Below are positions 1 to 64,000 of a stretch of 64,000 nt of DNA, one piece after another. A program made the position numbers and the translations under genes. This stretch comes from Polyangium mundeleinium (lineage in GTDB: Bacteria > Myxococcota_A > Polyangia > Polyangiales > Polyangiaceae), in contig NZ_JAQNDO010000001.1 of the NCBI RefSeq assembly GCF_028369105.1, positions 4,742,501-4,806,500 on the forward strand. Reading direction: 5' to 3'. Under the pieces are notes generated by a model. The model had not been told where the DNA came from, searched no databases, and saw only the letters and a program-made list of their open reading frames with translations. Every line of letters starts with the position of its first letter. Position 1 is the first letter of the stretch.

Positions 1-21
1 GGAGGTTCCCGACAAACTCTC

Positions 22-216
22 TCAGCGGTTCTGGTTTCCTCGGCCGCCCTGCGGCTGGTTCCCGCCGGCCGCCTCTCCGCCCTGCTCGCCCTCGGCCTGC
101 TTGCCCTCCTCGACGAGCTCGCGCACGCGCTGACCGCCCATCCGGCCGGCTTCCTCCACGGTCATCGAGCCTTTCTCCTCGGTGCCCTGGTTCCCCTGGT
201 TCTTGTTCTGTGCCAT
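22..216 (-). CDS. Small KGG/Em-like hydrophilic stress protein
   Basis: This 64-residue protein has almost no hydrophobic residues. The central segment TVEEAGRMGGQRVRELVEEG resembles the KGG/Em-like repeat of small stress and dormancy proteins (con-10 type), which are thought to protect macromolecules during desiccation. The tail is Gly/Gln-rich and disordered (GGNQPQGG). The start at 216 is chosen because a strong AGGAGG ribosome site lies just upstream in the coding strand; an upstream in-frame ATG at 270 lacks one. No partner gene is visible. The family call rests on one short motif, so the role is inferred. Confidence 0.6.
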   Translation of the reverse strand: MAQNKNQGNQGTEEKGSMTVEEAGRMGGQRVRELVEEGKQAEGEQGGEAAGGNQPQGGRGNQNR

Positions 217-366
217 GACGAACCCTCCTCCTGGGGGACGAGCACCGGGGAAAAACCCCGCCGGCCGCATCGCCGCTCCCTCCCATCACGTGGGGCCAAG
301 CAGGTCCTCGTCGAGGGGGCCGCTGTAAATTTGGTTTGTCCGAGTACCTATGGCCGCGCCGGCTCG

Positions 367-1089
367 TCACGCCTTCGTTTCGGGCAAATAACGCGTGCGA
401 TTTCGCTCGAACTCGTCCTGCGCCTCGGCGAAGTCGTCGCTGCGCCCGATGTCGAGCCAGTGCCCGCGGAACGGGTGCGTCTGGATGGGCACGCGCGCCG
501 CGAGCAGCGCGTGCATGAGCTGATCGAAGCCAAACGGCACGCCCTCGGGCACGAACCGGAGGAGCGTCTCGCGGCTCATCGCGTAGATGCCCATGCTCAC
601 CCAGAACGAGTACGTCGGTTTTTCCCGGAACCCGGTCACGGAGCCCTCGGGGTCGAGCTCGAGCACGCCGAGATCGATCTTCGTGGCGCGCTCGAACACG
701 CAGACCGTGAGCGGCGCGTTCGCCTCGGCGCTCGTCCGCGCGAGCTTGGCGAAGTCGAGGTCGGAGAGGATGTCGCCGTTCATCACGAGGAACCGCTCCG
801 GCAGCTCGTGCGCGATCGCGCGGAGCGGACCGATCGTACCGAGCGGCTGCTCCTCGCGCCGGTACGAGAGCTCGACGCCGTAACGGCTGCCGTCGCCGAG
901 CACGGCCTCGATCAGCCCGGCCTGATGGCCCGTGCACAACGTCACGTCCCGCGTCCCGTAATGCGCGAGCTGGCGGAGGAGGATCTCCACGATGGTCTGC
1001 TCGCCGATCGGCATGAGCGGCTTCGGGATGAGCGCCGTGTACGGCTTGAGGCGGCTGCCCTTGCCCCCGGCGAGAACGATGGCCTTCAT
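367..1089 (-). CDS. Sugar-1-phosphate nucleotidyltransferase
   Basis: This 240-residue protein belongs to the NTP_transferase family, which joins a sugar 1-phosphate to an NTP to give an NDP-sugar for polysaccharide or LPS synthesis. Visible motifs are the N-terminal nucleotide-binding LAGGKGSRLKPYT, the KPLMP strand, the metal-binding NGD near residue 102 and GHWLDIG near the C-terminus. The length matches a bare catalytic domain (RmlA/GMP-type) without the C-terminal hexapeptide domain. The start at 1089 gives the canonical MKAIVLAGG; a start 18 bases upstream is possible. The sugar and nucleotide cannot be told from sequence. Confidence 0.85.
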   Translation of the reverse strand: MKAIVLAGGKGSRLKPYTALIPKPLMPIGEQTIVEILLRQLAHYGTRDVTLCTGHQAGLIEAVLGDGSRYGVELSYRREEQPLGTIGPLRAIAHELPERFLVMNGDILSDLDFAKLARTSAEANAPLTVCVFERATKIDLGVLELDPEGSVTGFREKPTYSFWVSMGIYAMSRETLLRFVPEGVPFGFDQLMHALLAARVPIQTHPFRGHWLDIGRSDDFAEAQDEFERNRTRYLPETKA

Positions 1090-1117
1090 CGCCGGCGACC
1101 GTACCACGCGAGGGCGT

Positions 1118-1840
1118 TCACTGACGCGGAGGCGCGACCTCGCCCGAGGGATCGGCCGTGAGGCACCCCTCGTCGAGCCCGAGCTGGCAGGCCTTCGTGA
1201 AGAGCGCCGTCGCGCGGGCCGGATCCTTGCGCACGCCGTGGCCGCGATTGTAGAGCCGGCCGAGCTCGAGGCAGGCCTCGGCGTTGCCGCGCTCGCAGAC
1301 GCGGGTGAAGAGCGTCGCCGCGAAGACCGGGTCGACGCCGACGACGCGCCCCTCCAGGTAGGCCTTGCCCGCGGAGAGGCAGCCGCGGTTCGCGCCCGCG
1401 TCGCAGGCCTTGCGGTAGAGCGTGACCTCCTCGGTCGGGTCGTCCTTCAGCGTGCCGTCGTGGTAGAGATCGCCGAGCTTGATGCAGCCGCGCGCGCTGC
1501 CGCTCGTGCAGGCGCCGCGGAAGAGGTCGACGGCCCGCGTCGGGTCCGTGCGCACGACATCGCCGCGCAGGTACATCGCGCCGAGCGTGACGCAGTCCTC
1601 GACGACCGCGTCGTTGCAGCCGTTCGTGCAGCCCACGAGATCGTCCTCGGCGCATGGCAGGCGCAGCTTGGGCGGCTCGGGCGCGGGCGCGACGGGCGCG
1701 GCCGCGGGCTGCATCTCACCCATGTCCTCGGCCGCGAGATCCTCGCTCGGCGGGGCCTTCGGCGCGGGCGCAGGGCCGCAGGCGGCGAGCGCGAGCGTCC
1801 CGAGCGTCCAGAAGGCGGCGCCGTGGTGGAATGGGCGCAT
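1118..1840 (-). CDS. SEL1-repeat lipoprotein
   Basis: This 240-residue secreted protein opens with a lipoprotein signal (ALAACG, Cys near residue 19), followed by a Pro/Ala-rich linker. About four SEL1-like repeats of roughly 36 residues follow, each with the pattern GC..LG.LY...G...D..RA..LF..AC. The paired cysteines in each repeat recall HcpA-type secreted SEL1 proteins, where they form disulfides, which fits an exported location. SEL1 repeats are protein-interaction scaffolds. The start at 1840 is the first Met directly before the signal sequence; a longer open frame upstream has no signal and runs antisense to the TerB-like gene. The binding partner is unknown. Confidence 0.8.
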   Translation of the reverse strand: MRPFHHGAAFWTLGTLALAACGPAPAPKAPPSEDLAAEDMGEMQPAAAPVAPAPEPPKLRLPCAEDDLVGCTNGCNDAVVEDCVTLGAMYLRGDVVRTDPTRAVDLFRGACTSGSARGCIKLGDLYHDGTLKDDPTEEVTLYRKACDAGANRGCLSAGKAYLEGRVVGVDPVFAATLFTRVCERGNAEACLELGRLYNRGHGVRKDPARATALFTKACQLGLDEGCLTADPSGEVAPPRQ

Positions 1841-1961
1841 CCATGAAGGATGACACACGGCCCGCCCTCGCCGGTGTTTTTCCTCGTTCCGGACGTCCGG
1901 GGCGATCGGGGGCCTTTTCAGCGGTCTTTTGGCCTCGGCGAGGACGGTGTAGGAAAGGGGC

Positions 1962-2387
1962 ATGGCGCCCATCTCCCTGCGATCCTCGCACACGCTCGAC
2001 GAACCGAAGCTCGAGGCCCTCGTCGAGCTCATGTACCTCGCCGCGTACGCGGACGGCGTGTTCGGCGCGGAGGAGAAGCGCCACTTCGCGCGGAGCGTGC
2101 AGTCGCTGACGGACCGCAAGGTGCTGCCGGATCAACTGGAGCAGCTCATCACGCGGCTCGACGCGGCGCGGAAGGCCTCGGGCACGGCGGCGCTGCTCGA
2201 GGGCGCGCGCCAGACGCTCGGCAGCCCCGGGGCGTGCCGCGCGGCCTTGAGCCTGGCGATCGGCGTGATCACGGCCGACGGCGCGATCTCGAACGCCGAG
2301 CGTGCCATGATCCACGAGATCGGCACGGCGCTCGGGCTCGACCGTGAGGGGATCGAGGAGATGGTGCGCGAAGCGGAGGGCGGATGA
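1962..2387 (+). CDS. TerB-like (tellurite-resistance fold) protein
   Basis: This 141-residue cytoplasmic all-helical protein has the TerB-like layout. Two acidic helix-capping motifs, YADGVFGAEE near residue 30 and TADGAISNAE near residue 107, are the duplicated DG....E signature of the fold. TerB-like proteins bind metal and associate with membrane or signalling complexes; in myxobacteria they often stand alone, as here. The gene diverges from the SEL1 lipoprotein and ends 74 bp before a kinase gene. No other ter genes are nearby, so tellurite resistance itself is not implied. Confidence 0.75.
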   Translation: MAPISLRSSHTLDEPKLEALVELMYLAAYADGVFGAEEKRHFARSVQSLTDRKVLPDQLEQLITRLDAARKASGTAALLEGARQTLGSPGACRAALSLAIGVITADGAISNAERAMIHEIGTALGLDREGIEEMVREAEGG

Positions 2388-2461
2388 CGCCCCGCGCCGC
2401 CCTGGGCGTCCATGGTGCAGAGAAGACCCGCGCGGCCTGAATCTTGTTAAATTGAAGTCGC

Positions 2462-3322
2462 GTGAACTGGTCGAATCAAACCGGCTCGCATCAGATCCCG
2501 TTTCCGGTCCCGGGGACGACGCTCACGTCCACGCGCGGCACCTACGTTGTCGGCGCGCTCATCGGCGACGGCCAGTACGGATCGGTCTACGAGTGCATCG
2601 GGCCGTTCGATCAACGGTATGCGCTCAAAATGTTGCGCCCCGCGAACAAGTCCTACCAGGCGGTGAAGGACGAGTGGGCGCAGGAGCTCCGGCGGCTCGA
2701 GCAGTTCCGCCATCCGAACATCGTCTACATCCACGACGCGTTCGAAAATAACTACCTCTTCTACCTCGCGCTCGAGCGGTGCGACACGAGCCTGCGCGCG
2801 CTCATCGGGCGGCCGTTCTCGGACCTCTTGCTCGTCGAGCTCTGCCGCCAGCTCCTCATGACGCTGCAGTACCTGCACGACAGCGGCGTCGTGCACTCCG
2901 ATCTCCACGCGGGCAACGTGCTCATCTCGCAGCTCGATCGATCCCCGATCGTCAAGCTGACCGACTTCGGCGTCGCCCATCAGCTCCAGGGCAGCACGCG
3001 CTGGTTCCGCCCGCAGGTGGCGAACCCCAAGATCCTGACGCCCGAACTCGTCACCGCCGGATACACGACGACGCAGAGCGACCTCTACCAGTTCGGGCTG
3101 CTCATGTACCAGATGCACACGGGCCAGCCCGCGATCGACGTGGACGTCGCGTATCCGGAGATCACGCGGCAGATCTCCGAGGGCGCGCCGCGCAAGAAGG
3201 CCGAGGGCCTCGGCACGCCCGTCGGCAACGTGATCGCCAAGCTGCTCCGGCGTCGCGACGCCTACCGCTACCAGTCCGCGCGCGAAGTCTGGGAAGACCT
3301 GCGCCAAGTCGCCTGGCGCTGA
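2462..3322 (+). CDS. Atypical serine/threonine protein kinase
   Basis: This 286-residue stand-alone kinase domain has no membrane segment. Visible parts are the glycine loop GDGQYGSVYE (residues 35-44), ATP-anchoring Lys56 in YALKML, helix-C Glu75, catalytic loop HSDLHAGN (145-152) and DFG at 168-170. The catalytic loop departs from the usual HRDLKPEN: Arg is Ser and the Lys after DL is His, which recalls the loops of APH and ABC1/UbiB-type kinases. Asp147 and Asn152 are kept, so activity is plausible. A GTG start is used and the ribosome site is weak. The gene ends at the edge of a large inverted repeat. Confidence 0.85.
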   Translation: MNWSNQTGSHQIPFPVPGTTLTSTRGTYVVGALIGDGQYGSVYECIGPFDQRYALKMLRPANKSYQAVKDEWAQELRRLEQFRHPNIVYIHDAFENNYLFYLALERCDTSLRALIGRPFSDLLLVELCRQLLMTLQYLHDSGVVHSDLHAGNVLISQLDRSPIVKLTDFGVAHQLQGSTRWFRPQVANPKILTPELVTAGYTTTQSDLYQFGLLMYQMHTGQPAIDVDVAYPEITRQISEGAPRKKAEGLGTPVGNVIAKLLRRRDAYRYQSAREVWEDLRQVAWR

Positions 3323-3444
3323 GCAGGCTGCCGATAAACTTGCGGAGCGCCCTGGATCGTCGGTCGTCGTCCTCGGAATACGGGTGTATTCCTGCGTCCT
3401 CCTCCCTAGCTCCAGGGCGCTCGCTGCGTTTCTCGGCAGCCTGC
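3323..3444. repeat. Long imperfect inverted repeat between convergent stops
   Basis: The left arm (3323-3356) and right arm (3411-3444) match at 28 of 34 positions when one is reverse-complemented; the ends GCAGGCTGCCGA and GAGCGCCCTGGA are identical. An inner hairpin, GGAATAC (3375-3381) and GTATTCC (3386-3392) with a 4-base loop, sits in the centre. The element starts right after the kinase stop codon and ends five bases before the stop codon of the converging FKBP gene. It may be a bidirectional terminator or a MITE-like mobile repeat. No gene is encoded. Confidence 0.75.
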
Positions 3445-3449
3445 TGGGA

Positions 3450-3998
3450 TCACTTTTTCGGCGCGTCCTTCTTTGGCGCGTCCTTGCCGCCTTCGCTCTT
3501 GCCGTCGGCGGGTTTGCCGCTCGGGGAGGTGACCTCGAGCAGCTCGACCTCGAAGACGAGTGTCGCCTTGCCCGGGATCTTCGGCGGGCTCCCGTCGTCG
3601 CCGTAGCCGAGCTTCGAGGGGATCGTGAGCTTGCGTTTGCCGCCGACCTTCATGCCGGCGACGCCCTCGTCCCAGCCCTTGATGACCTCGCCTTTGCCGA
3701 GCTGGAACTCGAGCGGTTCCTTGCCGACGGAGCTGTCGAACATGAAGTTCGTCTTGAGCAACCGGCCCGTGTAGTGGACCTTGACCTTGTCGCCTTCGCG
3801 GGCCTCGGGGCCCGTGCCGACGGTGATGTCTTCTTTGATGAGGTCCGCGGGCTCCGGTTTCTCCGGCTCGCGCGGCGCTGCGGCGCGAGGTTCCGCGGTC
3901 GGCTCGGGGACCTTGTTCTCACAAGCGACGGTGGCGACCGCGGTGGCGACGCCGAGGGCGACGACCGCGAGCGAACCCAAACGACGGATGGCCATCAT
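3450..3998 (-). CDS. FKBP-type peptidyl-prolyl isomerase lipoprotein
   Basis: This 182-residue protein has an N-terminal signal ending in TVAC (Cys26), so it is probably lipidated outside the cytoplasm. After an acidic Pro/Glu linker comes one FKBP domain (about residues 57-155). Family landmarks are VKVHYTGRL, the FDSS segment, the [15 protein letters not shown] stretch, [11 protein letters not shown] and the closing [10 protein letters not shown] strand. It would catalyse cis-trans isomerisation of prolyl bonds in exported proteins. The C-terminal tail is Lys/Asp-rich (KKDAPKK). It converges on the kinase gene across the inverted repeat. Confidence 0.92.
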
Positions 3999-4127
3999 GG
4001 GCCCCTCCTATTCGACGAATGCCGCTCGATCAAGCGCCCCGCGCCGAGACCCCGCCGAGCGCGCTTTGGGTCGTGGTACGTTCCGGCGAACGCGGCCGGC
4101 GCGCGGACGGCGCTCGGCCGCTCGGCG

Positions 4128-4841
4128 ATGGCAGGCATGACGACCGCGCTTCCGCAGACGCCGTTCGGCTCGACGGGGCTCCGGGTCTCGCCGCTCGGGC
4201 TCGTGGGCTCGGGCGGCATCGACGCGGACGCGGTCGAGCGCGCCTTTCACGAGCTCGGGGTCAACTACTTCTTCGCCTCGCCGCTGTGGCCCGCGCTCTC
4301 GGCCGGCGTGCTCCGGCTCGTGCGCGCAGGGCACCGCGATCGGATGGTGATCGCGTGCGGCGCGTACGTGCCGATCGGCGCGCTCGTGGCGCGGGAGTGG
4401 GCGCTCGTGACGCGAGGGATGGGCGTCGGGCACGTGGACGTGTTCCACCTTCTCGGGGTGCGGGCGCGGCTCTGGGCGGCCGGGGAGACGTGGCCCGCGA
4501 TGCGGAAGCTCCGGGCCGAGGGCAAGGCGCGGGCGCTCGGGATCGCCTGCGACGACGGCGCGCTCGCGGCGTCCCTCTGCGACGAGCTCGCGCCGGACGT
4601 GCTCACGCTCCGCTACGAGGCGTCGCGCCGCGCGGTCGAGTCCGAGCTTTTCGCGACGCTCGCGGGCAAGCGTCCGGGCGTCGTGGCGTCGCCGCCCGCG
4701 CAGAGGGACGCGGGCGGCGCGCACGTGCGGTTCGCGCTCAGCCACCCGGTGGTGGACGTGGCGCTCTGCGCGCCACGCACGTTCGAGGAGATCGTGGAGG
4801 CGGCGGCGAGCGCGCTGCTCGGACCGCTGCCGGCACCGTAG
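4128..4841 (+). CDS. Degenerate aldo/keto-reductase-like protein
   Basis: The start STGLRVSPLGLVGSGG and the HVDVFHLLG strand place this 237-residue protein in the aldo/keto reductase family. It is short (family about 300). The Asp-Tyr-Lys-His tetrad seems to be lost: the usual NFFDTA..Y region reads NYFFASPLW, the Lys strand reads MVIACGAYV and the yqlH strand ends HLLG. It is therefore probably not an NADPH oxidoreductase and may be a structural or binding derivative. A second ATG at 4137 is an equally possible start. It stops 4 bases before the convergent downstream gene. Confidence 0.7.
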   Translation: MAGMTTALPQTPFGSTGLRVSPLGLVGSGGIDADAVERAFHELGVNYFFASPLWPALSAGVLRLVRAGHRDRMVIACGAYVPIGALVAREWALVTRGMGVGHVDVFHLLGVRARLWAAGETWPAMRKLRAEGKARALGIACDDGALAASLCDELAPDVLTLRYEASRRAVESELFATLAGKRPGVVASPPAQRDAGGAHVRFALSHPVVDVALCAPRTFEEIVEAAASALLGPLPAP

Positions 4842-4845
4842 GACC

Positions 4846-5766
4846 TCAAAACGGTTTGGGAATGCTCTTCTTCGTCGTGCCCGTGGGCCGCGTCGGAGGC
4901 GTGGACGTGCCGGGCAGGCTGACCGTCGGGCGCGTGGGCGGGCTCGTCGACGTGGTGGTCGTCGTCGGCTTGGGCGTCGTACCGGTCGCAGTCGTGGTCG
5001 GGATCTGCGTCGGCGGCTTCGTCGTGCTGGTCGACGTCGCGGTCGTCGTGGGCTTGGGCGTCGTCGTCGTGGACGGGGTGTGCACCGGCTCGTTCGTTGG
5101 GACGGGTGCTTCGGCCGTGGCCTCGGGCGGCGGCGTGTCTCCCGTGGCAGGGGGATCGGAGGCCACGGTCACGGCGCTCGGCGTGGGGACGGGCGCGAGT
5201 GGGGCGTCCTCGTCGCTGCTGCTGGGGCTGCTGCCCAAGACGAAATAGGCGCCGATCGTGAGGCTGCCGATGACGAACGCCGCGCCGAGCCCGATCGCGA
5301 CGAGCGGCGGGCCGCTGCTGCCCGACGAGACGGCTCGCACCGGCGGCGGGGGCATGCCGTACGCGGGCGGCCCTCCCATGCCTGGGCCGGGCGCGCCGTA
5401 GGGAGCCGGTCCGGGAGCGGGGGCGCCGTACGGGGCCGGCGCGCCGTAGGGAGCCGGTCCGGGAGCGGGGGCGCCGTACGGATTTGCAGCGGGCGGCGCG
5501 CCGTAGGGCGGAGCGCCCGGCTGGGTGCCCGATCCCCCGCCGAAGGCGGCGCCTGCGGGAGGCGCGGCGGCCGGGTAGGCGGGGCCCGGCACGGGGGCGG
5601 CGTCGACCATCGTGGCAGGCACGGCCGCGCCTGCGAGGGGCGCGGGGGCGGGGTAGACGGGGGCCGGCGCGACGCCCGGGCCTTCGGGGCCGAACAAGGG
5701 CTCACCGACGATCGTTTTTCCGGGACCGTAGGGCCCGCCCGGCGGACCACCTTGCTGCTCGCTCAT
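4846..5766 (-). CDS. Single-pass membrane protein, Pro-rich inside, Thr-rich outside
   Basis: This 306-residue protein has three parts: a Gly/Pro/Ala-rich N-terminal half with PYGAPAPG-type repeats, one transmembrane helix (VAIGLGAAFVIGSLTIGAYF, about residues 155-175) and a long Thr/Pro/Ser-rich tail. Composition and order resemble the region after the kinase domain of the upstream gene (Pro-rich linker, one helix, Thr-rich tail), and both contain an IGEPL/VGEPL-like motif. It lies 56 bp downstream on the same strand, so the two are probably co-transcribed and related by duplication. The function is unknown. The short repeats make homology searches unreliable. Confidence 0.7.
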   Translation of the reverse strand: MSEQQGGPPGGPYGPGKTIVGEPLFGPEGPGVAPAPVYPAPAPLAGAAVPATMVDAAPVPGPAYPAAAPPAGAAFGGGSGTQPGAPPYGAPPAANPYGAPAPGPAPYGAPAPYGAPAPGPAPYGAPGPGMGGPPAYGMPPPPVRAVSSGSSGPPLVAIGLGAAFVIGSLTIGAYFVLGSSPSSSDEDAPLAPVPTPSAVTVASDPPATGDTPPPEATAEAPVPTNEPVHTPSTTTTPKPTTTATSTSTTKPPTQIPTTTATGTTPKPTTTTTSTSPPTRPTVSLPGTSTPPTRPTGTTKKSIPKPF

Positions 5767-5822
5767 CTCGCCGACGTTCTCCTGGGCCTACGCGCTGCGC
5801 GCTGCGCTCGGGGACGAATTCA

Positions 5823-7798
5823 TTAGTTTTGCCCCGGGATCGGGATCCGGATGCGGGGCCGACCGCTCCCGCTCGTCGAGGGCCGCGGCGTGGGCGTGGT
5901 CGTCGGCGTGGTCGTGGGGGCCGGCGTGGTGTTCGTCGGCTGCGTCGTCGGCTGCTGGCCCGGCATGGGGAAGGGGAGCGGGATCTGCGTGCTTCCCCAG
6001 GGGATCGGGATGCCGTTCGAGCCAAACGGGTTCGGAATGCCCGTCGGCGCGGTGCTCCCCGAGGCCGAGGGCTGCGGGGACGTCGTGGTGCCCGTGCCGG
6101 TCGTCGGGGGCTTGGTCCCGCCGACCGTGGTCGTCGTCTTCGGCACGGTGGTCTGCGGGAGCTGCTGCGTCGGCGTCGTGTTCACCGTGCCCGTCGTCTG
6201 GACCGGCTGCGATCCAGGATCCGAGGCGACGACCGTGGTGGTGGGCGGCGGCTGCAGCGCGACGGGGTCGTTCCCCTTCTCCTCTGTGCTCGTGAGTTTT
6301 TGCCCGAGGTACACGCCGCCGACGACCACGCCGGTCACGGCGGCCGCGAGCAGGAGCATCAGCACGACCGACGATCCGCCGCTGCGCTTCTGCTGGGTTT
6401 GATGCGTGCGCGGCGCCCCGATCGGGTTCATCGGGGTGGTGGGCCCGTAGCCGGGCGGCGCGGAGTACCCGTTTGCGGGCGGATATCCCGGCGCCCCGCC
6501 GTAGTTCGTCTGCACGGGCCCGTAGCCGCCGGACGGGAGGGCTTGCCCGATCGCGGTGCCGCCGGGCCGCGGCGACATGTCGTACGCTCCGGGCGGGGCC
6601 GTATGCGAGGCGAGAGGCGCGGCGGGGGCCGTGGCGTCGTACCGCGGGCTCGGCGCGAGGCCCTCGGCCAGGGGCTCGCCGATCGACGTGTGGGGCCCCC
6701 GGTGCGGCGCGTCGAACCCGCCGAGCGGCGTCGCGCCGACCTGGGGAGGCGGGATCGAGGGCTCACTGACCCCGGGCGGCGGTTTGTCGTCGGTGGGGGC
6801 AGCGTCTTCGGGATGGGCGAGCTGCCGGCCCCGCCGGGCGTCACGGCGGCCGCGGGCGAGACCGCGGGCTTCGGCGTGACGGAGCCGGGCATGGGTGTGG
6901 CGACCGCTGCGCCGGCCGCGCCGCTGCGCGTGCCGATGGCGAACGGATCGAGGGCGCTCCGGAACTCGGCGACGGAGTTGTATCGATCGGGCGGCTTGGG
7001 CCCCATCGCGCGGTGCACGACGCTCGCGAGCTCGGGCGGCACGTGGGGCGCGAGGTCCGTGAGCTGCGCGATTTGCCCTGTCAGGTAGGCCGAGGCGATC
7101 TGGTGTGGCTCGTCGCCGCCGACGGGCCTTCGACCGGCGAGCATCTCGAAGATCATCACGCCGAGCGAGAAGATGTCGGCGCGCGCGTCGACCGCATCGG
7201 CGGAGTAGGCCTGCTCGGGGGCCATGTACTCGGGTGTCCCCATGATCACGCCGGGCCGCGTGAGGCCGCGATCGAGCTCGCCCGTGACCTTGAGCTTGGC
7301 GATGCCGAAGTCGAGGAGCTTCAGGAGCGGTTCGCCCTTGGATCCGCGGGTGAGCATGACGTTGTCGGGCTTGAGGTCCCGGTGCACGACACCCGCGCGA
7401 TGGGCGGCCTCGACGCCGTCGAGCATCTGGCTCGCGTACTCGAGCGCGTCGGCGTACGAGAGCCTCTGGCCTGCGTGGTAGAGCTCCTCGTAGAGCGTCT
7501 GGAGGGTCTTGCCCTCCAGGTACTCCATCACGATGAAGGCCTGCCCCGCCGCGTTCTGGTCGACGTCGCTGACCCGCACCACATGGGGGCTCTGGATCTG
7601 CGCCGACACGCGCGCTTCCTGGAGGAAGCGCTGCACGAGGCCTTGGCGTCGTGAGAGCTCGGGGTGGAGGAACTTGAGCGCCACGGTGGTGCCGAGCACC
7701 TCGTGACGAGCCTCGTACACGCTACCCATCCCGCCATCGCCGATGACGCGGACGAGCCGGTACTTGTTGTTGATGACCTGGCCGACCTGAGGGCGCAT
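5823..7798 (-). CDS. Transmembrane serine/threonine kinase with an apparent frameshift
   Basis: The N-terminal 270 residues form a complete Hanks-type kinase: glycine loop GDGGMGSVYE, Lys42, HRDLKPDN near 139-146, DFG, and GTPEYMAPEQ. After residue about 333 the frame changes at a run of five G (6795-6799, plus strand). One extra base there would join the kinase to an open frame with a Pro/Gly-rich linker, a transmembrane helix (VVLMLLLAAAVTGVVVGGVY) and a Thr/Pro-rich tail ending at 5823, the usual layout of myxobacterial membrane kinases. Read as is, the kinase frame runs into an Arg/Pro-rich tail and stops at 6428. The start at 7798 (MRPQVGQ) is preferred over 7861. Confidence 0.8.
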
Positions 7799-7911
7799 GG
7801 GGACCTGTGCGGCGCTACTTTGGACGCGGGAGAGTGTCACAGCCCTATGGACGAACGACAAAGAATTTCGTCCTGTCGAACGCGCGGCGTGATCCTGCGG
7901 TCCCCGCGCGG

Positions 7912-7960
7912 GGGACGGGCGGGGCGGAAACAGGGACGGGCGCGGAAATCGGGGACGGGC
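7912..7960. repeat. Three direct copies of GGGACGGGC upstream of a kinase gene
   Basis: GGGACGGGC occurs at 7912-7920, 7933-7941 and 7952-7960, spaced by 21 and 19 bases, close to two helical turns. It lies 114-162 bases upstream of the kinase start at 7798, in the gap after a preceding gene on the same strand. A 13-base palindrome (GGACCT-G-AGGTCC) lies beside it at 7973-7985. The phased spacing suggests binding sites for a regulator, but GC-rich DNA makes chance repeats common. Confidence 0.35.
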
Positions 7961-8042
7961 GGTGAGGGTTCGGACCTGAGGTCCTCTGACGCCGCGTGTT
8001 GGAAGCTCCCGTACAGGGAAGCAGGCATGAATACGGAAGGGG

Positions 8043-8864
8043 TTATCGAAGTGACGCCGTGGCGGGGCGGTCCCCGACGTCCACCATGGCGCCGATCGCG
8101 TCCCGAAGCGCGTCGCCGAGCGGGTCGAGCACGTCCTGGGCGCAGATCAACTCGTACCCCGCGGGCAGCTCCCCCGAGAGGAGCCACGCGCCGAGGTGCG
8201 CTTCGTCGCGCAGCACCGTGATCACCTCCGGCACGCCGTCCTTCGTCGTCACGAGGGCCCCGAGGCTCGGACCTTCGTGGAGGAGCTGCGCTTCCACCGC
8301 CGCGAGCCGCGCCGCCGCGAGGCGCGGACGCTTGCGCGCGAGCGCCGCCCGCACGTGGATCCGCAGCGGCAGCTTCGTGTTCTTCAGGGCGCGCGGGAGC
8401 CTGTCGAGCGGCAGCGGCACGAGGCCGTCCGACGTCCGCAGCACGTGCACGAGACGGTTGCCCGCGGGCAGGAGCGTCACGCCTTCGAGATCCTCGTACG
8501 CGATCTCCACCGTCCCGCCGCGCACGAGCGGCAGCGCAGGGACCGTCAGCGTACGCAGCCCGAGCACGATCGCGAGGTCCTGCCGAGCGCCGAAGCGCCT
8601 CGCCAGTACGGCCGCGTAGATCCCGCACGCGAGCAGCACCCCACCGAACCCGGCGAGCCCGAGGCCCGTCTTGCCGCCGCGCGTGATCCCGACGGAGAGC
8701 CCGAGCCCGAAGCCGAGCACGAGGAGCACCACGAACCCCCAAAGCGTGCGGGATGGGTTTCGCAGCGGCACGCGAAGCTCGCGCCCCAAACATGCCGCCC
8801 CGAGCTCCGCGCGCTCGCGCCGAAGCTGCTCTCGTTCTCGTACCTTCGCCTCGCGTCCTTCCAT
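8043..8864 (-). CDS. Two-helix membrane protein of unknown function
   Basis: I do not recognise this 273-residue protein. A charged N-terminal helix (about 30 residues, Glu/Arg-rich) is followed by two transmembrane helices near residues 43-60 and 67-87. A long soluble C-terminal domain follows with alternating strands (VEIAYEDLEGVTLLPAG, LVHVLRTSDGLVPLPL), a pattern seen in PH-like domains of small bacterial membrane proteins. The C-terminal end is acidic. The start at 8864 is the Met that opens the charged helix; frames further upstream read through low-complexity sequence. It is divergent from fabH and upstream of the kinase gene on the same strand. Confidence 0.6.
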   Translation of the reverse strand: MEGREAKVREREQLRRERAELGAACLGRELRVPLRNPSRTLWGFVVLLVLGFGLGLSVGITRGGKTGLGLAGFGGVLLACGIYAAVLARRFGARQDLAIVLGLRTLTVPALPLVRGGTVEIAYEDLEGVTLLPAGNRLVHVLRTSDGLVPLPLDRLPRALKNTKLPLRIHVRAALARKRPRLAAARLAAVEAQLLHEGPSLGALVTTKDGVPEVITVLRDEAHLGAWLLSGELPAGYELICAQDVLDPLGDALRDAIGAMVDVGDRPATASLR

Positions 8865-9065
8865 CGTTCGTCGCTTTCCTCCCGGAGCCGCCCGAGCATG
8901 ACCGAGAACAGCCGCGAAATGGAGCGACGAAGCGAACGCGGCGCCGCAAAAAATCATTCGCGGTTCAATGCCGCGTCCGCTCGGTCGGACGTATTTCGTC
9001 CGCTGACGCACCGTGTCGGTCGTTAAGCCTTTGATACCCGACCGAGTCGCATTACGAGCGCAGGC

Positions 9066-10061
9066 ATGCGTTCAGCGATTCTGGGCGTCGGCCATTACGT
9101 GCCGACCAAGGTGGTGACCAACGACGACCTCGCTCGCATGATGCCGACGAGCGACGAGTGGATCCAGCAGCGCACGGGGATCAAGGAGCGCCGCTTCATC
9201 GAGCACGACGGCATCGGCGCGAGCGACCTCGCCGTGCCGGCCGTGCACATGGCCCTCGAGCGCGCCGGTCGGAAGGTCTCCGACGTCGACATGATCATCT
9301 TCGCGACCCTCAGCCCGGATCACTTCTTCCCCGGCTCGGGTTGCTTCCTCGGCGAGAAGCTCGGCCTGCCCGGCGTGCCCGCGCTCGACGTGCGCAACCA
9401 GTGCTCGGGCTTCCTCTACGGGCTCAGCGTCGCGGACGCGTGGGTGCGCGTCGGGGCGTACAAGAACATCCTCGTCGTCGGCGCCGAGGTGCACTCGACG
9501 GGCGTCGAGTTCACCGAGCGTGGCCGCGACGTGGCCGTGCTCTTCGGCGACGGCGCGGGCGCGGCCCTCGTGGGCCCGAGCCCGTCCGACGATCGCGGCC
9601 TCGTCTCGATCCACCTGCACGCCGATGGTACGGGCGCGAAGGATCTCTGGATCCCCGCGCCCGCGTCGAAGCACATCCCGCGCATCACGCACGAGATGCT
9701 CGACAAGGGCGAGCAGTACCCGAAGATGATCGGCAAGCAGGTCTTCCGCTGGGCCACCGAGAAGATGCCCGAGGTGAGCCGCGAGGCGCTCGCCGCAGCC
9801 GGCATCGACATCAGCACCATCGACCTGTTCGTCCCGCACCAGGCGAACATGCGCATCAACCAGTACGTGGCCGACAAACTCGGTTTGCCGCAGGAGAAGG
9901 TCGTCCACAACATCGAGCGGTACGGCAACACGACGGCCGCGACGATCCCGATCGGCCTCAGCGAGTCCGTCGCCGAGGGCCGCATCAAGGAGGGCTCGAC
10001 CGTGCTGACGGCCGCCTTCGGCAGCGGCTACACCTGGGGCGCGGCCGTGCTCCGGTGGTAA
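9066..10061 (+). CDS. fabH: Beta-ketoacyl-ACP synthase III
   Basis: FabH (331 residues) condenses acetyl-CoA or branched acyl-CoA with malonyl-ACP to start fatty-acid synthesis. The catalytic triad is complete: Cys113 in RNQCSGF, His258 in VPHQANMR and Asn288 in ERYGNTTA, with the 30-residue His-Asn spacing of the family. The N-terminal GVGHYVPTKVV and the TGIKERR segment are also typical. No other fab genes or acyl carrier protein are adjacent; it leads a run of cofactor genes (nadC, birA, queE) on the same strand. In myxobacteria a FabH of this kind often starts branched-chain fatty acids, but specificity cannot be read here. Confidence 0.93.
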   Translation: MRSAILGVGHYVPTKVVTNDDLARMMPTSDEWIQQRTGIKERRFIEHDGIGASDLAVPAVHMALERAGRKVSDVDMIIFATLSPDHFFPGSGCFLGEKLGLPGVPALDVRNQCSGFLYGLSVADAWVRVGAYKNILVVGAEVHSTGVEFTERGRDVAVLFGDGAGAALVGPSPSDDRGLVSIHLHADGTGAKDLWIPAPASKHIPRITHEMLDKGEQYPKMIGKQVFRWATEKMPEVSREALAAAGIDISTIDLFVPHQANMRINQYVADKLGLPQEKVVHNIERYGNTTAATIPIGLSESVAEGRIKEGSTVLTAAFGSGYTWGAAVLRW

Positions 10062-10071
10062 GAAGAGCCCG

Positions 10072-10920
10072 ATGATCGCTCCCCCCCTCCTCGACGCCAT
10101 CGTCGATCGCGCGCTCGAAGAAGACCTCGCCGGCGGAGATCTCTCCGGCGAGGCCTGCGTCGATGCAGAGACGCAAGCCGACGCCGCCGCCGTCGCGCGC
10201 AAGGCCGTCATCGCCTGCGGCGCGGAGGTCTTTCGCCGCGTGTTCACGCGCGTCGATCCGCGCTGCGTGGTGGAGACGCTCGTGCCCGACGGGAAAGAAG
10301 CGCCCGCGGGCACGACGCTCTGGCGTGTGCGCGGGCCGGCCCGCGCCGTGCTCGCGTCGGAGCGGACCGCGCTGAACCTCGTGCAGCGCATGACGGGCAT
10401 CGCGACGGTCACGCGCCGCTACGTCGACGCGGTCCCGAAGGGCGCGCGGACGCGCATCACCGACACGCGCAAGACCACGCCGGGCCTGCGCGTGCTCGAG
10501 CGATACGCCGTCCGCATGGGGGGCGGGATCAACCACCGCAACGACCTCGGCAGCGCCGTGATGATCAAGGACAACCACATCGTCGCGGCCGGCGGCATCT
10601 CCCGCGCCGTCGAGCGCGCGAGGGCGCACGCCCCGCACACGTCGCGCATCGAGGTCGAGGTCGACTCGCTCGTGCAACTCGAAGAGGCGATCGCGGCGGG
10701 CGCGGACGTGATCCTGCTCGACAACTTCTCGACCGAGGACGTCGCCCGCGCCGTCGCCCGCGCGAAAGACCTTTCGCCGCGCCCGATCCTCGAAGCCTCC
10801 GGTGGCATCACGCTCGAGCGCATCACGGAGCTCGCGCTCGCCGGCGTCGACGTGATCAGCGTCGGCGCTCTCACGCACTCGGCGCCCGCGGCCGACATCG
10901 GGCTCGACTTTCAGCTTTGA
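10072..10920 (+). CDS. nadC: Nicotinate-nucleotide pyrophosphorylase (carboxylating)
   Basis: NadC (282 residues) makes nicotinate mononucleotide from quinolinate and PRPP with loss of CO2, the third step of de novo NAD synthesis. Signature segments are the N-terminal EEDLAGGDLSGE, the phosphoribosyl/quinolinate-binding TDTRKTTPGLR and the GGGINHRNDL and IKDNHI loops; the C-terminal barrel has LEASGGI and VGALTHS. It starts 10 bases after fabH, and its stop codon overlaps the start of birA. nadA and nadB are not in the window. Confidence 0.95.
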   Translation: MIAPPLLDAIVDRALEEDLAGGDLSGEACVDAETQADAAAVARKAVIACGAEVFRRVFTRVDPRCVVETLVPDGKEAPAGTTLWRVRGPARAVLASERTALNLVQRMTGIATVTRRYVDAVPKGARTRITDTRKTTPGLRVLERYAVRMGGGINHRNDLGSAVMIKDNHIVAAGGISRAVERARAHAPHTSRIEVEVDSLVQLEEAIAAGADVILLDNFSTEDVARAVARAKDLSPRPILEASGGITLERITELALAGVDVISVGALTHSAPAADIGLDFQL

Positions 10921-11774
10921 ACGACCTCGATCCTCTCCGCATCGAGGCCGAGCTCGAACGGCTCGGCGCGATCATCGGCCGGCCCGTCGTCGTCGCCTCC
11001 GTCACCGCCTCCACGAACGACGACGCGCGTCGCGCCGCGGCCGGAGGCGCGCCCCACGGCGCTGCGTTCCTCGCCGACGCGCAGACCCAGGGCCGCGGCC
11101 GCAGCGGCCACACGTGGCACTCGCCGGCCGGGGAAAACCTTTACCTCTCCGTCGTCCTTCGCCCCAAGCTCGCGCCGCAGGCGTTGCCTCCGCTCGCGCT
11201 CGTCCTCGGCGTTTGCGTCGCACGGGTCGTCGACGAGGTGCTCGGGGCGAGCGCGGCGAGCGGCGCGCGCGCCGGCGTCAAATGGCCGAACGACGTGCTC
11301 GTGGACGGCAAGAAGCTCGCGGGGTTGCTCGTCGAAACGGCCCTGCGCGGCGGCACGCTCGACGCCGTCGTCGCGGGCATCGGGCTCAACGTGCATGCCG
11401 CCTCGTTCCCGGAGGAGCTCGCCACCCGCGCGACCTCGCTCCACGCGCTCGGCGCACGTGGGCTCGACCGGTCTTCGATCGCCGCACGTTTGCTCGCGGA
11501 GATCGGCCACGCTGCGCGCGTGTTCGAGGCCAACGGGCTCGACCCTTTCCTCGCCGAACTCGACCACCGCGACGTCCTCCTCCGCGTCCCTATCGACGTC
11601 TCAGGCGTCTCGGGCACGGCAGCGGGCATCGATCGCGAGGGCTACCTCCGCGTGATCGGGAGCGACGGCGCCACGCATCGGATCGGCTCCGGGAGCGTCA
11701 CGACGCACGGCCCGCTCGGCTCGCCGGGCGCTCGGGCTCGCGGCGGGCCTGGCGCGGGCGGGGCCGCGGGGTAA
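10917..11774 (+). CDS. birA: Biotin--[acetyl-CoA-carboxylase] ligase, monofunctional
   Basis: This biotin protein ligase (285 residues) activates biotin to biotinyl-AMP and attaches it to the carboxyl-carrier protein of acetyl-CoA carboxylase. The biotinyl-AMP loop GRGRSGHTWHSP, the KWPNDVLVDGKKLAG segment and IGLNVH are present. The N-terminal helix-turn-helix of the E. coli-type enzyme is absent, so this is the non-repressor form. It begins with TTG that overlaps the nadC stop (TTGA), indicating translational coupling. The C-terminal 20 residues are Gly/Ala-rich and probably disordered. Confidence 0.9.
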   Translation: MNDLDPLRIEAELERLGAIIGRPVVVASVTASTNDDARRAAAGGAPHGAAFLADAQTQGRGRSGHTWHSPAGENLYLSVVLRPKLAPQALPPLALVLGVCVARVVDEVLGASAASGARAGVKWPNDVLVDGKKLAGLLVETALRGGTLDAVVAGIGLNVHAASFPEELATRATSLHALGARGLDRSSIAARLLAEIGHAARVFEANGLDPFLAELDHRDVLLRVPIDVSGVSGTAAGIDREGYLRVIGSDGATHRIGSGSVTTHGPLGSPGARARGGPGAGGAAG

Positions 11775-11790
11775 GAACGTCCCCCCGGCC

Positions 11791-12444
11791 GTGAAGGAAA
11801 ACACCCTCGTCATCCACGAGATCTATTCGAGCATCCAGGGCGAATCGACGTTCGCCGGGCTGCCGTGCACGTTCGTGCGCCTGACCGGCTGCAACCTGCG
11901 TTGCGCCTGGTGCGACACGACGCAGGCCTTTTACGGCGGAAAACGAATGCCACGCGACGAGGTGCGGGAGAAGGCGCTCGCGTTCGGCACGCCGCTCGTC
12001 GAGCTCACGGGGGGCGAGCCGCTCCTGCAGCCCGGCGCGATCCCGCTCTTGCGAGAGCTCTGCGACGCGGGGCGTACGGTCCTCGTGGAGACGAGCGGCG
12101 AGGCCGACGTCTCGCGCGTCGATCCCCGCGTCCACAAGATCATGGACCTCAAAGCACCCGGCAGCGGCGAGAGCCATCGAAACCGCTGGTCGAACCTCGC
12201 GCACATCGGCCCGCGCGACGAGATCAAGTTCGTGCTGTCCGATCGCGCCGACTACGAATGGATGCGCGACGTGATCCGCGAGCGCGAGCTCTCGCGGCTC
12301 GGGTGCACGCTGCTCGCCTCCGCGGTGTGGGGTAAGCTCTCGCCGAAGGATCTCGTGGCCTGGGTCCTCGAAGACGCCCTGCTCGTGCGCGTGCAGGTCC
12401 AGCTCCACAAGGTGATCTGGGGCGCGGACACGCAAGGCGTGTAG
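11791..12444 (+). CDS. queE: 7-carboxy-7-deazaguanine synthase
   Basis: QueE (217 residues) is a radical-SAM enzyme that contracts the ring of carboxytetrahydropterin to 7-carboxy-7-deazaguanine, a step toward queuosine in tRNA. The iron-sulfur motif CNLRCAWC (Cys34, Cys38, Cys41) has the CX3CX2C spacing, preceded by SIQGESTFAG and followed by LTGGEPLL and an ETSG strand. A GTG start is used 16 bases after birA. No queC, queD or queF lies next to it, so the rest of the pathway must be elsewhere. A structured 3' module follows the stop codon. Confidence 0.92.
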   Translation: MKENTLVIHEIYSSIQGESTFAGLPCTFVRLTGCNLRCAWCDTTQAFYGGKRMPRDEVREKALAFGTPLVELTGGEPLLQPGAIPLLRELCDAGRTVLVETSGEADVSRVDPRVHKIMDLKAPGSGESHRNRWSNLAHIGPRDEIKFVLSDRADYEWMRDVIRERELSRLGCTLLASAVWGKLSPKDLVAWVLEDALLVRVQVQLHKVIWGADTQGV

Positions 12445-12558
12445 CGCCGCGCCGGGGCGCTGCCCCGGACCCCGCGGGGGGCTGTCCGCCCCCTCGACCC
12501 CGGACCAGGCACAGCCTGGACCGGGGGTTGAAAAACTGCGCTCCGCGCAGTTTTTCAA
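12445..12558 (+). repeat. Structured 3'-end module, copy A (after queE)
   Basis: It begins at the queE stop codon. In order it holds hairpin-forming GGGGCGCTGCCCC, then GGGGCTGTCCGCCCC, then CCAGGC-ACA-GCCTGG, then a perfect 14-bp stem (12528-12541 with 12545-12558) closed by TCC. The last stem carries its T-run inside the stem, so it is not a textbook intrinsic terminator. Copies B and C share the same order and position relative to the stop codon, with different stem sequences. Confidence 0.8.
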
Positions 12559-12648
12559 ACAGGCCGACGAAGAACCCAGGTTGCCAGCCGAACCCGCAGC
12601 GCGGCTGTCTTGGTGGGTCACGCCGCTGCCGGTCTTGACCGGGCCTGT

Positions 12649-12772
12649 TCGATGAGCTGCGCGGAGCGCAGTTCATCGAGCCTGGGTCCAGCCCCTGGCT
12701 GGTCCGGGTCCAGGGGCGGATAGCCCCGGGTGGGGCCTGGGGCAACGCCCCAGCGCAGCGGCCCAGGGATCG
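12649..12772 (-). repeat. Structured 3'-end module, copy B (after the HEAT-like gene)
   Basis: Read on the minus strand from the stop at 12774, this is the same series as copy A: GGGGCGTTGCCCC, GGGGCTATCCGCCCC, CCAGC-CAGGG-GCTGG and a 14-bp stem (12649-12662 with 12666-12679, one G-T pair, loop of 3). Copies A and B face each other, and together with a 90-base unstructured core (12559-12648) they fill the whole gap between two convergent genes. I see nothing else in that core. Confidence 0.8.
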
Positions 12773-12773
12773 T

Positions 12774-13724
12774 TCAGCGCCGGAGCGGGCTGTTCCTGAA
12801 CCGCTCGATCAGCGCATCGAGCGCCGCTTGATCCCCCGGGCGAGCGCCGCGCTTCGCGGCCTCCGCGAGATCCGGCGTCGACGCGTGATCCACCATCAGC
12901 ACGGCCTTCAGGATGGCCGCGCGCGCGTCCGTCTCGTACCGCAGGTACGAGGTCACGAGCGCCTGCGCTGCGGTCGCGCGCACGGCCGCCTCCTCACCGC
13001 TTGCCGCGATGATGGGCGTCTTCCAGGCCCACGCCGAGCCCACGTCGCCGAGCGATCGGGCCACGAGGATCGCGGTCTCCGCGTCCGGATGCGCGAGCAG
13101 CGTGGACGCGAGCGCCTCGGCCACCACGAGCCTTCGGCAATCGCCCATCCCCGCGAGCACGCCCTTCTGCTTCGGTCCCTCTTTTTTCGCCAGCGCCACG
13201 AGCTTCTGCGCCGCCGCGTCCGTGCCGAGCTTGCCGAGCGCCGAGGCCGCGGCGCGCACGAGATCCGTGTGCATCTCGGTCGTGTCGATGATCGCGAAGA
13301 GCACGGGCGCCGCGCGGCCGTCCCGGAGCGAGCCCACGGCCTCCACGAGGCCCACGCGCCACGCGTGCCACGCGTCGTCGGGCATGTCGCCGCGTGGCTT
13401 CGCCTCGATCGCGAGCTCGTTCAGCATCGGCAGGAGCGCGTCCTTGCCGAGGCCCTTCAGGATGGCCGCGACCGGCACGTAACGACCACGCTTCTGCGCG
13501 TCGAGCGCGGGCATGTCCTCCCGCAGCCGCGCGAGCGTGTCGAACGCCGCGGGGTTCTCGCGGCGCGCCACGCCGATCGCCTGGACGAGCGTCGCCCGAT
13601 CCTGCGCCGCGAGCCGCTCCGGCCCGATCCACACGCCATCGGCCGCGTTCGCTGCGCCCGTGAGCGCCGAGAGCACGAGCCCCGCTGCGACGAGGCCGAT
13701 CCCCAAGACACGCTTCGCCTTCAT
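12774..13724 (-). CDS. Exported HEAT-like repeat protein
   Basis: This 316-residue protein has a signal peptide (residues 1-28, ending ANAAD) and then all-helical repeats of about 35-45 residues such as LVRAAASALGKLGTDAAAQKL and VRATAAQALVTSYLRYE, the HEAT/PBS-type pattern. HEAT repeats bind other proteins. The start is ATG at 13724; its first bases overlap the stop codon of the upstream deiminase-like gene (ATGA), so the two are translationally coupled and may work together. It has no catalytic motif that I can see. Confidence 0.7.
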   Translation of the reverse strand: MKAKRVLGIGLVAAGLVLSALTGAANAADGVWIGPERLAAQDRATLVQAIGVARRENPAAFDTLARLREDMPALDAQKRGRYVPVAAILKGLGKDALLPMLNELAIEAKPRGDMPDDAWHAWRVGLVEAVGSLRDGRAAPVLFAIIDTTEMHTDLVRAAASALGKLGTDAAAQKLVALAKKEGPKQKGVLAGMGDCRRLVVAEALASTLLAHPDAETAILVARSLGDVGSAWAWKTPIIAASGEEAAVRATAAQALVTSYLRYETDARAAILKAVLMVDHASTPDLAEAAKRGARPGDQAALDALIERFRNSPLRR

Positions 13725-15610
13725 AGAGCACCTTCCCACCAGGGGTTCGCTTCCGGCACGACCCGCGTCGTGTTCGATCCGCAATGCACCTCTCCGTCGT
13801 TGCGGTGGTAGAGGTTCCAGTTCTCGATGAAGCTCACCGTGATGCCGTAAGGCTTGAACGCCTCGACGAGCTGCGCCTCGAAAATGTCCTGCCCGTTGAT
13901 GTTCGGGCCGTGGGGCTTCGGCGGGCCGAAGACGGTGTCCGAGAGGTAGATGCCGTTCACCGTGCCCGGCTGGTAGGCGACCGAGTAGCCCTGCGCCGGC
14001 TGGTGCAAGAACGGGATGTGGATGATCTCGGCGTCCGTGATGCCCGTCTCCTGCTTCAGCACCTCGAGCTGCCCAGCGACCTCGACCGCGGACGACGCGC
14101 TCTCGTTCATCACGTCGGGATCGTTCAGCACCTCGTCGATCGTGACCTCCGCAGGCGAGTTCCCCCACCAGTATTTGCCGACGAACATGCGCACGCTGCC
14201 GTGGCCGGCCGCCTTTGCCTCCTCGAGCATCGTCTTTGCGAGCGCCGCGTCGTTCAGGCCGAGCGCCCAGCCGCGCGGCGTGTTGGCTTTCACGAACGTC
14301 GTCGTCTCGTCGACGTGCCCGACCAGGAGCCACTCCGTGTCGATGTTGATCATAGGCTGCGCGTTCTGCGCGCTCACCATGCGATCGAAGCTCTTGTCCG
14401 GGTAGTACGTGGGCGTGGAGCCGCGCAGCACCCGCCCGTTCGGGTAGCTCTTCCCGTTGTGGGTGAACGGCGGCACGGTCTCCAGGTTCCCGAACGAGTT
14501 CAGCGAATCCATCCCGTTCGAGTGCTGCGGATCGAACTGCGCGAGGCCGGCGATGTCCTTGCCGCGGAGCGCGAACACGATCCGCCCGGCGCTGCGCAGG
14601 CTGCCCGTGTGGTTCGCCGAGCGGAAGTTCACGTGCATCACGTGTTGCTTGCCGTCCGCGCCGGGCATCGAGGTGTACGCGGTCTCGAAGTAGTCCTGCG
14701 TCCACTGATCCGAGCTCGTGTGCTCGTAGAGCGGCTCGGCGAGGCCCGCCGTCTGCATGGCCGCCTTCAGGTCGTTGCGGAACGCGGTCGACGCGGCGTC
14801 CCCCTGGACGTTCGCCGCGTAGATCGTGCGTGCGGGATCAAGGTGGTGGCGGAAGAGCACCGGCGCCACGCGGAGCCGCACGGTGTCCTTCGCCTCCGGC
14901 ATCGGCGTGCCCGCGGGATCGGTGCCCGTCACCGTCAGCGACACGTCGACGAACCCGTCCCATACGGCCGTGTCGCGCACGATGTCGCGCGCCTCGATCG
15001 CGAGCTCGACGCCGGCCGCGAGATCCGCCTGGCCGAGCTTCGTCGCGGGATCGAAGAGCTCGAACGCGCCGGCTTCGGTCTTCCGGAAGAGCCGCACTTG
15101 CTCCGGCGCGCTCACCGTGAGCGTGCCCGAGGCGTCGGCGTAGGCCTCCGGCCACGGTGCGGCCACGATCCGCGCGAGATCCGCGAGATCATCTTCGCCG
15201 TTCACCACCGTGTCGGCGGCGTCGTTGCACCCGATGAGCTGCGCGTCGTTCTGGCCGCCCGCGGGGCACTGGTCCTGATCATCGTCGACGTTGGCGAGGA
15301 AGATCGCGCCGTGCGCGGCGTCCCACGTGTCCTCGCCCTGATCCTCCGTGGGATCGTCGAGATCGATCGTGCCGTTGCGGTTCACGTCGGCGCGCAGATC
15401 GACGGGGCCCTTGGGCCCGCCGCCGCCTTGCCCGCCCTGGCCCATGCCGCCTTGTCCGTTCCCGCCTTGCCCGTTCCCGCCTTGTCCTGCGCCGCCCCCG
15501 ACGCCGGGGCCCGACGCGAGCCCGAGATTCTCGTCGTCCCCGCCGCACCCTGCCGCGAGCGCCGCTCCCGAGAGCGTCGCGGCGAACAGCCACGTCCATC
15601 GTCTACGCAT
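13721..15610 (-). CDS. Protein-arginine deiminase-like lipoprotein
   Basis: This 629-residue protein starts with a lipoprotein signal (LAAGC, Cys22) and a Gly/Gln-rich linker (residues 35-66). Then comes an EF-hand-like segment DVNRNGTIDLDD (75-86) and GAIFLANVDDD, both matching calcium-site regions of animal PADs. The C-terminal 330 residues hold the four catalytic positions: Asp306 (WTQDYFE), His432 and Asp434 (VGHVDE) and Cys610 (GEVHCGSN). PADs convert protein arginine to citrulline and need calcium. It is predicted to sit on the cell surface or in the periplasm. The next gene, a HEAT-like protein, overlaps it by 4 bp. Substrates are unknown. Confidence 0.85.
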   Translation of the reverse strand: MRRRWTWLFAATLSGAALAAGCGGDDENLGLASGPGVGGGAGQGGNGQGGNGQGGMGQGGQGGGGPKGPVDLRADVNRNGTIDLDDPTEDQGEDTWDAAHGAIFLANVDDDQDQCPAGGQNDAQLIGCNDAADTVVNGEDDLADLARIVAAPWPEAYADASGTLTVSAPEQVRLFRKTEAGAFELFDPATKLGQADLAAGVELAIEARDIVRDTAVWDGFVDVSLTVTGTDPAGTPMPEAKDTVRLRVAPVLFRHHLDPARTIYAANVQGDAASTAFRNDLKAAMQTAGLAEPLYEHTSSDQWTQDYFETAYTSMPGADGKQHVMHVNFRSANHTGSLRSAGRIVFALRGKDIAGLAQFDPQHSNGMDSLNSFGNLETVPPFTHNGKSYPNGRVLRGSTPTYYPDKSFDRMVSAQNAQPMINIDTEWLLVGHVDETTTFVKANTPRGWALGLNDAALAKTMLEEAKAAGHGSVRMFVGKYWWGNSPAEVTIDEVLNDPDVMNESASSAVEVAGQLEVLKQETGITDAEIIHIPFLHQPAQGYSVAYQPGTVNGIYLSDTVFGPPKPHGPNINGQDIFEAQLVEAFKPYGITVSFIENWNLYHRNDGEVHCGSNTTRVVPEANPWWEGAL

Positions 15611-15772
15611 TCGTTTTCACCTCGAACGATTGTTCGTCCTGCGTGAGGCATCGATGTATGCCGAACAAATGCCTCGCCGCAACGGCCGAATCGTTACGAA
15701 ATGTGTCCGTTCACGTGACGTGCGAATTGTTCGCCGTGTGTGCTCTGCGCGGCAGAACGTACGCAGAGGATT

Positions 15773-17098
15773 TCACACCGGCGTTGCAGCCTGCGTGTCT
15801 TTTTCCCCGCGGAAGTACGCCTCGGCCTTCTTGGGATTGCAGAGGAGCAAGAGCGGGATCGCCACGACCTGGACGAGCGCGGCGATGAAGATCGCGCGCG
15901 AGTACCCCATGCGATCCGCCATCCATCCGCCGTACCACGCCGTGAACGAGTAGCAGAGGTTCGTCATGGCCATGTAGGCCGTGAAGTGCGTCGCGCCGAG
16001 CGCCGGGTTCGAGATCGTCATGAAAAACCCGAGCGCCGCCGCGCTGTACATGCAGTACGCGAACTGGTGCGCCGTCTGGTACGCGACGAGGAAGCCGAAC
16101 CGCGGCCAGAGCTCGGGGTGCGCCCCGAAGGTCGCCATCACGATGCCGATGAGGAGCATGCTCACGGCCATGATGCTCCGCTTGCCGAAGCGATCCGCGA
16201 GCGCGCCTCCGACCAGCGAGCCCACGACGCCCGCGGGCGCGTCGAAGCTGCTGAGCGCCCAGAGCGCCTCCTCGGAGAGCCCGAGATCCTTGCGGTAGAG
16301 GCGCGTCGTGAACGTGCCGACGAGCGCGAACCCCGCCGGCGCGCAGAAGCCGATGACGAACCCGCCAAGCCCCGGCCAGAACCGCAACGTGCGGAGGAGC
16401 TCCTTCAGGTTCAGCCGCTTGCCCTCCGGCGCGAGCTCGGTGCTCTCGCTGCGGGGTCGCTCCCGCACGAGCAGGGGCACGAGCATGATCACCCACACCG
16501 GCAGGGCCATCGCGATGAACGTGGCTTCCCATCCGATGTGCTTCGCGAGCTTCGCGCCGCCGGCGCCGATCGAGACGCCGATGATCTTCGCGGCCCACAT
16601 GATGCTGTTGGCGCGCCCGGTCTCGTTCGCCGGCAGGATGTCCACCGCGAGCCCGTCCGACGCTACGTCCTGGAGCGCGGCGAACGAGTTGTGGACGAAC
16701 AAGAGCACGTTGATCACGCCGAGCCGGCTCGGATCCGCGGCGGCGAGCGCGAGGAGCGGCAACCCCATCAGGATCTCGGCGAGGAGGATGAACGGGCGCC
16801 GCCGGCCGAACCGGCCGCCGCGGTACCGATCGAGCAGCGGCCCGAGGAAGACCTTGAAGCTCCAGGGCAGGTAGGCGATCCCCATGACCGTGCCGAGCGC
16901 CTCGTTGCTGAGGCCGCGATCGATCAGGAAGACGCGGTAGCCGCCCGCGAGAAACCCCCAGGGGATCCCCTGCGCCAAGTACATCAAGCCGAAGAAGACG
17001 AAGCGGAGGATCCGGTTGTCGACGAGCGTCTTGCCGCGCGGCTTCGGCGGAGCGGTCGCCTCGGGAGCAGCGTAGAGGTTCTCGGCCGGCTCGCTCAT
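15773..17098 (-). CDS. AmpG/AT-1-like MFS transporter
   Basis: This 441-residue membrane protein has about 12 hydrophobic segments. It carries the LAQGIPWGF N-terminal helix and YLPWSFKVFLGPLLDRYR loop typical of AmpG (muropeptide permease) and the related acetyl-CoA transporter AT-1 family. A second-half loop GALADRFGKR is the MFS A-like motif. It probably imports a cell-wall fragment or small metabolite into the cytoplasm; which one cannot be read. No beta-lactamase or ampD gene is near. It lies upstream of the deiminase gene on the same strand with a 162-base gap. Confidence 0.8.
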   Translation of the reverse strand: MSEPAENLYAAPEATAPPKPRGKTLVDNRILRFVFFGLMYLAQGIPWGFLAGGYRVFLIDRGLSNEALGTVMGIAYLPWSFKVFLGPLLDRYRGGRFGRRRPFILLAEILMGLPLLALAAADPSRLGVINVLLFVHNSFAALQDVASDGLAVDILPANETGRANSIMWAAKIIGVSIGAGGAKLAKHIGWEATFIAMALPVWVIMLVPLLVRERPRSESTELAPEGKRLNLKELLRTLRFWPGLGGFVIGFCAPAGFALVGTFTTRLYRKDLGLSEEALWALSSFDAPAGVVGSLVGGALADRFGKRSIMAVSMLLIGIVMATFGAHPELWPRFGFLVAYQTAHQFAYCMYSAAALGFFMTISNPALGATHFTAYMAMTNLCYSFTAWYGGWMADRMGYSRAIFIAALVQVVAIPLLLLCNPKKAEAYFRGEKDTQAATPV

Positions 17099-17111
17099 CG
17101 AGCCGAGGCTA

Positions 17112-17669
17112 TCACGCCTCGTCGACGCCCGATGTCTCCGGGGCGCGGCGATCCCGGAGCCGCGGGAAGAGCGTCGCGCGGATCGACGCGGCCGGCTCGC
17201 CGAAGAGCGCTTCGAGGCGCGCGTACACGACGCCGACGAGCCGGCCTTTCGGCGGGCGAAGCATCGCGTGCACGAACGTCACGTCGATCTCGATGCCCGC
17301 GTGCGCCGAGGCCTCCGCCGCGAGCTCGCTCGCCCGCTCGCCGCCACGCGCGCGGTCCTTCGTCGTGCGGATCCGGATATGCAGGCCCGCGCGGAGAAGC
17401 GCGTGGTAGCTCGCCATCCACGCCATCCACGGCTCGATCACGCCGCCCGCGAGGGCCGCTTGGAGTGCGGCGAGGCGCGCGTCGACGACGTCGAGCGGCA
17501 AGGTGTCGAGCTCGTGCAGCGCGCCCGGGAAGCGCTCGGCGAGCGCCTTGAACACGGCCCGCGCGGGGAGGGGCTCGCCGCGATCCCGGGCGCGCCGAAG
17601 CGCAGCGATCTCGGCGTATTTGCCCTCGAGGGCGGCGAGCGCCTCGCGGCTCGGCGCGGAGGTCTTCAC
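17112..17669 (-). CDS. Conserved protein of unknown function, coupled to the EpmA-like gene
   Basis: I do not recognise this 185-residue soluble protein. It is rich in Ala, Arg and Glu and predicted helical in its first 90 residues (EALAALEGKYAEIAALR), followed by an alpha/beta part with IRIRTTK and IEIDVTFVHAML. The GTG start at 17669 overlaps the stop codon of the EpmA-like gene as GTGA, which fixes the start and suggests coupled translation. An alternative GTG lies 6 bases upstream. No catalytic motif is evident; a role linked to translation or EF-P would follow only from its position. Confidence 0.6.
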   Translation of the reverse strand: MKTSAPSREALAALEGKYAEIAALRRARDRGEPLPARAVFKALAERFPGALHELDTLPLDVVDARLAALQAALAGGVIEPWMAWMASYHALLRAGLHIRIRTTKDRARGGERASELAAEASAHAGIEIDVTFVHAMLRPPKGRLVGVVYARLEALFGEPAASIRATLFPRLRDRRAPETSGVDEA

Positions 17670-18979
17670 AACCACGCGTACGGGAACGCCGTGACGTCGC
17701 CGATCGCGCGCGCACCAAGCCCGAGCGCGACCAGCCGATCGATCCCGAGCGCGTTGCCGGCCGCGGGCGGCATGCCCTCCGCGAGCGCCGCGAGGAACCT
17801 CTCGTCGATCGGATAGACGGGTTTGCCCTCGGCGCGTCGCTGCGCCTGATCCCGTTCGAAGCGCGCGCGTTGCTCGACCGGATCCGTCAGCTCGCCGAAG
17901 CCGTTGCACACCTCCACGCTGCCCACGTAGAGCTCGAAGCGCTCGGCGACACGTGGATCGGCCGGGCAGAGGCGCGCGAGCGAGGCGAACGGGGCAGGGT
18001 ACTCCACGAGGAAGACCGGCCGGCCGAGGCGCGCGAGGCTCGGCTCGACGTGCTCGACGAGCAGCCGGAAGAAGCGGTCCTCGTCCTCGCTCGCCATCGT
18101 GATCGCCTCGTCCGCGCTCGTGCCCGCGTACCGCGCGAACGCCTCGCCGACGGAGATCCGCTCGAACGGCGCCGAGAGATCCACGCGTGTCCCCTCGACC
18201 TCGATCACGCGTGTCCCCGCGAGCTTCGACACGACGGACCGGACGAGCTCCTCCGTATCCGCGACGACCGCGTCCATCGGCGCGAACGCGCGGTACCACT
18301 CGAGCATCGTGAACTCGGGGTTGTGGCGGCTGCCGATCTCGCCGCGGCGATAACACCGCGCGAGCTGGAAACAACGCGGCACGCCGCCCGCGAGCAGGCG
18401 CTTCATCTGGTACTCGGGCGACGTGATGAGCCAGAGCGGGCGACCTTCCGGTGCCCCCGTGGTCAACGCTCGGGGCTTCGGATCGCCTTCGGCGTCCTGC
18501 GCCCCGAACCCCACGCCGAATGCGTCGAGGTGCAGATCGAGGCCGGGGCAGGGGACCATCGAGGGCGTCTCGACCTCCAGAAACCCCCGGCGAACGAAGA
18601 ACGATCGCACCTCGGCGAGCGCCTCCGCCCGCGCCCGGAGCGCGCGCCCCACGCCGCGAAACACGAGCCGCTCGGTCTCGGTCTCCGGCGCCTCGCTCGC
18701 CGCGCCCTGCGAGACGTTCGGCGTGTTCGGCGTGTGCCGCTCGACCACGCGGCCGCAGGCGAGCCTCCCCGCGACGAACGAGGCCTCGACGATCGCGAGA
18801 TCCGCCGGCGCGAGGGAGCCTTCGGCGAGCGTGATCGTCACGCGCGCGAACGCGTCGGCGAGGACGATCTCGTCGCCCACGACGTCGAGGACGCGACCCG
18901 CCACGCGGATCGGCCCGGGCGCGCCCGCGAGCGTGTCGAGATCACCCGGGGCGAACGGCGATACCTGGGGTTCGGTCAC
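17666..18979 (-). CDS. epmA: EF-P lysyl-modifying enzyme (EpmA/GenX-like)
   Basis: This 437-residue class II aminoacyl-tRNA-synthetase paralog probably attaches (R)-beta-lysine to elongation factor P. The core (about residues 110-437) has motif 2 RRGEIGSRHNPEFTMLEWYR and motif 3 GNALGIDRLVAL, as in EpmA. E. coli EpmA is about 325 residues; here a 110-residue N-terminal extension with an OB-fold-like IRVAGRVLDVVGDEIVL replaces nothing visible and resembles the anticodon-binding part of lysyl-tRNA synthetase. It could therefore be a LysRS-derived enzyme. The lysine 2,3-aminomutase partner epmB is not in the window. A gene of unknown function overlaps its stop codon. Confidence 0.8.
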   Translation of the reverse strand: MTEPQVSPFAPGDLDTLAGAPGPIRVAGRVLDVVGDEIVLADAFARVTITLAEGSLAPADLAIVEASFVAGRLACGRVVERHTPNTPNVSQGAASEAPETETERLVFRGVGRALRARAEALAEVRSFFVRRGFLEVETPSMVPCPGLDLHLDAFGVGFGAQDAEGDPKPRALTTGAPEGRPLWLITSPEYQMKRLLAGGVPRCFQLARCYRRGEIGSRHNPEFTMLEWYRAFAPMDAVVADTEELVRSVVSKLAGTRVIEVEGTRVDLSAPFERISVGEAFARYAGTSADEAITMASEDEDRFFRLLVEHVEPSLARLGRPVFLVEYPAPFASLARLCPADPRVAERFELYVGSVEVCNGFGELTDPVEQRARFERDQAQRRAEGKPVYPIDERFLAALAEGMPPAAGNALGIDRLVALGLGARAIGDVTAFPYAWL

Positions 18980-18997
18980 GTCGGCACGCGCGGGGAC

Positions 18998-19408
18998 TCA
19001 GCCTCCGCTGCCCCCGGTACCGCCCATGCCGCCGGTGCCGCCCATACCGCCCACGCCGCCGGTGCCTCCGGTGCCGCCGGTGCCGCCGGTGCCGCTGCCC
19101 GTGCCTCCGGTGCCGCCCGTGCCTCCGGTGCCGCCCGTGCCTCCAGTACCGCCGCCTGCGCCGCCGACGCCGCCCGTGAGCGCCCCGGGCGTGCACGCGG
19201 GCTCGTCACTGCCCGTTGGTGGGCAGCAGATATCCGAGGAGCCGAGCAACTCGGTCTTCGACACGCATACGAGGCCATCCTCGCAGTCGCTGTTGTTGTT
19301 GTCGATGCTGCAAGCCTGACCGACGCTCTGGTTCGAACACGCGGCGAAGGCGAGGCCCGCGGCGAGCGTGACCAGGACGAACCCCGGGAAGATACGGCGT
19401 GAAATCAC
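18998..19408 (-). CDS. Small lipoprotein with a Gly-Gly-Thr tail
   Basis: This 136-residue protein begins with a lipoprotein signal ending FAAC (Cys23), a Cys-rich head (CSIDNNNSDCEDGLVC, CCPPTG) and then about 55 residues of GGTGGTGG-type repeats with a GGMGG variant. The cysteine pairs would form disulfides outside the cytoplasm. The GTG start at 19408 is chosen because a longer frame overlaps pgsA; it lies 13 bases after the pgsA stop. Gly-rich tails of this kind are common on myxobacterial surface lipoproteins, but no function is known. Confidence 0.65.
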   Translation of the reverse strand: MISRRIFPGFVLVTLAAGLAFAACSNQSVGQACSIDNNNSDCEDGLVCVSKTELLGSSDICCPPTGSDEPACTPGALTGGVGGAGGGTGGTGGTGGTGGTGGTGSGTGGTGGTGGTGGVGGMGGTGGMGGTGGSGG

Positions 19409-19421
19409 GCCGGCTCTCTTA

Positions 19422-20114
19422 TCATTTTTCCCGCGCCTGCTCCGGTCCCTCGTACGCCGCCTTGTTCTTCGCGTCGATCGCATCCACGAAGAGGCTCATG
19501 TACCGGCCCGCGCTCCAGAGCGAGAAGACGAGCGACGTGTAGATCAAGAGCCGCCCGACGTGCACCAGATCGACGACCCCGAAGTCGAAGATGCCGATCG
19601 TGAACCAGTAGGGGTAGCCGAGGATCAGGCACACGATCCCGATCATCTGCAGCGCCGTCTTCGTCTTGCCGCCCTCGCCCGCGGCGATGATGATGCCCTC
19701 GGACGAGGCGATGGAGCGCAGGGCCGTGATCGTGATCTCGCGCGAGATCAAGAGCACGACCGCCCACGCCGAGATGCGCCCCATCGGGACGAGCCAGACC
19801 AGCGTGCCCGTGACGATGAGTTTGTCCGCGAGCGGATCGAGGAACTTGCCGAGCACGCTGACGAGGCCTTGCCGTCGCGCCAGCCAGCCGTCGAGCATGT
19901 CCGTGATCGCCGCGAGCGCGTAGACGCCCGCAGCCCAGAAGCAGTCGTGCGGGCTGCCGCGCCCGAGCAGGATGAGCACGACCGGGATCATGATGATCCG
20001 GGCGAACGTCAGGAGGTTCGGGACGTTCCGCGCGTCCTCCCAGAGCGTCTTGCGCCGCGCCGCCTTGATCTTCCGGAGCGACGCCTTGTCCACCTTCGAG
20101 CCGCTAGCGACCAT
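19422..20114 (-). CDS. pgsA: CDP-diacylglycerol--glycerol-3-phosphate phosphatidyltransferase
   Basis: PgsA (230 residues) makes phosphatidylglycerophosphate, the committed step to phosphatidylglycerol and cardiolipin. The CDP-alcohol phosphotransferase signature is complete: Asp72, Asp75-Gly76, Ala79-Arg80, Gly89, Asp93 and Asp97 with the standard spacing, in an integral membrane protein of about five helices. An N-terminal basic extension of about 30 residues precedes the usual PNLLTFARI start. It overlaps the upstream TPR-AIM24 gene by 11 bases, so both are in one operon and possibly linked to the membrane. Confidence 0.93.
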   Translation of the reverse strand: MVASGSKVDKASLRKIKAARRKTLWEDARNVPNLLTFARIIMIPVVLILLGRGSPHDCFWAAGVYALAAITDMLDGWLARRQGLVSVLGKFLDPLADKLIVTGTLVWLVPMGRISAWAVVLLISREITITALRSIASSEGIIIAAGEGGKTKTALQMIGIVCLILGYPYWFTIGIFDFGVVDLVHVGRLLIYTSLVFSLWSAGRYMSLFVDAIDAKNKAAYEGPEQAREK

Positions 20115-21441
20115 GGAGCAGCACCGTGCCCTCGCCCGAGAAGACGACCAAACTCTTCACCCCGGCCGGCGCCTCGTTCGGCGGGAGCGCCCGCGGGATC
20201 ACGCGCCCCATCCAGCCAAGGACGCTTGGCGCGTGCAGCGCGGTGCTCTTGCCCTCGCGGACGTCGAGCGCGAGCATCGGCCCCTTGAGCCGCGCCACGA
20301 GCGTCCCCGGGCCGCGGAGCTGCACCATCCCGACCGCTTCGCTGTCCCCCACAGGCATGCGGCCGTTCTCGTAGCTCATCGCCCCTTCGAAGCCACCGAG
20401 CAGATCCTCGCGCAGGTAGAGCGGCTCTTCTTCCAAGCTGATCGGCACGAGCTCGTGCTCCGGCGGCGGCGCGAGGACGAGATCACCGCGCCCTTCGAGT
20501 TCGACGAGCGCGTCGCCCTCGCCCCCGAGCGGCTCTTCCAGCGACTTGCCGCGCATCCTTCGCATCATCGGCTTGTGGCGTAGACCGCTCGTGTAGGCCA
20601 TCGAGCGGACGAGCGAGGGCCGCACGGCAAACCCGCTCGTCGCCGCGACGAGCAAGACGCCGCCCGGGTGCGCCACGATCTTCCCCTCCGCGGGGAACGT
20701 CAGCGTGTGGCGCCGGCCGAGATCGGTCGGCGAGAGCGGTCCGCGCGGCGGCGAGTCGGACTTCGCCGTGTTGTTCGTCGTCGTGTTCGCCGTCGGCGTG
20801 GCGCGCGGGGGCCCCGCGTCCGCGGCGGCGAGGAGCGCGTCCCAGCCCGCCGAGAGCGACTGCGGCAGCGCGCTCGACGGCGTGAGGTCCATCGTGCGAT
20901 CGAGCTCCTGGAACGAGCCCGGCGGGAGCGAGGGCCTGCGTTGCCCGTTCAGCGTCGCTCCGGTCGCGTTCATGAGCCGCTGCGCCATCGCCTCGTGGCC
21001 GCCGCGCGTAAAAGCATGGAGCGCGCGATCCGGATCGCCGAGCGCCTGGTGCGCGAGGCCGAGGTACCCCCACGCGCGCAGGTGCCCCGGCTGCTGCGCG
21101 ACCACCTTTTCGAGCTCCTGCCGCGCCCGCGCAGGTTGCCCCGTCTTCAAGAAGCAGAGCGCGAGGTTCACGCGCGGCTCGAGGGACTCCGGGTAGGCCT
21201 GGACGAGTTTTTCGTAGAGGGCGATGGCCCGCGGGTAGAGGCCGAGCCGGAAGTAGACGGCGCCGAGCAGGTCCTGGCCCTTCGGATCCGCGGGCGAGAG
21301 CTCGAGCGCCTGCTCCAGCTCGACCCGCGCCTCCACGACGCGGTTGTCCTGCAGGAGCTCGCCGCCGCGATACAGGTGGAAAAGAAAGTCCTCCCCGGGA
21401 TCACCCGAGGGAGGGCGCGGCGGGGATGCTCGATCGGCCAC
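20104..21441 (-). CDS. TPR-AIM24 fusion protein
   Basis: This 445-residue cytoplasmic protein has two parts. Residues about 20-140 carry three or four tetratricopeptide repeats (AVYFRLGLYPRAIALYEK, NLALCFLKTGQPARARQELE, YLGLAHQALGDPDRALHAF). After a Ser/Pro/Thr-rich linker, residues about 245-445 form an AIM24-like beta domain with GVLLVAATSGFAV and a final VVFSGEGTVLLHGR, named for yeast mitochondrial AIM24. AIM24 proteins are poorly characterised and act near membranes. The gene overlaps pgsA by 11 bases. The fusion suggests a scaffold near the membrane, but the partner is not known. Confidence 0.75.
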   Translation of the reverse strand: MADRASPPRPPSGDPGEDFLFHLYRGGELLQDNRVVEARVELEQALELSPADPKGQDLLGAVYFRLGLYPRAIALYEKLVQAYPESLEPRVNLALCFLKTGQPARARQELEKVVAQQPGHLRAWGYLGLAHQALGDPDRALHAFTRGGHEAMAQRLMNATGATLNGQRRPSLPPGSFQELDRTMDLTPSSALPQSLSAGWDALLAAADAGPPRATPTANTTTNNTAKSDSPPRGPLSPTDLGRRHTLTFPAEGKIVAHPGGVLLVAATSGFAVRPSLVRSMAYTSGLRHKPMMRRMRGKSLEEPLGGEGDALVELEGRGDLVLAPPPEHELVPISLEEEPLYLREDLLGGFEGAMSYENGRMPVGDSEAVGMVQLRGPGTLVARLKGPMLALDVREGKSTALHAPSVLGWMGRVIPRALPPNEAPAGVKSLVVFSGEGTVLLHGR

Positions 21442-21513
21442 GGCGCGAAGGGTACACGATGATCGCCGCGGGAAAAGGGCGCGCGCGGCGTTTCACCTCC
21501 CGAACCGGGTACG

Positions 21514-22236
21514 TCAGGGAACGGAGGCCGCCGCCGCGATGGCCTCTTCCAGCGTGAAAACGCGCTCATAGAGCGCGCGCCCCACGATCGCGGCGGCCAC
21601 GCCCGGGACACGCGCGAGCGCGCGGATGTGTTCGAGGGTGCCCACACCGCCCGACGCGATCACGGGAAACCCTCCCTTCTCGGCGAGCGCCGCAGTCGCT
21701 GTGACGTTCGGCCCGGCCTGCGTGCCGTCCCGCGCCACGTCCGTGTAGAGCAACGCAGCCACGGGCGCGCCCGCGAGATCCCGCGCGACGTCGAGCGCCG
21801 TGCGGGTCGACGTCCGCACCCACCCGTCCACCGCGACGAACCCGTCCTTCGCATCGAGCGCGACCACCACGCGCCCCGGGTGCGCCGCCGCGAGCGCGCG
21901 AACCATCCCGAGATCCTGGATCGCGGCCGTCCCAAGCACGACCTTGTCCGCCCCGAGCGCGAGATACGCCTCCGCCGTCTCGGCCGAGCGCACCCCACCG
22001 CCGACCTCCACCCCCGGTCCGAACGCCTGCACGACCGCGCGGACGAGCTCCTTCTGCACGGGCCGACCTTCCCGCGCGCCCTCCAGATCGACCACATGGA
22101 GCGCGTCGACCTTGCCCTTGAGGTTCGCCGCAAGGCCCACAGGATCCGCGTCATACACGGTGACAGCGTCGTACCGCCCTTGATGCAGGCGGACCGCCTT
22201 GCCCTCGAAGAGATCGATCGCAGGGAGGATCAACAT
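21514..22236 (-). CDS. hisA: HisA, phosphoribosylformimino-AICAR-phosphate isomerase
   Basis: HisA (240 residues) performs an Amadori rearrangement of ProFAR to PRFAR in histidine synthesis. The half-barrel repeats are visible: N-terminal PAIDLF with catalytic Asp8, VEVGGGVRS, second catalytic Asp128 in VVVALDAK, the YTDVARDGT loop and VIASGGVGT. It is alone here: hisB and hisH lie 7 kb away and hisF is not seen, so the pathway is scattered. It is separated from the DUF2288 gene by a 56-base divergent gap. Confidence 0.93.
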   Translation of the reverse strand: MLILPAIDLFEGKAVRLHQGRYDAVTVYDADPVGLAANLKGKVDALHVVDLEGAREGRPVQKELVRAVVQAFGPGVEVGGGVRSAETAEAYLALGADKVVLGTAAIQDLGMVRALAAAHPGRVVVALDAKDGFVAVDGWVRTSTRTALDVARDLAGAPVAALLYTDVARDGTQAGPNVTATAALAEKGGFPVIASGGVGTLEHIRALARVPGVAAAIVGRALYERVFTLEEAIAAAASVP

Positions 22237-22292
22237 CGCAGGCAGAGGCCTACGATGGAACCAGCCCGAGGAAAAGCTAGGCTCTCGCCATC

Positions 22293-22589
22293 ATGCGGGA
22301 ACGAATCGCCGAGACCCTCGGAGACGTCCACTGGAGCGACCTCCGCGCGCACATCGCGCGCGACGCCGTCATCATCGTCGACGACGCGCTCGATCTGCTC
22401 GACGTCGGCGTGGCCCTCGCGAAGAACGACGTGCCCGCCGTCGACGCGTGGATCCGCGCGGGCAAACTCCAGAAGCCCACGGCCGAGGAGCTCACGCGCT
22501 GGTCGCTCGACGCGAGCACACGCTTCCCCGCAGCCATCGTGCAGCCGTTCGTCCTGATCCGACGGCCCCCCGCGAAGGTATTGTCCTAG
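22293..22589 (+). CDS. DUF2288 family protein
   Basis: This 98-residue protein matches the DUF2288 pattern: VHWSDLRAHIARDAVIIVDD, LDLLDVGVALAKNDV, the WIRAGKLQKPTAEEL helix and the final AIVQPFVLIRRP. The family is small and of unknown function. It diverges from hisA. The 21-bp tandem repeat array starts about 10 bases after its stop codon. Confidence 0.75.
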   Translation: MRERIAETLGDVHWSDLRAHIARDAVIIVDDALDLLDVGVALAKNDVPAVDAWIRAGKLQKPTAEELTRWSLDASTRFPAAIVQPFVLIRRPPAKVLS

Positions 22590-22597
22590 TCGCGAGT

Positions 22598-23112
22598 GCG
22601 CGTCTCCAGGTCGTGTGCACGCGTCTCCAGGTCGTGTGCACGCGTCTCCAGGTCGTGTGCACGCGTCTCCAGGTCGTGTGCACGCGTCTCCAGGTCGTGT
22701 GCACGCATCTCCAGGTCGTGTGCACAAGTCTCCAAGTTGCGTGCACACGTCTCCAAGTTGCGTGCGCGCGTCTCCAGGTCGTGTGCACGCGTCTCCAGGT
22801 CGTGTGCACGCGTCTCCAGGTCGCGTGCACAAGTCTCCAAGTTGCGTGCACACGTCTCCAAGTTGCGTGCGCGCGTGTTCCTCGTCACGAACACGCGTCT
22901 CCAGGTCGTGTGCACGCGTCTCCAGGTCGTGTGCACGCGTCTCCAGGTCGTGTGCACGCGTCTCCAGGTCGTGTGCACGCGTCTCCAGGTCGTGTGCACG
23001 CGTCTCCAGGTCGTGTGCACGCGTCTCCAGGTCGCGTGCGCACGTGTCTTTTGCCACGTGCACGCGTCATCGAGGTCGCGTGCGGGCGCCTTCTGGTCGC
23101 GTGCGCGCGTCT
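22598..23112. repeat. 21-bp tandem repeat array (minisatellite)
   Basis: About twenty recognisable copies of a 21-base unit (consensus GTCTCCAGGTCGTGTGCACGC) run head to tail, followed by degenerate ones near the 23114 end. The period is exactly 21 from 22608 to 22860, then a gap of 43 (two units plus one base) around a degenerate block at 22876-22895, then 21 again to 23029. Two variant blocks (AAGTCTCCAAGTTGC, then ACGTCTCCAAGTTGC) occur at 22727-22761 and 22832-22866, a higher-order pattern. It lies between convergent stop codons. All frames stay open; one minus frame would read as heptads of AHDLETR, but no start or ribosome site supports a gene. Confidence 0.9.
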
Positions 23113-23113
23113 C

Positions 23114-23629
23114 TTACATCCCGCCCATGCCGCCGGCGCCGCCCATGCCACCGGCGCCGCCCATGCCACCCATGCCACCGGCGCCCCCCGAGCCGGGGCC
23201 CGCGTTTGGATCGAGGCTCTCGATCCAGAGCTTCACGCAGTTGATCTCGAGATCACTCATCGATCCGCCGAGCGGCATCTTCAGCCCGCACGGCGGCGGA
23301 TCCACGAGCTTCGCGTAGATCAGGCTGCCCGCCGCATCGATCGGGTTCGCCAGGATCACGCTCCCGCAAGACTCCGTCCCCGCGACGCTCACGAGCCGCG
23401 ACTCGATGTTCGGCGAGGCCAGGTCCACGGTCGTCGAGCCAGCCGCATGGCAGTTCGCCGTGCCGCATTTCGCCGCGAGCATCGCAGGCACATCCGGGCA
23501 GGCCCCGCCGCCCTGGAAGATCGCCTTCTCCTCCTCGGTCAACGTACCCGGACAACCCGCCGCGAGCGCGACGACGAAGGGGGCGGAGAGCGCCGCGACG
23601 CAGATACGGAAGAAGCGCGCGTTCATCAT
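23114..23629 (-). CDS. Cytochrome-like lipoprotein with a Gly-Met tail
   Basis: This 171-residue protein has a lipoprotein signal (LAAGC, Cys26). The motif C55GTANC60H61 resembles a haem-attachment site but has four residues between the cysteines rather than two, and a later KMPLGG could supply a Met ligand. The class resembles planctomycete/myxobacterial cytochrome-c-like proteins. The last 25 residues are GGMGG-type repeats. Whether haem is bound is uncertain. It follows the outer-membrane protein gene by 7 bases on the same strand, so the two form an operon next to a divergent DUF1592/DUF1552 pair. Confidence 0.65.
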   Translation of the reverse strand: MMNARFFRICVAALSAPFVVALAAGCPGTLTEEEKAIFQGGGACPDVPAMLAAKCGTANCHAAGSTTVDLASPNIESRLVSVAGTESCGSVILANPIDAAGSLIYAKLVDPPPCGLKMPLGGSMSDLEINCVKLWIESLDPNAGPGSGGAGGMGGMGGAGGMGGAGGMGGM

Positions 23630-23636
23630 CGTCTCC

Positions 23637-25013
23637 TCAATCCATGTAGGCCAGGCCGAGCCGGACGCCGAAGAACTGATCCAGCGCGCCGCCCGCCACG
23701 AACGCGTCGCCGAGCACGGGATCGAAGTCCGAGAAGAACCGGTCGTAGTGGCCGGTCAATCGAATCTGCAGCCCCGTCTCGAAGCGCACGGCGAGCCCCG
23801 CCGCCGCCGTGATCCCGTGCACCTTCGCCCCCGAGAAACGCTCGTACACCGCGCCCGTCGTGAGCGGCTCGAGCCACTCGAACCCGAGGATCGCCGCCAC
23901 CGGCCCGATCGGGATCCACCCGTCGACGCCCGCGCGGATCGCCAGGTAGTCCACGTTCGCCACCTGGCTGCCGAGCGCGCCGGGCGCGTCGATCTCGAAC
24001 GTCTGCCACCGGACGCCGCCGAGCACGCCAATCACCGGCCCCGTCGGACGCGAGAGCGGGATCCGGTACTTCAGCGCCGCCGTGATCCGCTGGTAGACCG
24101 TGTCCACCGGCTCGCCGCCCTCCGTCGCGGATTGCAGCCCGAACGCGCGTGCATACCCGAGCGAGAGCCCGAGATCCCGCAGCACCGGCACCGTCGTCAT
24201 CGCCGCCGGGAACACCTCGACCCCCACGGCCGCCACGGGCGCGCCGTACACGTCATAGCGCCGCAGGTTCCCCGAGATCCCGTCCGAGTACGTGAACACG
24301 CGCCCGCCGATCTCGAAGCCGACCTCCGCCGACACGATCGACGAGCCCGCCTGATGCCGCACCCGCGCCGCAGGCTCCTCCTCCACCTTCGGCTTCGTCT
24401 CGGCCGGCGGAGGCGCCGCCGTGTCCGCCGGCTCGGGCGGCGGCGGCGGCGCGTAGGTCTCGACCGCGCTCGAGATCGCCGCGGCGATCGCCTTCCTCCG
24501 TTCGTCCTCGGAGCCTTTCAGCGACACCGCCGCGTCGACCGGCGTCGCGTCGTCCTCCGCGTTCACCCACACGAGGTGCACGCGCGTCTCGCCGCGCGCC
24601 TTCTGCACGATGCCCACGAGCACCGCGCCCGCGCCGATGATCGACGCCGCTTGCTGCACGCGAGGCACGAGCCGATCACGTTGCTTCGTGTTTGTCATCG
24701 CGGCGCCGAGCGGCTTCGACTGGCCCGCCTTGCGCAGCGCCGCCGAAAACTCCTTCGTCGTGGCCACGACGATCCGATCGGGCAACGCAGCCTCGATGTC
24801 CCCGCGCACCGAGCCTGCGTCCGGGCCCTCCACGTGCACGGCCAAGATTTTCTTCGCCGCCGGCTCCGCGGCCGCGGCCGAGGCCGAGGCCGGCGCGCTC
24901 GCCGCCACGAAGCCGAGGAGGGGCGCCGCGAGGCGCGTCCCGAGCGCGAAGGCCCACGCCGCCGTTCGCGTGGATCGCGAGCGATTCGCCGCCCTTCGCG
25001 GCACCGCGTTCAT
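23637..25013 (-). CDS. Outer-membrane-type protein with TolB-like N-terminal part
   Basis: This 458-residue protein begins with a long Ala-rich signal peptide (ending about residue 50). Residues about 55-190 form an alpha/beta part (ILAVHVEGPDAG, IVVATTKEFSAAL, AGAVLVGIVQ) like TolB-type periplasmic domains. A Pro/Glu-rich linker follows, and then amphipathic strands to the C-terminus (SAEVGFEIGGRVF, LRLTGHYDRFF-like stretches, final VRLGLAYMD), the pattern of a small beta barrel. The start at 25013 is the second in-frame Met (MNAVPRR). It is upstream of the cytochrome-like gene, and both face away from the DUF1592 gene. Confidence 0.6.
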   Translation of the reverse strand: MNAVPRRAANRSRSTRTAAWAFALGTRLAAPLLGFVAASAPASASAAAAEPAAKKILAVHVEGPDAGSVRGDIEAALPDRIVVATTKEFSAALRKAGQSKPLGAAMTNTKQRDRLVPRVQQAASIIGAGAVLVGIVQKARGETRVHLVWVNAEDDATPVDAAVSLKGSEDERRKAIAAAISSAVETYAPPPPPEPADTAAPPPAETKPKVEEEPAARVRHQAGSSIVSAEVGFEIGGRVFTYSDGISGNLRRYDVYGAPVAAVGVEVFPAAMTTVPVLRDLGLSLGYARAFGLQSATEGGEPVDTVYQRITAALKYRIPLSRPTGPVIGVLGGVRWQTFEIDAPGALGSQVANVDYLAIRAGVDGWIPIGPVAAILGFEWLEPLTTGAVYERFSGAKVHGITAAAGLAVRFETGLQIRLTGHYDRFFSDFDPVLGDAFVAGGALDQFFGVRLGLAYMD

Positions 25014-25164
25014 CAAAAGCACGGCGTGAGCCTACAGGGGCCCCCGCCCGGGGGTAAAGACCTCCGCAAGGACGTTCTCGGCAGCAAAATCCTCTGCCAT
25101 TGCGAAATTCGTGTGAACTCCAAAAGAATCGGCAGATCCTTGGATCGGACGCCGTGCTTGCGCG

Positions 25165-25193
25165 TTGACGCCCGTGGAGGCCCGGCATACCAC
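25165..25193 (+). promoter_or_regulatory. Sigma-70-like promoter for the DUF1592-DUF1552 pair
   Basis: TTGACG (25165-25170) and TACCAC (25188-25193) are separated by 17 bases. Transcription would start near 25200, leaving a 25-base leader with GGAGG eight bases before ATG 25225, which also supports that start codon. The -10 match is weak. Confidence 0.35.
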
Positions 25194-25224
25194 CGTGATT
25201 GCCAAAGCCCTGGAGGTGGCCGGC

Positions 25225-26901
25225 ATGGAGACTTTTAGCGCCCCTTCCTCCGTCATGCGCCGCATTCCGACGCTCCTGCGCGCCGGAGCGCTCGTCCTCG
25301 CTTGTCTCTTGCCCGCGTGCGTCGGGACGATCGGCGGCTCGTCGGAGGATCAAGCAGCCGTTCAATCGATACCCGAGCGCAGCGCCTTCCCGCGCTTGAC
25401 CCACGCGCAGTGGGAAAACTCGGTGCGCGACGTATTGCGCCTCGAAGCGCGCCCCGGATTCTCGGCGTCGTTCACCGGAGACCCGCTCGGCGGCGTCTTC
25501 GACAACAACGAGGCCGTCCTTTCGGTCACGCCGAACCTGTGGGCCGATTACCAGCGCGCCGCCGAGGAGCTCGCGGCCCTGGTCGTCTCGGATCCCGCGA
25601 AGGTCGACGCGCTCGTGCCGGCCGACGAGGGACAAGGAAACGAGGCCCGCGCCCGCGCCTTCATCGAGACCGTCGGCAAGCGCGCGTATCGCCGGCCCCT
25701 CACCGGCCAGGAAGTCGACAAACTCGTCGCGCTCTTCAACGAGGCCCCGAGCCTCATCGAAGGCGACCCCTTCCTCGCCGGTGTCGAGCACGTCCTCTCG
25801 GCCTTCTTCCAGTCGCCGCATTTCATCTATCGCGTCGAAGGCACACGCGAGCCACGCCCCGACGGCCTCATCCCGCTCGGCGCCTACGAGCGCGCATCGC
25901 GGCTCTCGTATCTCCTCTGGAACACGATGCCCGACGACGTCCTCTTCGAGGCCGCCGCGGCGGGCGAGCTCGACACGAAGGAGGGCCTGCGCACCCACGC
26001 CGAGCGCATGCTCGCGGATCCGCAGGCGCGTGACGTCGTCCTCGCGTTCCACCGCCAGCTCTTCGACTGGAGGAAGTTCGAGGATCTCTACAAGGATCCC
26101 GCCGTCTTCCCCGAGTTCGTCCCCGAGATCGGAAAGGACCTCGTCCGCGAGGCCGAGCTCTTCGTCGAGGACGTGGTCTTCGAGCAGGAGGGTGGCTTGA
26201 CCGAGCTGCTCACCTCGCGCACCGCGTTCGTGAACGACAGGCTCGCGGGCATCTACGAGGTCGACGCGCCGAACGGCGCCGAGTTCGGCAAGGTCGAGCT
26301 CGACGCAGAAAAACGCAGCGGCATCCTCACCCGCGCCGGCTTCCTCGCGGCGAACGGCACGGCCCGCGCGTCCGACCCGATCCACCGCGGCGTCTTCGTG
26401 AACCTGCGCGTCCTCTGCGCGCGTTTGCCGCCGCCGCCGAACAACGTCCCGCCGCTGCCGCCCGTCGAGGGGAAGACCACGCGCGAGATCGTCGCCAGCC
26501 ACACGGGCAAGGGCACGTGCGGCGCCTCGTGCCACGGCACGCTCATCAACCCGGCCGGCTTCGCGTTCGAGAACTACGACGCGATCGGCCGTTACCGGTC
26601 GGAGGACAACGGCTTCCCGGTCGACGCCGCGGACGCGTACCCGCTCGGCGGCGGCATGGTGAACTTCAGCGATGCCAACACGTGGAGCCAGTTGCTCGCG
26701 GAGAGCCGCGAGGCGAACGAGTGCTTCGCGAAGAACTGGCTCGAGTTCGCCTACGGCAGGGACGCCGTGGTCGAGGACGCCAAGCTCATCGCGACGCTCG
26801 GCGAGGCCTCGCGCACCGGCATGTCCGTCAAGGAGCTCCTGCTCGAGCTCATCTCCTCCGACGCCTTCTCGACCCGCCGCCCCGTGGAGGTCGCGCCATG
26901 A
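25225..26901 (+). CDS. DUF1592-family lipoprotein with a CX3CH motif
   Basis: This 558-residue exported protein has a signal ending LLPAC. The DUF1592-associated domains occur in order: N-terminal FPRLTHAQWENSVRDVLRL, the RRPLTGQEVDKLV helix, ASRLSYLLWNTMPDD, the DPIHRGVFVNLRVLC segment and a CGASCH (Cys432-His437) followed by NPAGFAFENYDAIG. The spacing is CX3CH rather than the usual haem CXXCH. These proteins pair with DUF1552 proteins in many myxobacteria and planctomycetes. The stop overlaps the next gene (ATGA). The start at 25225 has a GGAGG site; a later Met at 25255 is possible. Confidence 0.8.
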   Translation: METFSAPSSVMRRIPTLLRAGALVLACLLPACVGTIGGSSEDQAAVQSIPERSAFPRLTHAQWENSVRDVLRLEARPGFSASFTGDPLGGVFDNNEAVLSVTPNLWADYQRAAEELAALVVSDPAKVDALVPADEGQGNEARARAFIETVGKRAYRRPLTGQEVDKLVALFNEAPSLIEGDPFLAGVEHVLSAFFQSPHFIYRVEGTREPRPDGLIPLGAYERASRLSYLLWNTMPDDVLFEAAAAGELDTKEGLRTHAERMLADPQARDVVLAFHRQLFDWRKFEDLYKDPAVFPEFVPEIGKDLVREAELFVEDVVFEQEGGLTELLTSRTAFVNDRLAGIYEVDAPNGAEFGKVELDAEKRSGILTRAGFLAANGTARASDPIHRGVFVNLRVLCARLPPPPNNVPPLPPVEGKTTREIVASHTGKGTCGASCHGTLINPAGFAFENYDAIGRYRSEDNGFPVDAADAYPLGGGMVNFSDANTWSQLLAESREANECFAKNWLEFAYGRDAVVEDAKLIATLGEASRTGMSVKELLLELISSDAFSTRRPVEVAP

Positions 26902-28274
26902 ATCGCCGTCATTTGCTTCGAGGTCTCTTCGGCGTCTCCCTCGCGCTCCCGTTCCTCGAGAGCTTCTCGCCGCGCAAGGCCGAGGCCGGCGCGGGCGACG
27001 TCCCTCCGTTCGCGATCTTCATGCGCCAGGCGAACGGCGTCGTGCAGCAGACCAACGACGAGCCCGAGATGTTCTGGCCGAGCCAGACCGGCGCGCTCAC
27101 GACCGAGTCGCTGAACGCCGAGAGTGATCGGACGGTCAGCGAGCTCAGCGCGTATGCCTCGCGCCTCCTCCTGGTGAAGGGCATCAACTTCGCGTTCCCC
27201 GGCAACGGCTGCGGCCACTCCGGCGGCGGCAACCAGTGCCTCACGGCGCAGAAGGTCTCCACGGACCCGGTCGGCAACGAGTCGTTGGCGATGGGCGAGT
27301 CGATCGACAACCGCATCGCGCGCGAGCTCAACGCCGCGGGCGTCGAGCCCCTCACGTTGTATGCGGGCAAGAAGGCCGGCTACATCAACGAGGTGCTCTC
27401 GTACCGCGACGCGAAGGTCATCCGCGCGGCCGAGCACAACCCGATCAACGCCTACAAGGCGCTCTTCGGCCTCTCGGACCTCGACCCCGAGGTCCTGAAG
27501 CGGCTCGCCGCGCAACGCAAGAGCGTGAACGACCTCGTGCGTGAGCAGATGCAATCGCTCATGTCGCGCAAGGAACTCGGCAAGGCCGACCGGGATCGAT
27601 TGGACCTGCATTTCCAGTCGATCCGGGACCTCGAGATCGGGCTCCAGTGCGCGCTCACGAAGGAAGAGGTCGCGGCGATGGAGGTGATGAGCCCGGACGC
27701 GCGCTCGAACGACAACCTGGAGAAGGTCGCGCGGATGCAGATGGACATCATCGCCCTCGCGATGGCATGCGGCACGACGCGCGCCGCGACGATCCAGATC
27801 GGCGACGGCAACGACAGCACCGAGTATTACATCAACGGCGTCCGGCAGAAGAGCTTCCACAAGATCTCGCACCGCATCGACAGCGACGGCTCCGAGGGCC
27901 CGCCGATCGAGGGCGCGTACCTGCTCCACCACGAGATCGACCGCATCCACGCGCGGATGTTCAGGTACCTGCTCGACAAACTCGCGGCCTACGATTTCGG
28001 CTCCGGATCGCTCCTCGATTTCGGCGTCGCGGTCTGGCTGAACGATCTCGGCAACAAGTACCACTCGTACACCGACGTCCCGTACGTCCTCGTGGGCGGC
28101 GCGAACGGCTACCTGAAGACGGGCCAGTACGTCGACGTGAACGGCGTGCACAACGGCCGTCTCCTCGGCACGATCGGCGCTGCCCTCGGCTGCAAGAACG
28201 CCGCGGGAGGCCCGCTCGACGATTTCGGTGACCCCGAGCTGCCGAAGGGCATGCTCACCGAGATCATCGCGTGA
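26898..28274 (+). CDS. DUF1552-family exported protein
   Basis: This 458-residue protein starts MNRRHLLRGLFGVSLALPF, a Tat-like or Sec signal with RR-H (about 30 residues). The body carries the DUF1552 landmarks: FMRQANGVVQQ, SGGGNQCLT, SIDNRIAREL, YRDAKV and the metal-like HEIDRIHARMFRYLLDKL. Related proteins resemble sulfatase/alkaline-phosphatase-like folds, but the active-site residues cannot be assigned here. It is translationally coupled to the DUF1592 gene by ATGA. The function of the pair is not established. Confidence 0.8.
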   Translation: MNRRHLLRGLFGVSLALPFLESFSPRKAEAGAGDVPPFAIFMRQANGVVQQTNDEPEMFWPSQTGALTTESLNAESDRTVSELSAYASRLLLVKGINFAFPGNGCGHSGGGNQCLTAQKVSTDPVGNESLAMGESIDNRIARELNAAGVEPLTLYAGKKAGYINEVLSYRDAKVIRAAEHNPINAYKALFGLSDLDPEVLKRLAAQRKSVNDLVREQMQSLMSRKELGKADRDRLDLHFQSIRDLEIGLQCALTKEEVAAMEVMSPDARSNDNLEKVARMQMDIIALAMACGTTRAATIQIGDGNDSTEYYINGVRQKSFHKISHRIDSDGSEGPPIEGAYLLHHEIDRIHARMFRYLLDKLAAYDFGSGSLLDFGVAVWLNDLGNKYHSYTDVPYVLVGGANGYLKTGQYVDVNGVHNGRLLGTIGAALGCKNAAGGPLDDFGDPELPKGMLTEIIA

Positions 28275-28297
28275 GCTGAAATGGTATATCGGGCAGC

Positions 28298-28726
28298 ATG
28301 CCCACGCTGCCCGAGCGCATCCTCACGCTCTTCGCCACCTACCACATCCGCCGCGAGAAGGTCCTCGCGGACCTCGACGCGATCTACGCGCCCGACGTCC
28401 GCTTCGTCGATCCTTTCAATGACGTCACGGGCAAGGACCGCTTCCTCCGCATCAACGAGAACCTCTTCAAGCGCCTCCGGGAAATGCGCTTCGACGACCT
28501 CGCGCTCGTCGGCGAGGAGCCTCATTTCATGCTCGCGTGGACCGCGACGATCGAAGGCCCGATGGGCCTCACCATCACGGCCCCGGGCGTGAGCGAGTTC
28601 CGCTCGGAGAGCGGCGTCGTCGTCTACCACCGCGATCACTGGGACGTGCTCTCGTCCATGGCCGCGAGTGTCCCCGGCGTCCGGAAGCTCTATCCGCGCC
28701 TCACCGCCATGTTCTTCGAGCGGTAA
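28298..28726 (+). CDS. NTF2/SnoaL-like protein
   Basis: This 142-residue protein fits the SnoaL/NTF2-like fold. An N-terminal helix carries RILTLFATYHIRREKVLADL, followed by the DVRFVDPFNDVTGKDRF segment typical of the cone fold and a final DHWDVLSSMA strand. Such proteins act as isomerases, hydratases or binding partners; the substrate is unknown. It starts 24 bases after the DUF1552 gene, so it may be in the same operon. Confidence 0.6.
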   Translation: MPTLPERILTLFATYHIRREKVLADLDAIYAPDVRFVDPFNDVTGKDRFLRINENLFKRLREMRFDDLALVGEEPHFMLAWTATIEGPMGLTITAPGVSEFRSESGVVVYHRDHWDVLSSMAASVPGVRKLYPRLTAMFFER

Positions 28727-28729
28727 TCG

Positions 28730-29374
28730 TTACGCCGCGACGAACGCCCCGAGGAGCACGAGCCCCGCGCCCTGGCTCTTTTCGGGGTGGAATTGCACGG
28801 CCGTCACGTTGTCCCGCGCGACCGCCGCCGTGACCACGTTCGGCCCGTGCGTCACCGTCGCCACCACGATCGACGGATCCTCCGGCACCGCGTGATAGCT
28901 GTGCACGAAGTACACGTGGGGCGCCTCCGATCCCCACGCGCCGAGCGCGCCCTCGGGCGCCCGCTTCATCTCCAGCCGATTCCAGCCGATGTGCGGGATC
29001 TTCACCACGTCCGCGCCCGCCCCTGGATTGAGCCTCCGCACGGCGCCCTGAAACACACCGAGCCCCGTGGCCCCCGGCGCCTCCTCGCTCGACGCGAACA
29101 GCGCTTGCAGCCCCAAGCAAATGCCGAGATAGGGTTTGCCGCGGCGCACGGCCTCCCGCAACGCCTCGCCGAGCTCGCCCGCGAGCGCCGCTGCGCAATC
29201 GCGGAACGCGCCTTGCCCGGGCACCACGATCTTGTCCGCGCCGAGCACGTCTTCGGCTCGCCCGCTGCGAACGACCTCGCTCGCCACGCCGCGATCCTCG
29301 GCCGCGCGCGTGATTGCCCGCTCCACGCTGCGCAGGTTCCCCATCCCGAGATCCACGACGACGACCCGCGCCAT
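28730..29374 (-). CDS. hisH: Imidazole glycerol phosphate synthase, glutaminase subunit
   Basis: HisH (214 residues) releases ammonia from glutamine for HisF in histidine synthesis. The class I amidotransferase triad is visible: Cys86 in GICLGLQ, His196 and Glu198 in QFHPEKS. The N-terminal VVDLGMGNLRSV and the oxyanion-region PGQGAF are also present. The start at 29374 (MARVVVVD) is 3 bases before the hisB stop; a longer upstream frame is antisense noise. HisF is not in the window. Confidence 0.95.
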   Translation of the reverse strand: MARVVVVDLGMGNLRSVERAITRAAEDRGVASEVVRSGRAEDVLGADKIVVPGQGAFRDCAAALAGELGEALREAVRRGKPYLGICLGLQALFASSEEAPGATGLGVFQGAVRRLNPGAGADVVKIPHIGWNRLEMKRAPEGALGAWGSEAPHVYFVHSYHAVPEDPSIVVATVTHGPNVVTAAVARDNVTAVQFHPEKSQGAGLVLLGAFVAA

Positions 29375-29376
29375 GG

Positions 29377-29973
29377 CTAGAGGCTTCCCTTCGTCGACGG
29401 CACGCCCGCCACGCGTGGATCGATCCGCGTCGCCCGCATCAGCGCCTTCGCGAATGCCTTGAAGCTGATCTCGATGATGTGGTGCAGGTTCTCGCCCTCG
29501 TGCATTCTGAGGTGCAAGTTGCACTGCGCCGATCGGGCGAAGGCCTCGAAAAACACCGGCACGAGCTCCACGTCGAACGTCCCGACCTTCGCCTTCGGGA
29601 GCGGTACGCGGAACACGAAATACGGTCGACCCGAGAGATCGAGCGCGCACGTCACGAGCGCCTCGTCCATCGGCAACGTCGCCTCGCCGTAACGCGTGAT
29701 CCCCGCCTTGTCCCCGAGCGCCTGCGCGACGGCCGAGCCGAGCACGATCCCGAGATCCTCGGTCGTGTGGTGCCCGTCGATCTCCACGTCGCCCTGGGCC
29801 TCCACGGTCAGGTCGAAGAGCCCGTGCCGGGCGATCTGATCGAGCATGTGCGAGAGGAACGGCAGCGGCGTCGTGATGCGGCTTTTTCCGGTCCCGTCCA
29901 GATCGACCTCGACGGCGATGCGGGTCTCGTGGGTCACGCGTTCGACCCGGCTAGCACGCGGCATGGCGGCCAT
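29377..29973 (-). CDS. hisB: Imidazoleglycerol-phosphate dehydratase
   Basis: HisB (198 residues) dehydrates imidazole glycerol phosphate to imidazole acetol phosphate. The two manganese-binding motifs HHTTED and LHHIIE and the N-terminal LPFLSHML are present, in a single-domain protein without the N-terminal histidinol phosphatase of the E. coli type. The gene directly precedes hisH. Start options are 29973 or 29964, both before the conserved VERVTHET strand. Confidence 0.94.
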   Translation of the reverse strand: MAAMPRASRVERVTHETRIAVEVDLDGTGKSRITTPLPFLSHMLDQIARHGLFDLTVEAQGDVEIDGHHTTEDLGIVLGSAVAQALGDKAGITRYGEATLPMDEALVTCALDLSGRPYFVFRVPLPKAKVGTFDVELVPVFFEAFARSAQCNLHLRMHEGENLHHIIEISFKAFAKALMRATRIDPRVAGVPSTKGSL

Positions 29974-30034
29974 CGTAGCCCCCGGGCGCGCCCCAGGCGA
30001 AGCTCCTGCGCCCAGGATGTGTTATGCCCGCCTC

Positions 30035-30802
30035 GTGAAGCTCCCCGCCTGGCTCGTCGCCCTCGCGCTCCTCGGCACTGCCTGCAGCTCGAGCACCCTC
30101 GTCCAGCAAGGGCCCAGCGACACGCTCCGCGCCTATGCCCGCGCCCTCGAAGAAGGCCGCGTCGACGAGGCCTATCGCCTGCTCTCCGACGACGCCAAGC
30201 GCTCGATGTCGCTCGAAGCGTTTCGCCGCGCCGTGAAGGAGAGCCCGGACGAGGTCATCGAGATCGCCCGCGCCGTCTCGCGCCCCTCGAGTGATCCGCT
30301 CGTCACGGCCACCGTGAGCTTGCCGAACGGCGACGAGCTGCTCCTCGTCTACGAAGACGGCAAATGGCGCATCGACGCCGCCGCGATCGACCTCTACAGC
30401 CAGGCCACGCCGCGCCAGGCGCTCGCGGGCTTCTTGCGGGCCTTCGAGCGCAAGCGCTACGACGTCGTCCTTCGCTACGTCCCCGACGCCGAAAAAGAAG
30501 GCATCGCCCTCGGCGAAGAGCCAGCGCCCGCCGCGACGCCCGAGGCCGCCCCGCCGGCCGGAAAAAAAGACGACGCCGCAGCCGCAAAGACGACCGGCAC
30601 GGAGCTCACGGCGGAAAAACTTCGCGCGGCCTGGGAAGGCCCGCAGAAGGAACAGATCAACCGGATTGTCCAGGCCATCCGCACCGCGCTGCCGACGGCC
30701 GTCATCGAGGAGACCGGCGACAGCGCGTCGATGTCCTACGGCGCCGGCGGTACGGTCGCCCTCGTTCGCGAGCACGGGCTCTGGAAAATTCGCGACTTCT
30801 GA
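30035..30802 (+). CDS. Lipoprotein with two NTF2-like halves
   Basis: This 255-residue protein has a lipoprotein signal (LLGTAC, Cys17). The N-terminal half has an NTF2-like segment (TLRAYARALEEGRVDEAYRL) and a second similar stretch near residue 130 (ALAGFLRAFERKRYDVVLRY), with an Ala/Pro/Lys-rich linker between the last strands. The start could be ATG 30017 or GTG 30035; the GTG gives a shorter, more typical signal peptide. It lies 66 bases upstream of lon on the same strand, and the lon promoter is in the gap. No function can be named. Confidence 0.6.
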   Translation: MKLPAWLVALALLGTACSSSTLVQQGPSDTLRAYARALEEGRVDEAYRLLSDDAKRSMSLEAFRRAVKESPDEVIEIARAVSRPSSDPLVTATVSLPNGDELLLVYEDGKWRIDAAAIDLYSQATPRQALAGFLRAFERKRYDVVLRYVPDAEKEGIALGEEPAPAATPEAAPPAGKKDDAAAAKTTGTELTAEKLRAAWEGPQKEQINRIVQAIRTALPTAVIEETGDSASMSYGAGGTVALVREHGLWKIRDF

Positions 30803-30826
30803 CGCGACCCGCGCCGGGCCTGCGCG

Positions 30827-30856
30827 TTACGAGCGGGTCCGCAAAAAATGTACTAG
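30827..30856 (+). promoter_or_regulatory. Possible promoter of lon
   Basis: TTACGA (30827-30832) and TACTAG (30851-30856) are separated by 18 bases, and the lon ATG is at 30869, so the leader would be only a few bases long. AGGGTG lies eight bases upstream of the ATG as a weak ribosome site. The assignment is speculative. Confidence 0.3.
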
Positions 30857-30868
30857 GGTGTCGCGCGT

Positions 30869-33265
30869 ATGGCCTCGAACGGCGCGCCCCCCTCTCGACC
30901 ACCCTCTTCCTCGGGAGAGGATAGCGTCCCGATCCTCCCGCTGCGGAATTCCGTATTGTTTCCCATGTCGGTGGTCCCGATCAACGTCGGGCGTCCCCGC
31001 AGTGTCCGGCTCGTCGAGGACCTCCTCGGCCGCGAGCGGGCCCTCGTCGGCGTGATCAGCCAGCGTTCACCCGAGATCGACGAGCCGACCTTCAAGGAGC
31101 TCTACACGGTCGGCACCATCGCGCGGGTCGTGAAGGTGATCCGCCTCGGACCGAGCAACTACTCCGTCGTCCTGAACGGGCTCGGCCGCTTCCGCGTGAA
31201 GAACATCGTCACGCTCGAGCCGTACATGCGCGCGAAGATCGAGCGCATCCCCGAGTCGCTCGTCCGCGACGTCGAGCTCGACGCGCTCGGCACGGGCCTG
31301 CGCGAAGCGACGCGCGAGGTCCTGCAGCTCATGCCGAACCTGCCGCGCGACACGGCGGGCATCCTCGACAACGTGCGCGAGCCCGGCGCGCTCGCCGATC
31401 TCATCGCCTCGAACTTCCCGCAGGCGCAGGCGTCCGTCGCCGACAAGCAGGAGATCCTCGAGGCCTTCGACGTGAAGGCCCGCGTGCGGCTCGTGCTCGC
31501 GATGGTGGGTCGCCAGCTCGAAGTGCTGCGCGTGAAGAAGGAGATCTCCTCCATGGTCCAGGAGGAGATGGGCAAGAGCCAGCGCGAGTACATCCTGCGC
31601 CAGCAGATGAAGAGCATCCGCGAGGAGCTCGGCGAGGCGGGCGAGGACGACGAGATCGAGGAGCTGCGCGAGCGTGTGCGCCGCGCGAAGGTCCCGCCCG
31701 AGGTCGAGAAGGTCGTGAAGAAGCAGCTCGGCCGCATGCGCTCGATGGCGCAGCAGTCGGCCGAGTACAACGTCACGCGGACGTACGTCGAGTGGATCGC
31801 GGACCTGCCGTGGTCGAAGACGACGGTCGATCGCATCAGCGTGCAGGAGGTGCGCCGTTGCCTCGACGAGGACCACATGGGCCTCGAAAAGGTGAAGAAG
31901 CGCATCGTCGAGTACGCCGCGATCCGGCAGCTCCGGGCCGACAAGAAGGGCCCGATCCTGCTCTTCATCGGGCCGCCCGGCGTCGGCAAGACCTCGCTCG
32001 GCCGCTCGATCGCCCGCGCGATGGGCCGCCAGTACGAGCGCATCGCGCTCGGCGGCGTACGCGACGAGGCCGAGGTCCGCGGCCATCGCCGTACGTACGT
32101 CGGCGCCTTGCCGGGTCGCATCCTGCAAGCGCTGAAGAAGGCCGGCACGAAGAACCCGGTGCTCGTCCTCGACGAGGTCGACAAGATGGGCGTCGATCTG
32201 CGCGGCGATCCGGCGGCGGCGCTCCTCGAGGTGCTGGATCCCGAGCAGAACTCGACGTTCCAGGATCACTACCTCGACATGCCGTTCGACCTGTCGCAGG
32301 TGATGTTCCTGGCCACGGCGAACAACCGCGAAACGATCCCGCCTGCGCTCTTCGACCGCATGGAGGTCATCGAGGTCCCGGGCTACACGCGCACGGACAA
32401 ACTCGGCATCGCGCGCGAGTTCCTCGTGCCGAAGCAGCTCTCGGCGCACGGCCTCACGGACGAGCGGCTGGAGTTCACCGAGCCCGGCATCGCCACGCTC
32501 GTCGACCACTACACGCGCGAGGCCGGCGTGCGCGGGCTCGAGCGCGAGATCGCGGCGGTTTGTCGGGCCACGGCGGTCAAGCTCGCCGAAGGCAACGCGG
32601 TGCTGGAGGTCGTCTCGCCCGAGCACGTCGAGAAGGTCCTCGGCCCGCACAAGCATCGCCCCGAGATCGCCGAGCGCAACCTCGAACCGGGCGTGGCGAC
32701 GGGCCTCGCGTGGACGCCCACGGGCGGCGAGATCCTCTTCATCGAGGCCACCAAGATGCCCGGCAAGGGCAACGTCGTGTTGACCGGCAACATGAAGAAC
32801 GTGATGCAGGAGTCGGCCACGACGGCCGTCTCCTTCGTCCGCAGCAAGGCCGGCGAGCTGCACCTCGATCCCGAGTGGCTGAAGAACATCGACCTGCACG
32901 TGCACATCCCGAAGCACGGCACGCCCAAGGACGGGCCGAGCGCGGGCGTGACGATGTTCACCGCGGTCTGCTCGCTCCTGCTCGGCTGCCCGGTGCGCTC
33001 GGACATCGCGATGACGGGCGAGATCTCGCTGCGCGGCCGCATCATGAGCGTGGGCGGCGTGAAGGAGAAGCTGCTCGCCGCGCACCGCGCCGGCATCAAG
33101 CACGTCATCATCCCCGCGAAGAACCGCAAGGATCTCGAAGACGTGCCGCAGGACATCCTCGACGAGGTCAAGGTGACGCTCGTCAACGCGATGGATGAGA
33201 TCCTCCCGCTCGTGCTCGAACCCCCGCGACAAACGTCCGTGAGCACGCCGCCGCCCCTGGCGTGA
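30869..33265 (+). CDS. lon: ATP-dependent protease Lon
   Basis: Lon (798 residues) is a cytoplasmic AAA+ protease that degrades misfolded and regulatory proteins. The N-terminal substrate-binding domain starts with VPILPLRNSVLFP, the ATPase has Walker A GPPGVGKTS and Walker B VLVLDEVDK, and the protease dyad is Ser691 in PKDGPSAG and Lys734 in VKEKLLAAHR, as in E. coli (43 residues apart). The length is typical. The stop overlaps the following membrane peptidase gene as GTGA. Many myxobacteria carry two lon genes with developmental roles; which one this is cannot be told. Confidence 0.96.
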   Translation: MASNGAPPSRPPSSSGEDSVPILPLRNSVLFPMSVVPINVGRPRSVRLVEDLLGRERALVGVISQRSPEIDEPTFKELYTVGTIARVVKVIRLGPSNYSVVLNGLGRFRVKNIVTLEPYMRAKIERIPESLVRDVELDALGTGLREATREVLQLMPNLPRDTAGILDNVREPGALADLIASNFPQAQASVADKQEILEAFDVKARVRLVLAMVGRQLEVLRVKKEISSMVQEEMGKSQREYILRQQMKSIREELGEAGEDDEIEELRERVRRAKVPPEVEKVVKKQLGRMRSMAQQSAEYNVTRTYVEWIADLPWSKTTVDRISVQEVRRCLDEDHMGLEKVKKRIVEYAAIRQLRADKKGPILLFIGPPGVGKTSLGRSIARAMGRQYERIALGGVRDEAEVRGHRRTYVGALPGRILQALKKAGTKNPVLVLDEVDKMGVDLRGDPAAALLEVLDPEQNSTFQDHYLDMPFDLSQVMFLATANNRETIPPALFDRMEVIEVPGYTRTDKLGIAREFLVPKQLSAHGLTDERLEFTEPGIATLVDHYTREAGVRGLEREIAAVCRATAVKLAEGNAVLEVVSPEHVEKVLGPHKHRPEIAERNLEPGVATGLAWTPTGGEILFIEATKMPGKGNVVLTGNMKNVMQESATTAVSFVRSKAGELHLDPEWLKNIDLHVHIPKHGTPKDGPSAGVTMFTAVCSLLLGCPVRSDIAMTGEISLRGRIMSVGGVKEKLLAAHRAGIKHVIIPAKNRKDLEDVPQDILDEVKVTLVNAMDEILPLVLEPPRQTSVSTPPPLA

Positions 33266-35592
33266 GCGTGAACCTCCAACGACTGGCGAGCGCGCGGCCG
33301 TCCTCGATCGGCATCGGGGCGGTCGTGCTGCTCGTGGGCGCGATCGGGTTTCTGCCGCTCTTCGATGGGCCCGGCTACGAGAGCGCGCTCGCCGCGGGAC
33401 TCGTCGTGCCGAGCGCCGCGGCGATCACGACGGCGCTGGAGACGAGCAAGGCACGCCCGGCGCCGTTCGACGCGTTCGCCTCGGGCCTCGCGCGGGGCGC
33501 GCTGTTCGTGGGCGTCGCGTGGCTCGTCACGATCGTCCATGGCCTGCGTGCGGGGTTCTGTGATCCGCTCTCCGGCTCGGTCCTGTTTGCCCTCGGCCCC
33601 GGGGTCGGCGCGCTGCTCGCGGGCGCCTGGGGCGCGACGGCGGGCGAGATCGCGGGGCGCGTGAAGCGGCGGCGGCTCTGCGCGGTGCTGCTTGCGCTCG
33701 CGGCGCCGCTCGCGTCCGTGGGGGTCTCGCTCGTCCGTTTCTACACGAGCCCGATGGTCTTCGCGTACGACCCGTTCGTCGGCTACTTCAGCGGCAGCCT
33801 CTACGACACGGTCATCGACGCCTCGGGGCTCTACGCGTACCGAGCGGGTTCGGCCGCGACGCTCCTCGCGGGCGCCGTGCTCGCGTCGCACCTCGCGCGC
33901 ACGGACGAAGGCAAGCTCGCGCGCCGCTCGATCAACCAGCCGAGTGCGATCGTGCTCGGCGTGTTCGCGGCTGCGGCGAGCCTCGGGATGACGTTCTTTG
34001 GTCATCGCCTCGGGCACTGGCACACGCCCATGAGCATCGCCGAGACGCTTGGCGGCAGGGTCGAGAGCGAGCGTTGCGACGTCGTCTACCCGCGCGGCAT
34101 GCCCCGCGAGGACGCGCTTCGTTTCGCGCGGGACTGCTCTGCGCACGTCGTCGCGCAGGAGGCGTGGCTGGAGACGAAAGGGCCCGCCAAGATCACGGCG
34201 TACTTGTTCGCCGATCCCGCGCAAAAAGGCGCGCTCATGGGCGCGGCCGACACCTACATCGCCAAGCCCTGGCGGAACGAAGTCTACGTCCAGCAGAACG
34301 GCTATCCGCACCCCGTGCTCGGCCACGAGATCGCGCACGTGATGGCCGGATCGTTCGGCCGCGGGCCCTTCCGCATCGCCGGCAGCCTCGGCGGCCTCTT
34401 GCCGAACCCCGGCCTCATCGAGGGCATCGCCGTCGCGACCTCGCCACACGAGGGCGCGCTCTCGGCCCGTGAGTGGGCCAAGGCCATGAAGGACCTCGGC
34501 AAGCTCCCCAAGCTCTCGCGCCTCTTCGCGCTCGGGTTTCTCGGGGAAAACTCCAGCGTCGCCTACACGGCGAGCGGCGCGTTCGTGGGGTTCGTCAAGG
34601 AACGGTACGGCGCGGCGGCGGTGCGCGCGTGGTACGGCGGCGGACCGCTGCCGGAGATCACGGGCGCGAGCTGGGACGAGCTCGAGCGGTCGTTTCACGA
34701 GGACCTCGATCGCGTGGTGCTGCCCGAGGCGGCCGTGGCCCAGGCGCGCGCGCGTTTCGAGCGGCCCGGGATCTTCGGCCGGCGGTGCCCGCACGTGGTC
34801 GACGCCTGCCGCAAGCGCGCCGAGGAGCAGAAGGCCCGCGGCGACGATGAGGGCGTGATCGAGGCGCTCCGCGAAGCCCTCGCGCTCGATCCGGGCGAGA
34901 GCGGCGCGCGCGTCTCCATCGCCCGCGCCCTCGTTCGTCTCGGCAAGCCCGATGCGGGCAAGGCCGAGCTCCAGGCGATCGCCGACGAGGCGCGTTTCTC
35001 CCGTCACGTCCGCGACCGCGCCCTGGAGGAGCTCGGCGACATCGCGCTCGCGGAGGGCGATCACGAGCGCGCGATGGTGCATTATCGCGAGGTCATGTCC
35101 CGTACCGTCGAAGAGGACCCGCTCCGCACCCTCGACGTGAAGCTCGAAGCCACACAGAACCCGCGCGGCAAGGACGCGATCGTCGCCCTGCTCGTGGGTA
35201 CGACGGGCCACGGGCCCGACAAGGTGCGCGCTGCGGAGGAGCTCGGCGCGTGGGCCGCGAGCGCGACGGACGACGGCCTGCCCGACTACCTGCTCGCGCG
35301 CAGCTACGTGGGCAGCGGCGATTTCGCCGAGGCCGCCCGGCGGCTGGATCGCGCGCTCGGACGCCGCCTCGTGATCGGTCGGGTCGCGGCCGAGGCCGAG
35401 CGCCTGCGCCTGGTCACGGCCTGCGCGCTCGACGATCGTCCGACCGCCGAGCGGATGACGCTCGCCTACGTCGCGCGGAAAGACGTGCCACGTGCGCGAC
35501 GCGAAGCCGCGGCGAGCTTGTATGCTCGTTGCACGGGCGCACCCGCGCCGGCCGTCCCCGAGGCCACGAAAGCCGGGGGCGCGCTTCCATGA
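33262..35592 (+). CDS. Membrane-anchored HExxH metallopeptidase-like protein with TPR repeats
   Basis: This 776-residue protein has about six transmembrane helices in its first 230 residues. The metallopeptidase-like domain then shows HEIAH (His355-His359) and LIEGIAV with Glu387, 28 residues later, the gluzincin arrangement of zinc ligands. The C-terminal 250 residues are helical repeats (EALREALALDPGESGARVSI and similar), TPR-like. The active site may face the periplasm. The GTG start overlaps the lon stop and its own stop overlaps the next kinase gene (ATGA). The substrate is not known. Confidence 0.7.
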   Translation: MSVNLQRLASARPSSIGIGAVVLLVGAIGFLPLFDGPGYESALAAGLVVPSAAAITTALETSKARPAPFDAFASGLARGALFVGVAWLVTIVHGLRAGFCDPLSGSVLFALGPGVGALLAGAWGATAGEIAGRVKRRRLCAVLLALAAPLASVGVSLVRFYTSPMVFAYDPFVGYFSGSLYDTVIDASGLYAYRAGSAATLLAGAVLASHLARTDEGKLARRSINQPSAIVLGVFAAAASLGMTFFGHRLGHWHTPMSIAETLGGRVESERCDVVYPRGMPREDALRFARDCSAHVVAQEAWLETKGPAKITAYLFADPAQKGALMGAADTYIAKPWRNEVYVQQNGYPHPVLGHEIAHVMAGSFGRGPFRIAGSLGGLLPNPGLIEGIAVATSPHEGALSAREWAKAMKDLGKLPKLSRLFALGFLGENSSVAYTASGAFVGFVKERYGAAAVRAWYGGGPLPEITGASWDELERSFHEDLDRVVLPEAAVAQARARFERPGIFGRRCPHVVDACRKRAEEQKARGDDEGVIEALREALALDPGESGARVSIARALVRLGKPDAGKAELQAIADEARFSRHVRDRALEELGDIALAEGDHERAMVHYREVMSRTVEEDPLRTLDVKLEATQNPRGKDAIVALLVGTTGHGPDKVRAAEELGAWAASATDDGLPDYLLARSYVGSGDFAEAARRLDRALGRRLVIGRVAAEAERLRLVTACALDDRPTAERMTLAYVARKDVPRARREAAASLYARCTGAPAPAVPEATKAGGALP

Positions 35593-38048
35593 GGGAGGGA
35601 TTGGTGCCCGATTCGGACAAGCTCGTCGTCCTCAACGCCGTGCTCCGCGTGGCGGCTCGTCACCCGAGCCTGCTCGCGTCGGCCGCGTTCGAGGACCTCT
35701 CGCGCACGCTCGCGGCGCACCTCTCGTTCGCCTCCATCGCCGTGCTCCTGCCGGACGACGAGGGACACCAGCGCTTCTACACCGACACCGCCGATCCGAA
35801 CCTGCCCGGCAACGTCCGCTTCGGCGCCCGCATCCCCTTCGATCCGAGCTTCTACCAGCGCGTCTACGTCGAGGTTCGGCCGTACATCTGCGACGACACG
35901 CGCCTCGGCAACGAGATCGAGCGTTCGGTCGGCGAGGCTGGCTACCGGTCCTACGTGGCCGCGCCCGTGCGCTCGCCGGATGGGAAGCGCGCGCTCGCCA
36001 CGTTCACCATGACGTTCGCGGAGCCGGGCGCCGCGAGCCGGGCGCCGGTCGACATGATCGAGGAGATCGGGGACATCTTCGGCGCGAGCATCGAACGTTC
36101 GCTTCGGTCCGCGCGGGAGCGCAGGCTCGCGATGATCCTCGACACCTCGGGGGACGCGATGCTCGCGTGGGACCGGAGCGGCCGCGTCACCGACGCGAAC
36201 CGCGCCGCGCTCGCGCTCACGGGCCACGCGCGCGAGGCGCTCATCGGCCGGAGCATCGGCTCGCTCCTCGATCCCGAGCCCGATCCGGCCGTGGGGTTGC
36301 CGCAGCCAGACGCGCGCCTCGTCCTCGTCGCGCGTACGCCCGAAGGCGAGGCGCGCCGGCTGCCCGTGGCCGTGACGATCACGGCCGTGGAGGACGATCC
36401 GCTCGTCGCATGCCACGCGCTCCTGCGTGATCTCTCGGCGTGGGAGGCGAGCGAAGGCGAGGTGGTCGCGCACCTCGCGCGCATTCGTGAGCTCGAAGAG
36501 CAGCACCGCACGCTGCTCGACAACGCTCCGCTCGTGATCTTCCGGCTCGATCCGAGGACGCTCGAGCTCGTGTACCTGAACCACTGCGCCGAGCGGCTGC
36601 TCGGCGTCCCGCTCGACGAGGCGCTCGCCACGCCGGGGTTTTTGTGCGGCGTGCACGTCGATCAGGAAGGCGCCGCCGCCTACGACGAGGCCGTTCTCCG
36701 GGCCCGCGCGGGCATGCGCTCCTCGCCGTACGAGGCCCGCCTCGCGCGCCGCGGCGCGCACGCCATCACCGCGCGCGGCACGATCTACCCGCTCGTCGGC
36801 AAGGGTGGCGAGGTCGTCGCGATCGAGGGCCTCTTCATGGACGTGAGCGTCGAGCACGCCGCGCGCACGCGCCTCATCCAGGCCGATCGCCTCTCCACGC
36901 TCGGCACGCTCGCCGCCGGCGTCGCGCACGAGATCAACAACCCCGCCGCGTTCATCCTGCTCGGCATCGACATGATGGCCCGCATGCTCGACGGCCCCGG
37001 CGTCGAGCTCGGCGCGACCGTCTCCGAGCAGGTGCACCACATGCTCGGCGAGCTGCGTGACTCGACGCGTCGCATCGTCGACATCGTCCGCGACCTCCGC
37101 ATGTTCGCGCGCGCGCCGGCCGGCACCCGCCGCATCGCGGTCGACGTGAACCGCACCGTGGAGAGCGCGCTCTCGCTCACGCGGGGCCAGATCATCGAGC
37201 GCGCGCGGATCGTCCGCGACCTCGGCGACGTGCCGTCCGTCATCATCGACGAGGGCCGGCTCGGGCAGGTGCTCGTGAACCTGCTCGTCAACGCGGCCCA
37301 GGCGATCCCGCGCAACGCGCCCGGCGAGCCCGCCGTCACGGTCACGACGCGCAGCGAGGATCCACGCACGGTGGAGATCGAGGTGCGCGACACGGGCGTC
37401 GGGATCTCGCCGGAGATCCTCGATCGGATATGGGATCCCTTCTTCACCACGAAGGAGCCCGGCGCGGGCACGGGTCTCGGCCTCTCGATCAGCCGCGAGA
37501 TCATCGAGCGCAGCGGCGGCCGCATCTACGTCGAGAGTCCCGTCGAGACCGAAGAGCCGCCGCGCGGCGCGCGCTTCGTGATCGTCTTGCCCGCCGCAGG
37601 CCGGGGCGACTCGTCGATCCCGCCGATGCCCTCGACGCCGCCGCGCTCGATCAAGAGCGGCGTGCGTGTGCTCGTGGTCGAGGACGAGGCGCCGCTCGCG
37701 CGTGCCCTCGCCGAGGAGATCGGCCGGGTGCACGAGGTCTCCGTGGCGGGCGGGGCGCAGGGCGCGATGGAAGCCCTCTCGGCGCAGCGGTTCGACGTGA
37801 TCCTCTGCGATCTCCGGATGCCGGGGATGAGCGGCGAGGCGTTTTACGAGAAGGTCGCCGCGGTCAAACCCGACGTCGCGAAGCGATTCGTGTTCATGAC
37901 GGGCGTCGGCTTCGGCGCCGACGTGGAGCGGTTCCTCGCGGAATCGGGGCGGCCGGTGCTCGAAAAGCCGTTCTCCGCGGAGGATGTGCTCGCGGTGATC
38001 CAGAAGGTCGTCACGAGGCACGGGCGGGCGCTCTCGCCGGCGCGGTAA
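35589..38048 (+). CDS. Hybrid histidine kinase, GAF-PAS-PAS-HisKA-HATPase-REC
   Basis: This 819-residue cytoplasmic sensor kinase has a GAF-like domain (about residues 20-185), two PAS-like domains (about 190-310 and 315-430), an H box GVAHEINNPAAF with His447, HATPase motifs DTGVGISPE and GTGLGLSIS, and a C-terminal receiver with DE in VVEDE, Asp741 in CDLRMPG and a KPFS Lys. A phosphorelay inside the protein is expected. It is translationally coupled to the membrane peptidase gene. No output-domain gene is adjacent on this strand; an unlinked response regulator is likely. Confidence 0.88.
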   Translation: MREGLVPDSDKLVVLNAVLRVAARHPSLLASAAFEDLSRTLAAHLSFASIAVLLPDDEGHQRFYTDTADPNLPGNVRFGARIPFDPSFYQRVYVEVRPYICDDTRLGNEIERSVGEAGYRSYVAAPVRSPDGKRALATFTMTFAEPGAASRAPVDMIEEIGDIFGASIERSLRSARERRLAMILDTSGDAMLAWDRSGRVTDANRAALALTGHAREALIGRSIGSLLDPEPDPAVGLPQPDARLVLVARTPEGEARRLPVAVTITAVEDDPLVACHALLRDLSAWEASEGEVVAHLARIRELEEQHRTLLDNAPLVIFRLDPRTLELVYLNHCAERLLGVPLDEALATPGFLCGVHVDQEGAAAYDEAVLRARAGMRSSPYEARLARRGAHAITARGTIYPLVGKGGEVVAIEGLFMDVSVEHAARTRLIQADRLSTLGTLAAGVAHEINNPAAFILLGIDMMARMLDGPGVELGATVSEQVHHMLGELRDSTRRIVDIVRDLRMFARAPAGTRRIAVDVNRTVESALSLTRGQIIERARIVRDLGDVPSVIIDEGRLGQVLVNLLVNAAQAIPRNAPGEPAVTVTTRSEDPRTVEIEVRDTGVGISPEILDRIWDPFFTTKEPGAGTGLGLSISREIIERSGGRIYVESPVETEEPPRGARFVIVLPAAGRGDSSIPPMPSTPPRSIKSGVRVLVVEDEAPLARALAEEIGRVHEVSVAGGAQGAMEALSAQRFDVILCDLRMPGMSGEAFYEKVAAVKPDVAKRFVFMTGVGFGADVERFLAESGRPVLEKPFSAEDVLAVIQKVVTRHGRALSPAR

Positions 38049-38094
38049 ACCGAAGCTCGGTTGTCGGACCGTTACATTTCCAGGAAAAACACGC

Positions 38095-39366
38095 CTACCC
38101 CTGGACCGGCGCTCCCTGAAGCTCGTCGAGCAGTGCCGCATCCCCCAGCGCCGCCCCGCGCTCCGCGTCCGCTCTCGCCTCCTCCGCGCGCCCCATCCGC
38201 AAAAGCGCCCGCCCTCGCCAGACGAACGCCGTCGCATATTCGGGATCCAGCGCCATCGAGCGCTCCGCGTCCGCGAGGCACGCCTCGTCGTTCCCCTGAT
38301 CGAAAAACGCCTCGGCCCGATTCGACAGCACCCGTGCTGCTTCCGGCGCGAGCTCCAGCGAGGCCGTGTAATCGGCGATCGCCCCCTCTACATCGCCCCC
38401 GAGGTGCCGCGCGATCCCGCGGGTATCGAACGCGTCCGCGTCCGGCTCCAGGTAAATCGTCCATGACGCGTCCGTGATCGCGCGATCGAGCTCCCCCGCT
38501 TCGAGCCACGCCGTCGCGCTCGCGCGATACGCCGCCGCGATCGCCGCCGCGTCCCGCACGCCCCACGTCCACGACCGCGCCTGCCGCGCGTCCGCGAGCG
38601 CGTCCGCGATCCGCTCCTCTTCGAGCGCCTGCAGCGCCGAATCCGCGTGCACGTTCACCTGCTCGATCCGCGTCTCCTCCGGCGCCGCGAGCACCGTCGA
38701 TTCGAGCCGGTTCATGAATCGCCGGGCCTCGCCTTCCTCGTCGAACTCGTAAAACACCGGTTCGTCCTCGACCGTGAACGTCGGCATGTCGTGCGCGACC
38801 GCGAACGCCAGCGCCGCGAGGCCGAAGCCGTGCGTCTCCGACAAGGCATCCCGGAGCTGCCCGAGCCGCGTCTCCTCATCGAAGAGCCGATCCAAGAGCC
38901 CTTCCGTCTCCTCGGCCTGCAAAAATTCGAGCGAGAGCGATGTCCCCTCGGGCAGGGCCGCCTGGATCGTCGCGAGCAGCGCGCCCCACTCGTCTTTGCG
39001 CAACTCCCACACGAAGGGGAGGGACCAGCGCACGCGCGCGCCTTCCTGCCCGCTGCTTCGCAGGGCGCGGATTCGTTCGTCCGCTTGCCTGACGCGGGCG
39101 AGCAGGTGCCCGAGGACGAGGTCGAGATCCGCGGTGGAGGGCAGGCTGACGAGGTCCTCGCCGTACGGCAAAAAGAGCTCGGGCGCGGATTCGCCGAGTT
39201 CTGCGAGGAACGCGTCTTCGTCGTGGATCGGCTCGCCCTCCGCGTCGACGAGCTCGAAGCGCGGCGCGCAGAACATCCGCCCGACCCCGAGGACGTGCTC
39301 GAGGAGCGGGAACGTCGCGAAGCTCCGGTACTCGAAATCCGCGTCACCGATGAGGAAATGGCCCAT
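38095..39366 (-). CDS. TPR repeat protein
   Basis: This 423-residue cytoplasmic protein has an N-terminal 220-residue part of unknown family (MGHFLIGDADFEYRSF) and a C-terminal set of TPR-like helices: YRASATAWLEAGELDRAITD, IARHLGGDVEGAIADYTASL, AEAFFDQGNDEACLADAERS and FVWRGRALLRMGRAEEARAD. TPRs mediate protein binding. It diverges from the large kinase gene across a 182-base gap and converges on the hybrid kinase gene with 46 bases between. Confidence 0.7.
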   Translation of the reverse strand: MGHFLIGDADFEYRSFATFPLLEHVLGVGRMFCAPRFELVDAEGEPIHDEDAFLAELGESAPELFLPYGEDLVSLPSTADLDLVLGHLLARVRQADERIRALRSSGQEGARVRWSLPFVWELRKDEWGALLATIQAALPEGTSLSLEFLQAEETEGLLDRLFDEETRLGQLRDALSETHGFGLAALAFAVAHDMPTFTVEDEPVFYEFDEEGEARRFMNRLESTVLAAPEETRIEQVNVHADSALQALEEERIADALADARQARSWTWGVRDAAAIAAAYRASATAWLEAGELDRAITDASWTIYLEPDADAFDTRGIARHLGGDVEGAIADYTASLELAPEAARVLSNRAEAFFDQGNDEACLADAERSMALDPEYATAFVWRGRALLRMGRAEEARADAERGAALGDAALLDELQGAPVQG

Positions 39367-39508
39367 TTGACGTGTGCATCATGCGCCGCCGGAAGGTGCA
39401 CGAGCAAGGGGGGGCCGCGCGCTGTCGTAGGGCTTTTGTCTTGGTGTCGGCCCTGACCACGAATCGCCCAGGTCGTTTCAAGGGCCGCGCGGAGGGCCGC
39501 GAAATGAC

Positions 39509-39539
39509 TTGGATGATCGCGCATCCGCCCGGATAGAAT
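39509..39539 (+). promoter_or_regulatory. Possible promoter of the large kinase gene
   Basis: TTGGAT (39509-39514) and TAGAAT (39534-39539) are spaced by 19 bases, slightly long. The ATG is at 39549, which would give a nearly leaderless mRNA. The assignment is weak because of the spacing. Confidence 0.25.
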
Positions 39540-39548
39540 TCCGGGGCG

Positions 39549-42500
39549 ATGTTGAAGCCAGGAATGCGGGTCGCCGCGCGCTTCGAGCTCGACGATCACA
39601 CGATCGCGGGCGGGATGGCCACGATCTACCGCGCGCGTGATCTGGAGACGGGCGCCGTGGTCGCGGTCAAGGTCCTCGGCGGACGCAACGTACGCGAGAT
39701 GGAGCGCTTCTCGGCCGAAGCCGTCTTGCTCGCCGAGCTCCGGCACCCCGGCATCGTCCGGTACGTCTCTCACGGCTCGCTGCCCGCAGGCGAGCTCTTC
39801 CTCGTCATGGAGTGGCTCGAAGGCGAGGACCTCTCCGATCGCCTCGCGCGCAGCCGCTTGCCGCTCGACGAGGCGATCCGGCTCGCGCGGCGCGTGGCGG
39901 ACGCGCTCGGCGCAGCCCACGCACGCGGCATCGTTCATCGCGACGTGAAGCCGAGCAACGTGTTCCTGCCGCGCGGCGACGTGGACGAGGCGAAGCTGCT
40001 CGACTTCGGCATCGCGCGGCTCGGGTACGGCCGGACGCTCGCGACACGCACGGGCACGTTGCTCGGGACGCCCGGGTACATGGCCCCCGAGCAGGCGCAA
40101 GGGCGCAAGGACGTCGACGCGCGCGCGGACGTGTTTTCCCTCGGCGCGATGCTCTTCGAGTGCCTGACGGGGCGGCCCGCGTTTGCGTCGGAGCAGCTCA
40201 TGGCCACGCTCTCGCGCATCCTGTTCGAGGAGCCGCCGCGCGTGCGCACGATCCGCAGCGAGACGCCGGCCGCGCTCGATCTCCTGGTCACGTCGATGCT
40301 CTGCAAGGATCCCGCGGGCAGGCCGCGCGACGGATCGATGATCGTGGCCGCGCTCGACGCGCTCGGGCCGCTGCCCGGAGGGCCATCGAGCAGCGAGCTC
40401 GTGCACTCGTCCGTGGTGAGCAGGCCGGCGATCACCGTGCGTGAGCAGCAGCTCCTCTGCGTGGTGCTCGCGACGAGCACGTTTTCGAAGACGATCGCGG
40501 ACGGCGACTCCCCCGAGACGGACGTGACGCTCACGCCGGGGATGATGGCCGAGGCCATCCTCCGCCGCAGCCTGCCGAGCCTGGGCGGCGACGCGGTGAG
40601 CGGCACCGCGGGCACGCTCGACGATCTGAACGGCGCCGCGGCGGCGTACGGCGGCAAGCTCGAGCAGCTCGTCGACGGCTCGCTGCTCGCGGTGTTCACG
40701 GGCGCCGCGGCCGCGATCGATCTCGCGGCGAGGGCCGCGCGGGCGGCGATCTCGCTCCGCGAGCTCTTGCCGGGCGTGCCGATCGCGGTGGCGACGGGGC
40801 GTGGCCTCGTGGCCCAGCAGCTCCCGGTCGGCGAGGCCGCGGAGTCGGCTGCGCGTACGCTCTCGGCGGCGCGCCGCGAGGGCGTGCACATGGAGGGGCG
40901 CGTGTTCGTCGACGAGGTGACAGCGGGCCTGCTCGACGCGCGCTTCGACGTGCGGGAAGAGGGGCACACGCGGGTGCTCGAAGCCGTGCGGGATCGGGCC
41001 GACGCGGCGCGCACGTTGCTCGGCAAGCCGAGCCCGTGCGTCGGGCGCGAGCGCGAGATCGGCACGCTCGTCGCGATCATGGAGGAGAGCATCGCGGAGC
41101 CGATCGCGCGCGTCTCGCTGGTGACGGGGCCCGCGGGTGTCGGCAAATCGCGCGTCGCGACGGAGGTGCTCCGCAGGCTCGACGCGGCGGGGCACGACCT
41201 CGAAGTGTGGGTCGCGCGCGGCGATCCGATGGCCGCGGGCTCCACGTTCAACATGCTCGCGCAGATCATCCGCGCCGCCGCGGGCATCGAGGTCGGCGCG
41301 CTCGCGTCCGTGCAGGAGGAAAAACTCCTCGCGCGTGTCTCGTCGTGCGTCGCGGCCGACGACGTCGTGCGCGTGACCGTCTTCCTCGGCGAGATCCTCG
41401 GCCTGCGTTTGCCGGCGGAGCGCAGTCACCTGCTCGCCGCGGCCCGCGCGGACGCGATGCTGATGGGTGATCAGATGCGCCGCGCGTTCGAGGACTGGCT
41501 CTTCGCCGAGTGCACGAAGAAGCCCGTGCTGCTCCTGCTCGACGATCTGCATTTCGGCGATCTGTCGACGGTGCGTCTCATCGACGCGGCGCTGCGCCAC
41601 GCGCGGGAGAAGCCGCTCTGCGTGCTCGCGCTCGCGCGCACCGAGATCTCGCGCGTCTTCCCGCGCCTGTGGGAGGAGCGCGGCATGCAGGAGGTTCGCC
41701 TCGGCGAGCTCGGGCGGCGGGCGAGCGAGCAGCTCTGCAAGGTTTGGCTCGGGAACTCGGTCACGCCGGATCTCACAGCGCGCATCATCGAGCGCGCGGC
41801 GGGCAATCCGTTTTACCTCGAAGAGATCGTGCGCGCGGTTGCCTCGGGCCGCGGCGACGCGCTGCCGGGCACGGTGCTCGCGATGGTGCAAGCGCGCCTC
41901 GAAGAGCTCGAGGCCGTCGAGCGTCGCATGCTCCGCGCCGCGAGCGTGTTCGGCGACGTCTTCTGGCCCGCGGGCGTGGCCGCGCTCGTCGGCGGCGAGA
42001 AAAAAGAGGCGACCGTGCGTGATGCGCTCGGCACGCTCGTCGAGCGCGAGCTCGTCGTGCGCCGCACTTCGCGCAGGTTCCTCGATCAGGAGGATCACGC
42101 GTTCCGCAACGCGCTCGTGCGCGAGGCGGCGTACGCGACGCTGACGGACGCCGATCGCATGCTCGGCCATCGTCTCGCGGCCGCGTGGCTCGAATCGGTG
42201 GGCGAGACCGAGGCGATGGTGCTCGCGCAGCACCACGAGCGCGGCGGGGATCTGATCCGCGCGGCCTCGTGGTACGGGCGCGCGGCGGAGACGGCGCTCG
42301 AAGGCAGCGACTTCGAGGCCGTGATCGAGCGGAGCGAGCGAGCGATCACCTGCGGCGCGCAGGGCGAAGAGCTCGGTCGCCTCCGGCTGCGCCAGGCCGA
42401 GGCGTACCGCTGGCAAGGCAAGTTCGCCGAGGCCGAAGAGCGCGGCCTCGAAGCGATCCAGATCCTGCCCGCGGGCAGCGATCCGTGGCTCTTTGCGGTC

Positions 42501-43535
42501 GGCGAGATGGCGAGCGTGTTCGGCAAGCTCGGCAGCGTCGAGCGCGTCGAGGTCCTCGGCGACGCGCTGCTCACGGTCGCGTGCATGCAGGAGGCGCCCG
42601 CGAGCGACGGGCACATCGCCGCGCTCTCGCGCACGTCGACGGCGGCGCTCTTGCTCGGAAAAAACGAGCTCGCGGAGTCGCTGTTCAAGGAGCTCGAGCG
42701 GCTCGGGGGCGCGTCGGAGAAGCCGCTGGCCGTCGGCTGGCGCGAGCGGGCGCGTGCGTTCCGCGCGCCGTTCGTGGGCGAGACGGGCGCGTCGGCGCGG
42801 TACTTCGCGCTCTCGGCCGAGGGCTTCGAGAAGGCCGGCGACGTGCGCAACGCGTGCCTCCAGCGCGCGAACTACGGCGCGTCGTGTCTCGAAGTCGGCG
42901 ACTGGATCGGCGCGGAGAAGGCGCTCGTGCCGGCGATCGTGGACGCCGAGCGCATGGGCGCGAAGCACATCGTTTCGTCGGCGCAGCGCGACCTCGGGTA
43001 CGCGCTCGCGCGGATGGGCCGGCTCGACGAGGCCAAGACGCTCGAAGAGCAGGCCGTCGCGGAGTTCTCGGCGCACGGCGATCGTCGGCTCGAAGGCGTG
43101 GGGCGCGACGAGCTCGCGACGATCCACCTGATGCGGGGCGACCTCGCGGAGGCGGAGGCCGAGGCGCGGCGCGCGGTGGATCGGCTCGTGGTGGCGCCGC
43201 CGTACCTCTGCCACGGACACGCGACGCTCGCGCGGGTGCTGCTCGCGGTGGGCAACGTGGACGAGGCGCTCGTGAACGCGCGCGCGTCGCGCAAGCTCCT
43301 CACGGAGGTGGGCGCGCTCGAAGAGGGCGAGGGGCTCGTGCGGCTGATTCTCGCGCGCGCGCTCCACGCGGCGGGCGAGGTCGAGGAGGCGCGCGCCGTC
43401 CTCGCGGAGGCGCTGCAAGAGATCGATCGGCGCACGACGACGGTCACGGATCCGGACGCGCGACAAACGTTCGCCGCGATCCCCGAGCACGTGGAGACAC
43501 GCGAGATCGCGCGGACCTGGGGGATCACGGGCTGA
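39549..43535 (+). CDS. Multidomain kinase-cyclase-like-ATPase-TPR signalling protein
   Basis: This 1328-residue soluble protein resembles the myxobacterial kinase/LuxR-type STAND proteins. Order: kinase domain (residues 1-270; IAGGMATIY, VVAVKVLG, HRDVKPSN, LLDFGIA, GYMAPEQ), a degenerate nucleotide-cyclase-like region (about 300-490; LVDGSLLAVFTGAAAAI, PIAVATGRGLV), an AAA_16/STAND ATPase (about 500-850; Walker A GPAGVGKSR, Walker B LLLLDDLHFGD), then about 450 residues of TPR-like helices (GDLAEAEAEARRA, LARVLLAVGNVDEALVNARA). Ligand sensing by the repeats and output by phosphorylation is the likely model. A PAS-STAS gene follows 17 bases later. Confidence 0.85.
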   Translation: MLKPGMRVAARFELDDHTIAGGMATIYRARDLETGAVVAVKVLGGRNVREMERFSAEAVLLAELRHPGIVRYVSHGSLPAGELFLVMEWLEGEDLSDRLARSRLPLDEAIRLARRVADALGAAHARGIVHRDVKPSNVFLPRGDVDEAKLLDFGIARLGYGRTLATRTGTLLGTPGYMAPEQAQGRKDVDARADVFSLGAMLFECLTGRPAFASEQLMATLSRILFEEPPRVRTIRSETPAALDLLVTSMLCKDPAGRPRDGSMIVAALDALGPLPGGPSSSELVHSSVVSRPAITVREQQLLCVVLATSTFSKTIADGDSPETDVTLTPGMMAEAILRRSLPSLGGDAVSGTAGTLDDLNGAAAAYGGKLEQLVDGSLLAVFTGAAAAIDLAARAARAAISLRELLPGVPIAVATGRGLVAQQLPVGEAAESAARTLSAARREGVHMEGRVFVDEVTAGLLDARFDVREEGHTRVLEAVRDRADAARTLLGKPSPCVGREREIGTLVAIMEESIAEPIARVSLVTGPAGVGKSRVATEVLRRLDAAGHDLEVWVARGDPMAAGSTFNMLAQIIRAAAGIEVGALASVQEEKLLARVSSCVAADDVVRVTVFLGEILGLRLPAERSHLLAAARADAMLMGDQMRRAFEDWLFAECTKKPVLLLLDDLHFGDLSTVRLIDAALRHAREKPLCVLALARTEISRVFPRLWEERGMQEVRLGELGRRASEQLCKVWLGNSVTPDLTARIIERAAGNPFYLEEIVRAVASGRGDALPGTVLAMVQARLEELEAVERRMLRAASVFGDVFWPAGVAALVGGEKKEATVRDALGTLVERELVVRRTSRRFLDQEDHAFRNALVREAAYATLTDADRMLGHRLAAAWLESVGETEAMVLAQHHERGGDLIRAASWYGRAAETALEGSDFEAVIERSERAITCGAQGEELGRLRLRQAEAYRWQGKFAEAEERGLEAIQILPAGSDPWLFAVGEMASVFGKLGSVERVEVLGDALLTVACMQEAPASDGHIAALSRTSTAALLLGKNELAESLFKELERLGGASEKPLAVGWRERARAFRAPFVGETGASARYFALSAEGFEKAGDVRNACLQRANYGASCLEVGDWIGAEKALVPAIVDAERMGAKHIVSSAQRDLGYALARMGRLDEAKTLEEQAVAEFSAHGDRRLEGVGRDELATIHLMRGDLAEAEAEARRAVDRLVVAPPYLCHGHATLARVLLAVGNVDEALVNARASRKLLTEVGALEEGEGLVRLILARALHAAGEVEEARAVLAEALQEIDRRTTTVTDPDARQTFAAIPEHVETREIARTWGITG

Positions 43536-43551
43536 GCGCGCGGGGGGCATC

Positions 43552-44428
43552 GTGAGCGACGCGGGATTCCTCCTTCCAAGCATCGAGCGAGCCGACTGGA
43601 AGACGTTCCTGCTCCTGCAGCTCGTCCTCGACACGATCCCCGATCCCATCTTCGTCAAGGACCTCGACCCGCCTGATCGCTTGCAACCAGGGGTTTTGCC
43701 GTCTGGTCGGCCAGCCCTACGAGGTGGTGATCGGCGCGAGTGATCCCGACTTCATGCCGAAGGAGCAGGCCGAGGTCTTCTGGCACTTCGACGACGTCGT
43801 GTTCCGCAGCGGTCAGTCGAACGAGAACGAGGAGCTGGCCACGAGTTCGGACGGCGTGACGCGCACCATCTGGACGCGCAAGTTCCCGCTGCGGAACGTC
43901 GGCGGTGAGGTGGTGGGTCTTTGCGGCATCGTCACCGACATCACGACGATGAAGGAGCGCCTGCAGCGGGCCGAGCGGCTCGAAGCGGAGAACCGCGAGC
44001 AACGCGCGATCATCGAGGCGCAGACCTCGATGCTCGATCGGATGAGCATGCCGGTGCTCCAGGTCGGGCCGGGCGTGCTTCTTCTGCCGCTCGTCGGCGA
44101 GATCAGCGATCGGCGGGCCGAACGCGCGTTGCAGACGTTGCTCGGCGCGATTCACGCGCGCGGCGCCGAGATCGTGATCCTCGACGTGACGGGTGTCCCG
44201 ACGTTCGATACGGCCGTCGCGGGGCACCTCGTGCGCGCGGTGCAAGCGGCCGATCTGCTCGGCTGCCAGAGCGTGCTCGTGGGCATCGGCCCGGAGATCG
44301 CGCGGACGCTCGTGGAGCTCCAGGTGGATTTCGGGCGCGTCACGACACGGTCCACCCTGGAGGACGGGATCGGGTTTGCGATGAAGCGACGCGTCCGGCG
44401 AAGAGGGCCACAGGCCGGACGCGCGTGA
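43552..44428 (+). pseudogene. PAS-STAS regulator split by a frameshift
   Basis: The first 39 residues (to VKDLD near 43668) read in one frame and the remainder (from RLIACNQGFCRLVG near 43670) in the next; together they form a normal PAS domain (IPDPIFVKD...EAVFW..DDVVFRSG) followed by a coiled linker and a C-terminal STAS domain (VILDVTGVPTFDTAVAG). The shift is an extra C or a loss of two bases in CCC (43668-43670). As written the N-terminal frame stops at 43743. A GTG start follows the large kinase gene by 17 bases. STAS-PAS proteins resemble RsbR-type stressosome parts. A sequencing error is possible. Confidence 0.65.
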
Positions 44429-44434
44429 ATCGCG

Positions 44435-45274
44435 TCAGGGGCTCGGCGTCAAGAAGGGAGGCTGCCGCGTGCTTGCCTCGTTTTTGGCCATCGGCGCGGG
44501 CGTGGGGCGCGAGGCGCGGAGAATCTTCTCGACCTCGCCGGTGACGCCGTCCGCCCATTTCGTGGCAGCCGCGATGCCGGCCGGGAAAAAACCGTAATGC
44601 CAGCCATCGCCGCCGTCGGGGTAGGCCGAGAGCTTCCGGCTGTCGACGAGGTGGCAGGCCGGCGTGGCTTTCGGGTCGTCCCCGGCAGCCTTGATGCCGG
44701 CGTGTAGCATCGCGTAGACCTTGTCCCCGAAGGCGGGCGACCATTTCCGCATCGAGGGCGGGCCGATCCAGATGCAGACCGTATTCGGCCGCGACCGGAT
44801 ACGCCGGACGGTTTGCTCGACGTTCCCGACCTGCAGCGAGGGTTCCCCGGGCATGTTGCTGCCGAGCCCGACGAGGACGACCTGCTTTTCGTACGTACCG
44901 GGCGGCGCGAGCAATTCGTCGATCGCCGGCGCGCGCAGCTTGCGCTCCGGCAGCCGGACCCGCGCCTGGATCGGCGATTTGTCGCAGCTATGGTAATGGT
45001 AGCCCCTCCGCGATACCTTCGCCGTGAGGAGCCATTCCGTGGACGCGCCTCCGAGCGTGTAGCTCTCGAGCTCGGCGTCTTTTTGCGCGAGCAGCCAGGC
45101 GTCGAGCCGGTCGCCGAACGCTGTGAGGCCGTGTGAATCGTAGACTGTGACGAATCGGACTCGCCCGCACGGCGCCGCCTGCGCTTCCGCTCGGGTCACG
45201 AGGAGCGAAGCGAGCGCGATCCCCAGGGAAGCGACACGGCGGAAAGCAGGCACGCGCCTACGGTACCACGCCAT
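44435..45274 (-). CDS. Exported SGNH-like protein
   Basis: This 279-residue protein has a signal peptide (residues 1-33, ending AEAQAAP). The beginning VTVYDSHGLTAFGDRLDAWL recalls the block I of SGNH/GDSL hydrolases with Ser47 in DSHG, and the C-terminal GGDGWHYG supplies a DxxH-type dyad as in block V. Middle segments VVLVGLGSNMPG and TVCIWIGPPSM fit blocks III. Such enzymes act on esters of cell-wall or carbohydrate polymers; the substrate is unknown. It converges on the PAS-STAS locus, 6 bases away. Confidence 0.6.
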   Translation of the reverse strand: MAWYRRRVPAFRRVASLGIALASLLVTRAEAQAAPCGRVRFVTVYDSHGLTAFGDRLDAWLLAQKDAELESYTLGGASTEWLLTAKVSRRGYHYHSCDKSPIQARVRLPERKLRAPAIDELLAPPGTYEKQVVLVGLGSNMPGEPSLQVGNVEQTVRRIRSRPNTVCIWIGPPSMRKWSPAFGDKVYAMLHAGIKAAGDDPKATPACHLVDSRKLSAYPDGGDGWHYGFFPAGIAAATKWADGVTGEVEKILRASRPTPAPMAKNEASTRQPPFLTPSP

Positions 45275-45305
45275 TCGCCGCGCGGAAAGGCTCCGCGCGG
45301 CCGGG

Positions 45306-47012
45306 TCATTTGCTGAGCGTGATCGGGATGTAGGCGAGGCGCATCTTGGACATCGTCCCGTCGCGTGTATACCCCGCCAAACCGTAGAGGACGTTCCACC
45401 AGTGGCCGGTGGGCGATTGGCCGTACGAGAACAACGGGAAGAAGTGGAACTCCCATTCGGATCCGTTCGCGACCTTCTTTTCGCGATAGAACGTGTTCAG
45501 GGCGAGCTGCGAGACGCCGTCCTGGTCGGCGAAGCGGAAGAAGCCCGGGAGCACGACCGTCGCGCGCGACGTCGGCGAGGCGAAATCCCACACGAAGGGC
45601 GCGAGCACGAGGTGCGACGATTGATGCGTGCGCCCCATGTGGAAGATGGGGAAGAGGTTCGCCGCCCAGCCCGTGGTGTCGGTGCGATACCGGAAGAGCG
45701 GCGTGATCCACGTCTCGTCGCTGAGGCCGTATCGCTGGAACCGGCCATAGAAGGGGAAGACCGCGAGCTCCTTGCCGCGCGGCGATTCGCCTTTGTAGAA
45801 GAATGGCAAGAAGAGCTTCCGGTCGAGCCCGATGTCCGGATCACGGTAATGCCAGTAGAGCGGCGTGATCATCTGGAGCTCGGTGCGGCCCTGGTAATGG
45901 GCATAGCCCCAGGTCGCGAACGTCTTCTCGCCCTTCTCGCCTCGCTCCCAATAAAAGAGCGGCGTCGCGAGCCGCGAGGCGTTGCCCTCGTAGCCATAAT
46001 GAAAGAGCGGGAAGACCGTGAGGTTTTCCTTGTTCTTGCCCCAGGTGTGCCAATAGAACGGCACGACGTGGCGGCTGTCGCTCTCTTTGTCGTGGCGGCG
46101 GATGTACGGGCCCCAGACGTTGAGATAGGTCTCGCCGATCTCGTTGTAACGATAATAATGAAGGAGCGGCGGGATGACCTCGTATTCGGTCGTCTCGTTC
46201 CGGCCGTAGAAATAAAGCGGAGCGACGCCGAGGTCGATTTCGTCGGCGGTGCGCGAATCGCACGCAGGGCCGCCCTTCCATTTGCAGAACATCGGGCCGA
46301 CGATGTCGAGGCCGTCGTGATCCGTGTGCTGCGTGAACGTCAGCAGCGGCGGGATGTGCAAATAACTCTTCGACCCCGTCTTCCCCTCGAAGAAGAGCGG
46401 GGGAAGGAGGTTCATGTGGCTCGCTGGCTGCTTCGCCGTCGCCTCGCGCTCCTGGTGCACGTACGGGCCGACGACCGTCGTGCGAGTCTCGCCGTCACGG
46501 AGCCGCCAGAACAGCGGGAAAAGGACGTCGGCGTCGGCCTTGGGGCTGCGGCGGTTGTAATAGAAGAGTCCGAAGAGGCTCGAACGATCCTTCTCTTGCG
46601 GCTTCTTCCACTCGGCCCACAGAGGAAAGAGCGTGCGAAATTCGTATTTCGGGCTCTTCTCCGAATACCACAGGCCATAAAAGCGGCGCTCGGATGGCTC
46701 GAGGGGCGGCGTCGCCTCCGGATCGGCGCTCGATCCGAGGCGCTTCGCCACGGCCGGCGGGACCGCCAGCGGATCCTGCGGCAGCGAGGGCTCCTGCGTC
46801 TGGAGTTGCCCTGCCTCGTCAGCGCCGGACGCGGCGTGCGTCTGCGGCTGGTCCGGAGGTGGCTGCTTCGGGCGCCCCTGCGATGGCGGAGGACCTCCCC
46901 CAGGCCCGCCCGGACCCATGCCGCCCTGCGCGTGCGAGACCAGAGGGACCGCGACGAGCGCCGCGATCACGAGAGAGGCCAGCGAGGCGCCGCGCCTTCG
47001 AAGGACGCTCAC
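45306..47012 (-). CDS. Exported PLF-repeat protein, probable beta-structured surface protein
   Basis: This 568-residue protein has a signal peptide (VSHAQG, about residue 29), a Gly/Pro/Gln-rich linker, then about 20 repeats of 20-25 residues built around hydrophobic-P-L/F-F/Y-aromatic, for instance LFPLFWRLRDGE, VVPFYWHTW, ATPLFYWERGE, MITPLYWHYRD, ITPLFRYRTD and LFPIFHMGRT. The alternating pattern suggests a repetitive beta structure at the outer membrane. I do not recognise the family. The stop of hisS overlaps its start (ATGA), so translation is coupled to a tRNA synthetase, which is unusual. Confidence 0.65.
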   Translation of the reverse strand: MSVLRRRGASLASLVIAALVAVPLVSHAQGGMGPGGPGGGPPPSQGRPKQPPPDQPQTHAASGADEAGQLQTQEPSLPQDPLAVPPAVAKRLGSSADPEATPPLEPSERRFYGLWYSEKSPKYEFRTLFPLWAEWKKPQEKDRSSLFGLFYYNRRSPKADADVLFPLFWRLRDGETRTTVVGPYVHQEREATAKQPASHMNLLPPLFFEGKTGSKSYLHIPPLLTFTQHTDHDGLDIVGPMFCKWKGGPACDSRTADEIDLGVAPLYFYGRNETTEYEVIPPLLHYYRYNEIGETYLNVWGPYIRRHDKESDSRHVVPFYWHTWGKNKENLTVFPLFHYGYEGNASRLATPLFYWERGEKGEKTFATWGYAHYQGRTELQMITPLYWHYRDPDIGLDRKLFLPFFYKGESPRGKELAVFPFYGRFQRYGLSDETWITPLFRYRTDTTGWAANLFPIFHMGRTHQSSHLVLAPFVWDFASPTSRATVVLPGFFRFADQDGVSQLALNTFYREKKVANGSEWEFHFFPLFSYGQSPTGHWWNVLYGLAGYTRDGTMSKMRLAYIPITLSK

Positions 47013-48298
47013 CGCGCCTCGCCCGGCGGAGGAGACGCCTCGGCCCGCGCCCGCGCCGCGAGGACGTCCGCCGCGTCCGCGAGCGGCACCTCGTCCTGCT
47101 TGTGACCCGCGAGGTCCTTGACCGACGCGACGCCCCGTTCGAGCTCGCCATCGCCGAGGATCACGCAGAGCTTCGCGCCGAGCGCGTCGGCGCGGCGGAG
47201 CATCGCCTTGAGGCGGCCGCCGCGGCCGTCGACCTCGACACGCACGCCGCGCGCACGGAGGTCACGGCCAAGCACGAGCGCGCGGCTCGTGCACGTGTCG
47301 GAGAGCGGCGCGATGTAGATCGCGGGGCGCTCGCGCGGAGCCTCGGCGGGCATCAACGTGAGCAGCCGCTCGATGCCCATCGCGAAGCCGATCGCGGGCA
47401 CGCTCGGGCCGCCGAGGCCCTCGATCATGTTGTCGTACCTGCCCCCGCCGACGACCGTGCTCTGCGCGCCGAGATCCCCGCTGGTCGTGACGAACTCGAA
47501 GAGCGTGCGCGTGTAGTAGTCGAGCCCGCGCACGAGCGTGGGATCCACGATGTACCGCACGTCGAGCGCGTCGAGGTGACGGCGCACGCCCGCGAAGTGC
47601 GCAGCGTCGGCCTCGTCGAGCAATTCGAGGATCGAGGGCGCGCCCTTCGAGGCCTCGCGGTCGCGCGGATCCTTCGAGTCGAGGATGCGCAGCGGATTCT
47701 TCTCCAACCTGCGTTGCGAGTCCTCGGAGAGCTTGTCCTTCATCGGCGTGAAGTGCGCGACGAGCGCGTCGCGATACCGCGCGCGTGTGCCCGACGCGCC
47801 GAGCGAGTTCAGCCGCACCTCGATGTTGCCGATGCCGAGCCCTCGGTTGAGGAGCGAGAGGATCATCTCGATCATCTCGGCGTCGGCGAGGGGACCTGCG
47901 TCGCCGTAGAGCTCGCATCCCGCCTGGTAAAACTGCCGGTAGCGACCCTTCGCCGGCCGTTCGCCGCGGAACATCGGGCCGAGGTAGGACCAGCGCGAGA
48001 CGGGCTCCTTCGTGTGGACTTTGTGCTCGACGTACGCACGCGCCGCGCCGGCCGTGCCTTCGGGGCGCACGGTGAGCTCGTCGCCGTGCCGCGCGAACGA
48101 GTACATCTCTTTCTCCACGACGTCGGTCGTCTCGCCGATCTGCCGCGAGAAAAGCGCGGTGTGTTCGAGGATCGGCGTGCGCACCTCGTCGTAGCCGTAC
48201 CGAGCGACGTGCTCGCGGAACGCCTGCTCGAGGCGCTGCCAGCGCGCCGCCTCGTCCGGCAGGATGTCGTTCATCCCCTTGACCGCGCGAAGTTCCAT
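47009..48298 (-). CDS. hisS: Histidyl-tRNA synthetase
   Basis: HisRS (429 residues) is a class II synthetase charging tRNA-His. Visible motifs: motif 1 KGMNDILPDE and REHVARYGYDEVRTPI, motif 2 MFRGERPAKGRYRQFYQAG, the HisA-type segments LVRGLDYYTRTLFEF and GGGRYDNMIEGLGG, motif 3 GFAMGIERLL and a C-terminal anticodon-binding domain. The length is typical. It diverges from ruvX by 92 bases and runs into the PLF-repeat gene with an ATGA overlap. Confidence 0.96.
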   Translation of the reverse strand: MELRAVKGMNDILPDEAARWQRLEQAFREHVARYGYDEVRTPILEHTALFSRQIGETTDVVEKEMYSFARHGDELTVRPEGTAGAARAYVEHKVHTKEPVSRWSYLGPMFRGERPAKGRYRQFYQAGCELYGDAGPLADAEMIEMILSLLNRGLGIGNIEVRLNSLGASGTRARYRDALVAHFTPMKDKLSEDSQRRLEKNPLRILDSKDPRDREASKGAPSILELLDEADAAHFAGVRRHLDALDVRYIVDPTLVRGLDYYTRTLFEFVTTSGDLGAQSTVVGGGRYDNMIEGLGGPSVPAIGFAMGIERLLTLMPAEAPRERPAIYIAPLSDTCTSRALVLGRDLRARGVRVEVDGRGGRLKAMLRRADALGAKLCVILGDGELERGVASVKDLAGHKQDEVPLADAADVLAARARAEASPPPGEAR

Positions 48299-48390
48299 GT
48301 CCGCCGCGGCTTATGGTCGGAGAGCCGATGAGGGTCAAGCACTGCCGACCTCTTGACGTACGACGGGGTCTGTCCTCCCTTGTCCCGGGT

Positions 48391-48960
48391 ATGGCAGAGC
48401 GTCCTGGCCGTCCCCCGATGCCGAACGATAGGGGCTCCGCTCCGACAAGCGGAGCTGTGCCCTCGAACCCCCGAAACCCCCCGCGCGTCTGCGCGCTCGA
48501 CCTGGGCAAGGCCCGGGTGGGCGTGGCGATCGCCGACGAGCTCGGGCTGCTCGCGCACCCCCGGCCCCCACTCGACGGGCGCGACAAAAAGGCGCTGATT
48601 CGCGCCCTTGGCGAGCTCGCCCGTGAGGAAGGGGTGGGCCTCTTCCTGGTCGGCCTGCCGCTCGACATGTCCGGCGCGCACGGTCCCATGGCCACGCGCG
48701 CCGCGGACCTCGCTCAGGAGATCAGCCAGGCCACAGGCGTGCCCGTGGAGCTCTTCGACGAGCGCTGGACGACCGTGGAGGCGGCCCGGAAGCTCCGGGA
48801 GAGCGGGACCTCGGGCAAGCGGCAAAAGGGCGTCATCGACGGCATGGCCGCCGCCGTGATGCTCCAGGCCTACCTCGATCGCGCCCAGGGCCTCGGCAGC
48901 GCCGACGCGCTCGTCATGCCACCACCCCCGCCGCCGCGTGGGCGGGGCGGGCGGCGTTAA
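48391..48960 (+). CDS. ruvX: RuvX/YqgF-type Holliday junction nuclease
   Basis: This RNase H-fold protein (189 residues) of the YqgF family processes pre-16S rRNA and may cleave Holliday junctions. The first catalytic Asp is in CALDLGKARVGVA, the Glu-like position in FLVGLPLDMSG and the last Asp in the FDERWTTVEA/KRQKGVIDGMAAAVML stretch. An extra Pro-rich N-terminal extension of about 30 residues and a Pro/Arg tail are present. The start at 48391 is one of three Met codons (48313, 48391, 48418). It converges on a kinase gene with a shared stop-codon base pair. Confidence 0.85.
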   Translation: MAERPGRPPMPNDRGSAPTSGAVPSNPRNPPRVCALDLGKARVGVAIADELGLLAHPRPPLDGRDKKALIRALGELAREEGVGLFLVGLPLDMSGAHGPMATRAADLAQEISQATGVPVELFDERWTTVEAARKLRESGTSGKRQKGVIDGMAAAVMLQAYLDRAQGLGSADALVMPPPPPPRGRGGRR

Positions 48961-50618
48961 CCAGCCTTCTTGTTGTCATCGAGCATGAGGTGCGCCACCA
49001 GCGCCGCGATGAACGCGATGACGAGCAGGAGCACGTCCCACACGGGCCACGCCACGCCGACCGCGCGCCGGAGCAGCACCGACTCGATGAGCCGCACGAG
49101 CATCGCGCCGAACCCGTAGGCGCAGAGGCCCACGACCACGGGGCGACGCAGCCGTCCGAGCATCTCGATCGCCTTGACCGTGTTGTCCCAGACCGTCTTC
49201 CGGATGTGGCGGATCAACAGGATGATGGGCGTCGCGAGCGCGACCGGGATGAGCAGCAGGAGCAGGACGGACTCGGAGACGGTCAGGTTCGCCGTCGCGC
49301 CGCCGCCGCGCGTGATGCGGAAGATGGACGCCGCGGTCGTGATGAGGCCGCCGAGCGTGAAGAAGACGCCGAGCGCCATCATGAGCACGAGCATCGGCCG
49401 CGCCATCGTGGCCTCTTGCTGCTGCTTGATGAAGAGGGCCGACGGGCGCGTCGCGGTCCCGGTCGCGGTAGGATCCGCGATGGCGACCATCGCGGCGCCG
49501 GCCGGTTCCTCCGTGTCCCAGGCCGCGAGATCGGCGTCGAGCTCGGCCATGCTCTGGTGACGATCGTCCGGCTCTTTGGCCATCGCCCGCTGGATGACCA
49601 TCTCCAGCGTCTCGGGGATGCTCATCTCGAGCGAGCGCGGACGCGGCGGATCCTCGGAGAGGACGGCCATGAGCGTCGCTGCGGGATCCCCGTTGTCGAA
49701 CGGGCGCTTGCCCGTGAGGGCGCAGTAGAGCATCGCGCCCACGGCGTAGATGTCGGCGCGGTGGTCGACGCGGTGACCACGCGCCTGTTCGGGCGCCATG
49801 TACGAGGGCGTGCCCATGATCATCCCCGTGCGGGTGAGGGCCTTGCCCGCCGTGTTGTCCTCGACCTTCGAGATGCCGAAGTCGATCACCTTCGCCATCG
49901 GGCGGTTCAGATCGCCGATGAGGAAGACGTTCTCCGGTTTCATGTCGCGATGCACGACGCCCTTCGCGTGCGCGGCGGCGAGGGCCTTGCAGACCTGGCG
50001 GACGATGCGCACGGCCGGCGCCACGGCCATCTTGCCCCGCTGCGTGAGCAGGTCGGCGAACTCCTTGCCGTCGAGCAGCTCACTGATGATGAAGGGGCGC
50101 CCGTCGGCGGTGCGATCGATGTCGTAGACGTCGATGACGTGGGGGTTCTTGATCTGCGCCGCAGCCTCGGCTTCGCGTTGGAAGCGGGAGAGCACGTCGG
50201 CCTGACGCGCGTACTCCGGGTGCAGCATCTTGATGGCGAAGCGCTTCGAGCCGATGCGCGTGTGGCGCGCCTCGTAGACGCGGCCCATGCCGCCTTCGCC
50301 GATCACGCGGACGATGGTGTACGACTCGCGCAGGGTCTGGCCGACGAGCTCGTCCTGCGTCTCCTCCGCGAGCTCGGCGCCGTCCTGCGGGCAGACTTTG
50401 TACTCGCCCGGGTAGCGGCTGTTGCACGTCGGGCAGGTGCGCTGCGGGGCGGCGATGCCCGCGACGAACGAGTCGGCCGATCCGTATCCGGTGGCCGCGG
50501 AGCCGATCCCGGTGAGGTTCGTCGTCGCGGGGCCCACGACGATCGACGGCTGCGCCGACGAGGACGCAGCCATATGGGGAGAAGCCCCCGAATCGGGGGG
50601 CCGAACATTACCGGCCAT
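48957..50618 (-). CDS. Membrane serine/threonine kinase with N-terminal zinc ribbon
   Basis: This 553-residue protein starts with a Ser/Ala-rich stretch and a zinc-ribbon-like CPTCNSRYPGEYKVCPQDG. The kinase domain follows (glycine loop GEGGMGRVYE, FAIKML, HRDMKPENVF, VIDFGIS, GTPSYMAPEQ), and the C-terminal 150 residues contain about four transmembrane helices. It is a receptor-type Hanks kinase anchored by several helices. Starts at 50699, 50618 and 50573 are possible; 50618 is preferred as an intermediate choice because no ribosome site decides. It converges with ruvX and diverges from rpsO. Confidence 0.85.
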   Translation of the reverse strand: MAGNVRPPDSGASPHMAASSSAQPSIVVGPATTNLTGIGSAATGYGSADSFVAGIAAPQRTCPTCNSRYPGEYKVCPQDGAELAEETQDELVGQTLRESYTIVRVIGEGGMGRVYEARHTRIGSKRFAIKMLHPEYARQADVLSRFQREAEAAAQIKNPHVIDVYDIDRTADGRPFIISELLDGKEFADLLTQRGKMAVAPAVRIVRQVCKALAAAHAKGVVHRDMKPENVFLIGDLNRPMAKVIDFGISKVEDNTAGKALTRTGMIMGTPSYMAPEQARGHRVDHRADIYAVGAMLYCALTGKRPFDNGDPAATLMAVLSEDPPRPRSLEMSIPETLEMVIQRAMAKEPDDRHQSMAELDADLAAWDTEEPAGAAMVAIADPTATGTATRPSALFIKQQQEATMARPMLVLMMALGVFFTLGGLITTAASIFRITRGGGATANLTVSESVLLLLLIPVALATPIILLIRHIRKTVWDNTVKAIEMLGRLRRPVVVGLCAYGFGAMLVRLIESVLLRRAVGVAWPVWDVLLLVIAFIAALVAHLMLDDNKKAG

Positions 50619-50705
50619 CGCGAGGCAGACTAGCGGAAGTCGGCTTCCCGAGGGGGACAATCCCGCCGCAAACCTTGCTCGTTCGCCTCGGGGCAACACG
50701 GCCCG

Positions 50706-50733
50706 TTGACCGAACGGACGAGATGCGTATACT
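50706..50733 (+). promoter_or_regulatory. Promoter of rpsO
   Basis: TTGACC (50706-50711) and TATACT (50728-50733) are spaced by 16 bases, the best sigma-70 match in the window. Transcription would start near 50740, leaving a leader of about 120 bases before rpsO. Confidence 0.6.
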
Positions 50734-50862
50734 CCGCCTCCGTTTTTCGTTCGGCCCGATCACGTGGGCACGCGCCGCTCCGGGCGCACGCTCGCCGTCG
50801 GGCGACGCTTGGCCGATCCGGGCGCTCGGCAGCGCCAGGATACGCCGAGGAGTGACAGACCG

Positions 50863-51129
50863 ATGCTTCATCCGATTCACAAGACGTCGATCATCGACAA
50901 GTTCCGCACGCACGAGGGCGACACCGGCTCGCCCGAGGTGCAGATCGCGCTCCTCAGCGAGCGGATCACGCAGCTCACGGAGCACTTCAAGACGCACAAG
51001 AAGGACCACCACTCGCGTCGTGGCCTTCTCAAGCTCGTCAGCCAGCGCCGCCGCCAGCTCGACTACCTGAAGCGCATCGACATCGAGCGCTACCGGTCGG
51101 TCATCAGCCGCCTCAACATCCGCAAGTAA
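50863..51129 (+). CDS. rpsO: 30S ribosomal protein S15
   Basis: S15 (88 residues) binds 16S rRNA in the central domain of the small subunit. Sequence features are the N-terminal [20 protein letters not shown], the [19 protein letters not shown] helix and [19 protein letters not shown] lies about ten bases upstream as ribosome site and fixes ATG 50863. The rpsO-pnp order is conserved across bacteria. A terminator follows, so read-through to pnp may be partial. Confidence 0.97.
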
Positions 51130-51154
51130 GCGCACAGCGTCGCGCGAGCGACGA

Positions 51155-51196
51155 GAGGGCTCGTTCCCCACGGGGAGCGGGCCCTCTTCGCTTTTG
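51155..51196 (+). terminator. Intrinsic terminator after rpsO
   Basis: A 15-bp stem (51155-51169 with 51172-51186, two G-U pairs) is followed by CTTTT. It can end rpsO transcription, so pnp may rely on its own promoter or on read-through. Confidence 0.7.
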
Positions 51197-51501
51197 TGCG
51201 TTTGTCCGCCTGCCTTATCGAAGTGCTTCCGGAAGAACGGCGCACAGGTCCGCCGAAAAAAGTGGCGGGTTTGGGCGGGAGGCTCTACACAGAGAGCCGA
51301 AATACGTCGGTTTGGACAATAGTACGGGGCGCGGGGGCGTTCCCCGAGGCCGTGAGCGCTACGGAGCGTCTTCGTCTTCGCTTCGTGCCCAGCAGCATCG
51401 CTGCTCCTGGGCAGGAATCGAGGAAGAAGATCCGCCTCGCGCTCGGATGTCACGGGTCTTCGGGAGCGCGCTCGCGACCGCGTAGAGAGAGCGCAAGATA
51501 C
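51197..51501 (+). promoter_or_regulatory. pnp upstream region with a hairpin
   Basis: This 305-base stretch holds no gene. One hairpin is visible: CCCAG-CAGC-ATC-GCTG-CTC-CTGGG (51388-51411), with a 3-base bulge. In other bacteria the pnp leader is a site of self-control by RNase III and PNPase; the hairpin is a candidate, but this is an inference. No clear promoter is seen. Confidence 0.4.
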
Positions 51502-53781
51502 ATGTACGTTCGTGAATCCGTCATGGTCGGCGGCCGAGCCCTCACGCTCGAGACCGGCCGTCTGGCCAAGCAAGCCCATGGATCCGTCCTCGTCACCTAC
51601 GGCGAGACCATGGTCCTCGTGACCGCCGTGTCGCAAGACGAGCGGCCCGGGCTCGATTTCTTCCCCCTCACCTGCGAGTTCGTCGAGAAGACGTACGCCG
51701 CCGGCAAGATCCCCGGCGGCTTCTTCAAGCGCGAGGCGCGCCAGCGCGACGAGGAGATCCTCGCCTGCCGCATCATGGACCGCCCGCTCCGCCCGCTCTT
51801 CCCCGAGGGCTTCAAGAAGGACACGCAGATCATCGCGACCGTCCTTTCGAGCGACAAGCAGAACAAGGCCGACGTCCTCGCGCTTACGGGCGCGAGCGCG
51901 GCGCTGCACATCTCGGACATCCCGTGGAACGGGCCCATCGTCGGCGTGCGTGTCGGCCGCAAGGCCGGCGAGTTCGTGGCGTATCCGACGGCGGCCGAGA
52001 TCGAGGAGTGCGACATCGACCTCGTCGTCGCCTGTTCGCGCGACGCGATCGTGATGGTCGAGGGCGGCGCCGCCGAGGCGACCGAGAGCGACATCATCGA
52101 CGCGCTCATGTTCGCGCACGAGACGGCGCAGCCCGTGATCGACCTCATCGAGCGCGTCCGCCAGGCGGTGGGCAAGCCGAAGAAGGCGTTCCAGGCGCCG
52201 CAGCTCGACGATGCGATCAAGGCGCGCGTCGCCGAGGTCGTCGACAACGACCTCAAGTCGGCGACCCGCGTGACCGACAAGAAGGCGCGTTACGAGGGGT
52301 ATTCGACGCTCAAGAAGAAGCTCGGCGAGGCGTTGCTCGCGGAGCTCGGCGCGGAGAAGTACCTCGCGAACGAGAAGCTCATCAAGGCGGAGTTCGAGGA
52401 GCGCAAGGCGCACGTCGTGCGCACCTACGTGCTCGACGAGGGCAAGCGCATCGACGGCCGCGACACGCGCACGATCCGGCCGATCATGTGCGAGGCGGGG
52501 CTCTTGCCGCGCGTGCACGGCAGCTCGCTCTTCCAGCGCGGCGAGACGCAGGCGATCGTGACGACGACGCTCGGCACCTCGACGGACGAGCAGAAGATCG
52601 ACGGCCTGATGGGGGAGAGCTGGAAGCGCTTCTACCTCCACTACAACTTCCCGCCCTTCTCGACGGGCGAGACGAAGCCGATGCGCGGCCCGGGCCGGCG
52701 CGAGATCGGGCACGGCGCCCTCGCCGAGCGCGCGCTCTCCCGCATGATCCCCGCGCAGGAGCAGTTCCCCTACACGATCCGCATCGTGAGCGAGACGCTC
52801 GAGTCGAACGGCTCGTCGTCGATGGCGGCCGTCTGCGGCGGTTGCCTTTCGCTGATGGACGCGGGCGTGCCGATCAAGTCGCCCGTCGCCGGCATCGCGA
52901 TGGGCCTCATCGCGGAGGGCAACAAGTACGCGATCCTGAGCGACATCCTCGGCGACGAGGATCACCTCGGCGACATGGACTTCAAGGTCTGCGGCACGTC
53001 GCGCGGCGTGACGGCGATCCAGATGGACATCAAGATCGCGGGCCTGTCGCGGGCAATCCTGGCGCAGGCGCTCGATCAGGCGCGCGAGGGCCGGCTGCAC
53101 ATCCTCGGCAAGATGCTGGAGGCGCTGCCCGCGCCGCGGCCGGAGCTCAGCCAGTACGCGCCGCGCATCACGACGATCAAGGTCAAGCCCGACCAGATCC
53201 GCCTGATCATCGGCCCCGGCGGCAAGACCATCAAGGGCATCGTCGATCAGACGGGCGTGGCGATCGACGTGGAGGACGACGGCACGGTGAACGTGGCGTC
53301 GGCGGACTCGGAGGCCGTGAAGAGGGCGCTCGACATCATCAAGGGCCTCACGGCCGAGCCTGAGGTCGGCGCGGTCTACAAGGGCACGGTCAAGCGCATC
53401 ACGGACTTCGGCGCGTTCGTCGAGATCCTCCCGGGCACCGATGGCCTCGTGCACATCTCGGAGCTCGCGCACACGCGCGTCGAGCGCGTCGAGGACGTGG
53501 TGAAGGAAGGCGACACGGTCGAGGTGAAGGTCGTGAGCGTCGATCGCGAGGGCAAGATCCGCCTGAGCCGCCGCGAGGTGCTGCCGCTGCCCGAGGGGCA
53601 GGCCGGCGTGGAGGCGAAGGCGCGGCTCGATCAGGCCCGCGAGCGCGACGCGGGTGGTCCGCCGCCGCGTCGGAGCGAGCCGGGGCGTGACGGCCCGCGC
53701 GGCGATCGTCCGCCGCGCGGCGACCGCGGTGATCGTCCGCCGCGCGATCGCGGCGACCGTCCGCCGCGCGATCGTCGCTGA
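51502..53781 (+). CDS. pnp: Polyribonucleotide nucleotidyltransferase (PNPase)
   Basis: PNPase (759 residues) degrades RNA 3'-5' using phosphate and forms the core of the RNA degradosome. The two RNase PH domains show [40 protein letters not shown] and the [13 protein letters not shown] loop, followed by KH ([13 protein letters not shown]) and S1 ([20 protein letters not shown]) domains. The C-terminal tail of about 50 residues is Arg/Gly/Asp/Pro-rich ([15 protein letters not shown]), an RGG-like extension that may bind RNA or RNase E. A strong terminator follows. Confidence 0.97.
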
Positions 53782-53792
53782 TCCACGGGGAT

Positions 53793-53827
53793 CGACATGA
53801 TCGACGTCGACGACGTTGATCATGTCG
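53793..53827 (+). other. Palindromic hairpin downstream of pnp
   Basis: The stem pairs 53793-53808 with 53812-53827 (16 bp, one G-U, loop GAC). It has no T-run, so it is not a classical terminator; it may stabilise the 3' end or stop both converging transcripts. Confidence 0.6.
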
Positions 53828-53842
53828 ACATCCGCAAACGAG

Positions 53843-53878
53843 AGGGGCGGGCCTCATGGGCTCGCCCCTTCGTTTTTT
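53843..53878 (+). terminator. Intrinsic terminator after pnp
   Basis: An 11-bp GC-rich stem (53843-53853 with 53859-53869, one G-U) with a five-base loop is followed by TTTTTT (53873-53878). This is the strongest rho-independent terminator in the window. The T-run ends two bases before the stop codon of the convergent lysA gene. Confidence 0.85.
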
Positions 53879-53879
53879 G

Positions 53880-55181
53880 TCAGCCGAAGAGGCGGGACGC
53901 GGCCCAGGCCGCGGCGTCACGCGAGCGGTGAATCGTGGCCACGCGGCCGCCCGCGAGGAAGATCTCCGTCGGCAGTCCGCGCCCGTTGTATTCGCTCGCC
54001 ATCACGAAGCCGTATGCGCCGGCATCGCGGAGGACCACGGCGCGCGGCAGAGGCTCCGTGAAGGGGTGCTCGCCGAAGTCGTCGGAGCTCTCGCAGACGG
54101 GGCCCACGACGCGGTAGCCGGGCGCTGTGCCGGCCGCGGGCGGGGGCGCGTCGATCGGCTCGATGCGGTGCTTGGCGCCGTAGAGCGCGGGGCGGATGAG
54201 ATCGTTCATGCCTGCGTCGATCATGAGCCATCGCCGCGTCGGCTCCCCCCGCGAGCGCTTCGCCATCACCACGCTCGCGCAGAGCACGCCGTACGGCGCC
54301 ACGAGCGCGCGCCCCGGCTCGACGACGATGCGCGTGCCGCCGAAGCCCCGCTCTGCGACGAGGCGACTCGCCGCGCGTGCGAAATCCGCGGGCGTCACGG
54401 GGCAACCCGCGCCGTAATCGATGCCGTAGCCGCCGCCGAGATCGACGTAGGCGAGGGGCTTGCCCGCGGCGCGGCGCTCGGCCGCGAGATCGAGCACCAC
54501 GCGCGCCCCCTCGAGGTACTCGTCCGTGCGCGTGAGCTGCGAGCCGATGTGAGCGCCGAGGCCCACGAGCTCGAGCGCATCGCGGGCCGCGTCGACCGCT
54601 TCGTACGCCGCCGGAAGATCGGCGAGCGCGATGCCGAACTTCGCCTCGTCGTGGCCCGTCGCCACGTGCGCGTGCGTGTCGGCCTCGACGCTCGGATTCA
54701 CGCGGAAGGCCACGCGCGCCTTGCGTCCGAGCGCGCGGGCGCGGGCCGCGATGCGCGGGATCTCCTCGACGCTTTCCATCTGCAGCGCGAGGATCCCGCG
54801 GTCGCCCGCCCCGATCGCGTGATCGATCTCGCGTGTCGTCTTGGCGACGCCGCTGAACAGGATCGAATCCGCGGGGATGCCTGCGCCGAGCGCGACGGCG
54901 AGCTCGCCGCCGGAGACCACCTCGGCCCCGCAGCCGGCGGCGCCGAGCGCGCGCACGATGGGGCCCGCCGTGTTTGCTTTGATGGCGTAGGCGATCAAGT
55001 GCGGCGCGCCTTCGAACCCTGCGGAAAGATCCCGCGCTGCCAGAACGATCGCATCCACGTCGTACACGTAGGCGGGGGTGCGCGGTCGTTCTCCTTCGGG
55101 GGACTCCGTCCCGAGGTCGAGGAGGTCCTCGAGGCGGAGACCGCCCATCGTGGCGGCCCCGCGCGCGTCGCGTTTCAGCAT
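53880..55181 (-). CDS. lysA: Diaminopimelate decarboxylase
   Basis: LysA (433 residues) decarboxylates meso-diaminopimelate to lysine, a PLP enzyme of the alanine-racemase fold. The PLP lysine sits in YAIKANTAG, with HIGSQL, GGGYGI, PGRALVA and CESSDDFGEH in the proper order, and a C-terminal domain ending YNGRGLPTEIFL. The start at 55181 (MLKRDARG) is chosen over 55148. It diverges from pyruvate kinase with a 171-base gap. Confidence 0.95.
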   Translation of the reverse strand: MLKRDARGAATMGGLRLEDLLDLGTESPEGERPRTPAYVYDVDAIVLAARDLSAGFEGAPHLIAYAIKANTAGPIVRALGAAGCGAEVVSGGELAVALGAGIPADSILFSGVAKTTREIDHAIGAGDRGILALQMESVEEIPRIAARARALGRKARVAFRVNPSVEADTHAHVATGHDEAKFGIALADLPAAYEAVDAARDALELVGLGAHIGSQLTRTDEYLEGARVVLDLAAERRAAGKPLAYVDLGGGYGIDYGAGCPVTPADFARAASRLVAERGFGGTRIVVEPGRALVAPYGVLCASVVMAKRSRGEPTRRWLMIDAGMNDLIRPALYGAKHRIEPIDAPPPAAGTAPGYRVVGPVCESSDDFGEHPFTEPLPRAVVLRDAGAYGFVMASEYNGRGLPTEIFLAGGRVATIHRSRDAAAWAASRLFG

Positions 55182-55352
55182 GGGCCCTCGGGTAGCGCGG
55201 CGCGGGCAGGGGGTAAAGACGGCATGGCGCGGGGCGTCGAGCGGGCTCGTCCCACGACCCGGGAGGACGCCCCGGTTCAAGTCGGACGGCTCACGGACCT
55301 TCCCGGCGGAAGGCCCCTGTTAGCCGCGCGGACGTCATGCCATGCTGCGCCC

Positions 55353-56774
55353 GTGGTCGTACGTCGCGCGAAAATCGTCTGCACGATAGGCCCTGCTTCC
55401 GAGCCTCAGCTCGAGCAACTCATCCGCGCCGGCATGGATGTGGCGCGCCTGAATTTTTCTCACGGCACCCATGACGAGCACGCGCGCCGCTTCCAGGCCG
55501 TCCGTGCTGCGGCCGAGGCTTGCGACAAACCCGTGGCGATCTTGCAGGACCTTTGTGGTCCCAAGATCCGCGCGGGCAAGTTCGAGGGCGGCACGATGGA
55601 TGTGCCCACGGACGCTCAGATCGTGCTCTTCGAGGCCACGAAAGATCAGCAGTCCGGCGGGCCCGGCGAGATGCCGATCCTGTACGAGGGCCTCGCCGAG
55701 GATCTGCAGCCGGGCGACATCGTGCTCGTCGACGACGGCCGCATGGTCCTCACGGTGACCAAGGTCGACGGCCGGCGCGTGCACGCCGTGGCCACGCAGG
55801 GCGGGCAGCTCCGCGATCGTGTCGGCGTGAGCCTGCCGGCGCGGCGTGTGCGGCTCGCGGCGCTCACCGAGAAGGACAAGGCCGACCTCTCGTTTGGCCT
55901 CTCGCTCGGCATCGACTACGTCGCGCTCTCCTTCGTGCGCACGGCGGACGACATCCGGCTCGTGCGCGACATCTGCGAGGCGTGGGGCCGGCCGACGCCC
56001 ATCGTTGCGAAGGTCGAGACGCCCGCGGCCGTGGAGAACCTCGAGGCGATCATCCAGGCGACGGACGCGGTCATGGTCGCGCGTGGTGATCTCGGCGTGG
56101 AGTTCAACCCCGAGCGCGTGCCCGTGATCCAGCGCGAGATCCTCGGCCTCGCGCGTGTGCACCAAAAGCCTGTCATCGTCGCGACCGAGATGCTCCAGTC
56201 GATGGTCACGAATTCGCGCCCGACGCGCGCGGAGGCGAGCGACGTGGCGACGGCGGTCTTCGAGGGGACGGACGCGGTGATGCTCTCGCAGGAGACGGCG
56301 ACGGGCGCGCATCCGTCGCTCGTCGCGCGCGTGATGAGCCGCATCGTCATGGAGGCCGAGCAGAGCAAGTTCTTCCGGCCTCTTTCGAGCGAGATGCCCG
56401 GCGTGCGCGCGAACGTGCCCGAGGCCGTGGCGCGGAACGGCTGCGACATTGCGCGCGACATCGGCGCGCGGGTCATCGTGGCCTTCACGGAGAGCGGCTC
56501 CTCGGCGCTCTACGCGTCGAAGCACAGGCCCGTCGTGCCGATCATCGCGTTCTCGCCGAACGCGGCGACGCGCCGCAGGCTCGCGCTTCTGTGGGGCGTG
56601 GTTCCGTGGCCGATCGACAAGGTCACGAGCGCGGACGAGATGGTCGATCGCGCGAGCATGATCCTGCTTGCGAACGGCTTCGTCTCGCCGGGGGACAAGT
56701 TCGTCGCGATCTTCGGCGCGCCCATCGGCGTGCGAGGCTCGACGAACTCGATTCGCGTGAAGGTTGTGGAATGA
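55353..56774 (+). CDS. pyk: Pyruvate kinase
   Basis: Pyruvate kinase (473 residues) makes ATP and pyruvate from phosphoenolpyruvate and ADP. Family landmarks are KIVCTIGPAS, ARLNFSHGTH, the LQDLCGPKIRAG loop, substrate and metal region IVAKVETPAAVENL, MVARGDLGVE and MLQSMVTNSRPTRAE. The GTG start is inferred because no ATG in frame precedes the conserved RRAKIVCTIG. The stop codon overlaps the start of a kinase gene (ATGA), so the two are translationally coupled. No allosteric C-terminal addition is obvious. Confidence 0.95.
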   Translation: MVVRRAKIVCTIGPASEPQLEQLIRAGMDVARLNFSHGTHDEHARRFQAVRAAAEACDKPVAILQDLCGPKIRAGKFEGGTMDVPTDAQIVLFEATKDQQSGGPGEMPILYEGLAEDLQPGDIVLVDDGRMVLTVTKVDGRRVHAVATQGGQLRDRVGVSLPARRVRLAALTEKDKADLSFGLSLGIDYVALSFVRTADDIRLVRDICEAWGRPTPIVAKVETPAAVENLEAIIQATDAVMVARGDLGVEFNPERVPVIQREILGLARVHQKPVIVATEMLQSMVTNSRPTRAEASDVATAVFEGTDAVMLSQETATGAHPSLVARVMSRIVMEAEQSKFFRPLSSEMPGVRANVPEAVARNGCDIARDIGARVIVAFTESGSSALYASKHRPVVPIIAFSPNAATRRRLALLWGVVPWPIDKVTSADEMVDRASMILLANGFVSPGDKFVAIFGAPIGVRGSTNSIRVKVVE

Positions 56775-58723
56775 CGGAAGCCTCCGCCCTGCCGGGGCTC
56801 CCCAGGCTCGCGAAGTACGAGCTCATCGAGGAGATCGGGCACGGTGGGATGGCGACGGTCTATCGCGCCCGCGACAAACGTCTCGGGCGCGAGGTCGCCA
56901 TCAAGCTCATCCACAAGCACCTCCGCGAGAACGCCGAGGTCGGCGCGCGGTTTGTCGCCGAAGCGCGCGCGGCCGCGAAGCTCCGCCACCCGCGGATCGT
57001 CGAGGTGTACGACGTCTCCAGCGAGGAGGACGGCGAGCGGTACCTCGTCGTCGAGCTCTGCCGCGGCACCACGCTGCGGAAGATCCTCCAGCGTCATCGC
57101 GACATGCCCGCCGAGATCGGCGCGTCGATCGTCCTCGTGCTCTGCGAGGCGCTCGAACACGCGCATGCGTGCGGCATCGTGCACCGCGACGTGAAGCCGG
57201 AGAATGTGCTCGTGGAGCTGCCAGCCGATCGCACGAGCGAGTCGCGAGCGCGCGTCGGCAGGGTCGACGAGACGCCGGTCCCCGACGGGCCGCGATCCAC
57301 GCCGCGGCCCGCTCCAAGCCGCGCCGGTCATCTCGGCGTGATCATCAAGCTCACGGACTTCGGCATCGCCAAGATCCTCGACGCGCAGGGCGTGACGTCG
57401 ACCGGGCAGGTGCTCGGATCGCCGGCGCACATGGCGCCCGAGCAGATCGAGGCGGGCGAGGTCGACGGGCGCACGGATGTCTTTGCGCTCGGCGTGCTCA
57501 TGTACGAGTGCCTCGTGGGGCACCTGCCGTTCGAAGGGAAAAACCCGGCGCAGGTCCTCCGTCGCGTGCTCGAAGGCGAATATCCGCCCGCGGATCACGA
57601 GCGGTCCACCGTCGGGGGTCGCTTCGCGCGCATCATCGACGGCGCCCTCGCGCGCGCCGCGGCCGATCGCGTCGCGGGCCCCGGCAAGCTCGGCGAGCTC
57701 ATCCGCGCCGAGCTCGAAGCGCTCGGCATCACCGATCCGCAGCGCGAGATCGAGGCGTATTTCGAGGACCCGGCCGGCTACGCCGACGCCCTCACGACGC
57801 GGCTCGTGCCGTGCCTCGTCGCCCGCGGCGAGGCCGCGCGCAAGGCCGGCGATCGCACCGGCGCAGCGGCCGACTTCAACCGCGCCCACGCGCTTGCGCC
57901 GAACGACCTCGCGATCCTGAAGCGCGTGACGAGCCTCTCTGCGAGCGCCGAGCGGCAGAAGCTCGTGCGCAGGGCGGCCGGCCTCATCGCGGGCACGCTC
58001 GCGCTCGGCCTCGCGGCGTTCGCCGTCGCGCGGTTCCGCAAACCCGCGGCCGCGCTCGAGCCCGACGCAACTCCGAAGACCGACGCCACCACAGCCACCA
58101 CGGAGCACCCCAAGAACCCGGCCGCGCCCGACGCGTCTGCGGGTCCCCAGGCCCCGAGCAGCGCCCCACCGTCGAGCAGCCTCGCCGAGCCGCAGCGCAG
58201 CATTCGCATCAAGCTCCCGCTCAGCGCCGCGACAACCTCGGCTGCCGCGCCTCCGCCCGCGCCGCCGGATCTGCGCAAGGTCGTTTTCCTCGTCAGCCCG
58301 CAGGGCGCGACGCTCCTCCTCGACGGCAAGGAGGAGAAGCATTTTTCGCGCGTGTTCACGCTCAAGCCCGGCGGTCACTCCGTGTCGGCTCGGGTGAAGG
58401 ACTCGAAGTGCTGCGGGACCTTCGACAGCTCCCTCATCGTCGAGCCTCCACCCGAGAATGATCCCGACGACGTCCAGCGTTTCCGTGTCCGGCTCACGCC
58501 GCTGCCCTCGACCGTCGCTCTCGGTCCGTCGCCTGCGTACGCGCAGGTGGTGTGCTCGGACATCAAGCTGACGCTTTTTCCAGGTGCTACCAAGAAGGTG
58601 CAGCTCGAAGAGATCACGTACGACAACAAGTGTCAGTTCACGGCGCCGGGGGAAGAGGCCTTCCGGCGCAACGTGAGTTTGCGCGCCGGCGAGCACAACG
58701 TGGTGCCTTGGCCGGCGCGGTGA
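56771..58723 (+). CDS. Membrane serine/threonine kinase coupled to pyruvate kinase
   Basis: This 650-residue protein starts with a kinase domain: glycine loop GHGGMATVY, VAIKLIHK, HRDVKPENV, LTDFGIA and the activation segment SPAHMAPEQ. Between HRDVKPEN and DFG there is an insertion of about 37 Pro/Ser/Arg-rich residues that Hanks kinases do not normally have. A transmembrane helix (GLIAGTLALGLAAFAVARF) follows near residue 405, then a Ser/Pro/Ala linker and an outer domain (VVFLVSPQGATLLLDGKEE, PEGA-like). A role in linking glycolysis to signalling is suggested only by its position. Confidence 0.85.
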   Translation: MTEASALPGLPRLAKYELIEEIGHGGMATVYRARDKRLGREVAIKLIHKHLRENAEVGARFVAEARAAAKLRHPRIVEVYDVSSEEDGERYLVVELCRGTTLRKILQRHRDMPAEIGASIVLVLCEALEHAHACGIVHRDVKPENVLVELPADRTSESRARVGRVDETPVPDGPRSTPRPAPSRAGHLGVIIKLTDFGIAKILDAQGVTSTGQVLGSPAHMAPEQIEAGEVDGRTDVFALGVLMYECLVGHLPFEGKNPAQVLRRVLEGEYPPADHERSTVGGRFARIIDGALARAAADRVAGPGKLGELIRAELEALGITDPQREIEAYFEDPAGYADALTTRLVPCLVARGEAARKAGDRTGAAADFNRAHALAPNDLAILKRVTSLSASAERQKLVRRAAGLIAGTLALGLAAFAVARFRKPAAALEPDATPKTDATTATTEHPKNPAAPDASAGPQAPSSAPPSSSLAEPQRSIRIKLPLSAATTSAAAPPPAPPDLRKVVFLVSPQGATLLLDGKEEKHFSRVFTLKPGGHSVSARVKDSKCCGTFDSSLIVEPPPENDPDDVQRFRVRLTPLPSTVALGPSPAYAQVVCSDIKLTLFPGATKKVQLEEITYDNKCQFTAPGEEAFRRNVSLRAGEHNVVPWPAR

Positions 58724-58808
58724 GGCGGGGGGCCTCGCTTCGCGGATAGCGGTCCCCACGATGCCCAAATTCCGGTAGAAGGGTCCCTCGATTACTCGGT
58801 TACGGGGA

Positions 58809-59855
58809 ATGACGGCGCGACCTCGTCTGCAGCGGGCTCTGCCCGGCGGGCTTCGGTTCGGGCGGGACCGCCGCGGCCCCAGGGCCAAAGGGTGCGTTTC
58901 GTTCGGACGCGTGGCGCTCGCCGCAGCGACGGGCCTCGCGTTCGCCTTCGTATCCCAAGCCGCGCGCGCGGACGATTTGCAGCAGTTCGAGCTCGGCAAG
59001 ACGCGCTTCGACGCAGCCGAGTACGACGAGGCGGCTACGCGTTTCACGGCGATGCTCGATCCGGCGCAGAAGCCTTGCGAGTCTGTCCCGACGAGCGGCA
59101 CTGCGCCGTGCCGCCTCACGGACACGGATCTCATCCAGCGCGCGCGCACGCTCCGCGCAGCCTCGCTCGTCGCGCTCAAGCGCTACGACGAGGCCGAGGC
59201 CGAGATCGCCACGATCCTCCGGCAAAACCCGACGTATTCGCCCGATCCCGCGGTGTTCCCGCAGGAGGTCGTGGATCGCTTCACGCTCGTGCGGGGTCGC
59301 CTGCGCGAGGAGCTCGACGCGGCGGAGCAGAAGCGCGCCGACGAGGAGCGGCAGCGGCGCATCGCGGAGCAGAAAGCGAAGGAGGAGGAAAAACGCTGGA
59401 TCGAGTCGCTCGTGAAGGCGGCCTCCGAGCGGCAGATCATCGTGCAAAACTCGCGCATCGTCGCGGCGATGCCGTTCGGCATCGGCCAGTTCCAGAACGG
59501 AAGCCGCAAGCTCGGCTGGACCTTCGCCATCACGCAGGCGTTCACGGGCGCGACGTCGATCGTCGCGTCGCAGGTCTTCAACTACTACGCGAGCTTCGAT
59601 CAGACGATCGCGACGGGGGCCGAGCGCGAGGAGCTCGTGCGTCGCCAGCAGATCACGCTGATCATCAACCAGGTCGCGTTCAGTCTATGGGCCGGTCTCA
59701 CGGTGGCGGGCATCGTGCAGGCGCAGATCGCGTACGTGCCGCAGAAGGTGACGATCGAGAAGCGCCCCGTGCCGCCGCGCCCCGCGGTGCGCGTCGTGCC
59801 GACGGTGGCGGTGACGCCGGACGGGTTTGGCGTGGGCGTCGTCGGCGCTTTTTGA
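58809..59855 (+). CDS. Exported TPR-like protein with membrane segments
   Basis: This 348-residue protein has an N-terminal basic extension and a signal-like helix (ALAAATGLAFAFVSQAARA, about residues 36-54). Residues about 58-130 contain tetratricopeptide-like helices (LGKTRFDAAEYDEAATRF, SLVALKRYDEAEAEI), then a charged coiled-coil (EEKRW, EQKRADEERQRR), and C-terminal hydrophobic segments with AMPFGIGQFQNGSRKLGWTF, which resembles DUF5683-type proteins. The role is unknown; it is probably a cell-envelope protein. It lies 85 bases after the coupled kinase gene. Confidence 0.6.
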   Translation: MTARPRLQRALPGGLRFGRDRRGPRAKGCVSFGRVALAAATGLAFAFVSQAARADDLQQFELGKTRFDAAEYDEAATRFTAMLDPAQKPCESVPTSGTAPCRLTDTDLIQRARTLRAASLVALKRYDEAEAEIATILRQNPTYSPDPAVFPQEVVDRFTLVRGRLREELDAAEQKRADEERQRRIAEQKAKEEEKRWIESLVKAASERQIIVQNSRIVAAMPFGIGQFQNGSRKLGWTFAITQAFTGATSIVASQVFNYYASFDQTIATGAEREELVRRQQITLIINQVAFSLWAGLTVAGIVQAQIAYVPQKVTIEKRPVPPRPAVRVVPTVAVTPDGFGVGVVGAF

Positions 59856-59887
59856 GCGCTTCGACGCAGAGAAAACCAACGCACCCT

Positions 59888-59995
59888 TGCATCGACCGCA
59901 TCGCGGTCGATGCACCAAAGGTCCAGGGCTGGCCCTGGTCCGGGTCGAGGGGTGGACAACCCCTCGTCGGGTCCGGGGTGAAACCCCGGCGCTAC
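59888..59995 (-). repeat. Structured 3'-end module, copy C
   Basis: Read on the minus strand from the 60000 stop, this gives GGGGTTTCACCCC, GGGGTTGTCCACCCC, CCAGGGC-CA-GCCCTGG and a perfect 12-bp stem (59888-59899 with 59903-59914, loop of 3). It is the same order as copies A and B, with different stem sequences. Confidence 0.8.
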
Positions 59996-59999
59996 GCTC

Positions 60000-60632
60000 T
60001 CAGGTGCTGCGGCTGCTCGTCGGCCTGACGCCCGGAGGGCCGTCGTTGTGCTCGCGGCAGCCGGTGCGCGACATCATTTTCGCGCGGAACGACACGCGGC
60101 CGCACGTGTCGCAGACGCAGAGGTTCTGGTCGTACAAGTTGCGGTTCGAAAGGATGTCGGCGGCGAAGAGGCTGAGCACGATGTCGCTCAGCGAGTCTTC
60201 CTTCTGCGGCCGCGCGATCCACGAGGCCTTCGTGCCGATGCCGATCGGCTGCACGCGGCTCGACTTCGTGGCGAGCTCGAGGAAGCCGTCCTCGGGTGGA
60301 TCCGTGATGAGTCCGCGCAACGTGAAGACGACGCGCGACCGCGCGCGGCCGAGGATGCGATCGAGCAACGCTTTCGTTGCTGAGGGCGGCGCGCCCACGG
60401 TGTTCAGCGTGTCGAGCAGGAGCGTGCCTGCCATCGGCTCGGCGACTTGGACGGGGCGCTGCATGCGGCCTGCGCGCACGAGGTACTCCTCGATCCATGT
60501 CTTGAGCTCCCGCGCGCCCATGGCCCCGATGCCGACACCCTCGACGAACGCGAGCGCTCCGATGAGTGCGCCGCGGTCGTTGTCCGCGCCGGTGAGGAGG
60601 GTCGGGATCGAGCTCGTGGACGTAGGAGGCAT
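60000..60632 (-). CDS. Conserved protein with a C-terminal zinc-finger motif
   Basis: I do not recognise this 210-residue protein. It starts with PPTSTSSIPTLL after AAAGGA (about eight bases upstream), has a mixed alpha/beta body with ELKTWIEEYLVRAGRM and LDTLNTVGAPPSATKALLDRIL, and ends with CDTCGRVSFRAK...C..H, a CX2C-X14-CX2H metal-binding pattern. The C-terminal zinc site suggests binding of nucleic acid or protein. The start at 60632 is set by that ribosome site; a longer upstream frame is not supported. A structured 3' module follows the stop. Confidence 0.55.
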   Translation of the reverse strand: MPPTSTSSIPTLLTGADNDRGALIGALAFVEGVGIGAMGARELKTWIEEYLVRAGRMQRPVQVAEPMAGTLLLDTLNTVGAPPSATKALLDRILGRARSRVVFTLRGLITDPPEDGFLELATKSSRVQPIGIGTKASWIARPQKEDSLSDIVLSLFAADILSNRNLYDQNLCVCDTCGRVSFRAKMMSRTGCREHNDGPPGVRPTSSRST

Positions 60633-60826
60633 CGCGGGTCCTTTCAGCGACGACGGGCGCTCGGAGGGGGCCCTGCAACGTGCAGTATCGCTCTGCTTCG
60701 CGGCGGGGCCAACATCGACGCCGGGGGGCGGGGGTCCACCTGCACGGCGCGCGAATCCTCGAAGGCCACAATGAGCGAAAATATCAGTGATTTCCGACCC
60801 GAACAACAGGGACGAGGGGCGCCCGC

Positions 60827-61588
60827 TCAAAGCTTCTCGAGGGCGACGATCCAGAAGCCCCCGAGGTGCCGGAGCGGGGAGTCGCAGAGCGCGCGCTCGG
60901 CTTGGACGAGGGCGCCGCGGACCAGCGGCACGCGCATCATGGCGGCCGCGGGGGTGACGATGCGCACGCCGCGCGACGCGCGGACGCGCACGCCGGCCGG
61001 GAAAAGGCGATGGGCGCCCCAGGGGCTGACGAATCGGGTGTAGACGGCGTCCTCCTTGGTGCGCGCGCTGATGGCGCCGGCAGGCAGGAAGCGCTTCACG
61101 AGACCACGCAGGCTCACAGGATTGTAGAGCTCGGCGAGGATGGTTCCACCCGGACGAACCACGCGCACCATCTCGGCGATTGCGCGTTCCAGCTCGCGGA
61201 CGTGCGGTAGCACCTTGAAGGCGCAGGCGACGTCGAAGCTCGCGTCGGGGAAGGGGAGGTCGGTCGCGCTGCCGACGGTGACGTCGAGGCCACGCGCGCG
61301 GGCTTTTTCCAGCATCCCGGGCGAGAGATCGACGCCGCGGGCCGTCCGCGTGAAGTCCGCGATGCGCCGAAGAAGCAGGCCCGTGCCGCAGCCGACCTCG
61401 AGCACGTCGCGGCCTTCGCCGAAGCGGCGGAGGAAGTCGATCTCGAGATCGTCGACGAGATCGTGGTAGCCCGACGTATCACGGCCGTCGCGCCGGTCCT
61501 CGTAACGCGCGGCGAACTCGTCGTAGTACGCGCGCGTCGCCTGGAGGTGGTCGTCGTGCGGGAGCGATTCTCGCGGCGCTTCGTTCAT
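60827..61588 (-). CDS. Class I SAM-dependent methyltransferase
   Basis: This 253-residue cytoplasmic enzyme has the Rossmann motif VLEVGCGTGLLL near residue 63, the acidic VDLSPGMLEKARARG strand, SATDLPFPDASFDVACAF and the VRPGGTILAELYNP strand (motifs I-IV). It belongs to the UbiE/COQ5-like methyltransferase group; substrates vary from quinones to small molecules and cannot be read here. A gap of 194 bases separates it from the zinc-finger gene. Confidence 0.85.
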   Translation of the reverse strand: MNEAPRESLPHDDHLQATRAYYDEFAARYEDRRDGRDTSGYHDLVDDLEIDFLRRFGEGRDVLEVGCGTGLLLRRIADFTRTARGVDLSPGMLEKARARGLDVTVGSATDLPFPDASFDVACAFKVLPHVRELERAIAEMVRVVRPGGTILAELYNPVSLRGLVKRFLPAGAISARTKEDAVYTRFVSPWGAHRLFPAGVRVRASRGVRIVTPAAAMMRVPLVRGALVQAERALCDSPLRHLGGFWIVALEKL

Positions 61589-61715
61589 CGCGGCCGGTTG
61601 TAGCCCAACGCGGACGTGATCGCAGCCCCCGGCGCGCGCAGCGGGGCGTGACGCCGCGCGCTGCCGGCCCTATGGATCGGTGGCCGCCGGACGGGCGGCC
61701 GGACAGGAGGCGACC

Positions 61716-62213
61716 ATGAAACCCGGCGATCACCCCGACTTCTACAGGCTCGCGCCCCCGCCGGGCACGTCGCGCGAGAGCACGATCGTCCTCGATCGCG
61801 AGGGTCGCTTCTGGCACGACGGCGCGCGCGTGGACCACCCCGCGCTCGAAGAGGCGCTCCATCGCTGGATCGCGCGGCACCCCGAGGACGGCCGGCTCAT
61901 CCTGACGAACGGCTACGACTGGTGTTACTTCCGCGCCGAGGAGACGCCGTTCGTCGTGCGCTTCGTCCGCGTCGAGGACGAGGGCCGCAGGGCGTTGCTC
62001 GTGCTCTCGGACGGCACGGAGGAGCTGCTCGATCCGCGCGTGCTCTCGGTGTCGAGCGAGGGCGTGGTGATCGCGCGGGTCAAGGCAGGCACGGAGGACG
62101 CGCGTTTCTCGCGGCACGCGCAGGCCGGCCTCGCGCCGCTGCTCGTGTCGGCCGAGCCTCCGATCGTGCGCGTGGGCGACGTGTCCGCAGAGCTCGCGAC
62201 GCGCGCTGCCTAG
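61716..62213 (+). CDS. DUF1285 family protein
   Basis: This 165-residue protein has the DUF1285 pattern: an N-terminal DFYRLAP, then STIVLDREGRFWHDGARVDHPALEEAL, a helix RWIARHPEDG and strands FVVRFVRVEDE. AGGAGG lies five bases upstream and fixes the start at 61716. The family is small and its function is unknown. Its stop codon overlaps that of the convergent TamB-like gene by 3 bases. Confidence 0.65.
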   Translation: MKPGDHPDFYRLAPPPGTSRESTIVLDREGRFWHDGARVDHPALEEALHRWIARHPEDGRLILTNGYDWCYFRAEETPFVVRFVRVEDEGRRALLVLSDGTEELLDPRVLSVSSEGVVIARVKAGTEDARFSRHAQAGLAPLLVSAEPPIVRVGDVSAELATRAA

Positions 62214-64000
62214 TAGCGGTACTGCCAGAACAGATCGAGGCCTGAGCTCGGCTGCTGGTTGATTCCTCCGAAGCCGAACGATCCGCGCAGCGCCCAGTTG
62301 CGCTTGAAGCGCCAGTCGAGGTTCAGCTCCGTGCGGTTCTCCGTGCCCTGCGTCGTGCCCGTGGGGCTCTGGATGCCTTCGAGGCGGCTCGACGCGGGCG
62401 AACCTTCGTAGCTCGCCTGTGCGGTCACGGTGTCGCCGAGCTCGTAGATCACCGTTGTACGGAGCCTGCCGGCCTCGGTCGTCCCGACGCGCGTGGACAG
62501 ACCTCGGAGCGGCGCGATCTGCGACAGGATCGCGTTGATCTGTGCCGAGGCGATCTCGCCGCCCACCACGCCCGCCGCCACGTCGGTTGCGCGCGGCGAC
62601 GCCTGCGCCGTCGCCTGCGACTGCGTGTCCTTCGACTCGGGCGTGTCGCCGATGAGGATCATCGACAGGATCGCCTGCTGCGACATCGGCGGGCTCGATC
62701 GGAAGCGGAGCTTCTGCTCGGTGATCGGCTTGAGATCCCCCACGTAGTCGACGAACACGCGCGTGCCGTCGGGCGCGTCCCAGCGCGCGGTCACGTTCAC
62801 GTAGGGGTTGCCCGCTTCCTCCGGCCGCAGGCGCACGAGGCCTCGTTCGATCTCGAACTTCTTGCCCACGATCTCGAACGAGCCGCGGCTGATCTCGACG
62901 TCGCCCGAGAGCTGCGTCTCGTCCGTGAGCGAGACGCGCGGCGGCGTGCTGCCGCCCGTGAGGTCGACATCCGCGCCCATCCCCTCGATCGTGATGTCGC
63001 CGAGCTCGAACGTGATCAGATACGCGAGCGCGTCCTTGGGGCGCTCTTCCTTCGGCGGGCCGAGCGCGTGCGAGACCACGACGTCGGGATTGGGATCGAG
63101 CGACTGCACGCCGCGCGTGCTCGACGCCGGCAGCGCGAGATGAAGATCGGGCACGCTCACGGTGAGCGACACCTCGCGCCCCTCCTTCTCCGCCGCGAGC
63201 ACGATCCTCCCGTGCGCGTGCCCGAGCGGCACGCCCTCGAACGTCACGGGCAGCTCCTCGTCGCGATCGATCGTGAGCTCGCCGTTCGCCTTCTGGAAGG
63301 CGAGGCCCTTCATCTGCACGATCGCAAAGCCCTCCACCGCGCCGCTGATGCCTTCGGCGCGGAGGTCGTCGAAGCGCAGCTCGCCCTTGTCCGTCGTGCG
63401 GATCGAGACGCGCGTGTTCTTGAACTCCTGGCCGATCTGCGGGACGTGGAAGACGCCGTTGCGCACCTCCATGTTCGCCTCGATGCGCCCGTCATCCTCG
63501 CCGAAGCGATGCAGGCCGACGCGCAGATCCCCGTCGAGCGAGCCGTCGAGCCGCGAGAGCGTCCCGGAGACGAGCGGCGTGAGGCTCGCGAGGCGGAACC
63601 GATTCGCCTTGAGGAGCAAGTCCGCGGGCCGCGTCGCGTCGATCCGCGGGACGATGCCTTGCCAGTCGACACCCGCGTACCCCGTGGCGTCGATGCGCCC
63701 GCCGCCACGACCTACGAGCTCGAGCTGCGCCACGCCGCGCGCGGGGTTGCCCGCGCCGCCGGGGTTTCCGATCGAGAGCTCCAGCGTGGTGCGATCGAAG
63801 GACGACTGGCTGCCGAGCTCCAGGCCCGACACCTCGATGCGCGCCGCGGCTTGGGGCTCGACGCCGCGCTGCTCGAAGCGGAGGACGCCGCTCACGCGGC
63901 CCGCGACGTCTCGATCTGCGAAGTACGGGATGAGCTCCAGGGGCAGATCACGAAGCGTCGCGCGCGCGTCGCCGCGCGGCGGGATGTCGCGGCCCGCGCG
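62210..64000 (-). CDS. TamB-like translocation/assembly protein, C-terminal part
   Basis: This is an open frame of 597 codons that runs past the window edge, so the N-terminal part is missing. The C-terminal end carries the TamB/DUF490 signature: repetitive beta strands, ADVDLTGGSTPPRVSLT, a final VSARIGTTE-like segment (STRVGTTEAGRLRTTVIYEL) and TELNLDWRFKRNWALRGSFG ending in YRY. TamB proteins span the periplasm to move lipids or help outer-membrane protein assembly. Full length would be well above 1000 residues. The stop overlaps the DUF1285 stop. Confidence 0.85.
   Translation of the reverse strand, partial: RAGRDIPPRGDARATLRDLPLELIPYFADRDVAGRVSGVLRFEQRGVEPQAAARIEVSGLELGSQSSFDRTTLELSIGNPGGAGNPARGVAQLELVGRGGGRIDATGYAGVDWQGIVPRIDATRPADLLLKANRFRLASLTPLVSGTLSRLDGSLDGDLRVGLHRFGEDDGRIEANMEVRNGVFHVPQIGQEFKNTRVSIRTTDKGELRFDDLRAEGISGAVEGFAIVQMKGLAFQKANGELTIDRDEELPVTFEGVPLGHAHGRIVLAAEKEGREVSLTVSVPDLHLALPASSTRGVQSLDPNPDVVVSHALGPPKEERPKDALAYLITFELGDITIEGMGADVDLTGGSTPPRVSLTDETQLSGDVEISRGSFEIVGKKFEIERGLVRLRPEEAGNPYVNVTARWDAPDGTRVFVDYVGDLKPITEQKLRFRSSPPMSQQAILSMILIGDTPESKDTQSQATAQASPRATDVAAGVVGGEIASAQINAILSQIAPLRGLSTRVGTTEAGRLRTTVIYELGDTVTAQASYEGSPASSRLEGIQSPTGTTQGTENRTELNLDWRFKRNWALRGSFGFGGINQQPSSGLDLFWQYRY

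Follow-up and report, generated by a model that had tools for sequence, protein, structure and literature searches.

In the window, which is the whole 64,000-nt stretch of Polyangium mundeleinium DNA under analysis, two facing hairpin-rich arms (A and B) occupied the interval between the stop codons of a radical-SAM gene and a HEAT-repeat gene, and a solo copy (C) was located between two convergent genes further along (Table 1). The gene upstream of arm A had been named queE in an earlier note made from the letters of the window; Pfam supported Radical_SAM alone, and the gene facing arm B matched HEAT_2. The hairpins described in that note were present in A, B and C at the places it gave. When compared with dinucleotide shuffles, A, B and C folded with z values of -5.2, -3.7, and -5.2 respectively, and 0 of 200 shuffles folded as well in each case. 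Arms A and B were inverted repeats of each other over 67 nt (79%), and the pair, treated as single-stranded DNA, folded into one long hairpin (z -9.97; 0 of 100 shuffles as good). Comparison of the window with 4227 Rfam families gave no match above the gathering score and three sub-threshold hits at 12400-12800.

Table 1. Coordinates of the paired unit (arms A and B) and of solo copy C in the window
Feature	Position	Strand	Description
Whole unit A+B	12445-12773	.	inverted pair, about 330 bp
Arm A	12445-12558	+	module with stems 1-4; directly 3' of stop TAG 12442-12444 of the radical-SAM gene
A stem 1	12452-12468	+	CCGGGGC-GCT-GCCCCGG; columns covary in the alignment
A stem 2	12474-12496 (about)	+	(G)CGGGGGGC-TGTCC-GCCCCCTCG
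A stem 3	12505-12519	+	CCAGGC-ACA-GCCTGG
A stem 4	12528-12558	+	perfect 14-bp hairpin; A-tract/T-tract, bidirectional-terminator form
Spacer between arms A and B	12559-12641	.	alike across many of the pairs read
Arm B	12642-12773	-	inverted module; ends at HEAT-repeat gene stop 12774-12776
B stem 1	12737-12753	-	
B stem 2	12710-12729	-	
B stem 3	12688-12702	-	
B stem 4	12649-12679	-	
Copy C	59889-59999	-	solo module; convergent genes, stops 59853-59855 (+) and 60000-60002 (-)
C stem 1	59973-59989	-	
C stem 2	59946-59966	-	
C stem 3	59923-59938	-	
C stem 4	59889-59913	-	

The window's own genome (G000, 13.25 Mb in two contigs) and five other Polyangium genomes (G001-G005) were searched for further copies; in four of the five, the loci match in sequence those of P. 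fumosum DSM 14668 and Polyangium sp. y55x31, 6x1, and 15x6. A blastn search of G000 with arm A gave 102 matches, of which 33 were short, lay on the opposite strand and came from the palindromic final stem. With 40 of 225 first-look candidates scored, at least 40 full-length copies with 89-100% identity were obtained, arm A itself counted, and at least 29 weaker inverted partner arms lay beside full-length copies. Since the copies had inverted partners next to them, A and B form one recurring unit. The two facing copies reported in the earlier note are therefore both real, but as two arms of a unit that was found as 38 facing pairs in the fetched parts of G000, with two pairs sharing one right arm.

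Each module spanned about 110 nt and contained four hairpins. Stem 1 had a GGGG/CCCC core, stem 2 read GGGG-TGTCC-CCCC, stem 3 had a CCAG/CTGG core flanked by GGACC-like linkers, and stem 4 was longer. Modules occurred either alone, as in C, or in pairs that face inward, stem 1 being on the outer side; the two cores of a pair were separated by about 214 or 240 bp, at times more. Among the 77 units analysed in five genomes (see below), 40 pairs were counted. Regular expressions that fixed the GGGG/CCCC and CCA/TGG cores distinguished eighteen types of stem 1 and nine of stem 3, loops included, in 113 modules each. The best identity to another copy in G000 segments had a median of 0.958 for paired modules (n=51) versus 0.93 for solos (n=15). 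At four loci (L083, L096, L105, and L123), an extra GATGGGGCTACGCTCGGCAAGCCGAGCTACGCCCC-like hairpin, named hairpin H and repeat-like itself, was nested at varying points of solo modules.

A strict core pattern derived from A, B and C, counting both arms of each pair, gave 232 hits in G000, and 59, 271, 377, 268 (G004), and 506 hits in the other five genus genomes. The reversed-pattern control gave 0 hits in G000, and the pattern itself gave 0 hits in 53 genomes outside Polyangium. These counts bear on whether the hairpins could have arisen by chance in a GC-rich genome. High G+C favours GGGG/CCCC hairpins, and a loose core pattern allowing 3 mismatches was found 7 times in the window against a shuffle mean of 4.4; yet the folding shuffles, the reversed-pattern control and the conservation among orthologous and paralogous copies refuted a chance origin, which we regard as extremely improbable. 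Among the first 100 of the 232 places in G000, listed by position on contig C1, the distribution looked uneven over the first 6 Mb: 4 lay below 2.7 Mb and 74 at 4.5-6.0 Mb.

As the earlier note had proposed, a covariance model was built and searched against Polyangiaceae. The model was made from 59 modules, after 8 of 67 cluster representatives were excluded (most of them truncated, interrupted by an insertion sequence (IS), or carrying extra hairpins). Strong matches were obtained in 6/6 genus genomes (best E 6e-32 or lower). With strict filters and at most 36 candidates scored per genome, weak matches (E 2e-9 to 7e-4) were obtained in at least 5 of 92 Polyangiaceae genomes outside the genus, with 19 in G028 and 1 each in G027, G077, G088, and G091. 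A four-hairpin relative with different stems and similar linkers was seen at L163 157-282 of G091, a member of another Polyangiaceae genus. Based on this comparison of sequences, the hairpin architecture may be older than Polyangium, with an expansion that is specific to the genus. A module-like sequence was also seen near the end of L165 (G027, other Polyangiaceae genus).

We further investigated where the units lie relative to genes. Genes were called over 2.37 Mb of sequence drawn from five genomes, with our own hexamer gene finder rather than published annotation. Of 142 nhmmer hits, 13 were discarded for overlap with a stronger one, and 7 of the remaining 129, below 40 bits, were left out. 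Of 81 units placed, 77 were analysed, 4 being at segment edges. None of the 77 lay inside a called gene; 47 were convergent, 23 tandem, and 7 divergent. Under the assumption of independent units, convergent placement exceeded the expectation from intergenic bases with the units removed (13%, p 1e-22) and from gaps (19%, p 4e-16), and divergent placement fell below expectation by bases (36%, p 8e-8) and by gap count (p 0.015). A smaller count with covariance-model hits agreed (32 units: 16 convergent, 14 tandem, and 2 divergent). The median distance from the unit edge was 20 nt to a stop codon and 174 nt to a start codon. The proposal that hits would lie next to stop codons rather than at random positions was thus upheld. 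As to the same orientation at each stop, it was usual and not strict: 8 of 13 solos in tandem contexts pointed the same way as the upstream gene and 5 the opposite way, this count including arms of longer composites whose partner lay more than 450 bp away, and within 70 nt of the stop 7 of 8 were co-directional and 1 was against. The smaller count gave 12 co-directional solos and 4 against. A G followed the TGA stop in 60% of 68 stops adjoining units, versus 31% of 1168 others.

The placement at gene ends raises the question of termination, which the earlier note had offered as one function. An intrinsic (Rho-independent) terminator consists of a GC hairpin followed by a U-run. Arm A combined both, and modules of its type share the GC hairpin with an A-tract/T-tract; B and C did not have this combination. 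A T-run of at least 4 in the last 30 nt or the following 20 nt was found in 27 of 114 modules and was lacking in 87, and a general role as intrinsic terminator, being unlikely on this count, was rejected. The same note had described the final stem as containing a T-run and being unlike a textbook terminator; stem 4 of A, however, does have the bidirectional-terminator form, which is lacking in B, C and most modules examined. Moreover, 264 of 308 convergent gaps carried no unit, the median length of these 264 being 12 nt, indicating that the element is dispensable there. A barrier to read-through or to exonucleases is possible.

Orthologous sites were then compared by eye, with presence and absence not polarised with a tree, and four sites had a clean empty ortholog. 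At site 1, the pair carried by G005 is framed by a TGA and a TCA stop; the distance between these stops is 6 bp in G000 and 7 bp in G001. At site 2, a solo was present in G001 and G005, whereas G000 lacks it and has its stops 1 bp from each other. Site 3 (L316) held no unit in G004, whose two genes overlap there; the pair found in G003 interrupts this overlap, with the left gene terminated by the element's own TAG, in its GCGTAGCG foot. Site 4 (copy C) was empty in G001, with a gap of 10 bp, and occupied in the other five genus genomes. Candidate 3-bp duplications, each resting on one genome at its site, were GAG (G005, site 1), GAG (G001, site 2), and ACT (G003, site 3), and removing the unit together with one 3-base repeat gave, by eye, the empty-ortholog length at these three sites. 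No such duplication was found at the C site, in the G005 copy of site 2, or in the G000 and G005 copies at L316. The other suggestion of the earlier note, that of a mobile element with insertion at gene ends, was supported by the number of copies, by the empty orthologous sites and by where the units lie.

Elsewhere, module content changed at positions that were retained. The site of the window pair was occupied in 6/6 genomes, by a pair in G000, G002, G003, and G005, with the arm order of G003 reversed relative to G005, and by a solo in G001; the G004 contig ends behind the first module. The L013 site was likewise occupied in 6/6 genomes, by a pair in four and a solo in G001 and G004. With the C site, three sites thus keep changing modules in 6/6, 6/6, and 5/6 genomes, which could reflect functional retention rather than recurrent mobility. 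At the L002 site, a module was present in 2 of 5 genomes with a match (480 nt read). The convergent gap at 22521-23111 of the window is filled by a 21-bp minisatellite, whereas in G005 a module pair occupies the orthologous gap (C242, about 93579).

The claim that stem sequences differ among copies while pairing is preserved was borne out in the 59-module alignment, so that the stems are conserved well beyond the three copies of the window. We found 94.6% of cells paired versus 85.7% in shuffles, and 178 cells changed on both sides versus 56.1, with 0 of 500 shuffles reaching either value. These cells count sequences and not independent events, and because stem types are few, few independent events may underlie the double-change counts. 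Two-sided changes were found at 16 of 34 pairs versus 11.3 in shuffles; the number of further pair types was a weak measure (28 versus 25.4, with 48 of 500 shuffles reaching it). When the partner was slid by 1-3 columns, pairing fell to 33-51%. In alignment A2 the C-type rows were misaligned in the last stem, so that helix 4 was undercounted.

In stems 1-3, five variable pairs (columns 15-31, 16-30, 21-25, 47-53, and 77-85 of alignment A2) together had 83 double changes, no G-U cell, and 3 unpaired cells. In stem 1, taking the best-fitting window per hit, 805 pairs comprised 792 Watson-Crick pairs, 1 G-U, and 12 mismatches. At other columns the largest numbers of G-U cells were 9 in stem 2 (42-58), 5 in stem 3 (68-92), and 8 in stem 4 (98-128). 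Five orthologous copies of the C site had 0 uncompensated changes in stems 1-3 or the inner 11 bp of stem 4, had compensated changes in stems 2, 3, and 4, and differed at some loop and linker bases; the aligned slices omit the end of stem 4, which was read from the site comparisons. Orthologous copies were also seen to swap hairpins.

The earlier note took compensatory change as a sign of selection on RNA structure. The covariation is real, but selection at the RNA level was not established by it, since G-U-free pairs and hairpin swaps are also expected from palindrome maintenance at the DNA level or conversion between copies. Given 83 double changes without a G-U cell, maintenance of the DNA palindrome and RNA selection are equally likely. 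A family of structured 3' untranslated RNAs, serving in termination or as a Rho barrier or 3'-exonuclease barrier, held by RNA-level selection and spread by duplication, would fit the strong covariation, the C-site orthologues free of uncompensated change, the short distance to stop codons with 7 of 8 near-stop tandem solos co-directional, and the window-pair and L013 sites occupied in all six genomes. It sits poorly with double changes that avoid G-U (1 in 805 in stem 1), with a T-run in 27 of 114 modules, and with convergent gaps that are mostly free of units, and we consider this explanation possible but doubtful.

A different reading treats the modules as mobile 3'-end cassettes that insert precisely between convergent stops, bring their own stop when genes overlap, and swap whole hairpins, with the covariation arising from copying of the DNA palindrome and not from RNA selection. 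We put this forward tentatively and think it rather unlikely. If true, it would be a counter-example to covariation as proof of functional RNA, and it would provide a non-Y1 route to REPIN-like mobility.

Two candidate mobilisers were examined. The Y1 transposase (PF01797, the RAYT domain) gave no match in G000, G002, and G004, with the control found in 5 of 14 named genomes. Matches were obtained in three of the six genus genomes (G003, G001, and G005), and no module lay within the fetched flanks of about 1.5 kb at these loci. Y1/RAYT was rejected as the mobiliser, the window genome having no match. The second candidate was a Tn5-like transposase of the IS4 family (PF14706, PF01609, and PF02281; IS at L075 2159-3586 and L340), with four near-identical IS copies in G000. 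The ends were read for two copies, one of the four in G000 and one in G002, and both interrupt stem 3 of a module and are accompanied by 9-bp duplications.

If the repeat were a miniature inverted-repeat element (MITE) of this Tn5-like IS, its ends should carry the terminal repeat CTGAGCATGGGTCTC. One longer element (L027/L071) had CTGAGCATGGGTCTC on both sides together with a perfect 9-bp duplication, CCGGCCAGG, and the repeat stood beside one side of 10 pairs (L048, L010, L015, L023, and others) with at most 3 of 18 mismatches, a count made without a shuffled control. Among the 38 pairs, though, the repeat was found at both ends in 1 and at neither end in 27 (at most 3 mismatches), and G004, with its 268 module cores, had no match to the Tn5-like transposase at E 1e-30. 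The Tn5-like IS was therefore rejected as general mobiliser, and an origin of the repeat as its MITE is very unlikely.

The repeat was compared with known systems, as these are described in the available parts of the papers cited. REP families, which occur in gamma-proteobacteria and others, show a convergent and tandem bias, often lie less than 20 bp from a stop codon, supply TAG stops from the element termini, form dimers, and have variable complementary stems (PMC3733652). REPINs are inverted doublets with a predicted single hairpin and compensatory changes (PMC3116915), and REPs serve as IS targets (PMC1525189). The Polyangium repeat resembles both in being a high-copy extragenic palindrome whose inverted doublets are better conserved and are predicted to form one hairpin (PMC3116915, PMC3733652), and in its compensatory changes, convergent and tandem 3'-end bias, TAG supply, and use as IS target (PMC3116915, PMC3733652, PMC1525189). 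Paired modules are closer to other copies than solos are, as in REPINs. Unlike REP, which is a single palindrome of 20-40 bp, the module has four hairpins in about 110 nt. It also differs from REP/REPIN in having no general GTAG or CGTC tag (GTAG in 12 and CGTC in 17 of 112 8-nt feet) and no Y1/RAYT gene detected in the window genome; CGTC REP families are listed without transposase association in the available part of PMC3733652. Because of the different size and tag, and with no cognate Y1 gene detected, we call the repeat REPIN-like and not a REPIN.

Two other systems are similar in part, again from the available parts of the sources. BIMEs (bacterial interspersed mosaic elements) combine palindromic units in alternating orientation as the Polyangium repeat does, but the latter has another sequence, larger units and a host in another phylum (PMC2817692). 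The palindromic repeats of Volvox organelles are likewise selfish-looking intergenic hairpins, nested like hairpin H in the modules, and differ in being organellar and, in mtDNA, AT-rich, with a gene-end preference not mentioned in the available part of the source (PMC2670323). In the one open-access library searched we found no description of Polyangium or myxobacterial repeats of this kind, and the available part of the Sorangium genome paper contains none (PMC3696898).

Together, our results point to a palindromic repeat of Polyangium that is probably non-autonomous, mobile and REPIN-like, with a four-hairpin module mostly arranged in inverted pairs. Its copy number is high, its modules are organised as inverted pairs, it is present or absent at orthologous sites, it is placed at the stop codons of convergent genes or between them, and its expansion is lineage-specific. 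The repeat would be spread by a transposase that recognises the hairpins in trans, mobilisation possibly leaving a 3-bp duplication, and insertion at 3' ends may be either tolerated or targeted. The stems would stay paired because the DNA palindrome itself is recognised and copied, and hairpins may also be exchanged among copies through conversion. Once settled, the repeat may hinder read-through or 3'-exonucleases, which would be a side effect or later use and not the cause of its presence.

The repeat represents a REPIN-like system in which 3 of 6 genus genomes have no detected Y1 transposase. The orthologous sites with hairpin swaps, together with the near-absence of G-U at the variable pairs of stems 1-3, offer a concrete test between RNA function and DNA palindrome. 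With 59-506 cores per genome, mainly at gene ends, the repeat can influence 3' ends and recombination as well as the places where ISs land in this large-genome myxobacterial genus of soil bacteria.
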